A DNA stretch of 64,000 nt, taken from the NCBI RefSeq assembly GCF_000235565.1, contig NC_017527.1, forward strand, positions 1,922,001 through 1,986,000, written 5' to 3'. Positions 1 to 64,000 of the stretch are shown piece by piece. Position 1 is the first letter of the stretch, and every line of letters starts with the position of its first letter. A program made the translations under genes and the position numbers. The DNA comes from Methanothrix harundinacea 6Ac. GTDB taxonomy: Archaea; Halobacteriota; Methanosarcinia; Methanotrichales; Methanotrichaceae. Below the pieces are notes generated by a model. It was not told where the DNA came from, made no database searches, and saw only the letters and a list, made by a program, of their open reading frames with translations.

Positions 1-682
1 GCCGCCGGAAGGAGGCCTCGTCCACCCTCCCGAAGGCGCGGCCCCCGGCGATGAACCCCAGGACCATCGCCGGGAGGAAGAATAGGCTATTATTGATCAT
101 CTCTTTGTCGATGAGGCCTGCCCAGAGGAAGTAGCCGAAGGCGAAGAGGTCGACGGCCGTCAGGAATAGGACGATGAGCCTCCTGAACTCCCCCTTCTCA
201 AAGCCCTGGCCCCGGAGGAGGAGGGCCATCGGCGGCCCCGGAAGGCCGGTGGAGCCGCATAGAAACCCCGCCAGGAGGCCCGAGGCCGCCGAGGCGATCC
301 CGCCCCTCCGGAGCTTCGCCCCCAGATCCCGGAGGAGGAGGATCGAGAAGACGATGAGGGCGATCCCCATCCCTCCCTTGAGGAGCCGGTCGCTCGCCGC
401 CATCAGGACCTCGGCGCCGATGGGAACGCCTGCGAGCCCCGCCACCAGGAGGGGCCACGCCGCCACCAGGTCGCCCCCCAGCCTCCGCCCCTCCCTTCCG
501 AGGATCATGAGGTAGATCAGGACCTCGTAGACCATGATGAAGGGGACGGCGTACTTCGCCCCCAGGAGGATCGAACGGAGGGGTACGGCCAGGAGGGCGG
601 AGCCGAAGCCGGTCAGGGTCCTGACGAGCATGGCGGCGAAGATGATGAGAAAGATCGGGATCCCTGGGAACGGGTCGATCAT
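1..682 (-). CDS. TauE/SafE-family permease, partial (3' end beyond window)
   Basis: The reverse strand reads open from an ATG at 682 to the window edge, 227 codons without a stop. The product is a polytopic membrane protein opening with MIDPFPGIPIFLIIFAAM and containing a LVRTLTGFGSALLAVPL stretch. This GFG-in-first-helix pattern, the internal repeat (second half around FLCGSTGLPGPPMALLL) and the Gly/Pro-rich helices are typical of the TauE/SafE (DUF81) sulfite/organosulfonate or anion exporter family. The family exports small anions across the cytoplasmic membrane; the substrate cannot be read from sequence. The C-terminus lies to the left of the window. No strong Shine-Dalgarno precedes the ATG, so the exact start is uncertain. 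It diverges from ileS. Confidence 0.8.
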   Translation of the reverse strand, partial: MIDPFPGIPIFLIIFAAMLVRTLTGFGSALLAVPLRSILLGAKYAVPFIMVYEVLIYLMILGREGRRLGGDLVAAWPLLVAGLAGVPIGAEVLMAASDRLLKGGMGIALIVFSILLLRDLGAKLRRGGIASAASGLLAGFLCGSTGLPGPPMALLLRGQGFEKGEFRRLIVLFLTAVDLFAFGYFLWAGLIDKEMINNSLFFLPAMVLGFIAGGRAFGRVDEASFRR

Positions 683-969
683 GGTCCAGTGGATAATTGT
701 ATTGGCCCATTTAATCCTATCAGCACAAGGAGGATAAACGCTGAGATCACAGAAGACCTTCCTCTGAACATCTTCGGATTCATCAGCCATAACCTCTGGC
801 CACATTCCAAGACCCTACCATCTCAGGCCCTATTCATTGATGCTGACTCAGGTCTCAGCTATCTTTCTATCATGGCAGGGATTTCTGGAGTACCGAACCT
901 GTGTAGTTCCGAACCGACAAAGCCTAAATAGGACGTTATCAATGCCCTACCCGTTGTTGGAGGACTAGG

Positions 970-3900
970 ATGATCTCTGAGGTGGCAGGACAATACGACG
1001 CAAAAGAGGTAGAGGGAAGGGTCCGGAAGTTCTGGGAAGATCGCGGCATCTACGCCCTGGCCAGAACCACGAGGGCCGGCGGCAGAAAGTTCTTCTTCGT
1101 CGACGGGCCGCCCTACACCACCGGGAGGATCCACCTCGGGACCGCCTGGAACAAGATCATCAAGGACTCCATCCTCCGCTACAAGTCGATGAACGGCTTC
1201 GAGATCAAGGACCGGGCGGGCTGGGACATGCACGGCCTCCCCATCGAGGTGAAGGTGGAGGAGCACCTCGGCTTCAAGAGCAAGAAGGAGATCGAGATCT
1301 ACGGCGTCGACCGTTTCATCGACAAGTGCAAGGAGTTCGCCCTCAGCCAGAAGGACCAGATGACAGAGCAGTTCAGGACCCTGGGGGCCTGGCTCGACTG
1401 GGAGGACCCCTACATGACCCTCAAGGACGAGTACCTGGAGGCAGCGTGGTGGACCCTCAAGAGGGCGAACGAACGGGGGCTTCTGGAGCGGGGGTTCCGG
1501 GTAGTCAACTGGTGCCCCCGCTGCGAGACCGCCATCGCCGACGCCGAGGTGGAGTACTGGGAGGAGACCGACCCCTCCATCTACGTCAAGTTTCCTGTCG
1601 TCGGGGAAGAGAAGACCTTCATGATGATCTGGACGACGACGCCGTGGACGATACCCGCCAACGTCGGCGTCGCCGTCCACCCCGACTTCGAGTACTCCCG
1701 GGTCCGGGCCTGGAAGGACGACCCCGACGGGGCCGAGGTCCTGATCATAGCTTCGCCCCTCGTCGAGGGCGTCCTCCGGGAGGGGCGGTATAAGGGGTAC
1801 GAGATCCTGGACCGGTTAGGAGGGGCGGAGCTTGAGGGGCTCGAATACGAGCACCCCCTCGCCGACCTGATCCCCGCCCAGGGGGATATCGTCCACAAGA
1901 TACACCTCGCCGACTTCGTCACCGCCGAGAACACCGGGTCGGTTCACATAGCTCCCGGCCACGGCCTCGAGGACTTCGAGCTGGGGGTCGCCGAGGGTAT
2001 GCCCATCTTCTGCCCTGTGGGGGAGGACGGCCGCTACACCGCCGAGGCCGGGGAGAAGTACGCCGGAAAGTACGTCCGGGCCGCAAACGAGGAGGTGAAC
2101 GAGGACCTCGCCGGCCGGGGCCTCCTCCTCGCCGAAGGGGAGATCTCCCACAGGTACGGCCACTGCTGGAGGTGCAAGACCCCCATCATCTTCATCGCCA
2201 CCCCTCAGTGGTTCCTGAAGATCTCGGACCTCCGGGAGGATATGCTCCAGGAGATAGCGAAAGTGAAGTGGTACCCCGACTGGGCGGGCTCCGCCCGGTT
2301 CAGGGACTGGATCAGTGGCGCCCGGGACTGGTGCATCTCAAGGCAGAGGTACTGGGGGATACCCCTTCCCATCTGGATCTGCGAGACCTGCGGCGAGATG
2401 GAGGTGATCGGCTCGATGGAGGAGCTCCACCAGAGGAGCGGCTCCGTGGTCAGCGAGCTCCACCGCCCCGCCGTCGATCTGGTGACGATAAAATGCACCT
2501 GCGGCGGCGAGATGAGGAGGGTCCCCGACGTCTTCGACGTCTGGTTTGACAGCGCCGTCGCCTCCTGGGCGACCCTCAACTACCCCCGGGACAGAAGGCA
2601 GCTGGAAGAGTGGTGGCCCGCGGACTTCATCACCGAGGGGCACGACCAGACTCGGGGCTGGTTCTACTCCCAGCTGGGGGCGAGCATGGTCTCCTTCGGG
2701 GTCGCCCCCTACAGGTCCGTTCTTATGCACGGCTTCACCCTCGACGACAAGGGCAAAAAGATGAGCAAGAGCATCGGGAACGTAGTCCAGCCCGAAGAGG
2801 TCGTCGGCAAGTTCGGGGCCGACACCCTCCGGCTCTACGTCCTCTCCTCCAACGCCCCCTGGGAGGACATCCACTTCAGCTGGGAGGAGGTGGCGAACAC
2901 CAACAGGATGCTGAACATCCTCTGGAACGCCTATCGTTTTCCCCTGCCTTACATGGTCCTCGACGGCTTCGATCCCATGAGGGCGACCCTGGAGAGCCGC
3001 CTCGACGACCTGAGGCCTGAGGACCGGTGGATCCTATCGAGGGCGAACTCCATGGCGGCGGAGGTAGAGGCGGGGATGGAGACCTACCAGCTCCACCGGG
3101 CGACCCGGGCCCTGGCGGATTTCGTCCTGGAGGACCTCTCCCGGTGGTACATCCAGCTCGTCCGCCCCCGGACCTGGATCGAGACCGACGACCCCGACAA
3201 GCTCGCCGCCTACGCCACCATCATGGAGGTGATGGCGACCCTGGCGAAGCTCCTCGCCCCCTTCGCCCCCTTCACAGCCGAGACGATATACCAGAACCTG
3301 GTGAGGGGGACCGACCCTGGGGCACCGGAGTCGGTCCACCTCCACGACTGGCACCGCCCCCGCCACGACCTCATCGACGAGGGGCTGGAGAGGGAGATGG
3401 GGCTGGTCCGGGAGGTCGTCGAGGCGGTCTCCAACGCCCGGCAGAAGGGAGGCCGGAAGCTGAGGTGGCCGGTCTCGGAGGTCGTCATCTCCCCCCAGCG
3501 GGAGATCCCGGACCTGAAGGACCTCCTGGGGGTCCTCAAGAGCCAGACCAACTCCAAGGAGGTGACGGTGATGGCCGTCGGCGGAAAGCCCCCCATGGAG
3601 GTTGCCCTAAACCCTGTCCCCAAGAAGATCGGCCCCGCCTTCAAGGGCGACGCCCAGAAGGTGATCGCCGCCCTCAAGGAGGCGGATCCGGCGATGGTGA
3701 AGGCGGGGATCGAGGCCGGGGAGGGCAGGGTCGGTCCCTACGTCATCCTCCCCGAGATGGTGGAGTTCATGGAGAAGGTCCCCGAGAACCTGGTGGCGGC
3801 GGAGTTCTCCAGCGGGACCGTCTACGTCGACGTCACCCTCACCCCGGAGCTGAAGGCCGAGGGTTACGGGAGGGAGGTGATCAGGAGGATCCAGGAGATG

Positions 3901-4125
3901 AGAAAGGAGCTGGACCTCCGGGTCGATGAGAAGATCGTGGCCGCCGTCAGGGTGGAGGACGAGGAGGTCCTCCGGCTCGTCGAGGCGATGAGAGACCACA
4001 TCGCAGGCGAGGTGAGGGCTCGACGGCTGGAGCTCGGCTCGGCCCTGGAGGTCCGGGGCTCTCTTGTCAAGGAATGGTCGGTAGAGGACGTGGCGATGAC
4101 CATGGGGGTCACCCGCAGCAGTTAA
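970..4125 (+). CDS. ileS: isoleucyl-tRNA synthetase
   Basis: A 1051-residue class I aminoacyl-tRNA synthetase that charges tRNA-Ile with isoleucine in the cytoplasm. The HIGH signature is HLGT at residues 55-58 (after GPPYTTGRI) and the KMSKS loop sits at 597-601. Between them lies the large CP1 editing domain (about residues 185-400). Cysteine pairs such as WCPRC and CWRC, plus CETC and CTC, suggest bound zinc, as in archaeal IleRS. An anticodon-binding helical domain and a C-terminal extension ending VTRSS follow. Length fits the archaeal/eukaryotic-type IleRS. The ATG at 970 follows a GGAGG eight bases upstream. It is followed after 29 bases by the DUF151 gene on the same strand. Confidence 0.97.
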
Positions 4126-4154
4126 TATATAAGATGAGTGGGAGAGGGGATGGC

Positions 4155-4616
4155 ATGGAAGAGCCGTCGCCTCTCCTGAAGGTGAGGGTGAAGGGGGTCT
4201 ACGCCCTCCATGCCGGCGCCGACCTGGTCGCCCCCGTCGTCCTCCTGGAGGACGAGGCCTCGAGAATCGTTCCCGTCTTCGTCGGCCTATCGGAGGCGAT
4301 CTCCATATATTCGGCATTATCCGGGGCGGTCTCTCCTCGGCCCACCACCCACGACCTCTTCATCTCCACCCTGGAGAGCCTCGGGGCGAGGATCGCCGGG
4401 GTGGTCATCGACGACCTGGAGGGCGGAGTATACTACGCCCGCCTATCCGTCTCCATCGACTCCGGCGTCCGGGAGGTGGACGCCAGGCCCAGCGACGGGA
4501 TGGCCCTCGCCCTCCGGGCCAAAGCCCCCATCGCCATCCAGGAGAGGGTGGCGGTCCAATCCGCCATGGAGAGGAAGGACCTGGAGAAGTTGAAGGGGAT
4601 CGAGAACTATCTGTAA
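4155..4616 (+). CDS. bifunctional nuclease family protein (DUF151)
   Basis: A 153-residue protein of the DUF151 / bifunctional nuclease (BFN) family. Visible family features are the N-terminal V(K)GVYAL segment, the LEDEASRIVPVFVGLSEA block, a TTHDLF..TLESLGA motif and the closing DARPSDGMALALRAKAPI block. Plant and bacterial members have reported DNase/RNase activity; the role in archaea is not established. The frame is open further upstream (an ATG at 4134 and beyond), but the ATG at 4155 is preceded by GGAGAGGGG at good spacing and gives the usual family length. It probably shares a transcript with ileS. Confidence 0.85.
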   Translation: MEEPSPLLKVRVKGVYALHAGADLVAPVVLLEDEASRIVPVFVGLSEAISIYSALSGAVSPRPTTHDLFISTLESLGARIAGVVIDDLEGGVYYARLSVSIDSGVREVDARPSDGMALALRAKAPIAIQERVAVQSAMERKDLEKLKGIENYL

Positions 4617-4951
4617 CCCTCCCCGGGCGGATCGGAGCGGCATTAAGAGACCGGCATAAAATCATCTTTTTGTAGCCCCCGCTGGTGTGATCGAACGGAA
4701 GATGGCGATTTGTTTAGCTATTTTAATTCTCTAATAAAAATCATGGGAAAACGTTTAATACCATCCGCCGAGAAGATTTAATGGTCCTCTCCAGGAGAGG
4801 ACCTTTTGGACAATGGGCAAAATAAAGATGGGTTAGCACGTCCAGCCTTGAAATACTGGCGAAGATGAAGATCGCGACCTAGAGTGAAGGGGGTACATCT
4901 TGCCGAGGGATAAGGGAGGGGATCGTGTATGGCCGTATTTGAGGGAAGACC
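4617..4951. other. intergenic region with perfect palindrome
   Basis: 335 bases without a credible gene. The first part holds a T5 run near 4671 that could end the ileS-DUF151 transcript. The middle (about 4705-4765) is clearly AT-richer than its surroundings and could contain the promoter of the downstream peptidase. A perfect inverted repeat lies at 4783-4803. A short reverse frame at 4778-4963 has no recognisable features and is not called. Confidence 0.6.
4783..4803. repeat. 10-bp perfect inverted repeat upstream of C25 peptidase
   Basis: Arms GGTCCTCTCC and GGAGAGGACC are perfect reverse complements separated by a single A, followed directly by TTTT. The single-base centre makes it look more like a protein-binding operator than a hairpin, but a terminator or 5'UTR stem is possible. 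It lies about 150 bases before the peptidase start codon. Confidence 0.6.
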
Positions 4952-7900
4952 ATGAGGCGTCAATCAACCATCTGCCTGACCTGCTTTCTGCTGGTCTGTA
5001 GCTTTAGCATTCTTCCATTCTTCTCATCCGCCCTGGCCCAGGGGAGCGGCCAGGGAGAGACCGTCATAAGGTGGCAGTACCGTCCGGAAGAGCCGATCAT
5101 CCAGGTGGGCCTCGGGGGAGAGATCCTCCCGATGGGTGCCCAGAACCTGACCCAATCGATCAGGATACCAGGCCTTGAGAACAGGATCATCCCCGGAGAG
5201 CCGGTGGTCCCCTTCAGAACGGCGAGGATACTCGTCCCCTTCGGGGAGGAGATCCAGGAGATAAAGGTCCTGCCGGGGGAGAAGAAGAACCTCGGCAAGA
5301 TCCTGATCGAGCCCGGCCAGGACCCCCTCCCCATCAGCTTCTCGGGGAACCGGACCGTCACCCCCCTCAACGAGAGCACCTACTCCTCCCTGGAGCCGTA
5401 CCCCAGAGACGTCTTCACCGTCGCGGGGGTCCAGGAGAAACAGGGCTACAAGATCCTATTGATTAACCTTTATCCGATCATGTACATCCCCAAGACGAAG
5501 GACACCTACTACTTCGGCACCTTCGACGTGGAGGTGAAGACGGCTCCCCTCGGGACCCTCGATCGGGGGCTCTTCAGGGGTTCTGAGGCGGACGGAGCTC
5601 ATATAGCCCGGCTCGTCGAAAACCCTGCCGAGGTCGGGTCCTACGCCAGCGATCTCGCCGCTACGGGGGCCTCTCCTCTCCTGGACGGTGATTATGATTA
5701 TCTGATAATTACGAATCGGGGTCTCAAGAACGCCCCCGTCCCCTACAACTTCACAGACCTCGTCCGTTGGAAGAGCTCGAAGGGGGTAGCCTCTACCATC
5801 GTCACCGTTGAGGATATCTACTCTGCATATACCGGCGCCGATGAGCAGGAGAAGATCAGGAACTTCATAAGGGATGCTTACCTCTACCACGGCATCACCT
5901 ACGTCCTCCTGGGGGGGGATGCCGACGGAGGCAGGAAGGGTGGAGAGGGCTGGAACAGCATCGTCCCCGCCAGGGGCCTCTGGGCCTGGGACTACGAGGC
6001 GACTCCCCCGATGATCCCCTCGGACCTGTATTACGCCTGCCTCGACGGAGACTACGACTCCAACGGAAACGGCATCTACGGCGAGCCGGAAGACGGCCCA
6101 GGCGGTGGTGAGGTGGACCTGATGGCCGAGGTATACGTCGGGAGGGCCCCCGTCGACTCTTACGCCGAGCTCTCCAACTTCGTCCGAAAGACGATCGCCT
6201 ACGAGTCCGTCGCCAGCGACCCGTACCTGGAGAAGGTCCTGTTGGTCGGCGAGTATCTCGGCTTCGGCGGCGTCAGCGACTGGGGAGGTAACTGCCTCGA
6301 CGAGATCAAAGATGGGTCCGGGTCGAGTGGCTACAACACCACGGGGTTCCCCGAAGACTATCAGAAGTCCACCCTTTACGATCGCGATCGGAAATGGGAT
6401 AAGGCCGAGCTGATGGAGCTGATCGACGGCGACGTCCACTCCTTGAACCATCTCGGCCACGCCAGCGTCGGAAGCGCCATGAAGATGAACGTCGAGGACG
6501 TCGGCCGCCTCAAGAACGACCGCCCCTTCTTCGGCTACAGCCAGGGATGCTACGCCGGGTCCTTCGACAATCGGGACCCCGACTCCGTCTACTCCCCCAT
6601 CGACTCCATCCTGGAGCATTTTGTAACGGAGCCCCACGGCGCCTTCGCTTTCATAGGCAACTCTCGGTTCGGCTGGGGTAGGAGGGAGACGACGGACGGC
6701 CCCTCCCAGAGATACCACCGCCAGTTCTGGGACGCCGTCTTCGGAGAGGGGATCAGAAACATCGGCCGGGCCCTCCAGGACGCCAAGGAGGATAACCTGG
6801 GGTCCATCGACAAGACCACCGATGGAAACGTAATGAGGTTCTGCTATTACGAGATCAACCTCCTCGGCGATCCCGAGACCTCTTTACACCACCCCTTTAC
6901 CGCTAGCCACAACCTGGAGGTCGCCGGGATGGACCTCCCCAGCTATACCAAGCCCGATAAGCCCATAGAGGTCAGAGCGGTCGTCAAGAACAGGGGGATC
7001 GAAGACGAGTGGAACGTCACCGTCCAGTTGGTTGAGGGGGATGCGGTCCGGGACTCGGAGGTTGTGCCTCACCTTCCCAGCGGCGGATCGGCCGAAGTGA
7101 GGCTCTCGTGGTCGGGGGCGGCGGAGGGTAGGTACATCCTGGAGGCGAGGGTTCTCCCCCAGGAGGGCGAGGAGCTGACTGAAGACAACTGGCAGGAGAG
7201 GGTGGTAGAGGTCTATAGCAACCGGACCCTCATCCTCCTGGTGGACGATGACGAGGGGGCGGACTACGAGGGCTATTACGAAGAGGCGCTGGCCGCCAGC
7301 GGATATGCTTATGCCAAGGTGGACCGGCCGGTTGGGGAGAGCGAGCTTCTCTCCTTCGACTGCGTGATATGGTTGACCGGCAGAGACTTCACCACCGCCC
7401 TCACCGGAGAGGAACAGAGGACCCTCGCCCGGTTCCTCGATGCCGGTGGGAGCCTCTTCCTCTCAGGCCAGGATATCGGCTATCACAGCCATGCCTCCGA
7501 CTTCTACCGAGATTACCTCCAGGTGGAGTACGTAAAGGACAGCACCGGGATCTACGTCCTGGAAGGGGTGGAAGGCGATTCCATATCCGACGGGATGACG
7601 ATCGAGATCTCCGGCGGCGATGGAGCGGACAGCCAGTACTGGCCGAGCGAGATCATGCCGATCACCGCCTACTCCACCGGGATCTTCCGATATAAGGACG
7701 GGGGCTGGGGGGCGGTGAGGGTGGGTACGGGGACCTACAGGGTCGTCTACTTCGCCTTCGGGTTTGAGGCGATAAACAGCTCCGCGGAGAGGGCTGAGAT
7801 CATGAGGAGGGTCTTATCGGAGCTGACCGGGCCCGAGACAACCTCCGTCCCCGAATATGGGATGGACGGCAATAATCTCAGCTCGGAGGAGCCATCCCCC

Positions 7901-8080
7901 CTGAGGAGGAGAGGCGGCCCGAAGGATGGCATGGGGGAGGTATTTGATATGGATCTCGCCTTCAAGGAGATGAGCCTGGAGTTCAAAGAGCTCGGAGAAG
8001 TCAATCAGGTCTTTGAGGGCTCAATCTTTGAGTTCGTGGATATGGGATCGAGGTTAGGGGGCGAAAAGGGGTATGTTTGA
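4952..8080 (+). CDS. secreted C25-family (gingipain-like) cysteine peptidase
   Basis: A 1042-residue exported protein. A signal peptide covers about residues 1-29 (ending SSALA). An N-terminal propeptide-like beta domain (about 30-230) precedes a caspase/gingipain-fold catalytic domain (about 240-640). The likely catalytic dyad is His503 in NHLGHASVG and Cys533 in GYSQGCYAGSFDN, with the 30-residue spacing expected of peptidase family C25. A CARDB-like domain (about 655-745, starting HNLEVAGMDLPSYTKP) follows. Next is a glutamine-amidotransferase-like Rossmann domain (about 755-935, with LILLVDDDEGADYEGYY and GGSLFLSGQDIGY). A charged tail without a membrane anchor ends the protein. The ATG at 4952 starts directly at the signal peptide. 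Its end overlaps the next gene by 8 bases. Role inferred: extracellular proteolysis or processing of surface proteins. Confidence 0.85.
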   Translation: MRRQSTICLTCFLLVCSFSILPFFSSALAQGSGQGETVIRWQYRPEEPIIQVGLGGEILPMGAQNLTQSIRIPGLENRIIPGEPVVPFRTARILVPFGEEIQEIKVLPGEKKNLGKILIEPGQDPLPISFSGNRTVTPLNESTYSSLEPYPRDVFTVAGVQEKQGYKILLINLYPIMYIPKTKDTYYFGTFDVEVKTAPLGTLDRGLFRGSEADGAHIARLVENPAEVGSYASDLAATGASPLLDGDYDYLIITNRGLKNAPVPYNFTDLVRWKSSKGVASTIVTVEDIYSAYTGADEQEKIRNFIRDAYLYHGITYVLLGGDADGGRKGGEGWNSIVPARGLWAWDYEATPPMIPSDLYYACLDGDYDSNGNGIYGEPEDGPGGGEVDLMAEVYVGRAPVDSYAELSNFVRKTIAYESVASDPYLEKVLLVGEYLGFGGVSDWGGNCLDEIKDGSGSSGYNTTGFPEDYQKSTLYDRDRKWDKAELMELIDGDVHSLNHLGHASVGSAMKMNVEDVGRLKNDRPFFGYSQGCYAGSFDNRDPDSVYSPIDSILEHFVTEPHGAFAFIGNSRFGWGRRETTDGPSQRYHRQFWDAVFGEGIRNIGRALQDAKEDNLGSIDKTTDGNVMRFCYYEINLLGDPETSLHHPFTASHNLEVAGMDLPSYTKPDKPIEVRAVVKNRGIEDEWNVTVQLVEGDAVRDSEVVPHLPSGGSAEVRLSWSGAAEGRYILEARVLPQEGEELTEDNWQERVVEVYSNRTLILLVDDDEGADYEGYYEEALAASGYAYAKVDRPVGESELLSFDCVIWLTGRDFTTALTGEEQRTLARFLDAGGSLFLSGQDIGYHSHASDFYRDYLQVEYVKDSTGIYVLEGVEGDSISDGMTIEISGGDGADSQYWPSEIMPITAYSTGIFRYKDGGWGAVRVGTGTYRVVYFAFGFEAINSSAERAEIMRRVLSELTGPETTSVPEYGMDGNNLSSEEPSPLRRRGGPKDGMGEVFDMDLAFKEMSLEFKELGEVNQVFEGSIFEFVDMGSRLGGEKGYV

Positions 8081-8840
8081 AGATTGGATCAGGGCCGGGT
8101 CTGGGCAGAAGCTCCTTTCTGCTGTAATCCTGGCGGCGTTATCAATAGCTTCGGCTCAGGGTGCCGCCATCACCGTCGGCCCCGAGGGGTGCGACTATGG
8201 CAGCATCCAGGGGGCGGTAGAGGCAGCAGATCCGGGGGACACCATCACCGTCGAGGGCGGGACGTATAAGGAGAACGTCATCGTCGACAAAAGCCTCGTC
8301 CTCCGGGGGAAGGGGTCAGGGGAAGGAAGGCCGGTAATCGACGGAAATGGGGTAGGTAGCGCCGTACTCCTCGCCGCCGACCGGATCACCCTGGAGGGTT
8401 TCATCGTCAAAAACGCCGGCTTCGGCAAGGCGGGGATCGAGGTGAAGTCCGATAAGAACTTCATAAGAAATAACCTCGTCACTGCCAACCGATGGTACGG
8501 GATATCCCTATCTGATTCCCAAGAGAACGTCATAACCGGAAATGTCGTCAGCAGCAATAAGTACGGGATCTGGATCTCCTCGGGGTCTAGCAGCAGCACG
8601 ATAGCCCAAAACCAGCTCGAGAAGAACGCCAACGGCAACGCTGTAGACGCCGGAAGAAATGGCTGGGAGGGGAACGCCTACGACGACCTGGAGGAGGGGG
8701 AGACGAGATACAGGATAGCCGGAGGATCGAACGTCGACGAGAGCCCCAAGCCTCTAGCACCAGGATCGGGGAACGATGAGCCCAAGACCTCGACGATAAC
8801 GGTGACCATCACCATACCGACTCCAGTCATTACCTCCTAG
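8073..8840 (+). CDS. secreted NosD-like right-handed beta-helix protein
   Basis: A 255-residue exported protein with a signal peptide (about residues 1-31, ending AQGAA). The body is a parallel beta-helix: a YGSIQGAVEAADPGDTI entry motif followed by repeated NVIVDKSLVLRG, DRITLEGFIVKNAG, NFIRNNLVTANRWYGI and NVITGNVVSSNKYGIW turns. This is the NosD/CASH (carbohydrate-binding and sugar hydrolase) pattern common in methanogen surface proteins. The C-terminus is a Thr-rich tail (TSTITVTITIPTPV). The ATG at 8073 overlaps the stop of the C25 peptidase by 8 bases and an AAGGGG precedes it, so the pair is translationally coupled. Substrate and partner are unknown; the coupling suggests both act outside the cell. 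Confidence 0.82.
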   Translation: MFEDWIRAGSGQKLLSAVILAALSIASAQGAAITVGPEGCDYGSIQGAVEAADPGDTITVEGGTYKENVIVDKSLVLRGKGSGEGRPVIDGNGVGSAVLLAADRITLEGFIVKNAGFGKAGIEVKSDKNFIRNNLVTANRWYGISLSDSQENVITGNVVSSNKYGIWISSGSSSSTIAQNQLEKNANGNAVDAGRNGWEGNAYDDLEEGETRYRIAGGSNVDESPKPLAPGSGNDEPKTSTITVTITIPTPVITS

Positions 8841-8914
8841 AACTCGGCGGGACCGAAAAGAACCCTCCTAGCCTAAGATCAAATACCCCTCCCCGATGCC
8901 GGGGCCCGCACACC

Positions 8915-8923
8915 TTTTTATAC
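8915..8923 (+). promoter_or_regulatory. TATA box of the RNase Z gene
   Basis: TTTTTATAC in otherwise GC-rich DNA, placed so that transcription would begin near 8945-8950, shortly before the RNase Z start. Confidence 0.5.
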
Positions 8924-8957
8924 TCCCCCTGACAAGAGCTTCGACCCTGAGCTGGAG

Positions 8958-9887
8958 ATGATACGAAGGATGCTTACTGTGATCTTTCTCGGGACGGCGG
9001 GCTCGCTGCCCACCCCCGAGAGGAGCCCATCGGCGGTCCTGATCAACCGGGAGGGGGAGCTCCTCCTCTTCGACTGTGGAGAGGGGACCCAGCGGCAGAT
9101 GATGCGGGCGAAGACGGGGATGATGAGCCTCGACACCATCTTCATAACCCACCATCATGCTGACCACATCCTGGGAATACCGGGGCTCTTGGAGACGATG
9201 GCCTTCCAGGGTAGACGAGATCCCGTCACCATTGCAGGCCCCCCCCGGACCTCTGAGGTGGTGGAGCTCTTCGGCCGACTCTGCTACTACTCTCGGAAGT
9301 TTCCCGTCAGGGCCCTGGAGCTGGAGCCGGGGGACGTGCTGAGGAGGGACGGCTACGAGATCGAGGCCGTCAGGACGAGCCACAGCATCCCCAGCCTCGG
9401 CTACTGCCTCCGGGAGGATACGAGGCCCGGGAGGTTCAACCGGGAGAGGGCATCCGCCCTGGGGATACCCCCCGGACCTCTCTTCGGGAGGCTTCAGCGG
9501 GGCGGGGCGGTGGAGGTGGGGGGGAGGACGGTGCGACCCGAGGAGGTGATGGGCCCTCCAAGGCCCGGAAGGAAGATAGTCTACACCGGTGACACCCGGC
9601 CCACCCCGGAGGTGGAGGAGGCGAGCAGGGGGGCGGACCTCCTCATCCACGACGGCTCCCTCGACGACGGTATGGCGGATTGGGCCGCCGAGACGATGCA
9701 CACCACCGCTGGAGAGGCCGCCCGCCTGGCCGAGAGGGCAGGAGCGAGGAGGCTCGTCTTAACCCACATCAGTTCCCGGTACTCTGACGACGTAGGCCCC
9801 CTCCTCGCCGACGCCCGGAAGCACTTTCCCTCCGTCCAGATAGCCGAAGACCTCTTGAAGATAGAGGTCAAGCTGAGAGACCTCTGA
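8958..9887 (+). CDS. rnz: ribonuclease Z (tRNA 3' processing endonuclease)
   Basis: A 309-residue metallo-beta-lactamase-fold enzyme that cuts pre-tRNAs after the discriminator base. The family opening VIFLGTAGSLPTPER is present, followed by the zinc-binding motif HHHADH at residues 65-70. Later metal-binding blocks are YTGDTRP, the HDGSL and HTTAGEAA motifs, and LTHISSRY near the C-terminus. Length matches short-form RNase Z. Two starts are possible: ATG 8958 and ATG 8970. The predicted transcription start leaves only a short leader, and the second ATG would place GGAG at better distance. It stands alone on the plus strand, convergent with the next gene. Confidence 0.93.
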   Translation: MIRRMLTVIFLGTAGSLPTPERSPSAVLINREGELLLFDCGEGTQRQMMRAKTGMMSLDTIFITHHHADHILGIPGLLETMAFQGRRDPVTIAGPPRTSEVVELFGRLCYYSRKFPVRALELEPGDVLRRDGYEIEAVRTSHSIPSLGYCLREDTRPGRFNRERASALGIPPGPLFGRLQRGGAVEVGGRTVRPEEVMGPPRPGRKIVYTGDTRPTPEVEEASRGADLLIHDGSLDDGMADWAAETMHTTAGEAARLAERAGARRLVLTHISSRYSDDVGPLLADARKHFPSVQIAEDLLKIEVKLRDL

Positions 9888-9901
9888 GCCGGGGGCCGGG
9901 A

Positions 9902-10492
9902 TCAGGGATGATCTCCGGATCTCTCCCTATCCTCGGCGGCTCGCCTCATCGTCTTCTCCCGCTCCTCGACCATCGCCCTTCTGAGCCCCTCGGCGAGGTC
10001 GTCATCCCTGCCGATGAGGGCGTTTTCCAGGGATAAGGCGACGCTCTCCAGGGCGTAGCCGACCCGCCCCAGGTCCATGCTCCTCCTCTCGTGGTTCACC
10101 CCCGCCTCGAAGAGCCGCTCCAGCTGGTGGCTGGGGAGGCCCAGGGCCCGGCCGGCGCTGACCGCCCTGCCGTACATCTTCTCGGAGACGTAATAATCGA
10201 GCCCCTCCCGGTAGAGCCTCATTGACTCTTCCTCCAGGCCGGCCTTCTTGGCGATGAGGGCAGCCCATAGGTAGTCCCCTTCCTCCAGGGCGATCTCCAT
10301 CGCCTTATCCGTCCGGCCTGAATCCTTGGCCAGAGATATGGCGAGCTCCGGCTCGCCGGCGCCGATCAATATCTCGATCCCCGGCTCTATGAGCTCCTCG
10401 GGGAGCTGCCTCAGGTTCTCTGTGAGGTAGAGGACCTGGTCTTCCCGGCTCAGTTTATCGAACTCTTCACTAGAGATCCCGATCAAAGCCAT
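9902..10492 (-). CDS. conserved hypothetical alpha-helical protein downstream of surE
   Basis: About 196 residues, almost entirely helical. Successive helix pairs such as EPGIEILIGAGEPELAIS, KAMEIALEEGDYLWAALI and SMRLYREGLDYYVSEKMYG look like a degenerate TPR/alpha-solenoid. The C-terminus is highly charged (EEREKTMRRAAEDRERSGD). No catalytic motif is visible and the family is not recognised. The start lies 12 bases after the surE stop; a GTG at 10495 is an alternative start just ahead of the ATG. The spacing indicates an operon with surE. A scaffold or binding role is only an inference. Confidence 0.75.
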   Translation of the reverse strand: MALIGISSEEFDKLSREDQVLYLTENLRQLPEELIEPGIEILIGAGEPELAISLAKDSGRTDKAMEIALEEGDYLWAALIAKKAGLEEESMRLYREGLDYYVSEKMYGRAVSAGRALGLPSHQLERLFEAGVNHERRSMDLGRVGYALESVALSLENALIGRDDDLAEGLRRAMVEEREKTMRRAAEDRERSGDHP

Positions 10493-10504
10493 CACCTTTA
10501 TGCT

Positions 10505-11296
10505 TCACCCAAGGAGGGCGGTTATCTTCGAGAAGTCGACCCTGGCGGTGTTGTCTATCGTCAGAGGGGTGATTGAGATCTTCCCCTCCTGGTAGACGGC
10601 CCGGACGTCCGTCCCCTCTCGCTCGGTGCAGACGAGGTCTCCGTCGATCCAGTAGTAGGGCCTGCCCCGGGGGTCGGCCCGCTCCTGGATGGCGGTCCTG
10701 AAGATCTTCCGGGCTAGCCTCGTCACCACCACCTCCGTCTCCTCGGTGGCGTTGACGGGGACGTTGAGGTTGAGGATGTCCACCCCCGCCGGAAGCCCCC
10801 TCTCCAGGACGTTTTTGGCCACTCGCCGGACGAGGGCGGACGCGACGTCGAACTGGTAGGCCTGATCGTTGACATTGTCGAACTTGTCCCCCTGGTCGAT
10901 GACCTGGATGGAGGCTGTTATCGCCGGTATTCCGTAGCTTGCCGCCTCCAGAGCCGCGCCGATCGTCCCGCTGGTGGTGACGGTGTCGGTGCTGATGTTC
11001 TCTCCGATGTTGATCCCCGATACTGCGAGGTCAGGAAGCTTCCCCTTTAAAAGCCAGAATATCCCCATGATGACGGAGTCGGTAGGGGTCCCGGAGACCT
11101 CATACGCCTCGACCCCGTCCAGGTTGACCTTGTTGTACCTCAGGGGCTCGAAGATCGATATCGACCTTCCGACGCCGGACCTCTGGCCGGAGGGGGCGGC
11201 CACGAGAAGGTCGCCGAGGCCCACAACCCCCCGGACCGCCGCCCTGATCCCCGCGGAGTAGACGCCATCGTCGTTGGTAACCAGAATACGGTGCAT
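10505..11296 (-). CDS. surE: 5'/3'-nucleotidase SurE
   Basis: A 263-residue SurE phosphatase that dephosphorylates nucleoside 5'- and 3'-monophosphates. The N-terminus MHRILVTNDDGVYSAGI carries the metal-binding DD pair. The SGQRSGVGRSIS block, GTPTDSV, and AVSGINIGENIS (the Asn metal ligand region) all match the family. The frame is open 38 codons upstream of 11296, but the family start is the ATG at 11296. A TATA element at 11321-11331 would put transcription start just before this ATG. First gene of a two-gene unit with the helical protein. Confidence 0.94.
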   Translation of the reverse strand: MHRILVTNDDGVYSAGIRAAVRGVVGLGDLLVAAPSGQRSGVGRSISIFEPLRYNKVNLDGVEAYEVSGTPTDSVIMGIFWLLKGKLPDLAVSGINIGENISTDTVTTSGTIGAALEAASYGIPAITASIQVIDQGDKFDNVNDQAYQFDVASALVRRVAKNVLERGLPAGVDILNLNVPVNATEETEVVVTRLARKIFRTAIQERADPRGRPYYWIDGDLVCTEREGTDVRAVYQEGKISITPLTIDNTARVDFSKITALLG

Positions 11297-11320
11297 CTCT
11301 ACCTTATCAGGGGATGGAGG

Positions 11321-11331
11321 TATAAAAATAA
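11321..11331 (-). promoter_or_regulatory. TATA box of surE
   Basis: Reads TATTTTTATAC region on the minus strand, 25-35 bases upstream of the surE ATG, predicting a very short leader. Confidence 0.55.
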
Positions 11332-11561
11332 AGCGACGTAGCCGACGGATGAATGTATTCAAGGGCTGGCGGGGTAGAGGATCCACGAAGAAGATGGACT
11401 CTTCCTTCAAGCGGCAAAAGGAGGGTGGACGTCGGCGCGGTCAGCGATGGCGCTATTTTTTAGCCCCGGTTCCTTAAATCATCCACCGACTGCCGAAAAG
11501 GCCGGCTCAAAAGGGGATCAGGCCTCCCTGTCGAGGGATCCATCCATCTCCTCCAGGCTAT

Positions 11562-11573
11562 GAACTCTCACTT
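11562..11573. repeat. left copy of 12-bp inverted repeat flanking the AT-rich island
   Basis: GAACTCTCACTT here is the exact reverse complement of AAGTGAGAGTTC at 12533-12544. The two copies sit at the two borders of the AT-rich island, 983 bases outer edge to outer edge. No target-site duplication was evident in the adjoining bases. Confidence 0.55.
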
Positions 11574-12055
11574 TTCAGGTTCAAATTTAACAATGATTTA
11601 TAAAATATAAGAATAAAATTTTATTTTTATAAATTATATCTATATATTTAAAATTAAGAATTCTATTGTAGTTTAAACAATAAATAGATCAATTTATATA
11701 TTCTATTCTATGAGATATATGTTTAATCATAGACTATATGCGAAATTTTATTAAAATTTGACTTTTTTTTTATGAGCGGACAGACTTGTATATTTATAAA
11801 ATATATATAATAGATAGCCTAAAATCTAGGTCTCCGTCCTCCTCCAATCGTCACTTTGTTTCGTAAAGAACTTGAATAGATTTATTAATTTTGAGATTTT
11901 TATAAACATCTAATTGGGGCTTGAAATATAGACTTTATGTCCTTCAAAATTATCTATAAAATTATCTACATAATAATTTCTATCTCTAAATCATTCTTAT
12001 ACTATATCAGCATGGACTCCCTCTCCAACACCTCCTTCCTTTCAAGGGCCTCTTT

Positions 12056-12089
12056 CCCCTCGCGAAGCATCATGGTATGCGACGAGGGG
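12056..12089. other. possible stem-loop in the core of the AT-rich island
   Basis: CCCCTCG at 12056-12062 pairs with CGAGGGG at 12083-12089. An inner GCAT/ATGC pairing continues toward the loop, with small bulges. It is one of the few GC-rich structured segments in the island and could be part of a noncoding RNA, though nothing identifies a family. Confidence 0.3.
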
Positions 12090-12532
12090 GTCATATTCAT
12101 ATAGCCTTTGGAACTAAATAGGTAGAAAGATGGTGCATCTTTGGAGAGCTAAAATATTGTGCATATACGTTATGTGAATAAGGGTCTGAGCAGAAAGACA
12201 TCCTCTTTAGTTTGGAGCCCCGCTCCCATCCCCCCTCTGCAACGGAGATGATAAAAATTATTTTTTTTATTTTTTACTCAATAAATCCATAATAATATTA
12301 CATAAAATTAGTTATTTATTTAGAATATTATATGTATTAATAGATTATTTTTATTAATTTATTAGTACTAAATTCTATTACAATATATTAAATCAATCAA
12401 TACTTTAATAAAAATTAAAATTTTAAAATAACAGAACTAATTATCGTCTATTTTTAAAAAATACAAATTTTTAACAGATTTTAATTTATAAATTGTATCT
12501 AATTCTATACATTAATATATGATCCGACGAAG

Positions 12533-12544
12533 AAGTGAGAGTTC
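12533..12544. repeat. right copy of 12-bp inverted repeat flanking the AT-rich island
   Basis: AAGTGAGAGTTC, perfect reverse complement of the left copy at 11562-11573, located where base composition returns to the GC-rich norm. Confidence 0.55.
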
Positions 12545-12727
12545 GCCAAGGTCCTGAGATGCGCGAAAATTTTCCCAGCTCTCGGAAGGGATCAGATCTG
12601 CGGCGAGACGGATCGGTATCTTTGGTCGAAATGGTAGATGGCGATTGCTATTACTAGCTCTGTCAACAACTAGAAATAATTGGAGGAAGACGTGAGGAGG
12701 TTAACATATAATTTTTGGAGGAATAGG

Positions 12728-13639
12728 ATGAAAGAACCCTCAATTATGGTGATCCTGGGCCTCGTCTTCGCCGCCGCATCTCCGGGAGGATCGGCCCAGC
12801 TGGACCATTTCTCTGGATACTGGATTAACGTCGACCCCGAAGCCAGTGGCGTCACCGCCCTAGAGATCGGCGTTACTGGTCTGGAGGTGAATGTCGGCGC
12901 CTGGGGACGGTGCGATCCCGAGGAGTGCTATTGGGGCAGCGCGAACTCCTCCATCGCCTACGGTCCTAGGATCGATTCAGACCTCGCCTCGGAGGCGACG
13001 GCCCTATCTGCCATCTGGAGATTGAGCTTCGGCGAGACGCTGATGGTCATCCTCCCCTCAGAGCCGGATCAGATCCGGGCCGATGTTTATACCAGGTTCC
13101 CTGATGGGAGCGGTCGGTCAGCCTACGCCGAAAGTTTCCTCTTCGAGCGGAGGGAAGGCGATAGATGCTTCCAGGACCTTCCGGACCCCCAGCTCGAGTT
13201 GACGGGAATAGAGAGCTATACGGTGAGCGGAAAAAACTTCACCCGGTACAATCTCGCCGTCGCGAACTGGAACGCCTATCCTCCTGAGATCTTCGAGGCG
13301 GCACCAGACCTCCCACCGTGTGGCCTCAACCCCCAGTCCTCCAGAACCTGGGTTGAGATCCGCGACCAGGACGGCGGTCGAATATACGGCTTCTGCGCCC
13401 TCAACCACCCCATGAATCTCACAGGCCTCTGGTTCTCTGTAGAGGAGGGCGAAGGGCCCCCGGAGTCGGCGTACATGGTGATGATAGACCGACGTTGCGA
13501 GCGCTACCTCCGCTCCAATGAGGTTTCCATCGACGACCTCTCAACCCCCACTAAGTCGGTGGAGCCTACCGACAGCAACGCCGCCCTCCCCGCAAACCTT
13601 CAGGCCATGATGAACTTTCAGAGGTTCTTCCCCCTCTGA
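12728..13639 (+). CDS. secreted hypothetical protein
   Basis: About 303 residues with a signal peptide (MKEPSIMVILGLVFAAASPGGSA, cut before QLDHF). The mature part begins with a beta-rich segment (FSGYWINVDPEASGVTALEIG) that resembles a small lipocalin-like or avidin-like barrel opening. It contains several cysteines (RCDPEECYW, DRCFQDL, PPCGL, YGFCAL) that could form disulfides. No family is recognised with confidence. The frame is open 16 codons upstream, but the ATG at 12728 follows GGAGGAATAG and begins at the signal peptide. A weak TATA-like element (CATATAAT) lies near 12705. It stands alone between the AT-rich island and the lipoprotein gene. Confidence 0.75.
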   Translation: MKEPSIMVILGLVFAAASPGGSAQLDHFSGYWINVDPEASGVTALEIGVTGLEVNVGAWGRCDPEECYWGSANSSIAYGPRIDSDLASEATALSAIWRLSFGETLMVILPSEPDQIRADVYTRFPDGSGRSAYAESFLFERREGDRCFQDLPDPQLELTGIESYTVSGKNFTRYNLAVANWNAYPPEIFEAAPDLPPCGLNPQSSRTWVEIRDQDGGRIYGFCALNHPMNLTGLWFSVEEGEGPPESAYMVMIDRRCERYLRSNEVSIDDLSTPTKSVEPTDSNAALPANLQAMMNFQRFFPL

Positions 13640-13802
13640 TCAGGGGGGCACCCTTCAACTTTTCTCCCTCTCCAATATCTTCAAAATATCCTCCCCCCTT
13701 CTCCCCTCTCCAGAGATCCAGCCACCTCCCACCCACCCCAATTTTGAGCCATTTCGACATATTGATATCCCATCGGGACGAAAACATCTTGAGGTGTTTT
13801 CG

Positions 13803-14945
13803 ATGAAGGCTTCTTCCTCGGTGTTGTTGATGGGATTCTTCGTCCTCCTATCAGGATGCGTCCAGCCCCCTGAAGGGGGGACTATCTCGGAGAGAGTGGC
13901 TTCTGAGGGCTGGTCGGCGGACGGTATGGTGGGTGAGAACGAATATTCAAGGACGATCCTCTTGATGGGCCCTGCGAGATCCGGCTATTCGGGGGGCGAT
14001 CTGGAGATCTCCTGGAGGAGCGATCAGGAGCATCTCTACATGGCCCTGAAGGGGAGGACTGAGGGATGGATCTCGATAGGCTTCGATCCCCTGGAATGGA
14101 TGAAGGATGCGGATATGATCATGGGTTCGGTGGACGGCGGGAAGACCACGGTTCTGGATCTCTACTCCACCGGCCGTTACGGCCCCCACGAAGACGACAC
14201 CTTCCTGGGAGGAACCTACGACATCTTGGAGTTTGCCGGGTCTGAGGAGGACGGATATACCGTCATAGAGTTCAAGAGGAAGCTCGATACCGGCGATGAG
14301 TTCGACAAGCTCCTCGAGCCGGGCGAGAGCGTCTCCGTCATCTGGGCGATGGCAGATCTGGATTCGAGGAAACTGAAGCATAACGTCGCCTACGGCGAGG
14401 CGATCCTCCCCCTGGTCGAGGACCAGGTCCCCGGATCAGCAGTAGCCACCCTAACCCCCAGGGAGGCGGAGGGGGTCCTCTTCATATGGGAGGAGGAGAA
14501 GGTGGCCCGGGACCTTTACGCTGAGCTCTACAGGGCTACGAAGCTGGAGGTATTTCTCGACCTTGAAAGGTCCGAGCAGAGCCACATGGACCAGGCCAAG
14601 ACCCTCGTCGATAAGTACCATCTGGTCCTCCCCGTCGGCGATGAGCCTGGGGCCTTCAGCAATCAAACCCTCATCGACCTCTACGAAGAACTTCTCGCCC
14701 GGGGGATGAGATCGGAGGAGGATGCCCTCAGGGTGGCAGCGGCCTTCGAGGAGATCAGCATCATGGACCTGGAGAAGGAGCTGGAGGTTGCGGAGAATGA
14801 GGACGTGAGGGTCGTCTTCCAAGGGCTTCTGGCAGGATCGAGGAAACACCTCCGGTCTTACGTCAGGGACCTGGAGGATATGGGGATCATGTATGCCCCT
14901 CAGTTCCTCAGCGAGAGGGAGTTCGAAGATGTGATGAAGGCCTGA
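13803..14945 (+). CDS. lipoprotein with DOMON-like and DUF2202 (ferritin-like) domains, paralogue 1
   Basis: A 380-residue predicted lipoprotein: signal peptide and lipobox (LLSGC, Cys near residue 19). A DOMON-like beta domain follows (about 35-215) with EGWISIGFDP, DGGKTTVLDLYS and IEFKRKLDTGDEFD blocks. The C-terminal half (about 220-380) is a DUF2202 ferritin-like helical domain with LFIWEEEKVARDLYAELYRAT, RSEQSHMDQAKTLVDKY and GSRKHLRSYVRDLE. DOMON domains bind heme or sugars; DUF2202 has Glu/His residues arranged as in di-iron proteins. A Met in EWMKDADMIMG and a His in LKHNVAYGEA could be heme ligands (inference). An in-frame GTG at 13794 exists, but the ATG at 13803 follows GAGGTG at proper spacing. 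A paralogue of equal length lies at 48612-49757. Confidence 0.82.
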   Translation: MKASSSVLLMGFFVLLSGCVQPPEGGTISERVASEGWSADGMVGENEYSRTILLMGPARSGYSGGDLEISWRSDQEHLYMALKGRTEGWISIGFDPLEWMKDADMIMGSVDGGKTTVLDLYSTGRYGPHEDDTFLGGTYDILEFAGSEEDGYTVIEFKRKLDTGDEFDKLLEPGESVSVIWAMADLDSRKLKHNVAYGEAILPLVEDQVPGSAVATLTPREAEGVLFIWEEEKVARDLYAELYRATKLEVFLDLERSEQSHMDQAKTLVDKYHLVLPVGDEPGAFSNQTLIDLYEELLARGMRSEEDALRVAAAFEEISIMDLEKELEVAENEDVRVVFQGLLAGSRKHLRSYVRDLEDMGIMYAPQFLSEREFEDVMKA

Positions 14946-15118
14946 TTTCGCCTCTTCCCTCCCTTCGTCCATTTTTTCCTGATAGATCGCCGGGGATCTC
15001 GCAAGGACGATTGGGGATTAAATCTCCGCGAATTATCATAAACGAATGCTCTATGGAGATGGTCAACGCTCGAATGTAAACCTTTTCATATAATCATAGC
15101 ACAATCCCCCGCGAAACC

Positions 15119-15130
15119 TTTATATATTAA
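15119..15130 (+). promoter_or_regulatory. strong TATA box of the 2TM gene
   Basis: TTTATATATTAA preceded by a purine-rich BRE-like GCGAAACC. Transcription would start near 15150. A strong ribosome binding site GGAGGTGAGG follows at 15161-15170, eight bases before the ATG at 15178. This is one of the clearest promoters in the window and suggests strong expression. Confidence 0.7.
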
Positions 15131-15177
15131 CTAGGAAAGAAAGATACTAGCACATGATCTGGAGGTGAGGTTAGAAG

Positions 15178-15453
15178 ATGGTCGACGAAGCGTACAAAAA
15201 GTCGTTCAGGACCGCCATGCAGGCGAGGATGAAGAAGCTGTTCATGACGCACCTCATAATCTACCTGGTGGTCAACATCGTGTGGTTGGCGATCAACTAT
15301 ATGATGGTAATGCCGGCCAATCCCAACCTGCCGATATGGCAGCCCTGGTACTCTCCCATCGGCTGGGGCTTATGTATAGTCATCCACTACATGACTTACG
15401 TCAGCGGTGGAGAGAGGCTGATCATGGAGATCGAGGCCGAGGCGGAGCGCTGA
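15178..15453 (+). CDS. small 2TM-domain membrane protein
   Basis: A 91-residue protein matching the 2TM domain pattern. A basic amphipathic N-terminus (YKKSFRTAMQARMKKLFMTHL) leads into helix 1 (IIYLVVNIVWLAINYMMVM). A short Pro/Trp-rich loop (NLPIWQPWYSPIGWG) leads into helix 2 (LCIVIHYMTYV). A charged tail closes the protein. Such domains occur alone or beside histidine kinases; the role here is unknown. The start is well supported by the strong ribosome binding site. A T5 run at 15484-15488 just after the stop may terminate the transcript. Confidence 0.8.
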   Translation: MVDEAYKKSFRTAMQARMKKLFMTHLIIYLVVNIVWLAINYMMVMPANPNLPIWQPWYSPIGWGLCIVIHYMTYVSGGERLIMEIEAEAER

Positions 15454-15578
15454 GCTCCCCTCTTCCTTCTCCTGTCCCCTCATTTTTATTAAAATCTGGT
15501 ATAGATTTGGGGCAATATTTTTAGGCCTAGAAATTAAAGTAGCTTATTACGTATTTTAATCTAAGGAGGAAAAAAGTT

Positions 15579-16238
15579 ATGGAGCACGAACCGAGAGCTG
15601 GGATCCCCCTCCTGGGGGAGAGGGTACCGGATATGGAGGTCCAGACGACCCACGGCAGGATGAAGATCCCGGCCGACCTTTCGGGAAAGTGGTTTATCCT
15701 CTTCAGCCACCCCGGAGACTTCACTCCCGTCTGCACCACGGAGTTCATAGCCTTCCAGAAGATGAAGAAGGAGTTCGATGATCTGAACTGCGCCCTGGTG
15801 GGCCTCTCCATGGATCAGGTTCACTCTCACATGAAGTGGACAGAGTGGATCCAGGAGAAAATGGACGTAAAGATAACCTTCCCCATCATTGCGGATAACG
15901 GCACCGTCGCCGGAAAGCTCGGGATGGTCCATCCCGGCAAGGGGACCAACACCGTAAGAGCCGTCTTCGTGGTGGACCCCAACGGCCTGATCAGGCTGAT
16001 GCTCTACTACCCCCAGGAGATCGGAAGGAACATGGACGAGATCCTCAGAGCTGTCAGGGCCCTCCAGATCTCCGACAAGAACAAGGTGGCCCTCCCCGCC
16101 AACTGGCCGAATAACGACCTCTTCGGAGACGAGGTCATAATACCTCCGCCCTCCGACGAGAAGACCGCGGCCACCAGAAAGACGGGAGGAGATATCGTCT
16201 GCGAGGACTGGTGGTTCTGCCACAAGAAGCTGAAATGA
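15579..16238 (+). CDS. peroxiredoxin (archaeal AhpC/Prx6-type)
   Basis: A 219-residue thiol peroxidase that reduces hydrogen peroxide and organic peroxides. The peroxidatic cysteine is Cys52 in [13 protein letters not shown]. Two C-terminal cysteines, Cys208 and Cys214 ([13 protein letters not shown]), match the resolving-cysteine arrangement of archaeal Prx proteins. The start has an excellent AAGGAGG ribosome binding site, 9 bases before the ATG. Its stop overlaps the next gene's ATG (ATGA), which links peroxide removal to a b561-like membrane protein. Confidence 0.93.
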
Positions 16239-16840
16239 ACCCTCTGCCGCGAAACTCATCTTTCGGTCCTGAATGGAAGGGAGGCTCAGTCCTGAACCAG
16301 AATCCAGCCCCGTGGGGAGAAGGCCGCAAGATCCGTCGGCGGATCAGATCGAACCTTCGGCCCTTCCCTCCATCGATCCTTCTGTTGACCGCCCCCGCCG
16401 GAGCCCTAGCCACCAGCCCCAATCAGGGCCTATCCAGCGAGATCGCGAGGCTCGCGCCGTATCATGCCTCCCTCGCCGTCCTCGCGTTCCTCCTCCTCGT
16501 CTGGGGGATGACCGTCGCCCGGCGGAAGGGCCCGGGCTGGCTGAAGAAGCACAGGATCCTGGGGATCTCGGGGGCGGCCTTGGCCGTATCTGCGATGGCT
16601 GTTGCAGCTTATATGGTCTCTGCCGCCTCTCAGGAGCACTTGCGGGTCCCGCACGCCTATCTGGGGTCCTTCATCGTCCTCCTTCTGATCGTTAACCCCC
16701 TCCTCGGATTTATCCAGCTGAGGGTGGGGACGGATCTCGGAAGAAGGATGAGGAGGGTCCACAGATTTCTGGGCAGGGCCGCCCTTCTCCTGATGGCCCT
16801 GAACATCCTCTTCGGGATGATCATCGTGGGCTCTGCCTGA
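16235..16840 (+). CDS. cytochrome b561-like four-helix membrane protein
   Basis: About 201 residues. After a basic, poorly conserved-looking N-terminus there are four to five hydrophobic helices. Histidines lie near helix ends: [36 protein letters not shown] and [14 protein letters not shown]. This spacing fits bis-heme b561/ferric reductase-like domains that carry electrons across the membrane. The ATG overlaps the peroxiredoxin stop (ATGA). An in-frame GTG at 16211 lies inside the peroxiredoxin gene. The true start may be further downstream because the first 40 residues look atypical. Heme binding and partnership with the peroxiredoxin are inferences. Confidence 0.72.
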
Positions 16841-16859
16841 AGAGATAGCCCCCGTTCCC

Positions 16860-17336
16860 TCAATTGAGCCTCCATATCTCAAAGTTGAGGACCGCCGCAA
16901 AGCTCACCCAAAGAAGGTACGGAATAAGGAGGGCCCCTGCGGTCCGGGATATCCCCCTGAACCTCTGGATGTTGAGGGCTATCAGGCCCCAGAGGATGAT
17001 GATGACTGCGAGCCCCGCAAGGGGTGAGCGGAGGCCGAAGAAGGCTGCCGACCAGGAGACGTTGAAGGCCAGCTGGAGGACGAATACCCCCATGGCTGCT
17101 CTAACCCCGGGGTCGGCGAGCCCCTCCCGCCAGACGAGGTAGGCCGAGATCCCCATCATGGTGTAGAGGGCGGTCCAGACGGGGCCGAAGACCCAGTCGG
17201 GGGGTGCGAAGTCGGGCCTCGATAGGGTGGCGTACCAGGTGGGGATGTTAGGGGTGGTGAAGAGCGAGCCGATGGCCGCCGCCAGATAACATCCTCCCAG
17301 GGAGGCTGCCAGCTTGAGGGGATCTATTATTCTCAT
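16860..17336 (-). CDS. tspO: TspO/MBR-family membrane protein
   Basis: A 158-residue, five-helix membrane protein. Family hallmarks are PNIPTWYATLSRPDFAPPDW, FGPVWTALYTMMGISAYLVW, LQLAFNVSWSAAFFGLRSP and a final PYLLWVSFAAVLNFEIWRLN. TspO proteins bind porphyrins and related tetrapyrroles and have been linked to oxidative stress. The ATG at 17336 gives normal family length. It is convergent with the b561-like gene. Confidence 0.92.
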   Translation of the reverse strand: MRIIDPLKLAASLGGCYLAAAIGSLFTTPNIPTWYATLSRPDFAPPDWVFGPVWTALYTMMGISAYLVWREGLADPGVRAAMGVFVLQLAFNVSWSAAFFGLRSPLAGLAVIIILWGLIALNIQRFRGISRTAGALLIPYLLWVSFAAVLNFEIWRLN

Positions 17337-17394
17337 ATCTTCTAACTCCCGCAGGTTTATCTCCTCTTCACCTCCGATCCTTTTATCCCTTTTC

Positions 17395-18540
17395 CTACTG
17401 ATTGCCTGTGGCTTTGGTGAGGAGGGTTACGTTGCTTTTTGTAAAGAAGCCGTCGAAGTCTCCGTACCGGTGGATGTACTCGTTCACGATAAGAGTATGA
17501 GGGGAGGGCTGGGTGAAGGTTTGCTTCAGACCTTCCTCCGGCGAGCCGACTAGGGCGATCAGAAATTCGATCCCGTCCCCGATGAGGGAAGAGCACGTCT
17601 CCTCTATCTCCTCGGTCTGGAAGGCGAGGTGGTGGACCCGGGCTCCGTAGTTGTGAACGAACTTCTCCGTCGGCCCCGAGATCTCCTCGCTGACGTAGGG
17701 GGAGATCCCCGAGGTGAAGACCATGGCGAATTTTGAGCCTTCGAACCTGGCGACGCTGGTGATGGAGTTCAATTCTCTGACATAAATTGCAAAATCAAAG
17801 CAGTAGTTTGTCAGGCTCAAAAACTCCTTCATCGCAGCCGCCCTATCCTCGGCTCTGACCCGGGTTGCAGCATGGTCGAGATAGGTTATCTTCGATAGAT
17901 GGCCGAGATCCGGCTTTGCGAGATCAAATTCGAGGGGTTCGCTATCGGGAGTTCTATAGTCGGGTGCTCCTCCGCCCCTTTCGATGAATCCGATGGAGTT
18001 TCCTGTATATTTGGAAGGGACAGTCTGGATGAAGGCGCAATTATCGCCTTCGATCATATCCTCGGATAGGAACGAAACCCCCCTGGACCTCTGGATGGAG
18101 ATGAGCTCCTCAATATCTTTGGTCCTGAAGACCAGGGTCTCAAGCCTCGTGTTGGGAAGGTGGCCGGACTTTGGATGCAGGTTATGACGCAGAAATGGGT
18201 TATCTCCACCGAGCCTAGATCTGACTAGAATGTCTGAGGACCCCTCATTGCTCAGGACGGCCGTCATCGATTGAGGGTCCCGGAACGCCTCGACGAAGCC
18301 GTGGCCCGTGGACCTCAAAAGCTCCTCGGAGGCCAGCCCCCATAGGTGGGGTTCGGTGTTGATGACGACGGCCTCAAGCCCTCCGACGAGCCCCTCTAGC
18401 CCCGCCTCTCTCCTATCGGTCAGGAGCTTGGAGAGCTCCTCTCGGAGGCGGCGATCTCCCTCAGCCGCGGAGATGAGGCGTTTATCTCGGGTCTCGGATC
18501 TGGGGGAGCTATGGCTGCTCCCCGTGCCTTTAAACTCCAT
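17395..18540 (-). CDS. 4-hydroxyphenylpyruvate dioxygenase-like VOC protein
   Basis: About 381 residues with two vicinal-oxygen-chelate halves as in 4-hydroxyphenylpyruvate dioxygenase (HPPD). In the C-terminal half the three expected iron ligands are visible: His223 in TYLDHAAT, His304 in RVHHLAFQTEEIEE, and Glu354 in NEYIHRYGDFDGFF (numbering from the ATG at 18540). The frame extends to an ATG at 18729, but that would overlap the divergent MFS gene. The extra N-terminal 63 residues also look noncoding. HPPD needs O2, so its presence in an apparent methanogen is odd. It may be a different VOC enzyme or act under microoxic exposure. Substrate not determinable. Confidence 0.72.
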   Translation of the reverse strand: MEFKGTGSSHSSPRSETRDKRLISAAEGDRRLREELSKLLTDRREAGLEGLVGGLEAVVINTEPHLWGLASEELLRSTGHGFVEAFRDPQSMTAVLSNEGSSDILVRSRLGGDNPFLRHNLHPKSGHLPNTRLETLVFRTKDIEELISIQRSRGVSFLSEDMIEGDNCAFIQTVPSKYTGNSIGFIERGGGAPDYRTPDSEPLEFDLAKPDLGHLSKITYLDHAATRVRAEDRAAAMKEFLSLTNYCFDFAIYVRELNSITSVARFEGSKFAMVFTSGISPYVSEEISGPTEKFVHNYGARVHHLAFQTEEIEETCSSLIGDGIEFLIALVGSPEEGLKQTFTQPSPHTLIVNEYIHRYGDFDGFFTKSNVTLLTKATGNQ

Positions 18541-18731
18541 AGAACTGGGGCTTGTCCGCTCCGCCACTCCTCTCACCTCGGAGACTGTAGATACATTTCT
18601 GCCTCTTAACGGAGAATTCGGCTGCGGTCCTTCAAGACACCAAATTGACCTCCGTCCTATAAACAATCTTCGAAGGAGGAGCAAGATCGAACCGAAACCT
18701 TTCTTGCCCTCCGCTGCTTCAGCGGCCATCT

Positions 18732-19904
18732 GTGACAGAAGATCCCCCGGAGGGCAGGGGCGAAGGGAAGAGGAACATATACCTCCTCGGCCTGGTGAGC
18801 CTCTTAAACGACGCCAGCAGCGAGATCATCCAGCCGATTCTGCCCCTCTTCATAGCCTCCTTGGGCGCCGGAGGCCTCGCCATCGGCCTCATTGGGGGGC
18901 TTGCCGACGGCCTTCCAAGCCTCTTCAAGCTCCTCTCCGGATATTGGTCCGACAGGATGGGGGCGCGAAAGCCCCTGGTGGCGGCGGGCTACTCCCTCTC
19001 GGCGGCGGGAAAGCTCCTCCTCGCCCTCTCCGCCACCTGGCAGCAGGTCTTCGTCCTCAAGGTCCTGGAGCGGTCCGGCAAGGGCATCCGGTCCGCCCCC
19101 CGGGACGCCATCATCGCCGAGTCGGCGTCCAGGGAGGGGAGGGGGAGGGGCTTCGGCGTCCACCGGGCCCTTGACTCCTTCGGCGCCGTCGTCGGGTCGG
19201 CCCTCGCCTACCTCCTATGGCAGGCTGGGATGGACTTCAGGACCATCTTCCTCGTCGCCGGGGCCGTCGCCTTCCTCGCCCTCCTGCCCCTCGTCCCCGT
19301 CCGGGAGGGGAGGAGGCGGTCCGGAGGCTGCCTCCGCCCCCGCCTCTCCCCGGAGATCGTCCCCTTCGTCGGAGTGGCATCCCTCTTCGCCCTGGGGAAC
19401 TGTAGCTACATGTTCTTCATCCTGAGGGCCCAGGGGTTCTTCTCCGGAGATCTGGCCATCGGCGCCCCCATCCTTCTTTACATCCTCTTCAACCTGGTCT
19501 ACACCATCTTCTCGATCCCCAGCGGGGCGTGGTCGGACCGGGTCGGAAGAAAGAAGGTCCTGACCCTCGGCTACCTCCTCTTCGCCGTGACCTCCCTCGG
19601 CTTCGCCCTCGTCTCCTCGGCCCCGGTCCTCATCCTCCTATTCGTCCTCTACGGCCTCGTCTTCGCCCTCGTCGACGGTGCGGAGCGGGCCTTAGTCTCG
19701 GACCTCTGCGGGGCGGAGGCGAGGGGTACGGGCCTCGGGGCCTACTACGCCGCCGTCGGCGTCGCCGCCATCGCCTCGGGGCTGGTGGCGGGAGCCCTCT
19801 GGCAGGGGATAGGCCCAGAGGCGACCTTCCTCTTCGGGGCGGCGGCGGCGGTCGCGGCCTCGGTCCTCATCATGCGGATCCCGTCTCCTTCGGCGATCTC
19901 CTGA
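18732..19904 (+). CDS. MFS transporter
   Basis: A 390-residue major facilitator superfamily protein with about 12 transmembrane helices. The first-half loop motif is seen as GYWSDRMGARKPLV and the equivalent second-half loop as GAWSDRVGRKKVLT. The SGKGIRSAPRDAIIAES block after helix 4 is typical of an archaeal/bacterial MFS group annotated as drug or unknown-solute exporters. The start is a GTG; no clear Shine-Dalgarno is visible, and the gene diverges from the HPPD-like gene. Substrate unknown. Confidence 0.88.
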   Translation: MTEDPPEGRGEGKRNIYLLGLVSLLNDASSEIIQPILPLFIASLGAGGLAIGLIGGLADGLPSLFKLLSGYWSDRMGARKPLVAAGYSLSAAGKLLLALSATWQQVFVLKVLERSGKGIRSAPRDAIIAESASREGRGRGFGVHRALDSFGAVVGSALAYLLWQAGMDFRTIFLVAGAVAFLALLPLVPVREGRRRSGGCLRPRLSPEIVPFVGVASLFALGNCSYMFFILRAQGFFSGDLAIGAPILLYILFNLVYTIFSIPSGAWSDRVGRKKVLTLGYLLFAVTSLGFALVSSAPVLILLFVLYGLVFALVDGAERALVSDLCGAEARGTGLGAYYAAVGVAAIASGLVAGALWQGIGPEATFLFGAAAAVAASVLIMRIPSPSAIS

Positions 19905-19924
19905 CGGCGTCAGGATAAAATGGA

Positions 19925-21460
19925 TCATTTCCCCAGGATCTTCCGGAGGAGGCCCCCGGCGGGCTCCTTCCTCTCGGCCTTGCCGGAATCCTGTCTCTTA
20001 TCCGGCCCCTTCGGCTGGGGGGGGGCGGCCTTTCCTCCTCTATCGGCCCTCCCATCCCCGACGATGGGGGTGCTCACCCCGCCGTGCCTGCTCTTTCGGG
20101 GCCTCACCTTGACGGTGACGGGGTGCTCGATCTCGCCTCCTACGAGCATCGCCGTCCCCGGGGGAAGCCGCTTGATCTCCTCTTCGAGCTCGGAGCTCAT
20201 CCCCTCGATCCCCTTGCTGAGGGCCCGGAGGTCGTTGGGGTTTGTGACCCGGAGGATGATCTGGGTGTTGCACTGGGATATGACGTTTTTATCGACCCTC
20301 GCCGGCCTCTGGCTGATGACGAGGAGGCCGAGGCCGAACTTTCTCCCCTCGGCGGCTATGGTCCTGATGACGGGGGTGCTGGCGGCGCGGCCGCTCCCCC
20401 TCTCCGGGATGTAGTTGTGAGCCTCCTCGACGACGACCATCCCGGGGTTGACCCGCCCTCTCTTCCTCGCCTCGAATAGGTCGGAGAGGAGCTTTGCGAC
20501 GATCATCCCCTGGAGGTCTGGAGGAACGCCGGTCATGTCGATGATGGAGGCCCGCCCCCGCTGGAGGAGGTCGCCGAGGCCCGTCGGCTTACCTGAGAAT
20601 ATGCCGAGGTCCGCCAGGGCCTCGAGGTGGCCGATCAGCCCCCACTTCGCTTTGCTGCTATCCTTCTCCGCCTGGGCGATGATCTCCTCCAGCCCGTAGT
20701 CGCCCCCTTCCGCCTCGAGGACCTTTATCGCCTCGTAGAGGACCCCCCGCTGGCTGTTGGTGACGTCCTCGGGGAGCATCGCCGATATCTCCCGGGCGGT
20801 GAGGTTTCTGCCGTTGAACCGGAGGGGGCGGTCGGCGTGGGGGGCTGCCGCGGAGCTCGCCGGGGAGTAGACCGTCACGTCGTACCCCCTCGGACTGACG
20901 TCGAACCTGGCGAACTCCCCTTTGGAGTTCTTCTGCTTCATCGAGGCGTACTCGCCGTGGGGATCGATGATCAGGAGAGCTACCCCCTTCTCCAGGAGCT
21001 CCTCCAGGACGACGGCAGCGGTGTAGGACTTACCGCTCCCGGTCTTGGCGAGGATGCTGCAGTGCTTCTGGACGAGGGCATCGGCGTCGAGCTTCACCTT
21101 CAGGTCGTGCCCCTCCAACAGGCCGATGTAGAGGTTCCCCTTCGAGAGGCCCAGGGCCATCTCGATGAGATGGTCGTCGGCCCTGAATACGGGATCTCCA
21201 GGTCGGGGAGGGGCGGCCGCCATCTCCAGCCTGCCTCCCGAGGCGACCCCGATCACTCGGGCGAGCCCCAGGACCCTCTCCTTAGCCCCGGGGTTCTCCT
21301 CGTCGATGGCGCTGAGGCTGTAGGCGACGTTGGACCTGGTCACCTCCATCACCTGGGCGACCATCCAGTCCTTCGATCCCTCCTTGACCTTTACGTAGCT
21401 GCCTCTGGGGGCCTCTCCCGCCATCAGAAACTTGAACTCGAAGGGGGTCGTCTCCCCCAC
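19925..21460 (-). CDS. herA: HerA-type DNA helicase/translocase
   Basis: A hexameric FtsK/HerA-superfamily ATPase that acts with NurA nuclease in archaeal DNA end resection. An N-terminal HAS barrel domain precedes Walker A AKTGSGKSYT (residues 138-147). Walker B appears as PGMVVVEEAHNYIPE, and the arginine-finger region as VISQRPARVDK. A disordered basic tail (about 455-511) ends in a hydrophobic GGLLRKILGK. The first available start in this frame is GTG 21460. The conserved HerA N-terminus (IGIIVGETTP) extends upstream of it, so translation may begin at CTG 21484. No nurA gene is visible nearby. Confidence 0.9.
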   Translation of the reverse strand: MGETTPFEFKFLMAGEAPRGSYVKVKEGSKDWMVAQVMEVTRSNVAYSLSAIDEENPGAKERVLGLARVIGVASGGRLEMAAAPPRPGDPVFRADDHLIEMALGLSKGNLYIGLLEGHDLKVKLDADALVQKHCSILAKTGSGKSYTAAVVLEELLEKGVALLIIDPHGEYASMKQKNSKGEFARFDVSPRGYDVTVYSPASSAAAPHADRPLRFNGRNLTAREISAMLPEDVTNSQRGVLYEAIKVLEAEGGDYGLEEIIAQAEKDSSKAKWGLIGHLEALADLGIFSGKPTGLGDLLQRGRASIIDMTGVPPDLQGMIVAKLLSDLFEARKRGRVNPGMVVVEEAHNYIPERGSGRAASTPVIRTIAAEGRKFGLGLLVISQRPARVDKNVISQCNTQIILRVTNPNDLRALSKGIEGMSSELEEEIKRLPPGTAMLVGGEIEHPVTVKVRPRKSRHGGVSTPIVGDGRADRGGKAAPPQPKGPDKRQDSGKAERKEPAGGLLRKILGK

Positions 21461-21593
21461 GATGATCCCGATCTCGTCTCCCAGACTACCACCACGTTCC
21501 GGAGGGGCGAGGATCAGTCACCACCGGACTCTCCGTCGCCCCGGAGCTTCTCTTTCGCCCAACCCCACAAGAGCTTAACGGTTCCTGCTGACC

Positions 21594-22304
21594 TCAGCGG
21601 TATCTTCGACGATATCGATCCTTCAAGATACCGCCGTAGGCGAGGCCCACGAGGAGGCCTGCGATGTGAGCCATGTGGGCTATGTTGTCGGCGGACCCCA
21701 TGAAGGCGAAGTCGATGATCGCAAAGAGGACCACCGCCGCCCTGATGCTCAGGGGGATCACGAAGAATAGTAAGACCGTGATCTCGGGGGCTATGACGGC
21801 GAGGCAGCCCATGACGCCGAAGAGGGCTCCGCTGGCGCCCACCATGCTCCCCGCAGGAAGCACCGCCATCTGCCCGATGGCAGCGACAAGCCCCGATATG
21901 ATGAAGATCTGGAGGAACCTCGACTCGCCCACCCTCCGCTCCAGCTCGGTCCCAAAGAAGAAGAGGAAGATCATGTTGAAGAGGAGGTGCGCCATATCGG
22001 CGTGGACGAAGATGTGGGTGATGAGGGTCCAGGGATGGGCGGCGAGGAGGGCGGGTCTCAATGCCAGATAGTTGAATGTGAAAGAGGGGTAGGCGACGCT
22101 CACAAAGTAGAAGAGGACGCATAAGATCAGAATCATCCCCGAGTAGGTCACCGGAAGCCGAAACCCGCCGGAAGGAGAGTACCGATCGTCGTCCCAGGGG
22201 TCGGGGTCGTCCCAGCCTTCCCGGCTTGCCCGATCCCTCTGCCCTCTGCCCATAAGGGAGAGCCTCTCGGTTCCGAAGCCCCCGAAGAGATCCTTCGCCT
22301 TCAT
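21594..22304 (-). CDS. rhomboid-family intramembrane serine protease
   Basis: A 236-residue protein with a charged cytoplasmic N-terminus (about 50 residues, Asp/Arg-rich) and six transmembrane helices. The catalytic serine is Ser158 in GASGALFG and the catalytic histidine is His213 in HMAHIAGLLVG. The helix 2 motif HIFVHADMAHLLFNM provides the expected His/Asn residues. Rhomboids cut within the membrane near substrate helices. The ATG follows GGTGAGGTGAG. The gene lies upstream of herA on the same strand with about 110 bases between. Confidence 0.93.
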   Translation of the reverse strand: MKAKDLFGGFGTERLSLMGRGQRDRASREGWDDPDPWDDDRYSPSGGFRLPVTYSGMILILCVLFYFVSVAYPSFTFNYLALRPALLAAHPWTLITHIFVHADMAHLLFNMIFLFFFGTELERRVGESRFLQIFIISGLVAAIGQMAVLPAGSMVGASGALFGVMGCLAVIAPEITVLLFFVIPLSIRAAVVLFAIIDFAFMGSADNIAHMAHIAGLLVGLAYGGILKDRYRRRYR

Positions 22305-22521
22305 CTCACCTCACCAGATCCTCCAACCTCTAGCCTCTCATCTCCGAGAGGTGATACAAATAGATGGTGGCAATGGGGCGGCGCTGATGTCGTGTGGAGA
22401 TGGGGCTCGCCGAATTCGGAGGCCTTCCGTTAATAGGCGGGAAGGGGATAATGCCTGGAGGGGCCGGGATGAAGGCTTCCCGGCCATAAGCAGGAAGGCG
22501 GCTCCGCCCCGACGATCCCCC

Positions 22522-23289
22522 TCAGAGGCCGAATATCTTTCGAGCGTTTTTGGTCGTCGCCTCCGCCACCTCTTCGGGCGGGAGCCCCTTGATCCTGGCG
22601 ATGAGGTGGAGGCCGTCGAGGACGTAGGCGGGCTCGTTCCTCCCCTTCCGGGGGGAGAGGAAGGGGCTGTCCGTCTCGATCAGGAGCCGGTCCAGGGGGA
22701 CCTGCCGCGCCAGAACCTGGTGCTGGGCGGACCTGCAGACGACGGTGGCGAGGGATATGTAGAAGCCCCGGTCGAGGGCCTCCTTCATCGTCCCGACCGT
22801 CCCGCTGTAGCAGTGGAAGACGACCTTGTTGAGGTCTTTGACCACATCGAAGGCCTCATCCTCGGCGAGGCGGGCGTGGATCACCTGGGGGAGGTCCAGC
22901 TCCTCCGCGAGGCCGACGACCTTCCGAAAGACCTCCCGCTGCCGGTCCCTCCCCCTCTCGTCGGGGCAGCGGTAGTAGTCGAGCCCCGCCTCGCCGACGC
23001 CGACGATCTCCTTTGCATGGGCCCGGATCTGGTCGAGGGTCGCCTCCACCTCCTCGTCGGTCGTCTCGCCGAGGCCGTTGGGGTTGAGGCCGAGGGTCGC
23101 AAAGACGAAGTCGTACCTCCTGGCCAGCTCCAGGCTCTTCCTGTTGGTCTTGAGGTCGATGCCGGAGTTGATCATCGTCGTCACCCCGGCCTTTCGCCCC
23201 CTCTGGATCACCTCGTCCCGATCCCGGTTGAAGTTCTTGAAGTCGAGGTGGCAGTGGGTGTCTATCACATCGAATTTTGTGTCGCTCAA
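22522..23289 (-). CDS. TatD-family metal-dependent hydrolase
   Basis: A 255-residue TIM-barrel deoxyribonuclease/hydrolase. Metal ligands are visible: IDTHCHLD (residues 9-16), Glu in VGVGEAGLDYY, His in QVIHAR, His in VFHCYSG and Asp in LIETDSPFLSP. The start is a TTG overlapping the TGA stop of the upstream synthase gene (TTGA), with GGAGG nine bases before. No other start in frame gives the conserved N-terminus. Translational coupling to an amino-acid biosynthesis gene is probably operon economy. Confidence 0.9.
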   Translation of the reverse strand: MSDTKFDVIDTHCHLDFKNFNRDRDEVIQRGRKAGVTTMINSGIDLKTNRKSLELARRYDFVFATLGLNPNGLGETTDEEVEATLDQIRAHAKEIVGVGEAGLDYYRCPDERGRDRQREVFRKVVGLAEELDLPQVIHARLAEDEAFDVVKDLNKVVFHCYSGTVGTMKEALDRGFYISLATVVCRSAQHQVLARQVPLDRLLIETDSPFLSPRKGRNEPAYVLDGLHLIARIKGLPPEEVAEATTKNARKIFGL

Positions 23290-24914
23290 ATCGCGTCTTC
23301 CTCCAGGAGCATCAGCCTGTTTATGGCGTTGATCAGCGCCTCCACCGAGGCCATCACTATATCCTCCCGGGCGGACCTGGCCGTCACCTTCCTTCCGAGG
23401 CGGCCGTTCTCGACCCCGATCACCACCTCCGCGAGGGCGTCGGAGCCGCCGGTGATCGCCTCGATCCGGAAGTCGCTGATCTTGACGGCGGTCTCCTCAC
23501 CCAGGATCCCCCGGACGGCGTTGAGGGCGGCGTCCACGGGGCCGACCCCGATGTCGGCGAGGACCCGCTCCTCCCCCCGGACGACGGCCCGGACGGTGGC
23601 GGTGGAGGTGAGGGTGTTTCCTGTCATCACCGCCAGCTCCTTGAGGATGACGGCCTGCTTGTCCTTCGCCAGCTCGCCGATCACCACCTCGGCGATCGTC
23701 ATCAGGTCGGCGCCGGTGACTGCCTTCCCCTTGTCCCCCAGGTCCTTGACCCTCTCCAGGATCTCCTGGAGCTGATCGTCGTTGGGGGCGTACCCCATCT
23801 CCGAGAGGGACTGCTTGACGGCGTGCCGTCCCGTATGCTTCCCGAGGACGATCCTCCTCTTGTGGCCGACCATCTCCGGGGTCATGATCCCCGGCTCGAA
23901 GGTGTCGGACCTCTCCAGGACCCCGTGGCTGTGGATCCCGCTCTCGTGGGCGAAGGCGTTCTCGCCGACGATGGGAGCGGTCCTGGATATCCTCACCTCC
24001 GTGAGCCGCTCTACGAGCTTCGCCGTCTCGAAGAGGTAGGGGGTGTGGATGGTGGTCTTAGCTCCGTACATCGAATGGAGGCCCATCACCGTCTCGGCGA
24101 GGTTCGCGTTCCCCGCCCGCTCCCCGAGGCCGTTCGCCGCCACCTGGACCTCCCTCGCCCCCGCCTCGAAGGCGGCGAGGTTGTTCGCGACGGCGAGGCC
24201 GAAGTCGTTGTGGCAGTGGACGTCGACGACCATCTTCTTCGTGGAGTTACAGATCTCCCTCACCAGCTGGCGGAAGGTCGTCGGGATCGCCACCCCGACG
24301 GTGTCGGGGATGTTGATGATGTCGCAGCGCGCCCCCTCCACCGCCCCGAAGATCTCCTTCAGGAAGGGGACGGGGGTCCTGGTGGCGTCCATCGCCGAGA
24401 AGAGGCAGGTCCTCCCGTGGCTCTTGACGTACTCCACCGCCTCCACCGCCTGGGCGACTATCTCCTCCCGGCTCTTCTTGATGGTGTGCTGGATCTGGAT
24501 ATCTGAGGTCGAGACGAAGACGTGGACCATGTCGACCCCGGCGTCGAGGGCGGCGTCGATGTCCTTTCTCATGATCCGGGCGAGGCCGCAGACCTCGGCA
24601 GAGAGCCCCTCGGCCGCCACCATCCTCACCGCTTCGAAATCCCCCCGGGAGGATACGGGAAACCCGGCCTCGATGACGTTGACGCCGAGCTTGTCGAGCT
24701 GCCGGGCGATGATGATCTTCTCCTCCGGGGTCAGGGAGACGCCGGGGGTCTGCTCACCATCCCGGAGGGTGGTGTCGAAAATTCGAACTTCTTCTCCACG
24801 GAGCGCTTCGATGTTATAGAAAACGATCCCACGCAGATTGCTCTTGCGCCATGGATGGATGGTAGACCCCAGGCCGTATAAAACCTTTTGCCGGATTGGG
24901 CTTGGGACCCTCAT
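23286..24914 (-). CDS. 2-isopropylmalate synthase / (R)-citramalate synthase family
   Basis: Condenses acetyl-CoA with a 2-oxoacid in leucine or isoleucine synthesis. The catalytic TIM barrel has the signature VRIFDTTLRDGEQTPGVSL and the metal-binding VDVHCHNDFGLA plus QVAANGLGERAGN. The linker contains GKHTGRHAVK, and a C-terminal LeuA allosteric dimer domain is present (about residues 410-530). Sequence alone does not separate LeuA, CimA and AksA. The ATG at 24914 is the only standard start in frame. A TATA-like TTTTATAC lies at about 24880-24887, downstream of that ATG, so the N-terminal 20-30 residues may not be translated. Overlaps tatD by 4 bases. Confidence 0.88.
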   Translation of the reverse strand: MRVPSPIRQKVLYGLGSTIHPWRKSNLRGIVFYNIEALRGEEVRIFDTTLRDGEQTPGVSLTPEEKIIIARQLDKLGVNVIEAGFPVSSRGDFEAVRMVAAEGLSAEVCGLARIMRKDIDAALDAGVDMVHVFVSTSDIQIQHTIKKSREEIVAQAVEAVEYVKSHGRTCLFSAMDATRTPVPFLKEIFGAVEGARCDIINIPDTVGVAIPTTFRQLVREICNSTKKMVVDVHCHNDFGLAVANNLAAFEAGAREVQVAANGLGERAGNANLAETVMGLHSMYGAKTTIHTPYLFETAKLVERLTEVRISRTAPIVGENAFAHESGIHSHGVLERSDTFEPGIMTPEMVGHKRRIVLGKHTGRHAVKQSLSEMGYAPNDDQLQEILERVKDLGDKGKAVTGADLMTIAEVVIGELAKDKQAVILKELAVMTGNTLTSTATVRAVVRGEERVLADIGVGPVDAALNAVRGILGEETAVKISDFRIEAITGGSDALAEVVIGVENGRLGRKVTARSAREDIVMASVEALINAINRLMLLEEDAI

Positions 24915-24995
24915 CCGGCGGGGCGAGCTCTGACGCCGGGGACGAGATGCGCACCCCCTGGCTCCAGCCCAGGGGGGCTCATCTCTTAAGGGCCT

Positions 24996-25751
24996 CTATT
25001 CTGAGGTTTCCCCTGCCGAGGGGCTGGACCCCCCCTCCACCGCCTCACCGGCCTTCTCCGGGGGTGAGACGAGCTCTGAGGTTACGGTCGGGGCGACCTT
25101 GTGGCTCTCGAGGTAGCGGACCTCTTTGAGGTCGAGGAGCCGCATCGCCATCTCGGCGATCCCCCTCCTCATCATCGGCCACTCCCGATAGTAGCTCATC
25201 TCCCAGGGGGACTCGATCTCGGCTACGTCCCCCTCCAGGATCTGGGCCTTGAGGTCTATCTTGGCGAAGATCCTGATCAGGCCCTCCAGCTTCTCCAGCT
25301 TATCCTCGATCCGTTCGACGATGGTGTAGTCGTACTTGACGACCTTGTCGGCGAGGACGTGGTTGTAGTCGATCCGCGCCTTCCTCCCGATGATCCGGGT
25401 GAGGGTCCCCATCTTCCCGTCCACCGAGACCCGCATCCCGATCTCAGGCCTCTCCTTCTTGAACTTGGTGAGGGGGATCAGCTCGACGTCCTCGGGGTCG
25501 CGGACCCCGTAGGCCTTCTCCGGGGGGACCTCCACGCTACCGGAGGCGCCTATCTCCTTTCCGATCAGCTCCTCTTTGAACCCCGCCACCACGTCCCCTG
25601 ACCCGACGATGATGAGGGCGGGGCCGTACTCGACCCCCTCCTCGTAGATGTCGTTCTTCATAGCCAGGTCCCGGTCCGTGGTGGAGATCACCCGGCCGTC
25701 GACGCTCTCGGTGTAATCTACCCTGATGAAATCTCCGTCTTTTACCGTCAT
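24996..25751 (-). CDS. FKBP-type peptidyl-prolyl cis-trans isomerase, long archaeal form
   Basis: A 251-residue protein with an FKBP domain interrupted by an IF/SlyD-type insert. The opening KDGDFIRVDYTESVDGRVISTT, the LIIVGSGDVVAGFKEELIG core and the EVPPEKAYGVRDPE motif are diagnostic. RKARIDYNHVLADKVVKYDYTI closes the fold. A C-terminal helical extension of about 90 residues is found in archaeal long FKBPs. It catalyses proline isomerisation and acts as a chaperone. Located 51 bases downstream of pyrI on the same strand. Confidence 0.93.
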   Translation of the reverse strand: MTVKDGDFIRVDYTESVDGRVISTTDRDLAMKNDIYEEGVEYGPALIIVGSGDVVAGFKEELIGKEIGASGSVEVPPEKAYGVRDPEDVELIPLTKFKKERPEIGMRVSVDGKMGTLTRIIGRKARIDYNHVLADKVVKYDYTIVERIEDKLEKLEGLIRIFAKIDLKAQILEGDVAEIESPWEMSYYREWPMMRRGIAEMAMRLLDLKEVRYLESHKVAPTVTSELVSPPEKAGEAVEGGSSPSAGETSE

Positions 25752-25802
25752 CTTGAACTCCGTCCTTCGAAAGGATAACTAGCGTTCCAGCCTAATTGCC
25801 TT

Positions 25803-27229
<1,427 letters not shown>

Positions 27230-28000
27230 TCAGAAGAACTTGGAGGCGAGGGTCTGCCTCGTCTCGCAGGACTCGAGGACGGGGCACCTTTCGCAGGGAG
27301 CCTCCCGCGGCCGGTCGGGAAGCTTTCCCTCCCGGATCGACCTGACCCGGTCCCGGATCCGGAGGACCCTGCGCCGGTCCGTCGGCCGGATCTCCACCTC
27401 CCGGACTTCCCCGGACCGGAGGTACTCGACGAGCCCCCGGTCGACCCTCGCCTCCAGCTCTTCCTCCAGGAGCATGGAGTACCCCGCGAGGCGGAGCCGG
27501 TCGGACCGCCAGACCCCCGCCTCCGGTGGAAGGTCGACCCTCAATATCGACGGGATCCTGAGGTGATTGGAGCCATCCTCAGCCCCTCGGGATACGACCC
27601 GGTCGACCCTCCCGGAGAGGCCGAGCCGATCGGACCGGAGCTCCACCTCCACGGTGCTGGGGTTGATCTCCCGGAGGGATACCTGTATCTTCGGCGCCAC
27701 CTCCGCCGCCCAGGCGGCCACCTCCTCGGCGGCGGCCTGGAGGTCATGAGGGTTTATCCGTTCGCGATAGATCGCCGGAACCTCGACCAGCGCCCTCTCC
27801 AGGGCCTCCCGGAGCCACTCCCCCAGGTCTTCGCCCTCCTCCGGGCCGATCTCGGAGAGGGATAGGGCAACCTCCCTCATCAGAATATTTTTAGGGGTCT
27901 CCACCTCGGGATGGACCCTCCTGCCCATCGCCTGGAAGTAGAGGAGCCTGGGGCACCGGAGGTACAGGGATATCTCGGAGATCCTCACCGGCTGAGCCAT
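27230..28000 (-). CDS. Cas4-like (DUF83) PD-(D/E)XK nuclease-fold protein, active site degenerate
   Basis: A 256-residue solo Cas4-like protein. An N-terminal cysteine (LYLRCPRLLYF) and three C-terminal cysteines (CERCPVLESC) reproduce the Cas4 iron-sulfur ligand set. The fold core has GLSGRVDRVV, supplying the Asp. The usual E-x-K segment reads SILRVDLPPEAGVW and the Q-motif glutamine reads DRLRLAGY, so Glu, Lys and Gln appear replaced. Nuclease activity is therefore doubtful. There is no CRISPR array nearby. A minus-strand TATA (28019-28031) sits 25 bases before the ATG, predicting a leaderless mRNA. Divergent from the photolyase-family gene. Confidence 0.75.
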   Translation of the reverse strand: MAQPVRISEISLYLRCPRLLYFQAMGRRVHPEVETPKNILMREVALSLSEIGPEEGEDLGEWLREALERALVEVPAIYRERINPHDLQAAAEEVAAWAAEVAPKIQVSLREINPSTVEVELRSDRLGLSGRVDRVVSRGAEDGSNHLRIPSILRVDLPPEAGVWRSDRLRLAGYSMLLEEELEARVDRGLVEYLRSGEVREVEIRPTDRRRVLRIRDRVRSIREGKLPDRPREAPCERCPVLESCETRQTLASKFF

Positions 28001-28018
28001 GGTAAGATCAATGATCCT

Positions 28019-28031
28019 CCATATTTAAAAA
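28019..28031 (-). promoter_or_regulatory. TATA box of the Cas4-like gene (leaderless)
   Basis: TTTTTAAATATGG on the minus strand, centred about 25 bases before the ATG at 28000; no ribosome binding site precedes that ATG. Confidence 0.55.
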
Positions 28032-28136
28032 GATATGGAATATATCCAATTTTCAGCAACTGATAAATCCTGGAACCATCATATCCACCGACGAGGGGAG
28101 TCGGCAGCTTGGAGGTCGGACCCCCGGGGGAAGACT

Positions 28137-29651
28137 ATGAGCCATAAGAAAGCCGCTGTCATATTTCCTCACCACCTCTATAGAGATCATCCGTCCCTCC
28201 GGGACCCGGAGCTCTCGACGGTCTTCCTGGTGGAGGAGGCTCGGTTCTTCACCGATTTCAACTTCAATAAGAAGAAGCTCGTCCTCCACAGAGCCTCCAT
28301 GAGGGGCTACCAGGAGCTGCTTTTGGAGAGGGGGCTTGAGGTGGAGTACCTGGAGAAGAGGCGGAAGGAGGCCCTTCCGGCCCTCTTTTCAGCCCTCCAC
28401 GAGAGCGGTATCGGGATCGTGCGGACGGCCGAGATCATCGACCACCCCCTTGAAGCATCCTTCTTCAAGGGGCTGGAGGCGAAGGGGATCAGGATCGAGG
28501 TAGACGACTCCCCGGGATTTCTGACCACCAGGGCCCTCGCCCACGACCTCCTCCGGGGGAGGGAGCGGATCTCCATGGCCTCCTTCTATCGGCGGCAGAG
28601 GCTGAGGCTGAAGGTCCTGGTGGAGGATGGAAGGCCCCTGGGCGGAAGGTGGAGCTTCGACCCCGAGAACCGGAGGCGCATCCCGAAGGAGGCCGAAATA
28701 CCGCCGCCGCCAGCCCTGGAAGAGAGCGGCATCGTCAGGGAGGCGAAGGAGTACGTAGAAGAGCGGTTCCCCGATAACCCCGGCTCCGTCGATGGGTTCA
28801 ACTTCCCCACCACCTTCAAAGAGGCGGAGCTCTGGCTCCAGGACTTCCTCGCTAGGAGGCTCGCCTCCTTCGGCGACTACGAGGACGCCATGAGACGAGA
28901 CGATCCCTTCCTCTTCCACTCCCTCCTCTCCTCCTCCCTCAACATAGGCCTCCTCACCCCTCGGGAGGTTCTGGATAGGACCCTCGCCCATGCATCAAAG
29001 GTCGAAGTCCCCATCAACTCCCTGGAGGGGTTCATCCGGCAGCTTATCGGCTGGCGCGAGTTCATGAGGGCGGCCTACCTGATCGAGGGGGATAGGGAGA
29101 GGAGATCTAACTTCTGGGGCCACCACGAGAAGATCCCGCCGGCGTTGTACAGCGGGACGACGGGGATTTCCCCTGTGGACCAGGTCGTCGGCCGGGCGAT
29201 CGATCACGCCTACGCCCATCACATCGAGAGGCTGATGGTCCTCGGAAGCTTCATGAACCTCTGCGAGATCGACCCCGCCGAGGTTTACAGGTGGTTTATG
29301 GAGATCTTCATCGACTCCTTTGACTGGGCGATGGTCCCCAACGTCTACGGGATGTCCACCTACGCCGACGGAGGGCTCATCACCACCAAGCCCTACATCA
29401 GCGGCTCCAGCTACCTCCGGAGGATGGGGGACTGGCCAAAGGGCGAGTGGGCCGAGATCTGGGACGGCCTCTTCTGGCGGTTCGTCCACCTCCACCGGGA
29501 CGTCTTCGCCGAGAACCCCAGGACTAGGGTCCTAGCCCACCAGCTCGATCGGATCGGCGAAGAGATGCTGGAGAGGCACCTGGAGGTGGCCGAGGAGTTC
29601 CTCCGCTCTTTCAGGGTGAGGGGATCTATCGTAGGAGTCGGGCCGGGATGA
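28137..29651 (+). CDS. cryptochrome/photolyase-related protein (COG3046 type) lacking Fe-S cysteines
   Basis: A 504-residue deoxyribodipyrimidine-photolyase-related protein. An N-terminal Rossmann domain (AVIFPHHLYRDHPSL) is followed by the helical FAD domain with YAHHIERLMVLGSFMNL, DPAEVYRWFMEIF, FDWAMVPNVYGMSTYADGG and TTKPYISGSSYL. Fe-S bacterial photolyases of this family carry four cluster cysteines. Here the expected CxxC region after RRMGDW is shortened and only one cysteine (NLCEIDP) is seen in the domain, so a 4Fe-4S cluster is unlikely. The frame is open upstream to 28035, but ATG 28137 follows GGGGGAAG and starts the fold. Divergent from the Cas4-like gene, suggesting a DNA repair setting. 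Confidence 0.85.
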   Translation: MSHKKAAVIFPHHLYRDHPSLRDPELSTVFLVEEARFFTDFNFNKKKLVLHRASMRGYQELLLERGLEVEYLEKRRKEALPALFSALHESGIGIVRTAEIIDHPLEASFFKGLEAKGIRIEVDDSPGFLTTRALAHDLLRGRERISMASFYRRQRLRLKVLVEDGRPLGGRWSFDPENRRRIPKEAEIPPPPALEESGIVREAKEYVEERFPDNPGSVDGFNFPTTFKEAELWLQDFLARRLASFGDYEDAMRRDDPFLFHSLLSSSLNIGLLTPREVLDRTLAHASKVEVPINSLEGFIRQLIGWREFMRAAYLIEGDRERRSNFWGHHEKIPPALYSGTTGISPVDQVVGRAIDHAYAHHIERLMVLGSFMNLCEIDPAEVYRWFMEIFIDSFDWAMVPNVYGMSTYADGGLITTKPYISGSSYLRRMGDWPKGEWAEIWDGLFWRFVHLHRDVFAENPRTRVLAHQLDRIGEEMLERHLEVAEEFLRSFRVRGSIVGVGPG

Positions 29652-29748
29652 TGAAGGTCTAAGCCGAAACGATGGTCCTCGGGTTTTATAAGATCCGAAA
29701 ACATTCATATAATTTGGATTCGAAGTTGGTAGGGATCTGGGGGTTATC

Positions 29749-32379
29749 ATGCTGAATATCGTCATCCAAGGTCGGGGCAGCCGGATCTGGTCTGGACTTT
29801 CGATCGCCGCCATATGGCTCATTGGGATCTCTCTTGCGGTCCCCGGAGGGTTGGAGGAGGAGGGCTCGGGCTACAGCCTCCCCCTATCCATGGACGAGGT
29901 CGAGAACTTCGATAGCTTCTCTTCCAGGGTGCCCCTGAGCGAGGCGGCTATAATGAGGCTTGAGAGGAACGGATTTGTGGTAATCGTCGACCCCTTCTCC
30001 CCGGTCCGAGAGGAGGTCAACCCCATCTACAGGATCCTCAAAAACCACGACCTTCCGATCTTTGTAACCTCCGACTCCCTCCTCCATACTTACCACCTCC
30101 AGTTCGGCGAGACCCTGAGGATGGTCGAGGAGGAGGAGTTCTACGACGACCTGTGGACTCTGACCGAAGAGATGCTCGTTCGGGCGGAGGCCGACCACGA
30201 GGCCTCCTCCGGCCTCGCGAGGGAGGCGGCCAGGAGGAACGTCGCCTTCTTCTCGACGGCCCTCAGCCTCCTCGCGCCGAAGGAGGATCAGCTCTGCTCC
30301 GGCGGCCCCCAGGACTGCGATGAGGGTCGCTTTGCTGGGACGTACCCCTACTTCACCCCGGAGGAGCTGGAGGCGAAGAGCTTCGAGGTGCCACCAGCCG
30401 TCAGGGAGGTGGTCGAGGCCGAGCTCGACCTCATATACGGCCAGGCCGGGTCTGCGACGTCCCCGATATTCGGCTATGACGAGGACTACTCCCAGTACCG
30501 TCCCCGGGGACACTACACCCGGTCCGAGAGGCTGAAGAACTACTTCATGGCGATGACCTGGTACGGGAGGATGAGCTTCCTCCTCAAGGGGTGCGAAGGC
30601 GGCTGCCTCGTCTCCGAGGAGGAGGCGAGGGTCCAGACCCTGGCGGCGGCTATGATCGCCCAGGACCTCCTGGAAGACCCCGACACCAAGGAGCTCTGGG
30701 ACCGGATCAGCCGAGTCACCTCATTTTACGTCGGCTACTCCGACGACCTGGGGCCGTACCAGTACCGCGAGGCGATCGACGCCCTCTTCGGCCCGGCGGC
30801 CGAGGCCCGAGACCTCTCGGAGGAAGAGTTGAGCATCCTCAAGGCGGAGCTGGCTTCCTACAGCCCCCCCAGGATATACGGCGGGACCGGCTCGGATAGT
30901 CCGGCCTGCATCATCCAACCTCCCTTCACCCCGGAGGAGGCCGACCTCTGCCTCGCCGCCACCGCCGGATTCCGGCTGATGGGGCAGAGGTTCGTCCCCG
31001 ACTCCTACGCCTTCACGAGGCTGGTATTTCCTGCCGTCGGAGGCTACACCGGCGAGGGCGAGGCCTTCACCCTCGGCCCCTACGGCCGCTCCTTCCCGAG
31101 GGGCCTCGACCTGATGGCGGTCCTAGGCTCAGAGAGGGCCGACGAGATCCTGGTGGCGCTCGAGGACTCAAGCTACGCCAACTACTCCGCCCGGCGGGCG
31201 GAGCTCGGAGAGGAGTTCTTCTCCATCTCCGAGGAGGAGTGGCAGAGGAACCTCTACTGGTCGTGGCTCTTCGCCCTGAGGCCGCTCCTCCAGGAGCCCG
31301 AAGCCGGAGCACCAGCCTTCATGCAGACGACCGCCTGGCAGGATCGGAGTCTGACGACGGCCCTCGCCTCCTGGACGGAGCTCCGCCACGATACGATCCT
31401 CTACGCGAAAGAGAGCTACACCTTCGTAGCCAGCGGTCTTCCCCCCGAGGAGATGGTGGCGGAGGCGGGATACGTCGAGCCGGTCCCAGAGGTCTATAGA
31501 AGGCTCCGGGACCTCTCCCGGATGAGCCGCCAGGTGCTGGAGGAGGAGGGGCTCCTCGACGAGCCGTCTCGAGGCCGCCTCATGAGCCTGGAGGCGACCC
31601 TGGAGAGGCTTGAGGAGATCTCAGAGGCGGAGCTGGCGGGAAGGAAGCTGACCGATGGCGACCTCCGGTTCATCCGGGATATAGGCGAGAGGCTCGACGA
31701 GGCCCTCCTGGGGGTGGACGAGAGGTCGAAGAAGACGACGATCGTCGCCGACGTCCATACTGACCCCAACACCGATATGGTCCTGGAGGAGGCGGTAGGA
31801 TACGTGAGGATGATGGTCGTCGCCTGCCATCGGCCCGATGGGGGGGTCTTCCTCGCGGCGGGGCCGGTCTACAGCTACTACGAGTTTTTGCAGCCCGCCT
31901 CGGAGAGGCTCACCGACGAGGGCTGGCGGGAGATCCTGGCCGGAGACCCTCCCCAGGATCCGGAGTGGACGGCGAGCTTCGCCGACTTTCTCCCCTTATT
32001 CGTTCTGAAGGCGAAGGATGAGGGGAGAATGATCGAAGGCGAAGACGCGGATGAAGGCGTAGACGGCCTGGCCTCCGATGAAGCCGGCCCGGAGGGCGAA
32101 CCCGGAGCAGAAACGGCCCTGGGCGCCGTCATCCGCCTCGAGGAGTTCGAGGTGAGGATCGGCTGGAACCTCTCGGAGGGGTGGTACGCCGACTGCTCCA
32201 TCACCCTCCGAAACTCCGGGGACGCCGAAGGGACCGCCAATGTCCTCCTGGAGGACGGCGAGGGGAAGCTCCTCCGGGAGCTGAAGATTCCGGTACCCCC
32301 CAACTCCACCGTCACCGAGCGGGCGAAGGTGGACATATCCGGGAGGGGCCGGGAGGTGAACTCGATACTGGTGGGGTGA
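29749..32379 (+). CDS. secreted or membrane-anchored DUF3160 protein
   Basis: An 876-residue exported protein with one N-terminal hydrophobic segment (about residues 13-31). The bulk is a DUF3160 domain, recognised by GFVVIV..FSPV, LPIFVTSDSLLHTYHLQFGETLRM and RLKNYFMAMTWYGRMSFLL. Late blocks include LPPEEMVAEAGYVEPVPEVYRRL and IVADVHTDPNTDMVLEEAVGYV. The C-terminal 75 residues (WNLSEGWYADCSITLRNSG) resemble a CARDB-like beta sandwich. The family is widespread in archaeal and bacterial surface proteins without assigned function. ATG 29749 follows GGGGG. Confidence 0.8.
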   Translation: MLNIVIQGRGSRIWSGLSIAAIWLIGISLAVPGGLEEEGSGYSLPLSMDEVENFDSFSSRVPLSEAAIMRLERNGFVVIVDPFSPVREEVNPIYRILKNHDLPIFVTSDSLLHTYHLQFGETLRMVEEEEFYDDLWTLTEEMLVRAEADHEASSGLAREAARRNVAFFSTALSLLAPKEDQLCSGGPQDCDEGRFAGTYPYFTPEELEAKSFEVPPAVREVVEAELDLIYGQAGSATSPIFGYDEDYSQYRPRGHYTRSERLKNYFMAMTWYGRMSFLLKGCEGGCLVSEEEARVQTLAAAMIAQDLLEDPDTKELWDRISRVTSFYVGYSDDLGPYQYREAIDALFGPAAEARDLSEEELSILKAELASYSPPRIYGGTGSDSPACIIQPPFTPEEADLCLAATAGFRLMGQRFVPDSYAFTRLVFPAVGGYTGEGEAFTLGPYGRSFPRGLDLMAVLGSERADEILVALEDSSYANYSARRAELGEEFFSISEEEWQRNLYWSWLFALRPLLQEPEAGAPAFMQTTAWQDRSLTTALASWTELRHDTILYAKESYTFVASGLPPEEMVAEAGYVEPVPEVYRRLRDLSRMSRQVLEEEGLLDEPSRGRLMSLEATLERLEEISEAELAGRKLTDGDLRFIRDIGERLDEALLGVDERSKKTTIVADVHTDPNTDMVLEEAVGYVRMMVVACHRPDGGVFLAAGPVYSYYEFLQPASERLTDEGWREILAGDPPQDPEWTASFADFLPLFVLKAKDEGRMIEGEDADEGVDGLASDEAGPEGEPGAETALGAVIRLEEFEVRIGWNLSEGWYADCSITLRNSGDAEGTANVLLEDGEGKLLRELKIPVPPNSTVTERAKVDISGRGREVNSILVG

Positions 32380-32473
32380 AGGGCGCCTTCGATCCACCCA
32401 CCACCAGAGGGGAGCCGATGGGTCGATCGACCCCGCCGAGGGGGTGACACCCCTCCATCGAAGGCCGATCTCC

Positions 32474-34405
32474 TTATGAGGGGCCGACCTCCGCCGGCGG
32501 CTTTTGGGCCTGGGCCTCCTCGACCACCACCTCCCTGTAGACGTAGAACCTGAGAGGATCCTCAGGGGTGACATCGTTCTGGTTTGCGGTCTTAACCCTG
32601 ATATCTCCCATCAGGGCGGCGTCCGAGTTCTTGTAGAGGCCGATCTTGTTCTTTTCGTTGTTCATCGTTATGCTCATGGCCGTGGGGTCCACCATCTGTA
32701 CCTTCATCCTGTCGAAGGTCGTCCCCACCTTGATATCGATCGGCGAATCGGAGATCTGCCATATCCCGTTGACGATGACCATGGCCTGGTCAGGGTTGCT
32801 GAAAGCGTCTTTGAAGTGGACGGCTATGACGACGACGTCTTCGGCTCCGTTCAGGGTCATTTTGTAGGTGTAGGTCTTCTCCTGGATGGTGGCGCCGTCC
32901 TTGGAGGGCTCGACCGTCCCAACGTCGATCGTCTCGCCGTTCTTTTGGAGTTCGAGGCTGACGATCTTGGTCCTCTGATCTATCGCCTTGACGGAGAGCT
33001 CGTACCCTTCGGCGAGCTTCAGGGGGCGGCTTGAGGTGAGGGTGATCTCCGAGTCGTCGCTTATGAGCACTCGGCTGATAAGGTCCTCGGCGATCAGGTT
33101 GGGGTCACTGGATTCGTAGTATAGGGGGGCGTCATAAGGAGAGCCTTCAGCGTAGCCTGCAAAGTGCTCCTCCCCGAGGAAGCCTATCGTCCAATAGCTT
33201 CCCCAAGTTTCGAAGTCGAAATCCTTCGACTGGGCCGACGTCGTGTAGACGACGCCATCGGGCTCCTCAAGGGAGTTCCCTTGGATTGTCGTGGTCAGTG
33301 CCTCGGTCCCGAGGTTGTTGTCGACGTCGTAGTAGAACCCGGCGAAGTTGGAGCTCTCCCATGTGGTCACCCCTCCGTCGATGACCTCGGAGACGCTTCC
33401 TCTGATCTCGTACCTTCCAGGGCGGGTGATCTCTTTGAAGACGTAGAATCTCATGGGCTCTTCAGCTGTGATATCGTACTGGTCAGCGGTCCTGATCCAG
33501 AGCTCCTCCATCAGAGGGATCTCCTTGTTCTTGCTGAGGACTATCCGATTGTCCTCGTTATCCATGGAGATCCGCATGGATTCTGCATCCACCGAGCTTA
33601 TTCTCATCTTGCCGAAGGATGAGCCCTCTCCGATGCTGACGGCTTCGTCGGAGATCTGCCATATGCCGTTTACTATGGCGGCGTCCTGGAGGCCGCCCTC
33701 TGTCCCGTGGAAGACCGGCCCCTTGAAGTGGACGGCGATCACCACAACCCCTCGCGAAATTCCGAGATCTCTGGTGTAGATATAGGTCTTATCGGCGATG
33801 GTGGCGCCGTCCTTCGACGGGGCTATCAGATTGGAGTCGACGACCTCCCCGTCTTTGCTCAGCTCAAGCCAGATGGACCCGTAGGCGTCGATTCCTTTGA
33901 TCCCCAGCTCATAGCCCTCAGCGAGCCGGAGGGGAGCTTCTTTTGTGATGGTCCTCTCCTGGTCGTCGTCGATGAGGATCTTCGATAGCTCCTCTCCGGC
34001 CATCAGGTTGTCGTCCCTTGATCTGTCATAGAGGTAAGGCTGGCGCCAGTCATCGTACCTCTCCCCGGCGTATCCTGCGAACTGCTCCTCTCCCAAAAAG
34101 GAGATTTTATAGTACATACCCCAATCCTCGAAATCGAAGTCGGAGAGCTGGGCCGTCGTTTCGTAGACGACCCCCATCGGCTCGTCGAGGGAGCTGCCGG
34201 TGATCGTCAGGGTCAGCCTCTCATTGCAGATGTTATCGTCGGCGTCGTAGCTGAAACCCGGAAAGTTCTGGGGGTCCCAAGTATAAGTCGCGCCGTCGTA
34301 GGCCACTGCCACGGAGCCTCGAAGCTCGACCCTTTCGGCGGCGGTTCCGGAGGTTGCAGTGGCGAGGAAAAGAAGGATGATGAGGGCGAATATGGGGGTT
34401 CTCAT
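32474..34405 (-). CDS. S-layer protein with tandem duplicated Methanosarcinales S-layer domains
   Basis: About 643 residues: a signal peptide (ends SGTAAE) and two tandem copies of the methanogen S-layer domain. Matching blocks are RGSVAVAYDGATYTWDPQNF / RGSVSEVIDGGVTTWESSNF, KISFLGEEQFAGYAG / TIGFLGEEHFAGYAE, and APSKDGATIADKTYIYT / EPSKDGATIQEKTYTYK. Each copy ends DPLRFYVYREV-like. No C-terminal anchor is visible; it stops after a short Pro/Gln tail. A TTG at 34414 opens the frame, but ATG 34405 is preferred. A TATA box sits about 26 bases upstream, so the mRNA is probably leaderless. Role: cell-surface lattice or accessory surface protein. Confidence 0.9.
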   Translation of the reverse strand: MRTPIFALIILLFLATATSGTAAERVELRGSVAVAYDGATYTWDPQNFPGFSYDADDNICNERLTLTITGSSLDEPMGVVYETTAQLSDFDFEDWGMYYKISFLGEEQFAGYAGERYDDWRQPYLYDRSRDDNLMAGEELSKILIDDDQERTITKEAPLRLAEGYELGIKGIDAYGSIWLELSKDGEVVDSNLIAPSKDGATIADKTYIYTRDLGISRGVVVIAVHFKGPVFHGTEGGLQDAAIVNGIWQISDEAVSIGEGSSFGKMRISSVDAESMRISMDNEDNRIVLSKNKEIPLMEELWIRTADQYDITAEEPMRFYVFKEITRPGRYEIRGSVSEVIDGGVTTWESSNFAGFYYDVDNNLGTEALTTTIQGNSLEEPDGVVYTTSAQSKDFDFETWGSYWTIGFLGEEHFAGYAEGSPYDAPLYYESSDPNLIAEDLISRVLISDDSEITLTSSRPLKLAEGYELSVKAIDQRTKIVSLELQKNGETIDVGTVEPSKDGATIQEKTYTYKMTLNGAEDVVVIAVHFKDAFSNPDQAMVIVNGIWQISDSPIDIKVGTTFDRMKVQMVDPTAMSITMNNEKNKIGLYKNSDAALMGDIRVKTANQNDVTPEDPLRFYVYREVVVEEAQAQKPPAEVGPS

Positions 34406-34426
34406 GGTAAACAATCTCTTTTTTTA

Positions 34427-34436
34427 GCTATAAAAG
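34427..34436 (-). promoter_or_regulatory. TATA box of the S-layer gene (leaderless)
   Basis: CTTTTATAGC on the minus strand, about 26 bases from the ATG at 34405; only a weak purine run precedes the ATG. Confidence 0.6.
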
Positions 34437-34571
34437 AGATTCGTCGTCGGTCACCCTGAGAGCCCCAAATTCTGTCGATCAGGGCTAATGGCATCTCATC
34501 AGGACAAACTCCTTAAATCCCAATAAGCCGATGTTATCCAAGTCAAGCTTCTCTCAGGGTGTAAATAGATC

Positions 34572-35456
34572 ATGAAACGAAAATGGCAGCACGACAGGGG
34601 ACTGGAGGCTAGGATGCTCTTCACCATTCTCCTCCTCTTCCTCGTCTACATGGCCTTCCTGGCCATCCTGGCATACCAGGGGGCGGGAATGGTGACGATG
34701 CTCGCCTTCGTCATCATTTTTATGCTGGTTCAGTACTTCTTCTCCGACAGGCTCGTCCTCAAGAGCATGGGCGCAAAGATCGTATCCGAGAGGGACGAGC
34801 CCCAGCTTCACCAGATGATCACGAGGCTCTGCGCTCTGGCGGACCTGCCGAAGCCCCGGATAGCCGTCGTCAACACCTCGATGCCGAACGCCTTCGCCAC
34901 CGGCAGGAGCCCGGGAAACGCGGTGGTGGCGGTGACCACCGGGATCATGCGGCAGCTCAACCCGGCGGAGCTGGAGGCGGTCCTGGCCCACGAGCTGACC
35001 CACGTCAAGAACCGGGACGTGATGGTGATGACGATCGCAAGCTTCCTCTCTACAGTGGCCTTCTTCATCGTCAGGTACTCCCTCTACTTCGGCGGCGGCG
35101 GCTCCAGCAGGAACAAGGGAGGGATCTGGGTCGCCTTCTTCGCCTCCGTCGTCGTCTGGATCGCCAGCAGTTTGTTGATCAGAGCCCTCTCGCGGTACAG
35201 GGAGTTCGCCGCCGACCGGGGTGCCGCCGTCATCACCGGCCAGCCCTCGAACCTCGCCTCGGCGCTGATGAAGATCAGCGGGGTGATGCCCCGGATACCG
35301 AAGGAAGACCTCCGGAGGGCGGAGGGTATGAACGCCTTCTTCATCATCCCCGCCGTCTCCAGCTCGTCGCTGATGAAACTCTTATCCACCCATCCCCCCG
35401 TGGAGAAGAGGTTAGCAGCCCTCCAGGGGATGGAGCAGGAGATGGGGGCGGCATGA
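34572..35456 (+). CDS. htpX: HtpX-type M48 membrane metalloprotease
   Basis: A 294-residue zinc endopeptidase of the cytoplasmic membrane. Two N-terminal helices (about 15-58) precede the zinc motif HELTH at residues 140-144. Two more helices (about 155-205) and the third-ligand region REFAADRGAA follow, then HPPVEKRL near the end. HtpX degrades misfolded membrane proteins. It is followed 76 bases later by pspAB, and convergent pspA-pspAA genes lie about 1.3 kb on, so the four form one envelope-stress locus. Confidence 0.94.
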   Translation: MKRKWQHDRGLEARMLFTILLLFLVYMAFLAILAYQGAGMVTMLAFVIIFMLVQYFFSDRLVLKSMGAKIVSERDEPQLHQMITRLCALADLPKPRIAVVNTSMPNAFATGRSPGNAVVAVTTGIMRQLNPAELEAVLAHELTHVKNRDVMVMTIASFLSTVAFFIVRYSLYFGGGGSSRNKGGIWVAFFASVVVWIASSLLIRALSRYREFAADRGAAVITGQPSNLASALMKISGVMPRIPKEDLRRAEGMNAFFIIPAVSSSSLMKLLSTHPPVEKRLAALQGMEQEMGAA

Positions 35457-35532
35457 GACGGACGGGGGCCGAAGCGGAGAGGATCTCTATCGAGGGTTCT
35501 GATCGAGCCGCCGAGAGGGGGATGAAGAAGGC

Positions 35533-36105
35533 ATGAGGCTCAAGATCCTCGACGCAATCCTCGGAAAGAGCACGCTGCCGAAGTCGAAGCTCGATCGCCT
35601 CTTCGCCATGGCCACCGCCAGGATCACCCTGGAGGCGAGCCTCGGCCTAGCCCCTTCGGGCTCTGCGGGGATCTGCCTCAGGCCGATCGACTCCTCGAGG
35701 TACGAGGCGGCCCGGTCCGAGATCGAGGCTCTCCTCCATTACAGCGGCCAGGAGACGGGGACGACCTCCAGGATCGAGATGGACGAGTACCGGTACCTGT
35801 GGGTAGTTCTGGAGGACCGGGACTTCGACGACCTGGTGGCGACAGTCCACCTGGTGAGCACGACGATGACCGACCACGGCCTCGGCGAGCAGCTCCTATG
35901 CGCCCTCTACAGCTTTATTGGGAAAAACGGTCCCGTCTACTGGATATACAGCTTCAAGGGCGGGGCCTACTACCCCTTCGCCCCCAAAAAGGGGCATGAT
36001 AGGGACAACGCCCTGGAGTTCCGGCTCAGGTCGGTGATGGAGCCGGAGCTGCCGATAGAGAAGGACCTGGAGAAGTGGTATCCCCTCTGGGGGATACCCA
36101 TATAG
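35533..36105 (+). CDS. pspAB: PspA-associated protein PspAB
   Basis: A 190-residue soluble protein matching PspAB, a partner of PspA and HtpX in archaea and actinobacteria. Characteristic segments are the start LKILDAILGKSTLPKSKLDRLFAM, GICLRPIDSSRYE, EYRYLWVVLEDRDFDDLV and YSFKGGAYYPFAP. The biochemical role is unknown. GAGAGGGGG precedes the ATG. Same strand and close to htpX, implying co-transcription. Confidence 0.88.
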   Translation: MRLKILDAILGKSTLPKSKLDRLFAMATARITLEASLGLAPSGSAGICLRPIDSSRYEAARSEIEALLHYSGQETGTTSRIEMDEYRYLWVVLEDRDFDDLVATVHLVSTTMTDHGLGEQLLCALYSFIGKNGPVYWIYSFKGGAYYPFAPKKGHDRDNALEFRLRSVMEPELPIEKDLEKWYPLWGIPI

Positions 36106-36781
36106 AGTGGTACAACTTTAAGAGATAAACAGATTTGTCGCTCCACTTAAGGTCAAATTTTGGGGGCTTCAAGGAGTAATAGTTAAAAATTATAGGGCAA
36201 GTTTCCTATGAATAAGAACCGGTCATTTGCAGAATTTACATCCAATGTAGTCGCTTACCAGAAATGCTCTGACCGAGGTCATTGTAATACCCATCGTCTG
36301 GACCGGATCGGCGTGCTGGATCGGCCATTCTGACGGATCCCCTGGTTGACGTCGTTATGGTCTCCCACGACTACAGCAGCGTTGGCGGCGCTCTGGGTTA
36401 CGTGGTCTCCCTGGGGAGCCAGCTAATTTTAGAAGGGAGTGGCCAGGAGAGAGCAATGAAGGGGGATAATTGTTGTGACCTCTCCTGACCGCAGGACAGA
36501 TCATCGGAGATGAATGGTTTACTGCCCTACGGACGATAGACTGTACGACCTCCCAGAAAAGCCAGAACCTCGCAGAGCGAAAGTAATCCGAGAGACGCCT
36601 CCAGCCAAATCCTCCTTCGATGGAAATGAAGACGAAGAAGGCTTCATTCAAACCATTGCGATGAGAGCCCCCACAGTTCGAGTTCGAAACGAGAGGCATC
36701 CCCCATCTCTGAAATTGGAGCCTTCTTAGAAAAAATATGGCCGCCTGGGGGGGCGGGGGGCGCCCCTATCACCCCGCCGGC
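36106..36781. other. 676-bp gene-free stretch between the two halves of the Psp locus
   Basis: Neither strand holds a convincing gene. Frames at 36355-36699 (minus), 36514-36729 (plus) and a 42-codon plus frame at 36208-36336 show no signal peptide, family motif or clean ribosome binding site. Base composition is more even than in neighbouring genes. It may be a decayed insertion or the merged 3' regions of the convergent transcripts. A C/G-rich run lies near 36745-36775, just beyond the pspAA stop. Confidence 0.5.
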
Positions 36782-37060
36782 TCAATCCTCGATCAGGCCA
36801 GAGCCCCTGAAGACCCTCGCCGCCTCCGCCAGGGTGAGGTCTCCGGGGGGGACGATCACCTCCGACTCGACGATCTCCTTGGGGTCCAGAGGCTCCCCTT
36901 TCGCCTTGATCGTGGCAATCAGCCTCGACAGCTCCTCCTTAAGACCAGCTTCGTCCTCCTTCGCGACGCGTTCGACGATGTTGTTGTCGATGACGTTGAG
37001 GTCGTCGAGGAGGGCGGACGATATCCGGTACTGCCCCTCCCCCATGATCCTGATGATCAT
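36782..37060 (-). CDS. pspAA: PspA-associated protein PspAA
   Basis: A 92-residue protein of the PspAA type. MIIRIMGEGQYRISSALLDDLNVIDNNIVERV is the conserved core and VPPGDLTLAEAARVFRGSGLI the conserved end. It is found next to PspA in archaea and actinobacteria and is thought to modulate PspA. Its ATG overlaps the PspA stop (ATGA), with GGAGGAAGGGAG upstream, so synthesis is coupled. Confidence 0.9.
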   Translation of the reverse strand: MIIRIMGEGQYRISSALLDDLNVIDNNIVERVAKEDEAGLKEELSRLIATIKAKGEPLDPKEIVESEVIVPPGDLTLAEAARVFRGSGLIED

Positions 37061-37752
37061 CTCCCTTCCTCCTCCTTCAGCCTTGCGAGGTCCGCCTCGA
37101 CGCTTCCGCGGGCCCGGACCCGGGCGAGCTCCCTCTCGACGTCGTCTTTGCCCCCGAACTCCTCCAGGGTCCCCCGCTCCACCAGCTCGTCGAGGGCTGC
37201 GGACCTCGCCCTCATCGTCTCGATCTTATCCTCGGACCTCTCCACCGCGAGGCCTACGTCCGCCATCTCCTCGCTGATCCCGGTGAGGGACTCGGTCACC
37301 TTCACCTGGGCCTCGGCGGCGGAGTACTGGGCCTTTATCGTCTCCTTCTTCACCCTGAAGGCCTCGACCTTGGACGAGAGCCTCCTCTCGGTCGCCTCGA
37401 GCTTCTCCTGCTCGTGCTCGAGGTCGGCGATCTGCTGGTCGAGGCTCGCCGCCTCGACGGCTAGGGCCGCCTTCCTCTCCAGGGCCTGCCGGGCCAGATC
37501 CTCCCGGTCGGCCTTCACCGCCTCCCGAGCCTGGTCGTCCAGCTGGTCCATCTTCGAGGCGAGCCTAGCCCTCTGCAGCTCCAGCCTCTTCTTGGAGGTG
37601 GCGACCTCCGCCACCCCCCGCTTAACGTTCTGGAGGAGCTCGAGCTGCTTCTGGTAAGAGTAGTCGAGGGTCTCGTTAGGATCCTCCACCCGATCCATCA
37701 GAGTGGTCATCTTGGCCCTGACCACGGTGCTCATCCGGTTCAACAATCCCAT
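37057..37752 (-). CDS. pspA: PspA/IM30 (ESCRT-III-like) membrane stress protein
   Basis: A 231-residue, almost fully helical coiled-coil protein. The N-terminal amphipathic segment (MGLLNRMSTVVRAKMTTLMDRVEDP) binds stressed membranes. The body matches PspA/Vipp1: NETLDYSYQKQLELLQNVKRGVAEV, then long heptads and VTESLTGISEEM. PspA polymerises on the inner face of damaged membranes. GGGGAG precedes the ATG. Encoded directly before pspAA. Confidence 0.94.
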   Translation of the reverse strand: MGLLNRMSTVVRAKMTTLMDRVEDPNETLDYSYQKQLELLQNVKRGVAEVATSKKRLELQRARLASKMDQLDDQAREAVKADREDLARQALERKAALAVEAASLDQQIADLEHEQEKLEATERRLSSKVEAFRVKKETIKAQYSAAEAQVKVTESLTGISEEMADVGLAVERSEDKIETMRARSAALDELVERGTLEEFGGKDDVERELARVRARGSVEADLARLKEEEGR

Positions 37753-37826
37753 GATAATCTCCCCTTCTCAGCCGGCATATCCCTTCTTCGGTCCCAGGTC
37801 CGGGGCTGAGGACGGCCCTGGCACCC

Positions 37827-38390
37827 TCAAGGTGATGGGACCTTGAAGGTCAGCTCTTTATTCACCTCGAACTTCCCGTCGAGGACCGTCTTGGTATCGA
37901 TCTGACGATGGACGTCGTTTCTGAAGGCCTGCAGATCCCACATCCCGGTGAACTCGCTTTTTACGTCGAAGGTGGTGCAGTTGGGGGATATGACCATCCT
38001 GTCGATCCCCGAATAGGAGGATGCTACGTTTATGTTGGATATGTCCAGGCCCGTACCGTGGAAGACCCGGGAGGAATCGAAATGCTGGACGTTCACGAGA
38101 AGCCCGTCCGGAAACTCGATCTTCCGGTCGGTTTGAGAGAACCCGCTCGACTGGTTGAGGCTGCCGGTGGAGAAATATTCTATCGACCCCTTCCCGAACA
38201 AGACCTCGGTGTTGGTGAATCCCTTCCATCGATCCTGATTTGAGCTTACGATCTCGGTCTGCCCTTCTCCGCTGACGGTGAGGTAGCCGGTGACGAAACC
38301 GTCCTGGAACGCTGGCGAGGCTGAGGCTGTCGCCGCCAGGAGGAGGATCGGGACCAGCAGGATGAATAGAAGGGCGATACCACTCTTCAT
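37827..38390 (-). CDS. secreted hypothetical protein upstream of pspA
   Basis: A 187-residue protein with a clear signal peptide (MKSGIALLFILLVPILLLAA, cut near ASA). The mature part is beta-rich (FVTGYLTVSGEGQTEIVSSN, KGSIEYFSTGSLNQSS) with a single cysteine and no anchor. No family recognised. GGGAG precedes the ATG and a TTTAAATG element lies about 35 bases upstream. It ends 74 bases before pspA on the same strand. It could therefore share the stress transcript; this is an inference. Confidence 0.75.
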   Translation of the reverse strand: MKSGIALLFILLVPILLLAATASASPAFQDGFVTGYLTVSGEGQTEIVSSNQDRWKGFTNTEVLFGKGSIEYFSTGSLNQSSGFSQTDRKIEFPDGLLVNVQHFDSSRVFHGTGLDISNINVASSYSGIDRMVISPNCTTFDVKSEFTGMWDLQAFRNDVHRQIDTKTVLDGKFEVNKELTFKVPSP

Positions 38391-38533
38391 GTTACTCCCA
38401 CAATATCATAATACGCTATTACATTTAAACCTTTTTGGTAGATCGCCCCCTGGCTGGGGTAGGATATCATCCGGGCGAAGGGTTCGGAGGATTATGGATA
38501 GCATTTATCACCTTTAACCTCAATAGGGCGGCC

Positions 38534-40663
38534 GTGTATCTGGACTACTTCCCTTACGAGTCCCTGAGGCCCTACCAGGATGCCATGCTCGACGACGTTT
38601 ACGGGACGGTGAGGGCCGGAGATCACGGGGTCTTGATGATCGACGCCCCCACCGGGAGCGGCAAGACCAGCTGCATCGCCGCGGCCCTGGCGGCAGCCCC
38701 CGGCAAGATCGCGGTGACGGTGAGGACGGTGAGCCAGATTGACGTATACCTCGACGAGATGGAGAAGATCTGGTCTAAGACCAGCCACCGTCCCACCATA
38801 ACCTACATGGTCGGCAAGCAGAAGATCTGCCCCATAGCCGACGAGTTCTCCGGGGAGTCCGTCTATGCCGGCTGCGCCAGGCTCCGGGAATGGACGAAGA
38901 GGAGGATGATCGCGCGGCTCGGGGAGGTGGGGGGGAAGTTCTACGACCCCTCCCAGGACAGGAACGCGCCCCAGAGCGTCCCCGGATACAGGACCTTCTG
39001 CCCCTACTACATGATGACGAGGGAGGTCTTCGAGCTATCGGGGAAGCCCCACTTCAGGCACTCGGGAAAGGTCCTCGACCTCGTCGACGAGCTCCGGGAG
39101 GGGATCAGGTCCCCAGACCGGTTCCAGAAGGAGTGTCGGGAGGTCTGCCCCTACGAGGTGATGAGCCTCTCCGCCAAGGGTAGCGACGTCGTCATCCTCA
39201 ACTACTCCCACCTCTTCAGCCCCGAGTTCCAGGAGATAATCTTCGACTGGCTGGAGCTGGAGCGAGAGTCGTTGACCCTCTTCGTCGACGAGGCCCACAA
39301 CCTCGGGGACGCCGTGAGGGCCCTCAATATGAGGCTCCTCACTCCGAGGATGATCGACCTGGCCGAGAAGGAGGTGGAGAAGTACCGGGAGTCGATGGGG
39401 CAGGCGAGGCTCCCGGAGTCGTCCCTGGACGCCTCATCGAGGCTCCGGGGGGTGGAGGTGATCCGGACCCTCCTCCCGAGGCTCCGGCAGTACATCCAGA
39501 GCCGCCAGTCCAGGATGCAGGAGGGGGAGGAGCTTTTGGACGGAGACCTCTTCCGGGGCTTCCTCTATCAGGGGTTCGACGACATCGAGGAGGCCCTCTC
39601 CGCCGCCACGGAGGTGGCTCTGATGGTCTCGGAGCTGGAGCTGGCGGAGGGGGACCGGGAGAACCTCCAGGGGGAGATCGAGCCGAGCCTCGCCCAGATC
39701 CTCCTCTTCCTGAACGACGTCGAGATGGCGGAGAAGGACGACTCCTACCAGAGGAAGATCACCGTCGCCGGCAACGGCGAGAAGAGGAGGGCCTGGCTCG
39801 AGGTCAACAACGTCGACCCCGCCCCCCTGGTCCGGAGGATCACCGACAACATAAACGCCACGGTGATGCTCAGCGGCACCCTATCTCCTCTGGAGGCGTA
39901 CGAGCTGTACATCCTGGGGGAGAGGGGGAGGGCTAAGAAGATCAGTCTACCCAACCCCTTCCCCCAGGAGCACCGGCTCCTGATGGTGGCCAAGGCCGCG
40001 ACGACCCAGCTGGAGAAGAGGGAGGAGGCCGGGAACCGGAGGGAGATCGAGGAACACGTCAGGGCCGTAATAGAGGAGGTTAGCGGGAACGTCGCCGTCT
40101 TCTTCACCTCTTACTCGATGATGAGCCAGTACGAGCCCTTCTGCAAGGCTGCGGCCCGGGGGGTGGGAAAGCTCCTCTTCACCGAGCCGAGGAACTCCGA
40201 GGATCTCCCCGCCATCCTCGACGACTTCTTCAAGGCGGGGAAGAGGCAGGGGGCGGTCCTCCTCGGCGTCTCCGGAGGGAAGCTGGCGGAGGGGATCGAC
40301 TACAAGGGCGAGGCTCTCAACGGAGTTGCCGTCGTCGGCCTACCCCTCGGCTTCTACAACGAGATCCAGAGGGAAGTGAACCAGTACTACGTAAGGAAGT
40401 ACGGCCAGAAGAACGGGATCCTGATCGCCTACACCCTTCCTGCGATAAACCGGGGTCTGCAGGCTGCGGGAAGGGTGATCAGGGACGCATCGGAGCGGGG
40501 GGTGATCCTCTTCTGCGATCGGAGGTTCCGGGAGGAGGGGCGGGGCGGAGTATTCTCCTTCCTTCCGAAGTGGATCCAGGATGAGCTTTTGGTCACCGAC
40601 GCCAGGACGAGCAGGGCGATCATCAGGGCGAAGGTGGCGGAGTGGGAGCGGGTTCGATCCTGA
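38534..40663 (+). CDS. XPD/Rad3-like Fe-S DNA helicase
   Basis: A superfamily 2 helicase of about 709 residues. Walker A is DAPTGSGKTS and the DEAH box reads FVDEAHNLGD. Four cysteines between them (QKICPIADE, VYAGCARL, RTFCPYYMM, KECREVCPYEV) form the XPD-type 4Fe-4S site, with five candidates visible. C-terminal motifs include LSGTLSPLEAYEL, AEGIDYKGEAL and the QAAGRVIRD motif VI. XPD unwinds DNA 5' to 3' in repair. The frame is open 33 codons upstream, but the family N-terminus (YFPYESLRPYQ) points to the GTG at 38534. A TTTATC element about 30 bases before supports a short or absent leader. Confidence 0.9.
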   Translation: MYLDYFPYESLRPYQDAMLDDVYGTVRAGDHGVLMIDAPTGSGKTSCIAAALAAAPGKIAVTVRTVSQIDVYLDEMEKIWSKTSHRPTITYMVGKQKICPIADEFSGESVYAGCARLREWTKRRMIARLGEVGGKFYDPSQDRNAPQSVPGYRTFCPYYMMTREVFELSGKPHFRHSGKVLDLVDELREGIRSPDRFQKECREVCPYEVMSLSAKGSDVVILNYSHLFSPEFQEIIFDWLELERESLTLFVDEAHNLGDAVRALNMRLLTPRMIDLAEKEVEKYRESMGQARLPESSLDASSRLRGVEVIRTLLPRLRQYIQSRQSRMQEGEELLDGDLFRGFLYQGFDDIEEALSAATEVALMVSELELAEGDRENLQGEIEPSLAQILLFLNDVEMAEKDDSYQRKITVAGNGEKRRAWLEVNNVDPAPLVRRITDNINATVMLSGTLSPLEAYELYILGERGRAKKISLPNPFPQEHRLLMVAKAATTQLEKREEAGNRREIEEHVRAVIEEVSGNVAVFFTSYSMMSQYEPFCKAAARGVGKLLFTEPRNSEDLPAILDDFFKAGKRQGAVLLGVSGGKLAEGIDYKGEALNGVAVVGLPLGFYNEIQREVNQYYVRKYGQKNGILIAYTLPAINRGLQAAGRVIRDASERGVILFCDRRFREEGRGGVFSFLPKWIQDELLVTDARTSRAIIRAKVAEWERVRS

Positions 40664-40668
40664 CCCGC

Positions 40669-41055
40669 CTACATTGAACGATCGGGCTTCTTGGATCTAG
40701 CCGCCTTACCCCCCTCCATCTCCTCGGCCTCCACGAGCCTGAGGGGGACAGCCCCCAGGGCCTTTCCTATCGTCGACTTTGCTATCCGGAAGGCGTGCTC
40801 CTCCCCCTCGGCGTCGTAGACCCGGATCTCGAAGAGGAGGCCGACGAGGGCGGTCCCCGCCACCATGAAGACGCCGTCGAGGGACTCGCCGCAGGCGGGG
40901 CAGACCGTCTGGCCCACCTCCACCTCCACGTAGTCCAGCTTCTTGCTGTTCAGCCTCTTTCCCGCCTCCGATATGGCGACCCCTATGGCGTCGTCGGCGG
41001 ATTTGACGTCCCTGACCAGCCAGGCGCCCTCCAGAAGGACCTTGAAGTTCGTCAT
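40669..41055 (-). CDS. UPF0212 (DUF555) family protein
   Basis: A 128-residue archaeal protein. The family pattern is complete: NFKVLLEGAWLVRDVKSADDAIGVAISEAGKRLN, the VEVGQTVCPACGESLDGVFMVAGTALVGLLFEIRV core with a CPAC zinc knuckle, and RIAKSTIGKALG. Function unknown; conserved across euryarchaea. Convergent with the helicase gene, whose stop is only 5 bases away. Confidence 0.9.
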   Translation of the reverse strand: MTNFKVLLEGAWLVRDVKSADDAIGVAISEAGKRLNSKKLDYVEVEVGQTVCPACGESLDGVFMVAGTALVGLLFEIRVYDAEGEEHAFRIAKSTIGKALGAVPLRLVEAEEMEGGKAARSKKPDRSM

Positions 41056-41189
41056 CGCTATCTTTAGTGGGGAGATGGGGGATATGTAGGTTTTCTATTG
41101 GGATCTCGATTGGAGCCGGACCCCAGGGACGATCTCTGGATTTATCTAGTTTGGAGACGACTTGAACCCGGTGGCTTGAGGGATGAGAG

Positions 41190-41693
41190 ATGTCTGCTCG
41201 CGTAAGTAAGTTCGAACGGGGCGTCGTCGACGCCTTCGAGGGGTCGGTGCAGGACCGCAGGAGCGGTAAGATCGAGACGGAGGAAGACCTTTTGGCCTCC
41301 CTTTATCACCACCTCCGGGCCCACACAGATAAAAACAAATTAATCACTATGCTGATCAACCGCCCCGTCGGGGAGTGCCGCCCCGATATCTCGATCTTCA
41401 AGGGGGAAGAGTGCCTGGTGGTGATAGAGCTTCTGATGGATTCGAAGGAAGGGGGGAAGACTACCCCCTACCACCGATCCCAGCTCAAGGAGAGCATCGA
41501 GAAGCTGAAACTCTGCTCAGCCATCTCGGAGAGGGGGTACCTCATCCACATAGACGAGGGGGAGCCGGGGTTTGAAGACGGCTTCGCGGAGTGGAAGGAG
41601 GATTACTACCGGAACCTCTGGCACGAGGTCGATGGGGAGAAGACCTACCTCTTCGAGGTGAAGAAGGGGAGGCCCAACAAGCGGAGGGTGTAG
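41190..41693 (+). CDS. hypothetical protein, possible nuclease-fold
   Basis: A 167-residue soluble protein. The order ETEEDLLASLYHHLRAH, GECRPDISIF and ECLVVIELLMDSKEGG recalls PD-(D/E)XK nucleases, where an acidic residue and an E-x-K follow a helix. The expected Lys position after VVIEL is replaced by Leu/Met, so activity is uncertain. The rest is charged and helical (SQLKESIEKLKLCSAISERGYL). ATG 41190 follows GAGGGATGAGAG. It lies 33 bases before tex on the same strand. Family not recognised. Confidence 0.7.
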   Translation: MSARVSKFERGVVDAFEGSVQDRRSGKIETEEDLLASLYHHLRAHTDKNKLITMLINRPVGECRPDISIFKGEECLVVIELLMDSKEGGKTTPYHRSQLKESIEKLKLCSAISERGYLIHIDEGEPGFEDGFAEWKEDYYRNLWHEVDGEKTYLFEVKKGRPNKRRV

Positions 41694-41726
41694 TCTTTGA
41701 ACTCTGGCAACCGGTCGGGGGCTATC

Positions 41727-43884
<2,158 letters not shown>

Positions 43885-43904
<20 letters not shown>

Positions 43905-44583
43905 AGGGCGGAGGGGTGATACCCCGGCGGATGGATCTAAAGACTGCGATATCATCGAGGCCGATCTGATCAAGGAGATAGGAGCCCTCTACGAAGGCAA
44001 AGACCCCGCCCACGACCTCTCTCACGCCCTGAGGGTCTATCGGATCGCGAGAGCGATCGGGGAGGCGGAGGGCGCGGACTCGATGATCGTCGCCCTCGCC
44101 GCCCTCCTCCACGACGCCGCCTCCGGATCTAAGCTCCGGGAAAGGTCAGAGGAGGCGGAGGAGAGGGGGCTTGAGATCATCCAGGATATCATGAAGAGGT
44201 GGGGATATCCTGATGAGGTGATCGGAGGGGTCCTCCGCGCCGTGGAGGTCCACAGCTACTCGAGGGGGATCGAGCCCGCCACCCTGGAGGCGATGGTCCT
44301 CCAGGACGCCGACCGGCTCGACGCCCTGGGGGCGATCGGGATCGCCAGGGTTTTTATGACGGGCGGCGCCCTCGGCCGTCCCCTCTACGACCCCCAGGAC
44401 CCCTTCTGCCGGGGGCGGGAGCCGGACGATCTGAGGTGGAACCTGGACCACTTCTATAAAAAGATACTGAGGCTGGAGGGAGGGATGCACACCGGGGCGG
44501 CGAAGAGGCTCGCGAGGAAGAGGGGTGAAGTCGTGAGGAGATACCTCGCGGATCTGGAAGAGGAGATCTCGAAAGGGATATAG
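43885..44583 (+). CDS. HD-domain phosphohydrolase
   Basis: A 232-residue HD-superfamily protein. Metal ligands are His in DPAHDLSHALRV, the HD pair in ALLHDAASGSK, and Asp in LQDADRLDALG. It resembles archaeal uncharacterised HD hydrolases (COG1418 type) acting on nucleotides. A TTG at 43873 is available, but ATG 43885 follows GAGGTG. It overlaps the end of tex and is probably co-transcribed. Confidence 0.88.
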
Positions 44584-44639
44584 GGACGGAAGGCCGAACC
44601 CGTCGGGAGGAAGGGCGGATTGGGCCAAGGAGGATAGAG

Positions 44640-45830
44640 ATGGCGGGAGATATGGAGTTTGTTCTGCACCCCAAGGCGGAGATCGAGGATAGAGTAGAGA
44701 GGCTACAGAGCCGTATGGAGGGGCTCACGGGAGCGATCATCTTCCAGGCGGTGGACATGCTCTACTTCTCGGGGACCGCCCAGGAGGGGCTCGTCTACGT
44801 CCCGGCGGATCCGGAGGCCGAGGCCGTAGTCATGGTGAGAAAGAGCCTTGATAGGGCGAGGGAGGAGTCGCCCCTGGACGTCTCCCCCCTCAAGAGCATG
44901 AAGAGCCTAAAGGCCGACCTCGCCATCCCCGAGGGGGCGAAGATCGGCCTGGAGCTGGACGTCCTCCCCTTCAACAACTACGAACGGGTGAAGGCCGCCC
45001 TTCCTGATGCTGAATTCAAAGACGTCTCCGAGCCCATAAGGATGGTCAGGTCCGTCAAGTCGAAGTTCGAGATCCGCCTCATCAGGGCCGCGGCCCGGAT
45101 CCTCGACGCGGGGATAGGCTCGGTCCCCGACCATCTGGAAGAGGGGATGGCCGAGATCGAGCTTGCGGCAAAGCTAGAGGCGGAGATGCGGGCCCTCGGC
45201 CATTCGGGGTCGCTCCGGTTCCGCAGGTTCAATCAGGAGCTTCCCATGGGCCACCTGATGGCGGGGCCGAGCGCGGCGTACCCGAGCTTCGTCGCCTCGC
45301 CGACAGGCGGCATCGGCCCCTCCCTCCTCCAGCCCCAGGGGCCTGGCTTTCGGAAGATCAGGAAAAACGAGCCGATCCTCGTAGACTACGGCGGGGTCTA
45401 CAACGGCTACATCGCCGACGAGACGAGGATCTTCTCCCTCGGCCCTCTTTCAAAGGAGCTGGAGGAGGCCCACGCCGCGGCCCTGGAGGTGGAGAGGGGG
45501 ATCGCCGAATCCTTGCGCCCCGGAAACTCTGGCCGGGAGATATACGAGATCTCCGAGGCGCTCGGAGAGGAGCTGGGCTACAGAGACCGCCTCGGCGGCC
45601 CTGTCGGCGCAAAATGCGGCTTCGTCGGCCACGGCGTCGGCCTGGAGATCGACGAGTATCCCGTCCTCGGCCCCGTAGACCACGAGATTCTGCCGAATAT
45701 GACCGTCGCCGTCGAGCCGAAGATGATCTATCCGGGGGTCGGGGTCGTCGGGATCGAGGACACCTTCCTCACCACCGATTTGGGCCCGAAGAGGCTGACG
45801 AGGCTCCCCCAGGAGATATGGCGGGTCTGA
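44640..45830 (+). CDS. M24-family Xaa-Pro aminopeptidase-like metallopeptidase
   Basis: A 396-residue two-domain pita-bread peptidase. The N-terminal creatinase-like domain covers about 1-140. Metal ligands are visible in the C-terminal domain: Asp in LVDYGGVYNGYIADETR (both Asp), His in GHGVGLEIDE, Glu in VAVEPKMIYP and Glu in GIEDTFL. It removes N-terminal residues next to proline, or is a related dipeptidase. ATG 44640 follows AAGGAGG. It is 56 bases after the HD gene. Confidence 0.92.
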   Translation: MAGDMEFVLHPKAEIEDRVERLQSRMEGLTGAIIFQAVDMLYFSGTAQEGLVYVPADPEAEAVVMVRKSLDRAREESPLDVSPLKSMKSLKADLAIPEGAKIGLELDVLPFNNYERVKAALPDAEFKDVSEPIRMVRSVKSKFEIRLIRAAARILDAGIGSVPDHLEEGMAEIELAAKLEAEMRALGHSGSLRFRRFNQELPMGHLMAGPSAAYPSFVASPTGGIGPSLLQPQGPGFRKIRKNEPILVDYGGVYNGYIADETRIFSLGPLSKELEEAHAAALEVERGIAESLRPGNSGREIYEISEALGEELGYRDRLGGPVGAKCGFVGHGVGLEIDEYPVLGPVDHEILPNMTVAVEPKMIYPGVGVVGIEDTFLTTDLGPKRLTRLPQEIWRV

Positions 45831-45911
45831 CGGCTGGGCCATCAGAACGCCAACGCCATCCCTGAGGTCTCCGACGATCCAGATCGAGAAAAAAAGTAGC
45901 GAGGGGCATTC

Positions 45912-46808
45912 TCAATCCACGATTCTGGTGACGATGATCCTCCACTCCCGGCCGTGGAGCCCGACGGTCGTCCAGTAGCTCTCCTTGGTGACGACCCGCT
46001 CGTCCTCTTCGGTGACCTGAAAGGTGTAGTACCCGTGTCCTGCCCTCTCGGCGACGATCCTCTCCCCCAGGTCGAGGAGGCTTGAGAAGGGCTGGTAGAG
46101 GGGGTCCTCAAAGAGGAGCTTTCCGATCTGGCTCTCGTCCCGGTCGTAGGCGATGAGGCCGTCGAGGTGCATCGACCAGAAGCTGTAGTCGGTGATGTTG
46201 GACCGGGTGGAGGTGTCGAACCGCAGCTTGGGGGCCACCAGGGCGTCCATCAGCTCTTCAGGCTTGAGGATCGCGCTGATGCCGCCGATGAACTTCCCCT
46301 CCGGAGAGATGACCGGATATGCGATGGCCGTCCCGTGGTAGCCCTCCACCAGCAGAAACTGCCCGCTGAAGGTGGGATTCTTCGTCCTCAGGATTTGGGC
46401 TATATGCTCCTGGCCGCTGATATCCTCCCCCTCGCCGCCCTCGCACCCCTCGCATTCGGCGACTAGGATCTTCCCCTCTTCGCTGAAGGTCACCGCCTCG
46501 ACGAGGTCTGAGTTTTCGGCAAGAAGGCCCCGCAGGACCTCCCGAGCGCCGTCCCCCTCCAGCCCCGAAGCCGAGAGGTCGCCGGACGCCTTCGCCACGG
46601 CCATGTCCAGATCCTCCAGGCTTCCCTGCAGATCCGCCTGGATCTGGAGGAGGAGGAAGGGCATCTCGATCGAAGGCTCTTCAAAAGACGAGATGGCTCC
46701 TCCCGCATCCTCCCCCGCGGCGGCGAAGGCGCAGAAGATGAGAGCGGCCAAGGCTGCCGCTCCGAGGTGGCTCATCTCCCAAGCTCCAGAACGCTTCTTT
46801 CTCTCCAT
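45912..46808 (-). CDS. secreted or anchored Cache-type sensor domain without output domain
   Basis: A 298-residue protein with an N-terminal hydrophobic segment (about residues 14-32) that is a signal peptide or anchor. The body has the double-Cache layout: a long helix (SLEDLDMAVAKASGDLSA), then DLVEAVTFSEEGKILVAE and FLLVEGYHGTAIAYPVISPEGKFIGGISAIL. A second half contains YSFWSMHLDGLIAYDRDESQIGK. No kinase, methyl-accepting or cyclase domain follows, so it may bind a ligand alone or partner with another protein. A second ATG (46775) precedes the hydrophobic segment more closely. Adjacent to another Cache protein on the same strand. Confidence 0.75.
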   Translation of the reverse strand: MERKKRSGAWEMSHLGAAALAALIFCAFAAAGEDAGGAISSFEEPSIEMPFLLLQIQADLQGSLEDLDMAVAKASGDLSASGLEGDGAREVLRGLLAENSDLVEAVTFSEEGKILVAECEGCEGGEGEDISGQEHIAQILRTKNPTFSGQFLLVEGYHGTAIAYPVISPEGKFIGGISAILKPEELMDALVAPKLRFDTSTRSNITDYSFWSMHLDGLIAYDRDESQIGKLLFEDPLYQPFSSLLDLGERIVAERAGHGYYTFQVTEEDERVVTKESYWTTVGLHGREWRIIVTRIVD

Positions 46809-46870
46809 AAGGCATCACTCCGTCATTCTGAAGGGAGATCATCTCTCCACCTCTACTTCAATTGATCTAT

Positions 46871-47797
46871 CTAAACCGGCACCTCAGCGTAGATCCCCGA
46901 GCCCAAAAACCAGGATCCATCTACGTCGGAGACATAGCTCAGCTTCAAAGCCGGCCTCATCCCCCGGGACGAGTCGGGATATATGTAGTAGATGTATCCT
47001 CGGCCCAGGCTGGCCGTCTCGATAGCCTCCCGGATAAAACGGACCCCGATCGGATCGGAGGCCTCGATCCTGCTGCTCCCCAGGAGCTCCGGCTGGTGGG
47101 GGAGGGCGAGGGTGACCCCATCATAGTCGTAGGCGAAGATGTAACGGCCATCCCTGGTGAAGCTGCCGGAGGGGTCGTTATAGACCGCCAGTCCCCCCTC
47201 TCTCCCGTTAGCGAGGGCGAAGCTCTTCGCCTCCTCGACATAGGCGACCAGTCCATCCCTCTCCTCCTGATCGAAGGATGCAGAGACCTCCGGGAGGTAG
47301 AGGCCGGAGCCGAGCCACCAGCCGTCGTCGACCTTCATCGCATAGCCTATCTTGAACTCGTCTCTGCCACCGTCGGCGGGGTTTGGGAAGATGAAGTAGG
47401 TGAACCCATAACCCGGGCGCGCAGCGTTCACCAGATTTCTGATGTAGAGGACGCCATTGGAGTCAGTCTCGTTAATCTTGCTTTCGCCTATCCAGTCCGG
47501 CTTGAAGGGATGGGCGATATTCGTTCCATTGAAGTCGTAGGCGTAGATGTAGAGCTCACCCCGGACGAAGGAGCCGTTCTTCTTGCTGAACTCTTCCAGG
47601 GCCGCCTCCCTCCCCTTCTCCTGGGCGAAGGCTACGGCAGACTGGACGAAGGCTACCAGCTCATCGACCTTCTCTGGGGCGATTGGCGCCGGATTCTCCT
47701 CTTCCTCTCCTTCAGCCTCTCCCAGGGCTGCTGGGACGAGGAGGGCAGCCCCCACCAAGAAAAAGAAGATTGCCAATAATATATTCTTACTGTTCAT
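46871..47797 (-). CDS. secreted protein with two tandem single-Cache domains
   Basis: About 308 residues with a signal peptide (SKNILLAIFFFLVGAALLV) and two similar Cache_2-like domains. Paired blocks are ELYIYAYDFNGTNIAHPFKPDWIGES / GRYIFAYDYDGVTLALPHQPELLGSS, FTYFIFPNP / YIYYIYPDS, and YAMKVDDGWWLGSGLY / YVSDVDGSWFLGSGIY. This Cache type often binds small ligands such as carboxylates. No output or membrane domain follows. The frame is open to 47860; ATG 47797 begins the signal peptide. The two secreted Cache genes look like a unit, with 62 bases between them. Confidence 0.8.
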   Translation of the reverse strand: MNSKNILLAIFFFLVGAALLVPAALGEAEGEEEENPAPIAPEKVDELVAFVQSAVAFAQEKGREAALEEFSKKNGSFVRGELYIYAYDFNGTNIAHPFKPDWIGESKINETDSNGVLYIRNLVNAARPGYGFTYFIFPNPADGGRDEFKIGYAMKVDDGWWLGSGLYLPEVSASFDQEERDGLVAYVEEAKSFALANGREGGLAVYNDPSGSFTRDGRYIFAYDYDGVTLALPHQPELLGSSRIEASDPIGVRFIREAIETASLGRGYIYYIYPDSSRGMRPALKLSYVSDVDGSWFLGSGIYAEVPV

Positions 47798-47943
47798 ATC
47801 TAACACCAGCATTGAGACGACGGTGCAGAACCATCCTCTGCCGTCGTCTTTGCGCCGCAATCAGCGGTCTTGGGAGCTCCCTGGGACCCCCCGAAGACGG
47901 GGAGAGGACGATCCGATAAAAAAGTGGCGGGCGAATGCGGCGA

Positions 47944-48279
47944 TCATACGTCGAAGTGTTCCAGGATCGCTGGGATGAGCTCTCCCCTCTCCACCAGGCT
48001 TTCCGCCACCTGGCGGAACTTCTGGTACTCCTCCCTCTCTCCTTCTGTGACCAGGTCAGGCCTCTCGCCGGTCTGGAGGAGGAATATGAAGAAGCGGAGG
48101 GCCCGGCTGTACTCCCTGATCCTCTCAAGCTCCGGGGCACCGGCCCCCTCCCTCCTCCTGGAGACGAGGAGGTCGTCGGCCTCGTACCCCTCCTTCAGGA
48201 TGGAGGTGAGGACCTCGTGGTATCTCAGATCTTTGATCGATTCGATGAAGCCGTCCAGGTCGCAAGATTTGGAGATCAT
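47944..48279 (-). CDS. small conserved hypothetical protein
   Basis: A 111-residue soluble helical protein (CDLDGFIESIKDLRYHEVLTSILKEGYEADDLLVSR, RALRFFIFLLQTGERPDL). No motif is recognised. GAGG precedes the ATG. It has no clear operon partner; the SAP-like gene upstream ends about 90 bases before on the same strand. Confidence 0.65.
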   Translation of the reverse strand: MISKSCDLDGFIESIKDLRYHEVLTSILKEGYEADDLLVSRRREGAGAPELERIREYSRALRFFIFLLQTGERPDLVTEGEREEYQKFRQVAESLVERGELIPAILEHFDV

Positions 48280-48370
48280 CCCTCAGGGATCGGCCCGTAT
48301 GGTTATAATCCTCTTTCCATCCTCCGAAGCATAATCCCTGGGAGGGTCCGGTCCTTCAGTACCCCTCCAG

Positions 48371-48505
48371 CTACGCCAGCGCCTCCGGAGGGAGGGCCCG
48401 GACGACGTCGATCTTCTTTGCGCAGTGGGTCTTGACGCCATACTTCTTGGCGATCGGCCTCAGATCCTTCATCGAGTACTTCTTGGCCTTCTCCTCATCT
48501 TGCAT
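48371..48505 (-). CDS. 44-residue SAP/Rho-N-like small protein
   Basis: A short but well-formed gene reading MQDEEKAKKYSMKDLRPIA and continuing KKYGVKTHCAKKIDVVRAL to a TAG at 48371. The helix-extended loop-helix pattern (DLRPIAKKYGVKT...KKIDVVRAL) is typical of SAP or Rho-N-terminal domains that bind DNA or RNA. A strong TATA element (48525-48536) lies about 25 bases before the ATG, giving a leaderless mRNA. It is divergent from the second DOMON-DUF2202 lipoprotein gene. Possible role: small nucleic-acid-binding protein (inference). Confidence 0.65.
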   Translation of the reverse strand: MQDEEKAKKYSMKDLRPIAKKYGVKTHCAKKIDVVRALPPEALA

Positions 48506-48524
48506 GAGCAGTCATCTATCCCGG

Positions 48525-48536
48525 AATATATTTAAA
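48525..48536. promoter_or_regulatory. AT-rich TATA element between divergent genes
   Basis: AATATATTTAAA reads as TATA on both strands. On the minus strand it lies about 25 bases from the SAP-like ATG. On the plus strand it would give a 50-base leader for the lipoprotein gene. Confidence 0.5.
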
Positions 48537-48611
48537 CATTATTTCGGGGATTCCGGTAAAGATCGATATCTTGATATGGGATATCGGGATAAATTATGGT
48601 GGGTGTCTTAT

Positions 48612-49757
48612 TTGAGGCTTTTACCAATAATTCTCTTGACCGCCCTCCTCCTCTCCGGGTGCGTGGAGAGGGAGGTGGCCGGGCCGGTGGCGGTGGAGGA
48701 GGCAGGAGTTCCGGCGGAGCCGGGATTATGGAACCCCGACGGCGTCATCGCCGAAGGCGAATACTCCGGATACGCCCTCCTCATAGGCCCCGAAGGGCTC
48801 GGCTATCCGGGCGGTGACCTGGAGGTCTTCTGGAGGACTGACGATGAACACCTCTACATGGCCCTCCGAGGGGAGACGACGGGCTGGTTGGCCATTGGTT
48901 TTTATCCCCGCGAATGGAAGAAGGGCGGTGATGTCGTCATCGGCCGGGTCAACGGGAGGGACGCGGTCGTCGAGGACCAGTACATCATCGACTTCTTCGG
49001 CCCCCACATCCCCGATGTAGAACTCAGCGGGACCGATGACATCCTGGAGTTCGGCGGCCTGGAGAAGGGCGGAGTGACGGTGATAGAGTTCAGGAGGAGG
49101 CTTGACACAGGTGACGAGTTCGATAGGGCGATAACCCCCGGCGAGGACCTCCCGATAATCTGGTCTATCTCCAGGTCGGAGGACTTAAAGCAGATCCACG
49201 ACGTCGCCCGGGCCGAAGGGATGCTCCGCCTCGGAGAGGAGACGGCGGGGCCTTCCGCCACCGCTCCTCTCTCAGCCGCGCAGCTGCAGGGGATGGCGTT
49301 CATCCTGGAGGAAGAGAGGATGGCAAGAGACCTTTACCTGGAGCTCTATAAGACGACTAGGCTTCCGATCTTCTTGGACGTCGCCAGATCCGAGGAGACC
49401 CACATCGCTTCGATCCTGACCCTCATGAAGAGGCGCGGCCTGTCTGCCCCGCCGGAGGCCCCTGGCGTCTATGCCGACGAGACCCTCCAGAAGATTTACG
49501 AGGACCTCCTCTCCGGAGCCGACGGCCCCGTGGTTGCCCTGGGGGCGGCAGCCCAGGTGGAGGAGGCCTCCGTCCACGACCTGCGGAAGGAGATCGAGGG
49601 GGCTCTCGAGCCTGATCTTATATCGGTCTATGGAGGGCTCATGGTGGGGTCGGAGAAGCACCTTCGGACCTTCGTCAGAGCCCTGGAAGAGCGGGGGGGA
49701 GAGTACAATCCCATGATCCTCAGCCAAGAGGAGTTTGACAGGATCGTCAGATACTGA
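48612..49757 (+). CDS. lipoprotein with DOMON-like and DUF2202 (ferritin-like) domains, paralogue 2
   Basis: A 381-residue predicted lipoprotein, same order as the gene at 13803. A signal peptide RLLPIILLTALLLSGC with lipobox precedes a DOMON-like domain (TGWLAIGFYPREW, GTDDILEFGG, IEFRRRLDTGDEFD). A DUF2202 helical domain follows (AFILEEERMARDLYLELYKTT, RSEETHIASILTLMKR, GSEKHLRTFVRALE). The His near the DOMON end (KQIHDVARAEG) is kept, but the Met-rich EWMKDADMIMG of paralogue 1 is EWKKGGDVVIG here. The frame is open far upstream. A TTG at 48612 starts the signal peptide cleanly after GGTGGGTG; ATG 48576 is the alternative. Confidence 0.8.
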   Translation: MRLLPIILLTALLLSGCVEREVAGPVAVEEAGVPAEPGLWNPDGVIAEGEYSGYALLIGPEGLGYPGGDLEVFWRTDDEHLYMALRGETTGWLAIGFYPREWKKGGDVVIGRVNGRDAVVEDQYIIDFFGPHIPDVELSGTDDILEFGGLEKGGVTVIEFRRRLDTGDEFDRAITPGEDLPIIWSISRSEDLKQIHDVARAEGMLRLGEETAGPSATAPLSAAQLQGMAFILEEERMARDLYLELYKTTRLPIFLDVARSEETHIASILTLMKRRGLSAPPEAPGVYADETLQKIYEDLLSGADGPVVALGAAAQVEEASVHDLRKEIEGALEPDLISVYGGLMVGSEKHLRTFVRALEERGGEYNPMILSQEEFDRIVRY

Positions 49758-49820
49758 TAGGATCGTCAGATAATGGAGGTATTCTGGAGGGCCGGAGACC
49801 TCCTCCCTCCCATCTCCACC

Positions 49821-50300
49821 TCAACTGCCCTCCTCATCTTCGGGGACGGGCCAGAGGTAGCAGAGATCCTTCGGCTCAGTCCAGCCGAAGGCGGAGTAGT
49901 GGTCCTGGTCCTTCCGGAGGAGGTTAGACCGGTGGGAGGCGTGAAACTCCTCGGAGCCGAACCAGGTGGGGAGAAATCCCTCCTCCCGCCCCTCGTACCT
50001 CCGGCGGAGCTCCGGGAGCTCTGCGCCGCCCATCTCCCGGTTCGCTTCCAGGATCTTCTCCTTGCAGGTGTCCCGATAGCCCCTTCTGGTCCACTCCTCG
50101 CAGATGACGACGCCGTAGAGGGCGAGAGCCTCGGGGTTTTTGGACCACATCTTCCATATCGGGTGATTCCTCCACCGGCTTTTTCCGTCCCGGCAGATCC
50201 GGAGGAGGACGAGGGCCTCCGACCTCTGCTTTCCCAGGCGCTGCCGATCCAGCACCTCGGCGGACCTCTTGAAGTCGGGGTAGGGGAGGAAGGTCTGCAT
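49821..50300 (-). CDS. Pyr_excise / MSMEG_6728-family protein
   Basis: A 159-residue protein matching the pyrimidine-dimer DNA glycosylase-like family. MQTFLPYPDFKRSAEVLDRQRLGKQRSEALVLL, RNHPIWKMWSKNPEALALYGVVICEEWTRRGYRDTC and FHASHRSNLLRKDQDHY are its conserved blocks. The family is related to T4 endonuclease V-type enzymes, but activity of this subgroup is unproven. GAGAGGGATC precedes the ATG. It lies downstream of the methyltransferase gene on the same strand. Confidence 0.82.
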   Translation of the reverse strand: MQTFLPYPDFKRSAEVLDRQRLGKQRSEALVLLRICRDGKSRWRNHPIWKMWSKNPEALALYGVVICEEWTRRGYRDTCKEKILEANREMGGAELPELRRRYEGREEGFLPTWFGSEEFHASHRSNLLRKDQDHYSAFGWTEPKDLCYLWPVPEDEEGS

Positions 50301-50368
50301 CTATTGATCCCTCTCATCGGGTTTTCTCTTCGTGGTGAGCGATCCTGCCTTAAAGACCCATTCTGCGA

Positions 50369-51082
50369 TCACGGCCTTCGGCCCGCCATCAGGGCGAGAG
50401 AGAGGTACTGCCAGAGGAGGTGGACCCGGTCGAAACCCGCCTCTCGCCACCAGCCGGCCTTCTGGGCCTTGCCGGCGTAGTGGTGGACCTCATCCTTCGC
50501 CCGCAGCCCCGATACGAAATCAGAGAGCTCAGGATCATCGATGAGCTCTCTTCTCGCCTCCATCAGCTCGGAGAACCAGACGACCATATCCGACTCCTCC
50601 TCGGCGTACCCCTCCACGGCGATCAGCCACCCCCCGGGCTTGAGAAGTTGAAAGCACTTTCCTATGGCGGACCTGTAGCTCTCGAAGTCCAGGTGCTCCA
50701 GGACCAGGGTGGAGACGACGGCGTCGAACTCGCTGGAGGCGAGGCCCAGGTCCCAGCCCTCGGCGGCGATGTCTGCGACCCTCGATCCGATCACCGATCC
50801 CGGCGAGATGGCAGCGATCTTCTCTTTCGCCGCCACCACCATAGAGGCGGAGCCGTCCAGGAGGAAGATCTCCGCGGCCGGCGACCTCTTGAGGATCGCG
50901 GCGGAGGCGTTCCCGGTGCCGCATCCCAGGTCCAGGACCCGAGGGGCGCTGCCGAGGAGCCGCTCTCCTATAAGAGCCGTCGTCTCGATGGCGGTCTCGT
51001 ACTCCGGGACCACCGTCGACTGGTAGAGGTCATAGGCCAGTGCGTGGCGATCGTAGCATCGGATGGTGGAGCCTTCGGGCAT
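50369..51082 (-). CDS. class I SAM-dependent methyltransferase
   Basis: A 237-residue Rossmann-fold methyltransferase. Motif I is VLDLGCGTGNASAAIL, the acidic loop is FLLDGSASMV, and motif post-I reads FDAVVSTLVLEHLDF with a LLKPGGWLIAVE motif. Substrate unknown; the small-molecule/quinone-type family (Methyltransf_25/11) is likely. ATG 51082 fits the usual N-terminus (YDRHALAYD). Located 68 bases upstream of the Pyr_excise-type gene. Confidence 0.87.
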   Translation of the reverse strand: MPEGSTIRCYDRHALAYDLYQSTVVPEYETAIETTALIGERLLGSAPRVLDLGCGTGNASAAILKRSPAAEIFLLDGSASMVVAAKEKIAAISPGSVIGSRVADIAAEGWDLGLASSEFDAVVSTLVLEHLDFESYRSAIGKCFQLLKPGGWLIAVEGYAEEESDMVVWFSELMEARRELIDDPELSDFVSGLRAKDEVHHYAGKAQKAGWWREAGFDRVHLLWQYLSLALMAGRRP

Positions 51083-51322
51083 CTTCGATCACTTTAGATT
51101 ATTCTCGATCTCACGGTCGATACTTCTGATTCGGTTCTCATTTTCTGTCTCCTCGCCGTCTGCATGGATAATTTGGGCAACTCTTATTCTGTGATCTCCG
51201 TTAAAGATAGAACGCTTGTGGGAGCCATAAGCAAAACGGCCTCATCTCGAGGTAGGTCAGATCTATCTTGAAGAGCGCTATGTTATTTATATTGTTATCT
51301 TCTATTCCATAAAAGAAGATGA

Positions 51323-51652
51323 ATGGGGACTGAAATGACGGGCTCAAACAAAGAGGAAGAGGGATCCCTCGACGAGATTCTATATATCCTCAGTAAGAAC
51401 AAGCCAGTTCTCGCCGAGCGCTACAAGGTGAAATCTCTTGGCGTCTTCGGCTCCCAGGTGAGGGGCGAGGCTCGGAGAGATAGCGATGTCGACATCCTGG
51501 TGGAGTTCGAGGAGACCCCAGACCTCTTCAGGTTCATGGACCTGGAGGATGACCTGGTCGCTCTTCTCAGGCGAAGGGTGGACCTGGTCACAAAGCGCGC
51601 TCTAAAGGGCAATATTGGAAAGAGGATCCTGAGCGAGGTCGTTGAGGTGTGA
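51323..51652 (+). CDS. mntA: MntA-type minimal nucleotidyltransferase (antitoxin)
   Basis: A 109-residue minimal nucleotidyltransferase. The catalytic motif GSQVRGEARRDSDVDILVEF has Gly-Ser at 43-44 and the Asp pair at 55 and 57. MntA neutralises HepT by adding AMP residues to it. The ATG at 51323 is the first; ATG 51335 is an alternative. A TATTTATATT element lies about 35 bases upstream. The stop overlaps the HepT GTG start (GTGA). Confidence 0.9.
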   Translation: MGTEMTGSNKEEEGSLDEILYILSKNKPVLAERYKVKSLGVFGSQVRGEARRDSDVDILVEFEETPDLFRFMDLEDDLVALLRRRVDLVTKRALKGNIGKRILSEVVEV

Positions 51653-51987
51653 AAGAAAAAAGAGACCATCTCGATTATCTGCAGGATATACTCTCCATGA
51701 TCGAAAAGGTCGAGGAGTTTACCGAAGACCTTTCTCTGGAGGAGTTCGAGGAGAGCGAGATGGTTTACTTTGCTGTGATCCGCGCACTCGAGGTCATGGG
51801 GGAGGCCGCAAAGCAAGTCCCTACAGAGGTGAAACGGAGGTATCCGGAAGTCCCCTGGAGCAGAATGGCCGGTATGAGGGATAAAATGATCCACGGATAC
51901 TTCGGAGTAGACCTGCATATCGTTTGGGAGACGGCAACTCGTTCCATCCCCAATACAATCATTCGCTCACCTCATACAGCATCATAA
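51649..51987 (+). CDS. hepT: HepT-type HEPN RNase toxin
   Basis: A 112-residue HEPN (DUF86) protein. The RNase motif R-x4-H is at Arg77 and His82 (RDKMIHGYF), with Tyr84 in the position modified by MntA. The rest (DYLQDILSMIEKVEEF, FAVIRALEVMGEAAKQVP) fits the family. The GTG start overlaps the MntA stop. Together they form a type VII toxin-antitoxin pair. Confidence 0.92.
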   Translation: MKEKRDHLDYLQDILSMIEKVEEFTEDLSLEEFEESEMVYFAVIRALEVMGEAAKQVPTEVKRRYPEVPWSRMAGMRDKMIHGYFGVDLHIVWETATRSIPNTIIRSPHTAS

Positions 51988-52246
51988 GCCCCTTTATTAG
52001 ATATTTTGGGTCTTTGAGGACGCCGCCAGCAGTTTTATCTTCATCACCTCCAAGCGAGACGCATTTGAAACGAATCGGTCTTTCCCCCCCCCCGGCCGAC
52101 CGAAACCTTTATATTCGACAAATGCCGAAGTACAGCACGGCATTTAACGTGCCATTTCCTCCCTCCTTTACCCTCTATTTTTTTCTTCATCTCCTCCAGG
52201 CAAAACCATCTCTTTGAACCTTGGTCCCTCTACCTTTTTCGTCTCC

Positions 52247-52254
52247 TTTAAATA
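52247..52254 (+). promoter_or_regulatory. TATA box of the MoxR-VWA operon (leaderless)
   Basis: TTTAAATA about 25-30 bases before the ATG at 52279, with no ribosome binding site in between, so the first gene of the operon is probably leaderless. Confidence 0.6.
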
Positions 52255-52278
52255 AGACCAGATCCCCCTTTTCACCAT

Positions 52279-53574
52279 ATGCCCGACCCTCTCCGGAAGA
52301 TCGAAGACCTGGCCTGCGCCCTCCAGGAGCTACGCCTCCACGTAGGCGCCGCCGACCTCCAGGTGGCGGACCGGAAGGTGAACGGCCAGCTCTACCTCTC
52401 CCTCGCCAACGCCTGTCTGAGGAACAGGGCGGCCCTCCTCTACGGCGGGATGGGGGCGAACAAGACGACTCTGGTGAACCTTTTGGGCTCGGCCTTCACC
52501 GGCCTCTCCTTCGACGAGGTGGAGAACCTGATGATCACCGGCCACCCGGAGCAGACCGAGGAGAAGATCGTGGGTTTCATCGACCCGCGCCAGTGGTCCT
52601 GCCTCCCCCACCCGTCGGGATCTCCGGGCGAGGAGCCCTCACCCATCCAGGTCCTCTGGACCCCCTGGGCCCGATCGAGGTGGAAGGTGATAAACGAGAT
52701 CAACCGGTTCCCCTCCGGAAAGCAGAACCTCTTCCTCGAGCTCCTCCAGAAGAGGAAGATCGGCTACGCTGGAGAGACCCTGGAGCTCGGAGACACCTGC
52801 TACTTCGCCACCATGAACCCGGACTTCTCCGCCACTTACCCCCTGGACGAGGCGCTCCTCGACAGGATATCGATCTCTGTCCCGGCGGCCCAGCCCGACT
52901 TCCTCGCCGGCCTAGCCCTGGCGGAACGGGAGCGGGAGGTCTCCGAGCTGGCGGAGGCCCTTCCGAGGCTCACCGCCGAGGAGTTTAGGGAGCTGCCAGG
53001 GCTCGTCGCAGGAGTCCGCCTCGACGGCCAGGTGGAGCTCTCGATAATATCCCTCCTCCGGGACTTCACCCTCTGTGAGAGGGCCCCCTCCTTCGACAAG
53101 ACCCAGCTCACGGGCGGATCGAAGCCGAGCCGGGGGCTCTGCGCCGGATGCCACTACTTCAACAACCCCGAGGTCTGCTGCTGGCAGGTGGACGAGGGGC
53201 TCTCCGACAGGGTGAGGCAGGACCTCAGGTCCTACACCAGGGCCGTCGCCCTCCTCCTCGGCCTCGACGGCTCCGACGGGTTGATCGAGGTCATGAGGGC
53301 CGTCGCCCCTTACGTCATCTGGCATCGGGTCTCCCCCGACAGGACGATGCTGGAGCGCCCCCCCTACTACGGAGCCGGGCGGCTCCAGTACGTCCGGGAC
53401 CTCGTCGAGAAGAGCATCAACAGGACCCTGAACGAGAGGGGCGAGATGAACATCATCTTCGCCCGGGCCGTCGACGGCGAGATCTCTTCACAGGAGGCGC
53501 TGGAGGAGCTCTCAAAGAGCGACGACCCGATAGCGAGGCTCGACTATGTCAAGGCCCTGGAGAGGATGGTTTGA
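52279..53574 (+). CDS. MoxR-type AAA+ ATPase with unusual Walker residues and a Cys cluster
   Basis: A 431-residue AAA+ ATPase of the MoxR/Mg-chelatase group. The P-loop reads GGMGANKTT (56-64), with Asn61 where Gly is normal. Walker B reads KVINEINR, with Asn139 in place of Asp and Glu140 kept. Sensor 1 is CYFATMNPDFSATYPLDEALLDRI, normal for the family. A cysteine group (Cys266, Cys288, Cys291, Cys300, Cys301 in CAGCHYFNNPEVCC) follows and may bind Zn or Fe-S. The gene starts a three-gene operon; its stop overlaps the next TTG start. MoxR proteins pair with VWA partners to remodel or load cofactors into target enzymes. Target unknown. Confidence 0.88.
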   Translation: MPDPLRKIEDLACALQELRLHVGAADLQVADRKVNGQLYLSLANACLRNRAALLYGGMGANKTTLVNLLGSAFTGLSFDEVENLMITGHPEQTEEKIVGFIDPRQWSCLPHPSGSPGEEPSPIQVLWTPWARSRWKVINEINRFPSGKQNLFLELLQKRKIGYAGETLELGDTCYFATMNPDFSATYPLDEALLDRISISVPAAQPDFLAGLALAEREREVSELAEALPRLTAEEFRELPGLVAGVRLDGQVELSIISLLRDFTLCERAPSFDKTQLTGGSKPSRGLCAGCHYFNNPEVCCWQVDEGLSDRVRQDLRSYTRAVALLLGLDGSDGLIEVMRAVAPYVIWHRVSPDRTMLERPPYYGAGRLQYVRDLVEKSINRTLNERGEMNIIFARAVDGEISSQEALEELSKSDDPIARLDYVKALERMV

Positions 53575-54407
53575 AGCTGAAGGGGCTGATGGAGGAGGCG
53601 TACCGGGGAAGGGTGAGGGAGAAGAAGAGGCTTGAAGAGAGGAGGGGCGAGTTTCTCCTGGGGTTTGAGGACCTGGCCGCGAGGCTGAAGGAGAGGCCGA
53701 AGAGGGAGGAGGTGGAGCTCCTCGCGCCCCAGGACGGCGAATCGATCCGGGAACTCCTCATGTCCGCCTCCCCCCGGGACAAGAAGGAGGGAACGATCTG
53801 GGGATATCTCACCAGCATCGCCGCTGAGAGGCTCCCATCGCCCCTGGTGATCCCCCCCCGGAACTATGCGGGGCTGGAGCTGGCGGGTGGGACTCTGATC
53901 CTGGACGGCGGAACGCCCCCCTCCGGCGGGGCGGAGAAGGCTCCTTGGAGGAGGGCTCACCACCTGGGGGAGAGGATGTCGGGGGGGAGGCTCGTCGTCC
54001 TGGGTGGCGCTGGCGACTACCTGGGGCAGGAGATGAGGGGCGGGGGGATTGTAGCCCTCTCCTGCGGGGATTACGCCTTCAGGAAGATGGCCGGCGGATG
54101 GGGTGTCGTCCGGGGGGCGGCTGGAAACTACCTGGCTGTAGGAAACTCCGGAGGGAGGGTGGTGGTGAAGGGCGGGGCAGGGGCGAGGTCGGGGTGGCTG
54201 ATGAGGTCGGGTAGGATCAGAATAGGTGGAGATGCGGGCGAGTACCTGGGGCTGATGATGAGGGGAGGGGAGATCTCGGTCGGGGGCGGGGCCGGAGCCA
54301 GGGCCGGCTGGAGGATGAAGGGCGGCCTGATCGAGGCCGGGGATTACGGTCCGGAGGCGGGGGCTGAGAGGGTTGGGGGGAGACTCCTCCGAAGAGAGGA
54401 TCTCTGA
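53571..54407 (+). CDS. FwdC-like GXGXG beta-helix protein in a MoxR-VWA operon
   Basis: A 278-residue protein. The first 130 residues are charged and helical (MEEAYRGRVREKKRLEERRG). From about residue 136 there are six or seven 18-20-residue turns such as GGRLVVLGGAGDYLGQEMRGG, GRVVVKGGAGARSGWLM, RIRIGGDAGEYLGLMMRGG and EISVGGGAGARAGWRMKGG. This Gly-rich pattern is the right-handed beta-helix of formylmethanofuran dehydrogenase subunit C and glutamate synthase GXGXG domains. The TTG start overlaps the MoxR stop (TTGA), with GGAGAGGATGG upstream; ATG 53589 is a second option. No catalytic residues seen; a docking or structural role is inferred. Confidence 0.8.
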   Translation: MKLKGLMEEAYRGRVREKKRLEERRGEFLLGFEDLAARLKERPKREEVELLAPQDGESIRELLMSASPRDKKEGTIWGYLTSIAAERLPSPLVIPPRNYAGLELAGGTLILDGGTPPSGGAEKAPWRRAHHLGERMSGGRLVVLGGAGDYLGQEMRGGGIVALSCGDYAFRKMAGGWGVVRGAAGNYLAVGNSGGRVVVKGGAGARSGWLMRSGRIRIGGDAGEYLGLMMRGGEISVGGGAGARAGWRMKGGLIEAGDYGPEAGAERVGGRLLRREDL

Positions 54408-55917
54408 GATCTGGGAGAGGTCCAGGTCCAACTGGCACCGCCCCCAGCTCCCAAGGCCGATCGTCTACGGGTCCGGAGGGGGCGAGGGGTTTCCCTTCAG
54501 AAGCTATCGGATCGTCGTCGGGGAAGATGAGCTTGAGAGGGGCGATCTCTATATCGAGAACCTCTTCGACCACCTGATCGTCCACTACCTCTTATGCCCC
54601 CGGTCCCTCGATACGGCGGGAAGGCTCGCCCTGGCGGCCCTGGCCGGCCTTGAGGGCCGCTCCGATGGCCTGGCGAGGCGGATGGTGAACATCTTCTCCG
54701 ACATCGTCGTCGATACCTTCCGCCTCCAGAGGAGCGAGGAGGACGAGGAGAAGGTCCTCCTCGGCTGGAGGGAGCTGGCAAGGCGGGAGCTATCACCCCT
54801 GGACGGGGCGGTGGTGGGGCTGTTGGGGCTGCTCTGGGGGGTAGACCTACCCTGCCGGGACCGGCCTGAGGCGGAGGAGCTCCTCTCGATCTTCAGCTGG
54901 GGGGTGAAGGATAGGTCGAGGTGGCCGAGGCAGTGCCAGCAGATGGCGAGGACCCTCGGGGCCCTGGCCCCGGGGATCCTGGGGGGCGGGAGGGTTCCAT
55001 CGATGGAGGGGCTGGGAGGAGACGCTCCCTCGCCCCCCCTCTCGGGGATAGCCTCGGAGGTGGAGCCGGAGGAGTACCGCAAGGCCCTCTCGGTCCTGGG
55101 GATCGATGGGGACCTCGTCCGATGGTACCGGGACCAGAGCTACAGCATCGTGATCAGGCCTGCAGGGATCGCCAAAAAGAGCTTCTACCCCTCGGGGCTC
55201 GTCAAGTGGAGGTTCTCGGATCCTCCCAGCGAGCTGGACGTCCCCTACTCCCTCAGCCTCGCGCCCCGGCTCATCCCCGGAGTCACCACCTACAGGAGAA
55301 GCCAGGAGTGGTGCGGGATGAAGGCGGGGAGCGAGCGGGTCCCCGACCTCCTCGTCGTCCTGGACAGCAGCGGCTCGATGGACGGCCACCGCCGGGGGAC
55401 GAAGACCCACGCGGCGACCCTCGCCGCCTTCAAGGCGAGCATCTTCGCCCATTCCCGGGGGGCGGAGGTGGCGGCGATCAGCTTCAGCGACCGGATGGTT
55501 ATCCAGAAGTGGACGAGGGATATAGCCGCCGTAGAAATGGTCCTCGTCCAGCACCTGGGGTCCCGGACCCACATCCCCGGCCAGGAGGTGCTGAATCTCA
55601 CGAAGGAGAGGCCCGGCTGCCTCATCCTCTGCATCACCGACACCCACATCCAGAACCTCTACGGCGAATGGGAGGCCATCCAGGAGGCGGCAGCCATAGG
55701 AAGGTTCGTCCTCTTCTCCATCGACGAGGCTAACAAGAACAGGCTGGTGGAGGAGGCCCTCGGAGAGCTGGGAGCCGTCTACCACATAAACCGCCTCGAC
55801 GACCTCCTCTCCCTCGTCATCGAGACCGCCGAGGAGGCCTATCGCCCCCGGGAGGCTCGGCGGGGGCGGAGCAACGGGGAAAGTTTTATCTCCTCCGAGC
55901 GAATGGGGTCAGGCTGA
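54373..55917 (+). CDS. VWA-domain protein, partner of the MoxR ATPase
   Basis: A 514-residue cytoplasmic protein. The N-terminal 300 residues are mainly helical with no clear family. The C-terminal von Willebrand A domain (about 325-490) has a full MIDAS: DSSGS at 331-335, Thr in SRTHIPG, and Asp in CITDTHIQN. The only start is TTG 54373, which overlaps the previous gene by 35 bases. In CbbO, NorD and CoxE systems, a VWA protein recruits the AAA+ partner to its client metalloenzyme. No signal peptide. A tRNA gene begins 4 bases after its stop, and the tRNA promoter lies inside its 3' end. Confidence 0.85.
   Translation: MGGDSSEERISEIWERSRSNWHRPQLPRPIVYGSGGGEGFPFRSYRIVVGEDELERGDLYIENLFDHLIVHYLLCPRSLDTAGRLALAALAGLEGRSDGLARRMVNIFSDIVVDTFRLQRSEEDEEKVLLGWRELARRELSPLDGAVVGLLGLLWGVDLPCRDRPEAEELLSIFSWGVKDRSRWPRQCQQMARTLGALAPGILGGGRVPSMEGLGGDAPSPPLSGIASEVEPEEYRKALSVLGIDGDLVRWYRDQSYSIVIRPAGIAKKSFYPSGLVKWRFSDPPSELDVPYSLSLAPRLIPGVTTYRRSQEWCGMKAGSERVPDLLVVLDSSGSMDGHRRGTKTHAATLAAFKASIFAHSRGAEVAAISFSDRMVIQKWTRDIAAVEMVLVQHLGSRTHIPGQEVLNLTKERPGCLILCITDTHIQNLYGEWEAIQEAAAIGRFVLFSIDEANKNRLVEEALGELGAVYHINRLDDLLSLVIETAEEAYRPREARRGRSNGESFISSERMGSG
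55883..55890 (+). promoter_or_regulatory. TATA box of tRNA-His inside the VWA coding region
   Basis: GTTTTATC lies 31-38 bases before the tRNA 5' end and within the last codons of the VWA gene. Confidence 0.5.
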
Positions 55918-55920
55918 AGT

Positions 55921-55993
55921 GCCGGGGTAGGGTAGTTGGACATCCTTTGGGACTGTGGATCCCATGACCCGGGTTCGAATCCCGGCTCCGGCC
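55921..55993 (+). tRNA. tRNA-His (anticodon GUG)
   Basis: A full cloverleaf. Acceptor stem GCCGGGG pairs with CTCCGGC (one G-U). The D arm contains GGGTAGTTGGACATCC. The anticodon arm UGGGA/UCCCA holds a CUGUGGA loop with anticodon GUG. The T arm is CCGGG-TTCGAAT-CCCGG. The discriminator C73 is the tRNA-His identity base; CCA is not encoded (CTA follows). The base before G1 is T, so G-1 would be added after transcription. Confidence 0.95.
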
Positions 55994-56044
55994 CTAACTA
56001 ACCGACCGATTTTCCATCACCATCCCCCACCTATTCATTCCCCC

Positions 56045-56064
56045 CCCCGGCATTCATGCCGGGG
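56045..56064. repeat. 9-bp stem hairpin after tRNA-His
   Basis: CCCCGGCAT and ATGCCGGGG form a perfect stem with a 2-base centre. Located 52 bases after the tRNA in a C-rich stretch; it could help terminate the operon/tRNA transcript or bind a protein. Confidence 0.5.
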
Positions 56065-56167
56065 AAGGGATTCGCGGGGTCTTATCAGATCGAAAAGAAA
56101 AAAAATTACGTGGAGAGGTCTAAAGGGTCCCGCCTCCTTGCTGATCGACGGGCAGGACCCGAGACCC

Positions 56168-56782
56168 TCAGCCGACGATCTTAGACGTGATCTCTGCAAT
56201 GTGCTTTCCCTGGAACCGGGCGGCAGCAAGCTCCGTCTCGCTCGGCCACCTCTCGCCAGCTCTACCTACGATGGTGGAGGCCCCGTAGGGGGAACCCCCG
56301 GCGACGGAGTCGATCCTCCTCTGGTTCTCGAAGGTGTAGGGGAGGCCGACGACGATCATCCCCAGGTGGAGGAGGGTCGGGATGAAGGCGAGGATCGCCG
56401 CCTCCTGGCCGCCGTGCTGGGACCCGGAGGAGACGAAGACCCCTCCCACCTTCCCCACCAGGAGGTTATTCCTCCAGAGGTCGCCGGTGGAGTCGAGGAA
56501 GCTCCTCATCTGCCCCGCCATGTTCCCCAGGTAGGAAGGCGTCCCGAAGACTATGGCATCCGCCTCCGCCAGCTCCTCGACTCTGCAGACCGGAACCTCT
56601 GAGAAGATCTCCGCCGCCTCGGCGGAGGCCCCCCTCCTTGCCAGCTCCGCCTCCGAGAGGGTCTCGGGGACCCGGCGCATTTCGACCTTTGCTCCCTTCA
56701 CCTGGTGGGCTCCCTCGGCCACCGCCTCGGCCAGCCGGTGGGTGTGGCCGTTCATGGTGTAGTATAATACCAGTACCTTCAA
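56168..56782 (-). CDS. wrbA: WrbA-family NAD(P)H:quinone oxidoreductase
   Basis: A 204-residue flavodoxin-like protein. The FMN phosphate loop is YYTMNGHTHRLAEA, and the family blocks FGTPSYLGNMAGQMRSFLDSTG, VFVSSGSQHGGQE and GGSPYGASTI are present. It reduces quinones by two electrons. The start is TTG, preceded by GGAGGT with six-base spacing. It faces the tRNA side; rubrerythrin lies upstream on the same strand. Confidence 0.92.
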   Translation of the reverse strand: MKVLVLYYTMNGHTHRLAEAVAEGAHQVKGAKVEMRRVPETLSEAELARRGASAEAAEIFSEVPVCRVEELAEADAIVFGTPSYLGNMAGQMRSFLDSTGDLWRNNLLVGKVGGVFVSSGSQHGGQEAAILAFIPTLLHLGMIVVGLPYTFENQRRIDSVAGGSPYGASTIVGRAGERWPSETELAAARFQGKHIAEITSKIVG

Positions 56783-57107
56783 CCGATCTACCTCCAGAGA
56801 ATTTACGCCGGCAAACTATTTCTAATTTGTTGGTGGAAGGCTCCTGGATCAGAGGATGATGGAATAATAGCTGGACAAACTTGGATGATGCGGGATTTTG
56901 AGCGGTCGGGTTCGGAGGATATCATCCTCTGGGGAACTCTGAACCGAAAAAAAACACCTGCGGAGAGGCCGGGCGGGGATTGAAGGACGGGCCCCGCCGC
57001 CCCTTCCTCCCACCCTGCCCGGCACCGGTCTCGAATCTGCCGGCCCGGGGATCCGGTGGTCCCGCGGATGGGTCGATGGGCCGATGATTCTACGGGCGAC
57101 AGGAAGG
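56783..57107. other. intergenic region between rubrerythrin and WrbA
   Basis: 325 bases with no gene or clear structure. The minus-strand frame at 56803-57213 runs into the rubrerythrin gene and has no features of its own. Confidence 0.5.
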
Positions 57108-57686
57108 TCAGTAGTTCTCGCAGAGGAGCTCGAAGTAGGCCCTCTCGTGTTCGCAGGCGGGGCACTCCTCCGGCGCTTCGGCCCCCTCGTGGATGTAGCC
57201 GCAGTTCCTGCACCTCCAGCTTACGACCCCCTCGCGCTTGAAGACCGTCCCGTCGTCGATGTTCTTCGCCAGGGCGAGGAACCTCTTCTCGTGGCCGACC
57301 TCGGCGGCGGCGATATTTCTCATCGTCTCGGCGACCTCGGGGAAGCCCTCCGCATCGGCTTTCGCCGCAAACTCCGGGTACATCTCCGAGTACTCGTGCT
57401 TCTCCCCGGCGGCCGCCGCCCGGAGGTTCTCCACCGTCGGCCCGATGACCCCGGCGGGGAAGGACGCCCGGACCTCGGCCTCGCCGCCCTCCACCAGGAA
57501 CTTGAAGAGCCTTTTTGCGTGCTCCTTCTCGTTATCGGCGGTCTCGGCGAAGATGGCGGAGATCTGCTCGTACCCCTCCTTCTTCGCCTGGGAGGCGAAG
57601 AAGTTGTACCGGTTTCGGGCCTGGGATTCTCCCGCAAAGGCGGTGAGGATATTCTTCTCGGTCTGGGTTCCTTTCAAGCTCTTCAT
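57108..57686 (-). CDS. rubrerythrin
   Basis: A 192-residue peroxide-reducing protein. The di-iron ferritin-like domain has the AFAGESQARNRYNFFA, AETADNEKEHAKRLFKF and AAAEVGHEKRF metal-binding helices. The C-terminal rubredoxin domain has CRNCGYIHEG and CPACEHERAYF. It protects anaerobes from peroxide. The frame is open to 57854, but ATG 57686 is the family start, with GGAG nine bases upstream; ATG 57692 is possible. Confidence 0.94.
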   Translation of the reverse strand: MKSLKGTQTEKNILTAFAGESQARNRYNFFASQAKKEGYEQISAIFAETADNEKEHAKRLFKFLVEGGEAEVRASFPAGVIGPTVENLRAAAAGEKHEYSEMYPEFAAKADAEGFPEVAETMRNIAAAEVGHEKRFLALAKNIDDGTVFKREGVVSWRCRNCGYIHEGAEAPEECPACEHERAYFELLCENY

Positions 57687-57777
57687 ATTCATACGCTCCG
57701 AAGGGTGTATATGTCCCTGGGGATTGATAAATGGATCGGAAGAGCGGACATTAAGTTTATAACCTCCCCAACGAACT

Positions 57778-57800
57778 CGAAGGAATTCGAAGGAATTCGA
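57778..57800. repeat. 10-bp tandem repeat upstream of rubrerythrin
   Basis: The 10-base unit CGAAGGAATT occurs twice in tandem and is followed by CGA, just upstream of the rubrerythrin promoter region and before the AT-rich Mrr-like gene. Possibly a regulatory site or an integration scar. Confidence 0.35.
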
Positions 57801-57879
57801 TGACAGATCCCTACTATAGGAAAAGTTATTATAACCAAAATACAAATATGACAATTAAGCTTTAAGGAGTGTACCACTA

Positions 57880-58995
57880 TTGCAAAAGCGTTCCCAGTAT
57901 GACGAATTGCACGATAAATACAATCCCATAGAGACCACAAAAGCAGGTACACGGTATGAGAGATTGGCAGCAATGGTTTTTAGGCACATTGAAAAATATG
58001 GAGTAGTTCTACATAATCGTAGGCTAATTAGAGATACAGGAGTTAAGCATCAAATTGATGTTACAATTAATAATAATGATAATAAGCGCCGAGTTTTGGT
58101 CGAATGCAAAGATTTCAATTTATCCGGAGAGAAAATCGGACTTCCAATAATCCGTGATTTTTGGGCCGTGGTTGATGATATAAAGCCTGATGATGCAATC
58201 GTTCTTACATGCACTGGTTTTACAAGAGATGCTATTCTCTTCGCCAAGATGAAAGGTATCAGATTAGCAATTCTTCGGAGATTCGATGAGGAAGACAAAG
58301 AAAATCGCATCGAATCAATTAATGTTAATTTGCATACCATATTACTCCATAAAAGTTGTAGTCTCAAATATTATTTCCCTAGTCAGGAAGATATTAATAA
58401 TTTTAAATTTCAGTTAATGAATGCTAAAATTCCTGTAGATAATTATTGCTACAGCAATGCCCCAATATTTTTACAAATTAATAATGAGACAATCCAACTC
58501 GGGAATTTCATTGATTCGATAATCACTCAAATGAATATATATTTATATCTAAAAACTGAAAAGAATTATAGTGCAACAAAAATTTACAGCGATGTAGAAT
58601 TCCAAATAGAGGATCTGCCTCAACATAAAATCCATATAGATGAGATAATTTTAGAAGATATTCAAACGTCCCATATTCCGCATCCTTCGTTATTTACTCC
58701 AAAATCGGAGGAAAAAGGAGTTATGACAATTTCACATCGAATTAGAATCACTGCCAAGATAAATCTCAGAGGAAGTGCGGTTAAAATTTTAAATTGCGAT
58801 AAAATCCCAATCAATGGCCTTATTTTAAATTACGATATTACTCTAACAAAGTTTAATTTTGAGATGTATTCAAGGAAAATTGCCGAACTAATTCTTCAGG
58901 AATTCGGTGACGACGATGATTTAGTGATTTGTGACGAAGAGATCAGTTGTTTATCAATAGATCCAAATAGTGGTGAAGTTCTAAAACGAACCTGA
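57880..58995 (+). CDS. AT-rich Mrr-like restriction endonuclease protein
   Basis: A 371-residue protein, strikingly AT-rich compared with its neighbours, so probably acquired. The N-terminal 150 residues hold a PD-(D/E)XK Mrr-type core: TRYERLAAMVFRHIEKYG, then GVKHQIDVTI and RRVLVECKDF (D and E-x-K). The C-terminal 220 residues form an unassigned domain. Mrr enzymes cut modified or foreign DNA. No methylase or partner gene is visible. The start is TTG after AAGGAG; no ATG is close. Confidence 0.78.
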   Translation: MQKRSQYDELHDKYNPIETTKAGTRYERLAAMVFRHIEKYGVVLHNRRLIRDTGVKHQIDVTINNNDNKRRVLVECKDFNLSGEKIGLPIIRDFWAVVDDIKPDDAIVLTCTGFTRDAILFAKMKGIRLAILRRFDEEDKENRIESINVNLHTILLHKSCSLKYYFPSQEDINNFKFQLMNAKIPVDNYCYSNAPIFLQINNETIQLGNFIDSIITQMNIYLYLKTEKNYSATKIYSDVEFQIEDLPQHKIHIDEIILEDIQTSHIPHPSLFTPKSEEKGVMTISHRIRITAKINLRGSAVKILNCDKIPINGLILNYDITLTKFNFEMYSRKIAELILQEFGDDDDLVICDEEISCLSIDPNSGEVLKRT

Positions 58996-59048
58996 AGTAA
59001 AAACTTCCTTATTCATTGCTCATAGTGGAATCAATCGTCACGCTCTGA

Positions 59049-59306
59049 GTCGATGAGATGGACGAAGAGAGCGACATCGACATCCTGATCGAGTTCGAGG
59101 GAATAAGGAGCCACCTCGACTTCGCCCACCTCAAAAACGAGCTGGAGGACGCCGTGAACAGGCGGGTGGACCTCCTCACCTGCAAGTCGCTCCATGCCAG
59201 GCTGAAAGACCGAATCCTGGCCGAGCAGATCCCGATACTAAAGGTCTCGTCTGGGACTATTCTGTGGGGTCGAGACCGCTCCTTAAGACTGGCTTTCCAT
59301 CGCTGA
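59049..59306 (+). pseudogene. truncated MNT nucleotidyltransferase remnant
   Basis: The frame MDEESDIDILIEFEGIRSHLDFAHLKNELEDAVNRRVDLLT matches the second half of an MntA-type nucleotidyltransferase. The GSxxRGE part that should precede the DxD is missing, and a TGA lies directly upstream (59046-59048). The C-terminus runs past the usual end. No HepT partner follows. It looks like a broken antitoxin gene, perhaps damaged by acquisition of the Mrr-like gene. Confidence 0.65.
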
Positions 59307-59312
59307 CCAAGG

Positions 59313-59327
59313 TATTTAATATAAAAA
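59313..59327 (+). promoter_or_regulatory. TATA box of the HicB gene (leaderless)
   Basis: TATTTAATATAAAAA centred about 25 bases before the ATG at 59345; no ribosome binding site between. Confidence 0.55.
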
Positions 59328-59344
59328 CGCAAAATAGTCGAGAG

Positions 59345-59524
59345 ATGAAGGCCAAGTTCAACGTCCTCGTCGAACGGGACGAGGACGGATACTACGTCGC
59401 CACCGTCCCCTCCCTCCCCGGATGCCATACCCAGGCAAAGAGCCTGGATGAGCTCATGGAGCGGGCGAAAGAGGCGATAGAGCTGTACCTCGAAGTGGAG
59501 AAAGAATTTGTTCTTCATGATTAA
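59345..59524 (+). CDS. HicB-like antitoxin domain protein, no HicA partner
   Basis: A 59-residue HicB/UPF0150 protein: MKAKFNVLVERDEDGYYVATVPSLPGCHTQAKSLDELMERAKEAI is diagnostic. HicB normally blocks the HicA RNase. No HicA gene is seen on either side, so it is a lone copy, either a residual antitoxin or independent. Leaderless from a strong TATA. Confidence 0.85.
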   Translation: MKAKFNVLVERDEDGYYVATVPSLPGCHTQAKSLDELMERAKEAIELYLEVEKEFVLHD

Positions 59525-59646
59525 TTAAGATATTTTTATACCAACATCAATTAATATAACCTCCGCCAGTAATTATTTCGGGCAGAAAGCCTTGTGCATC
59601 CGATTTCGGCAGAGGCTTTCATTCAGATCCCAGGAGGTCGCAGGCG

Positions 59647-61596
59647 TTGGCGCTCTATCCGGACGATAACAGCTCAGAATTGGAGGCGATGAAGAAGCGT
59701 TGGCCGAAGAAGTTCTGGCCGGAGACCGCCATCTTCGAGAGGATTCACCCCGGCGACCGGATCTTCGTCGGCACCGGCTGCGGCGAGCCCCAGCACCTCG
59801 TCGGAGCCCTGAAGAGGTACGTCGAGAAGAGGCCCAACTCCCTCACGGGCGCCGAGATGATCCACGTCTGGACCCTGGGGATCGCCCCTTGCGCCGAGGA
59901 GCAGTTTCGGGAGAACTTCCGGCTCAACTCCTTCTTCGTCGGGTCCCGGAGCAGGGACGCCATCAACCGGGGGGACGCCGACTACACCCCGATATTTTTG
60001 TCGGAGGTCCCGGCCCTCTTCCGCCATGGGGCGATCCCCATCGACGTCGCCCTCGTCCAGACCTCGCCCCCCGACCGGCACGGCTACCTGAGACTGGGGA
60101 TCTCCGTCGACATCGTCAAGGCGGCGGTGGAGGCGGCCGAGATCGTCATCGCCCAGATCAACCCCAGGATGCCCCGGATCCCCGGCGACGGCTTCGTCTC
60201 CGTCGAGGAGGTCGACCATCTCGTCTTCTGCGATGAGCCCCTCCTGGAGTACCACGACCCCGCCCCCGACGAGATCGCCCGCAAGATCGGCGAGTACGTC
60301 GCCCGGATCGTCGAGGACGGCTCCACCATCCAGGTCGGCTACGGCTCGGTCCCCAACGCCGTCCTCGCATGCCTCGGCGAGAAGAAGCACCTGGGGGTCC
60401 ATACCGAGCTCTTCACCGACGGGATTGCAGATTTGATGAAGTCGGGGGCCGTCGACAACTCTCGAAAGACGATCGACCGGGGTAAGGCCGTCGCCTCCTT
60501 CTGCATGGGCTCGGCGGAGACGTACAGGTATCTCGACGATAACCCCCTCGTCGAGTTCAGGTCGATCGATTATACCAACAGCCCCCTGGTGATAGCCAAG
60601 AACCGGAGGATGACCGCCATCAACAGCGCTCTCGAGATCGACCTCTCGGGGCAGGCGACGGCCGAGTCCCTGGCGGGATCCCACTACAGCGGGATCGGAG
60701 GCCAGGCGGACTTCATGCGGGGATCGGTCCTCTCGCAAGCCGGAAGGTCGATCCTCGCTCTTCCATCCACCGCCGACGGCGGTAGGACGTCGAGGATCGT
60801 CCCCACCCTGAGGCCCGGCTCCGGCGTAACCTTGAGCCGGGGGGACGTCCACTACGTCGTCACAGAATACGGGATCGCCTACCTCCACGCCAAGAACGTC
60901 CGGGAGAGGGCTCTGGACCTTATAGCCATCGCCCACCCCGACTTCCGCCCCCAGCTGATAGAGGAGGCGAAGAGGATGGGGCTGATCTACGGAGACCAGG
61001 CCTTCATCCCCGGCGAGGGCGGAATCTACCCCGAGAGCCTCGAGGTCCGGAGGACGACGAAGGCGGGCCTTCCCATCCTCCTGCGCCCCGTCAAGATCAC
61101 CGACGAGCCCCTCCTCAAGGAGTTCTTCCACCAGCTATCCGACGATAGCCTCTACAGCCGGTTCATGACGACGAAGAAGGAGCTCTCCCACCCCTGGCTC
61201 CAGGAGTTCTCCGTCGTCGACTATTCTAAGAAGATGGTGATCCTCGCGACCGTAGAGGACCGGCCTGCGGGGAGGGAGACGGTCATCGGGATCGGCCAGT
61301 ACGGCCTCTTGGGCGAGTCGATGATGGCGGAGGTCGCCTACGTCGTGAGGGACGACTACCACCGCCAGGGGGTGGGAAGAGAGCTTCTCGCCCGCCTCAC
61401 CCACCTCGCTCGAAAGCAGGGGGTCCAGGGGTTCGTCGCCGAGGTCCTATCCACCAACGTCCGGATATTTCGAATGTTCCAGAAGATGGGCTTTGTGGTG
61501 GAGAAGGTCTGGGAGGAGGATGGGGTCTACGAGATGAGGACCCCCTTCGGCGAACCCGGCGAGGTCGAGGGTGGAGGGGACGCCTGCCGGGATTGA
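59647..61596 (+). CDS. acetyl-CoA hydrolase/transferase-family protein fused to GNAT acetyltransferase
   Basis: A 649-residue fusion. Residues 1-about 460 form a CoA-transferase/acetyl-CoA hydrolase (4-hydroxybutyrate CoA-transferase type) with catalytic Glu254 in GVHTELFTDGIADL and the GGQADFMRGS block. From about residue 477 (PILLRPVKITDEPLLKEFF) a GNAT domain follows, with the acetyl-CoA motif YHRQGVGRELLARL. Such fusions occur in archaea and bacteria; the GNAT part may be regulatory. The start is TTG after AGGAGGT. A TATA-like ATATTTTTATACC lies near 59530. Confidence 0.92.
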   Translation: MALYPDDNSSELEAMKKRWPKKFWPETAIFERIHPGDRIFVGTGCGEPQHLVGALKRYVEKRPNSLTGAEMIHVWTLGIAPCAEEQFRENFRLNSFFVGSRSRDAINRGDADYTPIFLSEVPALFRHGAIPIDVALVQTSPPDRHGYLRLGISVDIVKAAVEAAEIVIAQINPRMPRIPGDGFVSVEEVDHLVFCDEPLLEYHDPAPDEIARKIGEYVARIVEDGSTIQVGYGSVPNAVLACLGEKKHLGVHTELFTDGIADLMKSGAVDNSRKTIDRGKAVASFCMGSAETYRYLDDNPLVEFRSIDYTNSPLVIAKNRRMTAINSALEIDLSGQATAESLAGSHYSGIGGQADFMRGSVLSQAGRSILALPSTADGGRTSRIVPTLRPGSGVTLSRGDVHYVVTEYGIAYLHAKNVRERALDLIAIAHPDFRPQLIEEAKRMGLIYGDQAFIPGEGGIYPESLEVRRTTKAGLPILLRPVKITDEPLLKEFFHQLSDDSLYSRFMTTKKELSHPWLQEFSVVDYSKKMVILATVEDRPAGRETVIGIGQYGLLGESMMAEVAYVVRDDYHRQGVGRELLARLTHLARKQGVQGFVAEVLSTNVRIFRMFQKMGFVVEKVWEEDGVYEMRTPFGEPGEVEGGGDACRD

Positions 61597-61709
61597 CCCC
61601 TTCTCCTTCCCCTGGAGGGGCGGTGCCGCTCCGGCCGAAAACCCCGGGGCGGCAATTTTCGTTTATGGGGATCGAGGTCCTCTAAGTCCTCTATCCCTTC
61701 TAACGATCC

Positions 61710-63794
61710 TCACCCCTCCCCCCCGCTCAGCTTATCGAGGACGACCACCTCCTGCTGGAGGTCGGGATCTCCCAGGGCTACGCTCTCGGTCTCGAAGTGG
61801 CTCCTGAAGAGCTCGAAGAAGACCCGATAACCCTCCGATACCGTCAGGGGCAGCGACTGCCGCTCCCACTCCCCCAGGAGAGGACCGGGGACGACGATCC
61901 CGTCCTCGAGGGTGACGGAGGGCTCAACCGGAGCATCCTGGTCCAGGGCCGACCTCTCATCGATGATCCAGTTCTTCAGAAGGTCTGCATACCTCGACAA
62001 GAGGATCGCCTTTCTTATTCCGTCGTTCTCGTAGAAGTCGCCCTCCGCCTCGGGGAAGATCACCGCCGCCTCGGCGCCGTCTTCGGACCCATTCCTATCC
62101 CGGTAGCTGACCGATAGGGCGATCCTCGGGTCGTCGGAGACCCGGTAGAGCTTGATCAATATGGTCCCGCCCTTCACCTCCCCCTCCTCCGCCCTGGAGG
62201 GAAAGAGGGTGTTCACCCTCATGATCTCCCCCGTAGCCTCATCCGCCTCCGGAGACCCGTAGACCTTATCTATCCTGTATCCGGGAGCCTCGATCCGGAG
62301 GAGGAGGTCGAAGACCAGGGGAGTCACCATGAAATCGAACTCCTCGTCCATCCTCTCTTCAAACTCCTTCGCCGAGTGGACCGAGTAGTAGTTGGCTCCC
62401 CGGACCTTGGAGATCTCCTCCACGAGCTCGGTGTTGAAGTCCACCCCCACCCCGATGAAGGTGGTGTAAATCCCCTTTCGGGCGTTCTCCCGGAGGATCC
62501 TCAGGAGTCCTCCCTCCCCCGTCTCCCCCAGGTTCGGCATGGCATCGGTGATGAAGATGATCCTGTTCTCCTCCTCGGCAGGGTCGATCTCCCCATACTT
62601 GCCGAAGGCGGCCGTTCCCTTCATCATCCCCGCCTCCATGTTCGTCCCGCCGTACTCCTCGATCTCGATTATGGCGGCCTTGAGGGCATCCAGATCCTTA
62701 TCGTCGATCCTGGTGAGGGGATCGACGAGGTAGGCCTCGTCGCTGAAGACTACGAGGCCGAACCTGTCCTCCACCTCCAGATGGCCCAAGAGCTCCACCA
62801 CCGCCCGATCGGCGATCTCCATCTTCGACTTGCTGAGGCCGGAATCCACCTCGACATCAACCCGGCTCCCGAAACGGTCGTAGTAGTATTCGTTGAAGGG
62901 GCTTCCCATGGAGCCGGAGTAGTCGAGGACGACGACCAGGTTCAGCTTCTTTCTGGCAAAGTCGGAGATCCCCGAGTTGAGGCCGACAGATAGGTATCGC
63001 TGCGGCTCGCCGGAGATGGGATCCCTCGATATGGCAGAGCTGTAAGTGGGGCAGAAGAGCTTCTGGCATTCCTCCTTCTGGCCGGTCTCAAAGCTGTAGT
63101 CGTAGAAGAGCCCCTCGTAGGTGACGTCCGTCGGGAGGGGGAGGTAATCCAGCTCTATGTTCTCCCGGAAGTTCTCGATGTCCTTGGCCCCCCCGACGGC
63201 GAAGCCTATTGACGGGCTCGCCGCCGGGGCCGCGTACATGGCAGGTCCCCCAAGCCCCGGACCTCCGGCTGCATAAGACCCCGGCGCCGCCGGTCCAGCC
63301 CCCTCAAAGACGATCAGCTCCTCCTGAACGTCGAGCTGGACGGGTTCGCTCTCCTCCCCGTCCAGGGAGAACCAGATCAGGTACTTCCCCGGCCATTCGG
63401 CCTGGAACCAGCTGGAATAAAGCCTGCCCGTCTCCACAGACTCAGCCGGTATCTTCTGGACCGTTCCCGTGGGGTACCCTATGAGGAGCTCGAGATCCCC
63501 CTCCGATGAAGGGGCGATCATCAGCCTAGCCCACGCCCCCATGGGGATCTCCAGGGCCGTCCTCCTCTCCTTCCCGTCCAGGTCGGTTATCCAGATGCTT
63601 TCGCCACCGCCTTCGTCGGCGGAGGGGCCCTCGGGGGAGAGCCCCTCCGGGGAGGAAGGAGGAGCAAATCTGTACCAGTCGCCCTTGTCATCTCCTGAAA
63701 GCGCTCCAGTATCGAGCCCCCAGGCGGAACCCAGGGAGATGATGACGGCGGCTCCGAGGCATATGACGGATATCATCGTCGAGGGGATCTTCAT
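61710..63794 (-). CDS. secreted von Willebrand A-domain protein
   Basis: A 694-residue exported protein with signal peptide (IISLGSAWG). An N-terminal beta domain (about 30-160) is followed by a Gly/Ala/Pro-rich linker (GAGPAAPGSYAAGGPGLGG). The VWA domain (about 275-465) has a full MIDAS (VVVLDYSGSMGS, GGTNMEAG, FITDAMPNLG). A beta-rich region (about 470-600) and a C-terminal helical part follow. No anchor is seen. It resembles secreted VWA proteins of Methanosarcinales; ligand unknown. Confidence 0.83.
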   Translation of the reverse strand: MKIPSTMISVICLGAAVIISLGSAWGLDTGALSGDDKGDWYRFAPPSSPEGLSPEGPSADEGGGESIWITDLDGKERRTALEIPMGAWARLMIAPSSEGDLELLIGYPTGTVQKIPAESVETGRLYSSWFQAEWPGKYLIWFSLDGEESEPVQLDVQEELIVFEGAGPAAPGSYAAGGPGLGGPAMYAAPAASPSIGFAVGGAKDIENFRENIELDYLPLPTDVTYEGLFYDYSFETGQKEECQKLFCPTYSSAISRDPISGEPQRYLSVGLNSGISDFARKKLNLVVVLDYSGSMGSPFNEYYYDRFGSRVDVEVDSGLSKSKMEIADRAVVELLGHLEVEDRFGLVVFSDEAYLVDPLTRIDDKDLDALKAAIIEIEEYGGTNMEAGMMKGTAAFGKYGEIDPAEEENRIIFITDAMPNLGETGEGGLLRILRENARKGIYTTFIGVGVDFNTELVEEISKVRGANYYSVHSAKEFEERMDEEFDFMVTPLVFDLLLRIEAPGYRIDKVYGSPEADEATGEIMRVNTLFPSRAEEGEVKGGTILIKLYRVSDDPRIALSVSYRDRNGSEDGAEAAVIFPEAEGDFYENDGIRKAILLSRYADLLKNWIIDERSALDQDAPVEPSVTLEDGIVVPGPLLGEWERQSLPLTVSEGYRVFFELFRSHFETESVALGDPDLQQEVVVLDKLSGGEG

Positions 63795-63952
63795 AATAAC
63801 ACCATCCAGCCTGATTTTATATCACGATTACCCAAATTATTTTTTGATCTACCAAGGCGTCCCGCTGCCAGACCTCCGATGGCAGATCCTCGTCATTATT
63901 GCCCCTATTAATCTAATAAGATTTCGATCCTGTTCAAATATTAGATGGGGAG

Positions 63953-64000
63953 ATGAATGAACCTCCCATAGCCACCCTGGGACGGATCGAGGTCCCGCCG
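63953..64000 (+). CDS. possible start of a gene cut by the right window edge
   Basis: An ATG at 63953 preceded by GGGGAG opens a frame reading MNEPPIATLGRIEVPP to the last base. It may be a real N-terminus, but too little is visible to identify it. An alternative ATG at 63957 is closed by TAG after four codons. Confidence 0.35.
   Translation, partial: MNEPPIATLGRIEVPP

Follow-up and report, generated by a model that had tools for sequence, protein, structure and literature searches.

A conserved archaeal operon encoding a MoxR-type ATPase, a FwdC-like beta-helix protein and a VWA protein: a candidate protein-remodelling machine

Introduction

Archaea of the Methanothrix type are major producers of methane from acetate. 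In the window analysed here, a 64,000-nucleotide stretch of Methanothrix harundinacea 6Ac DNA, three overlapping genes encode a MoxR-type AAA+ ATPase, a VWA protein and, between them, a beta-helix protein (GX) that resembles FwdC, subunit C of formylmethanofuran dehydrogenase (Fwd). The locus raises the question of whether the three products work together, and on which client. The operon is near-universal in the Methanotrichaceae, and the literature searched assigns no function to it. The original prediction knew of no described system of the same composition, and none was found in that literature. Known MoxR/VWA pairs each tend one enzyme, and a FwdC-like third part makes the client question directly testable.

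Organization and conservation of the operon

The three ORFs occupy positions 52279-55917 of the + strand (Table 1). The AAA stop and the GX start share the sequence TTGA, and GX and VWA overlap by 35 bases; these overlaps had been described in the original prediction and are confirmed from the ORFs. Overlaps at other Methanotrichaceae loci are mostly alike, of 4 bases and of 23-41 bases. All three genes lie together at 33 of the 34 Methanotrichaceae loci fetched, the contig of the 34th ending inside GX, and each gene has a dN/dS within 0.12-0.29. The joint occurrence, the similar overlaps and the low dN/dS argue that the association is not due to chance: the trio genes are co-inherited, co-transcribable through their overlaps, and under purifying selection. 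The VWA gene is present in 45 of 50 Methanotrichaceae genomes, with the trio forming a block in nearly all of those tested. Conservation as a block had been set beforehand as a test of the prediction; it held across the family, and the trio recurs in two further lineages. The system is dispensable, since at least one near-complete Methanotrichaceae genome, G218, lacks the AAA gene and retains VWA as fragments only, and G189 lacks both. No conserved flanking gene was found within 9 kb of the trio at 35 loci. The one TA-like pair in the neighbourhood, at 51323-51987, is not conserved beside the trio.

Table 1. Features of the operon, in positions of the window
Feature	Position	Strand	Remarks
MoxR-type AAA+ ATPase, first gene of the operon	52279..53574	+	ATG start, TGA stop, 431 aa
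Variant Walker A, GGMGANKT	52444..52467	+	Asn61 in place of the usual P-loop Gly
HPEQTEEK motif, signature of the ATPase subfamily	52543..52566	+	Found in all three lineages
Variant Walker B, WKVINEINR	52681..52707	+	Asn139 for the usual Asp; catalytic Glu140 kept
Cysteine cluster GLCxGCHY...CW (C288, C291, H292, C301)	53134..53184	+	Lid region
GX protein, N-terminal helical segment followed by FwdC-like beta-helix	53571..54407	+	TTG start, 278 aa
N-terminal helical segment of GX, GYLTS(I/L)AAE motif	53571..53900	+	
Right-handed beta-helix with GXGXG / FwdC-like repeats	53952..54332	+	TIGR03122, model, Foldseek
VWA protein	54373..55917	+	TTG start, 514 aa
N-terminal domain of the VWA protein, about 260 residues, mainly helical	54373..55152	+	
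C-terminal VWA domain, complete MIDAS	55342..55842	+	D331, S333, S335, T399, D423

A second archaeal family, probably Archaeoglobaceae, carries a homologous operon in the order AAA-VWA-GX1-GX2. Profile comparisons between the two families give E 1.8e-31 for AAA, 1e-20 for VWA and 5e-22 for GX. Candidatus Altarchaeum, which belongs to another phylum, has all three components unlinked, with GX duplicated. The GX duplication takes the form of either two genes or a tandem fusion. Among 393 genomes of the phylum, 26 encode both AAA and VWA, none AAA only, two VWA only (both incomplete MAGs) and 365 neither. Within the second family the co-occurrence of AAA and VWA has a Fisher p of 1.7e-7, a value that overstates the association because genomes related by descent are not independent samples. 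Linkage of VWA to GX1 is kept in the genus g75, where AAA has become detached. A COG0731-like radical SAM gene lies directly upstream of AAA at 4 of 12 second-family loci and is not general. The distribution in other phyla comes from one collection scan with Methanotrichaceae-type patterns.

MoxR-vWA ternary conflict systems of bacteria combine the same two proteins with a third component, which is a VMAP, iSTAND, FtsH or beta-propeller protein (PMC7159879). The trio shares this logic and could on that account be a defence system of the same kind, but its third component belongs to none of these types, it carries no effector domains, PADLOC returned no match for it, and the nearby TA-like pair is not a conserved companion. 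It is moreover single-copy, near-universal in its family and slowly evolving, and a role in conflict appears highly improbable. A plasmid search with the VWA protein as query gave no match, and a search of viral contigs with the AAA profile found no relative.

The AAA+ ATPase

The original prediction of a MoxR-type ATPase stands as to family, with Pfam AAA_3 matched above its cut-off (E 1.5e-6); the motifs themselves are non-canonical. None of the curated NCBIfam subfamily models for NorQ, CbbQ, CoxD or chelatase is matched, and the nearest solved structure is 2r44 (E 2.7e-14). Residue conservation was read from 32 full-length Methanotrichaceae orthologs. In all 32, Walker A has the form GG[MI]GANKT and Walker B reads INE instead of hhDE. 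The Walker A variant is also present in Altarchaeum, and the second family has GSGKT at this site; Walker B is IDE in both of these lineages. Catalytic Glu140, sensor-1 Asn180, Arg196 and Arg350 are invariant, as are H89, P90, E91, Q92, E94, E95 and K96 of the signature motif in an alignment across the three lineages. As judged from the alignments, the protein keeps its predicted nucleotide-binding, arginine-finger and sensor residues, save for the two fixed Walker substitutions. Replacement of Gly by Asn in Walker A and of Asp by Asn in Walker B could make ATP turnover weak or altered. The fixed pair of Asn residues makes the Methanotrichaceae ATPase a natural test of how much change an AAA+ nucleotide site tolerates under selection.

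The cysteine cluster of the lid is invariant in Methanotrichaceae, takes the form CxGCHYxxxxC in the probable Archaeoglobaceae, and is not kept in Altarchaeum. It is a possible metal site.

The VWA protein

Pfam VWA_2 matches this protein below the cut-off (E 9e-4), and Foldseek places the model of its VWA domain with integrin I domains and the VWA domain of NorD (9qh8_G). It has 32 full-length orthologs. In an alignment of 21 rows, the MIDAS (D331-x-S333-x-S335, T399, D423) is complete and invariant, the residue between D331 and S333 being variable. The complete MIDAS claimed in the original prediction is thus upheld, and what that account omitted is the N-terminal domain of about 260 residues. 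Homology with its counterparts in the probable Archaeoglobaceae spans the full length (hhalign E 1e-20 over 449 columns).

The N-terminal domain has no Pfam match, not even to DUF2201, the kind of VWA protein with a metallopeptidase-like (zincin) domain at its N-terminus. Methanotrichaceae proteins carry an HxxxH motif here (HLIVH), a true HExxH is present only in Altarchaeum (HEICH), and most members of the second family have lost the histidine motif. Phage VWA proteins and metallopeptidases are matched in fold at low TM scores, in a structure search dominated by the VWA domain. A zincin-like fold for the N-terminal domain is suggestive only.

The beta-helix protein

The original prediction described GX as a GXGXG beta-helix protein resembling FwdC, and profile and structure searches bear this out. 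Pfam GXGXG is matched below its cut-off (E 7e-6). TIGR03122, the FwdC model, is matched with E 4.6e-20 at 71.9 bits, under the cut-off of 130.65, and the Altarchaeum GX likewise stays under it at 121 bits. Searched against the PDB, the GX profile finds FwdC 9sfi with E 3e-23, and matches to glutamate synthase are weak and far below those to FwdC. The AlphaFold model (pLDDT 88) has helices in the N-terminal segment, and Foldseek aligns it with FwdC 5t5i_C and 8rja_C at a probability of 1.00 and a TM score of about 0.47. The N-terminal segment is homologous to that of the Altarchaeum GX proteins (hhalign E 2.4e-7); between Methanotrichaceae and the second family its homology is not significant (hhalign E about 0.15).

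GX is not simply a diverged FwdC. It scores under the TIGR03122 cut-off, has an N-terminal segment of its own and coexists with genuine FwdC, whose genes sit elsewhere in GX-bearing genomes; the neighbourhoods of the trio are not fwd operons. The coexistence, together with the linkage of VWA to GX in loci without AAA, also contradicts the idea that GX is just an enzyme subunit that has diverged and has nothing to do with its two neighbours. A related alternative takes GX not as an adaptor but as the client, or as a structural part of some enzyme, with the AAA/VWA pair maturing that enzyme. Such beta-helices are subunits or domains of enzymes in FwdC and glutamate synthase, the duplication of GX fits a structural assembly, and VWA is linked to GX1 without AAA in g75 as a chaperone and its client might be. 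Against these points, no catalytic partner gene is conserved beside GX in any lineage and the N-terminal segment is missing from FwdC, and this alternative appears possible rather than probable.

A candidate remodelling machine and its client

We consider it somewhat more probable than not that the three products form a single ATP-driven machine for remodelling proteins, in which a MoxR/VWA pair is joined by a third part of its own. This reading is based on the conservation of the block, the homologous operon of the second family, the Altarchaeum components, the co-occurrence of the genes, the VWA-GX1 linkage without AAA, the conserved ATPase and MIDAS residues, and the precedent of NorQ/NorD. 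Points against it are the two Walker substitutions, the lack of a linked enzyme gene, the occurrence of Fwd in genomes without the system, the non-significant homology of the GX N-terminal segments between the two families, and the dispensability of the system. In that precedent a NorQ hexamer works with NorD, the MIDAS contacts the client and ATP is required (PMC9976466). By analogy, the AAA+ protein would assemble into a hexameric ring, with the VWA protein as its co-chaperone and the MIDAS metal gripping an acidic residue of the client. GX would be the adaptor, its FwdC-like surface docking the pair on the client. ATP hydrolysis would then strain the client so that a cofactor is inserted or an inhibited site is reset.

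The likeliest class of client would be an enzyme that normally binds a FwdC-like beta-helix, first of all Fwd/Fmd; this is a guess, and a rather doubtful one. Another W/Mo enzyme as target, and the activation of metal centres as the activity, both put forward in the original prediction, are conceivable. FwdB and FwdC are encoded in every system-bearing genome tested, Altarchaeum included, and the best matches of GX are to FwdC. Both observations would suit a dedicated maturation or repair system in which GX mimics FwdC on the FwdAB core and AAA/VWA opens the complex for the W/Mo cofactor. However, Fwd is also encoded in many genomes without the system and is equally present in relatives that lack it, the trio is not linked to fwd genes, and the match of GX to FwdC spans the generic beta-helix only. 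We regard such a dedicated system as rather unlikely. Quite unlikely, too, is the specific proposal that GX is a FwdC decoy which docks the ATPase ring on formylmethanofuran dehydrogenase or a close relative, where the W/Mo cofactor is inserted or repaired. If true, it would supply a missing maturation factor for the step that opens C1 metabolism in methanogenesis and the acetyl-CoA pathway, and would define a new archaeal MoxR/VWA class whose ATPase has naturally rewritten Walker A and B motifs.

In no lineage is the trio conserved beside fwd/fmd genes, those of glutamate synthase or those of any other enzyme. Glutamate synthase had been offered in the original prediction as another target. 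It contains GXGXG domains, and its profile matches to GX are weak compared with the far stronger ones of FwdC. An intact full-length glutamate synthase core is absent from five system-bearing genomes, all four of Altarchaeum and G397 (99% complete), which excludes this enzyme as the general client. Unless different lineages have different clients, the trio cannot in general be an accessory system for glutamate synthase, and we give this reading almost no credence.

Comparison with known systems

Chelatases for Mg and cobalt (BchI/ChlI, BchD, CobT-like) resemble the trio through weak NCBIfam matches of the second-family AAA to BchD and BchI (E 2e-4), through AAA_lid_2, and through CobT-like VWA proteins of phages, which appear when the fold is compared with viral proteins. 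The BchD and BchI scores are far below the cut-offs, however, and no chelatase H/N subunit is seen nearby. FwdC (TIGR03122; 5t5i, 9sfi, 8rja) shares with GX a right-handed beta-helix of G-rich repeats; GX differs in its sub-cut-off score, its extra N-terminal helical segment and its location outside any fwd operon. The MoxR-vWA ternary systems (PMC7159879) likewise build three components on MoxR and vWA in a gene block, whereas the trio has a FwdC-like third component and no effectors, evolves slowly, is archaeal and is not multi-copy.

To our knowledge, CbbQ/CbbO, CoxD/CoxE and RavA/ViaA have no FwdC-like third component. These systems follow the same two-gene MoxR/VWA logic (PMC4660213, PMC4240915, PMC3893208). 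They differ in having known partners or clients, which include Rubisco, CO dehydrogenase and respiratory complex I.

The two-protein core of the trio recalls NorQ/NorD of Paracoccus denitrificans, which inserts FeB into cNOR and likewise consists of a MoxR-clade AAA+ protein and a VWA protein. NorQD, CbbQO and CoxDE are encoded beside their enzyme, unlike the trio, which has no linked enzyme gene in any lineage. The trio further differs from NorQ/NorD in its third conserved gene for a beta-helix protein, its altered Walker motifs and its lid cysteine cluster; it has no client enzyme gene nearby and no significant sequence match to the NorQ/NorD families. NorD and the VWA protein of the trio are alike in having an extra N-terminal domain before a C-terminal MIDAS-containing VWA domain. 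The trio appears to be an as yet undescribed variant of the MoxR/VWA chaperone pairs, the group to which NorQ/NorD belongs.

A conserved three-gene operon in Methanotrichaceae

Three overlapping genes encode a MoxR-type AAA+ ATPase, a FwdC-like beta-helix protein with an N-terminal helical segment (GX), and a VWA protein. The original prediction, which read them as a candidate metalloenzyme-activation system and proposed checking their adjacency in relatives, had placed all three reading frames exactly at the positions tabulated here. GX matches the model of FwdC, a subunit of formylmethanofuran dehydrogenase (Fwd), with an E-value of 4.6e-20 in the library search, yet it scores 71.9 bits against a cut-off of 130.65. 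The MIDAS metal site of the VWA protein is complete. Compared with close relatives, all three genes have dN/dS values of 0.12-0.29.

Coordinates of the trio, its flanking genes and selected Altarchaeum loci
Feature	Position	Strand	Evidence or remark
AAA+ ATPase gene	52279-53574	+	ORF; Pfam AAA_3 above cut-off
GX gene	53571-54407	+	TTG start within TTGA; GXGXG and FwdC (TIGR03122) matches
VWA gene	54373-55917	+	ORF overlapping GX by 35 bases; weak VWA_2 match
tRNA-His gene	55921-55994	+	anticodon GTG
Nucleotidyltransferase-like (MNT) and HEPN-like genes	51323-51987	+	just upstream of trio
Altarchaeum fused double GX	L158:3920-5650; L160:5632-7347		~575 residues
Altarchaeum genuine FwdC	L161:7416-8252		lone gene among unrelated genes

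The VWA protein occurs in 45 of the 238 genomes of the class searched. All 45 belong to Methanotrichaceae (named members Methanothrix, Methanocrinis and Methanosaeta), where it is carried by 45 of 50 genomes and 10 of 11 genera; it is absent from the other 188 genomes of the class. The trio is conserved as a block across this family, being adjacent at 33 of 34 fetched loci (the contig of the remaining one, L064, stops within GX), with order and overlaps mostly unchanged. When all ORFs within 9 kb were clustered, no further gene accompanied the trio at more than 8 of 35 loci; the operon is self-contained, without a link to any enzyme gene. The system can nevertheless be lost, as two genomes show. 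Neither ATPase nor VWA protein was found in G189 (93% complete). In G218, a Methanotrichaceae genome (96% complete), the ATPase is missing and the VWA protein survives only as broken pieces, one with an internal stop; the system is apparently decaying in this species.

The tRNA-His gene starts 4 bases past the VWA stop on the same strand. Judged from their sequence, the upstream MNT and HEPN-like genes resemble a type VII toxin-antitoxin pair; clustering placed relatives of the HEPN-like gene in this upstream position at only 6 loci.

Recurrence of the system

Elsewhere in the phylum, an ATPase profile search recovered a distant group (25-28% identity) in a single family (f10), probably Archaeoglobaceae. 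There, ATPase, VWA and at least one GX gene lie in a row at 7 of 12 loci, in the order AAA-VWA-GX1-GX2 where complete. Profile comparison of the two families gave pairwise E-values, not calibrated against a database, of 1.8e-31 for the ATPase, 1.1e-20 for the VWA protein (449 columns, N-terminal domain included) and 5e-22 for the GX beta-helix. As a control, generic MoxR proteins from the same genomes reach only ~20-37 bits against the ATPase profile, in the core only. In one f10 genus (g75) the ATPase gene lies outside the cluster, and VWA and GX1 are still paired on another contig. At 4 of 12 f10 loci (L132, L133, L136, L139) a COG0731-like radical SAM gene lies directly upstream of the ATPase gene on the same strand.

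Candidatus Altarchaeum has an ATPase with 51% identity and, in three of four genomes, the VWA protein (no match in the fourth). Its GX is a single protein of two fused units, and the three genes are encoded at separate places. The double-GX gene directly follows a V/A-type ATP synthase subunit D-like gene (L158, L160), and in L103 and L104 the ATPase gene has a TYW1-like radical SAM gene upstream. Fwd genes are dispersed, with FwdB on a different contig from FwdC.

Presence was called above 60 bits for the ATPase and 250 bits for the VWA protein. Among 393 genomes of the phylum, 26 carry both, none the ATPase alone, 2 the VWA protein alone (80% and 68% complete) and 365 neither. Within f10, the VWA protein occurs in 12/12 ATPase-bearing genomes versus 2/22 others (Fisher p 1.7e-7, which overstates independence among related genomes). 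Co-occurrence and the existence of four distinct gene arrangements show that the trio forms one functional unit; they speak for a unit, not for its activity.

Anatomy of the three proteins

The ATPase retains the Walker A Lys-Thr, catalytic Glu, sensor-1 Asn, DR arginine and WHR arginine. All full-length Methanotrichaceae ATPases have GG(M/I)GANKT as Walker A and INE as Walker B. The Altarchaeum ATPase has the same Walker A Asn, but its Walker B carries Asp, and f10 is canonical at both motifs, so two nucleotide-site substitutions arose and were afterwards fixed. Methanotrichaceae and f10 have a Cys cluster (C288xxC291H292...C301) in common, which is lost in Altarchaeum.

The confident GX model (pLDDT 88) consists of N-terminal helices and a beta-helix; among solved structures, FwdC subunits are closest to this beta-helix. 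The VWA protein is modelled as a helical domain of ~260 residues and a VWA domain resembling integrin I domains and the NorD VWA. Because the helical domain carries HExxH in Altarchaeum and HLIVH in Methanotrichaceae, and the motif is lost in most f10 members, this domain was possibly metallopeptidase-like in origin.

Proposed mechanism and client

In known MoxR/VWA pairs, an AAA+ hexamer works with a VWA co-chaperone that touches the client through the MIDAS metal, and ATP drives client remodelling that allows a cofactor to be inserted or an inhibitor to be released (NorQD, PMC9976466). The trio contains the parts needed for such remodelling, plus an obligate third part, and most likely acts in this way. 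In the simplest reading, GX would be an adaptor docking the machine on its client; the main rival is that GX itself is the client, or part of it. If GX is the adaptor, suspicion would fall first on an enzyme that normally accepts a FwdC-like beta-helix. All system-bearing genomes tested have FwdB and FwdC, as do genomes without the system, so Fwd is only compatible as the client. Glutamate synthase, also suggested by the original prediction, is rejected as a general client: five genomes with the system have no intact core of this enzyme.

Comparison with known systems

As originally supposed, no system of this exact composition is described in the literature searched, which excluded preprints and most subscription papers. 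The trio would work like MoxR/VWA pairs, yet it cannot be placed in any of the subfamilies named for them. Its third component, its slow evolution and its lack of effectors set it apart from the bacterial MoxR-vWA ternary conflict systems (PMC7159879). It is therefore rated as new in its composition and as kin to the known MoxR/VWA pairs.
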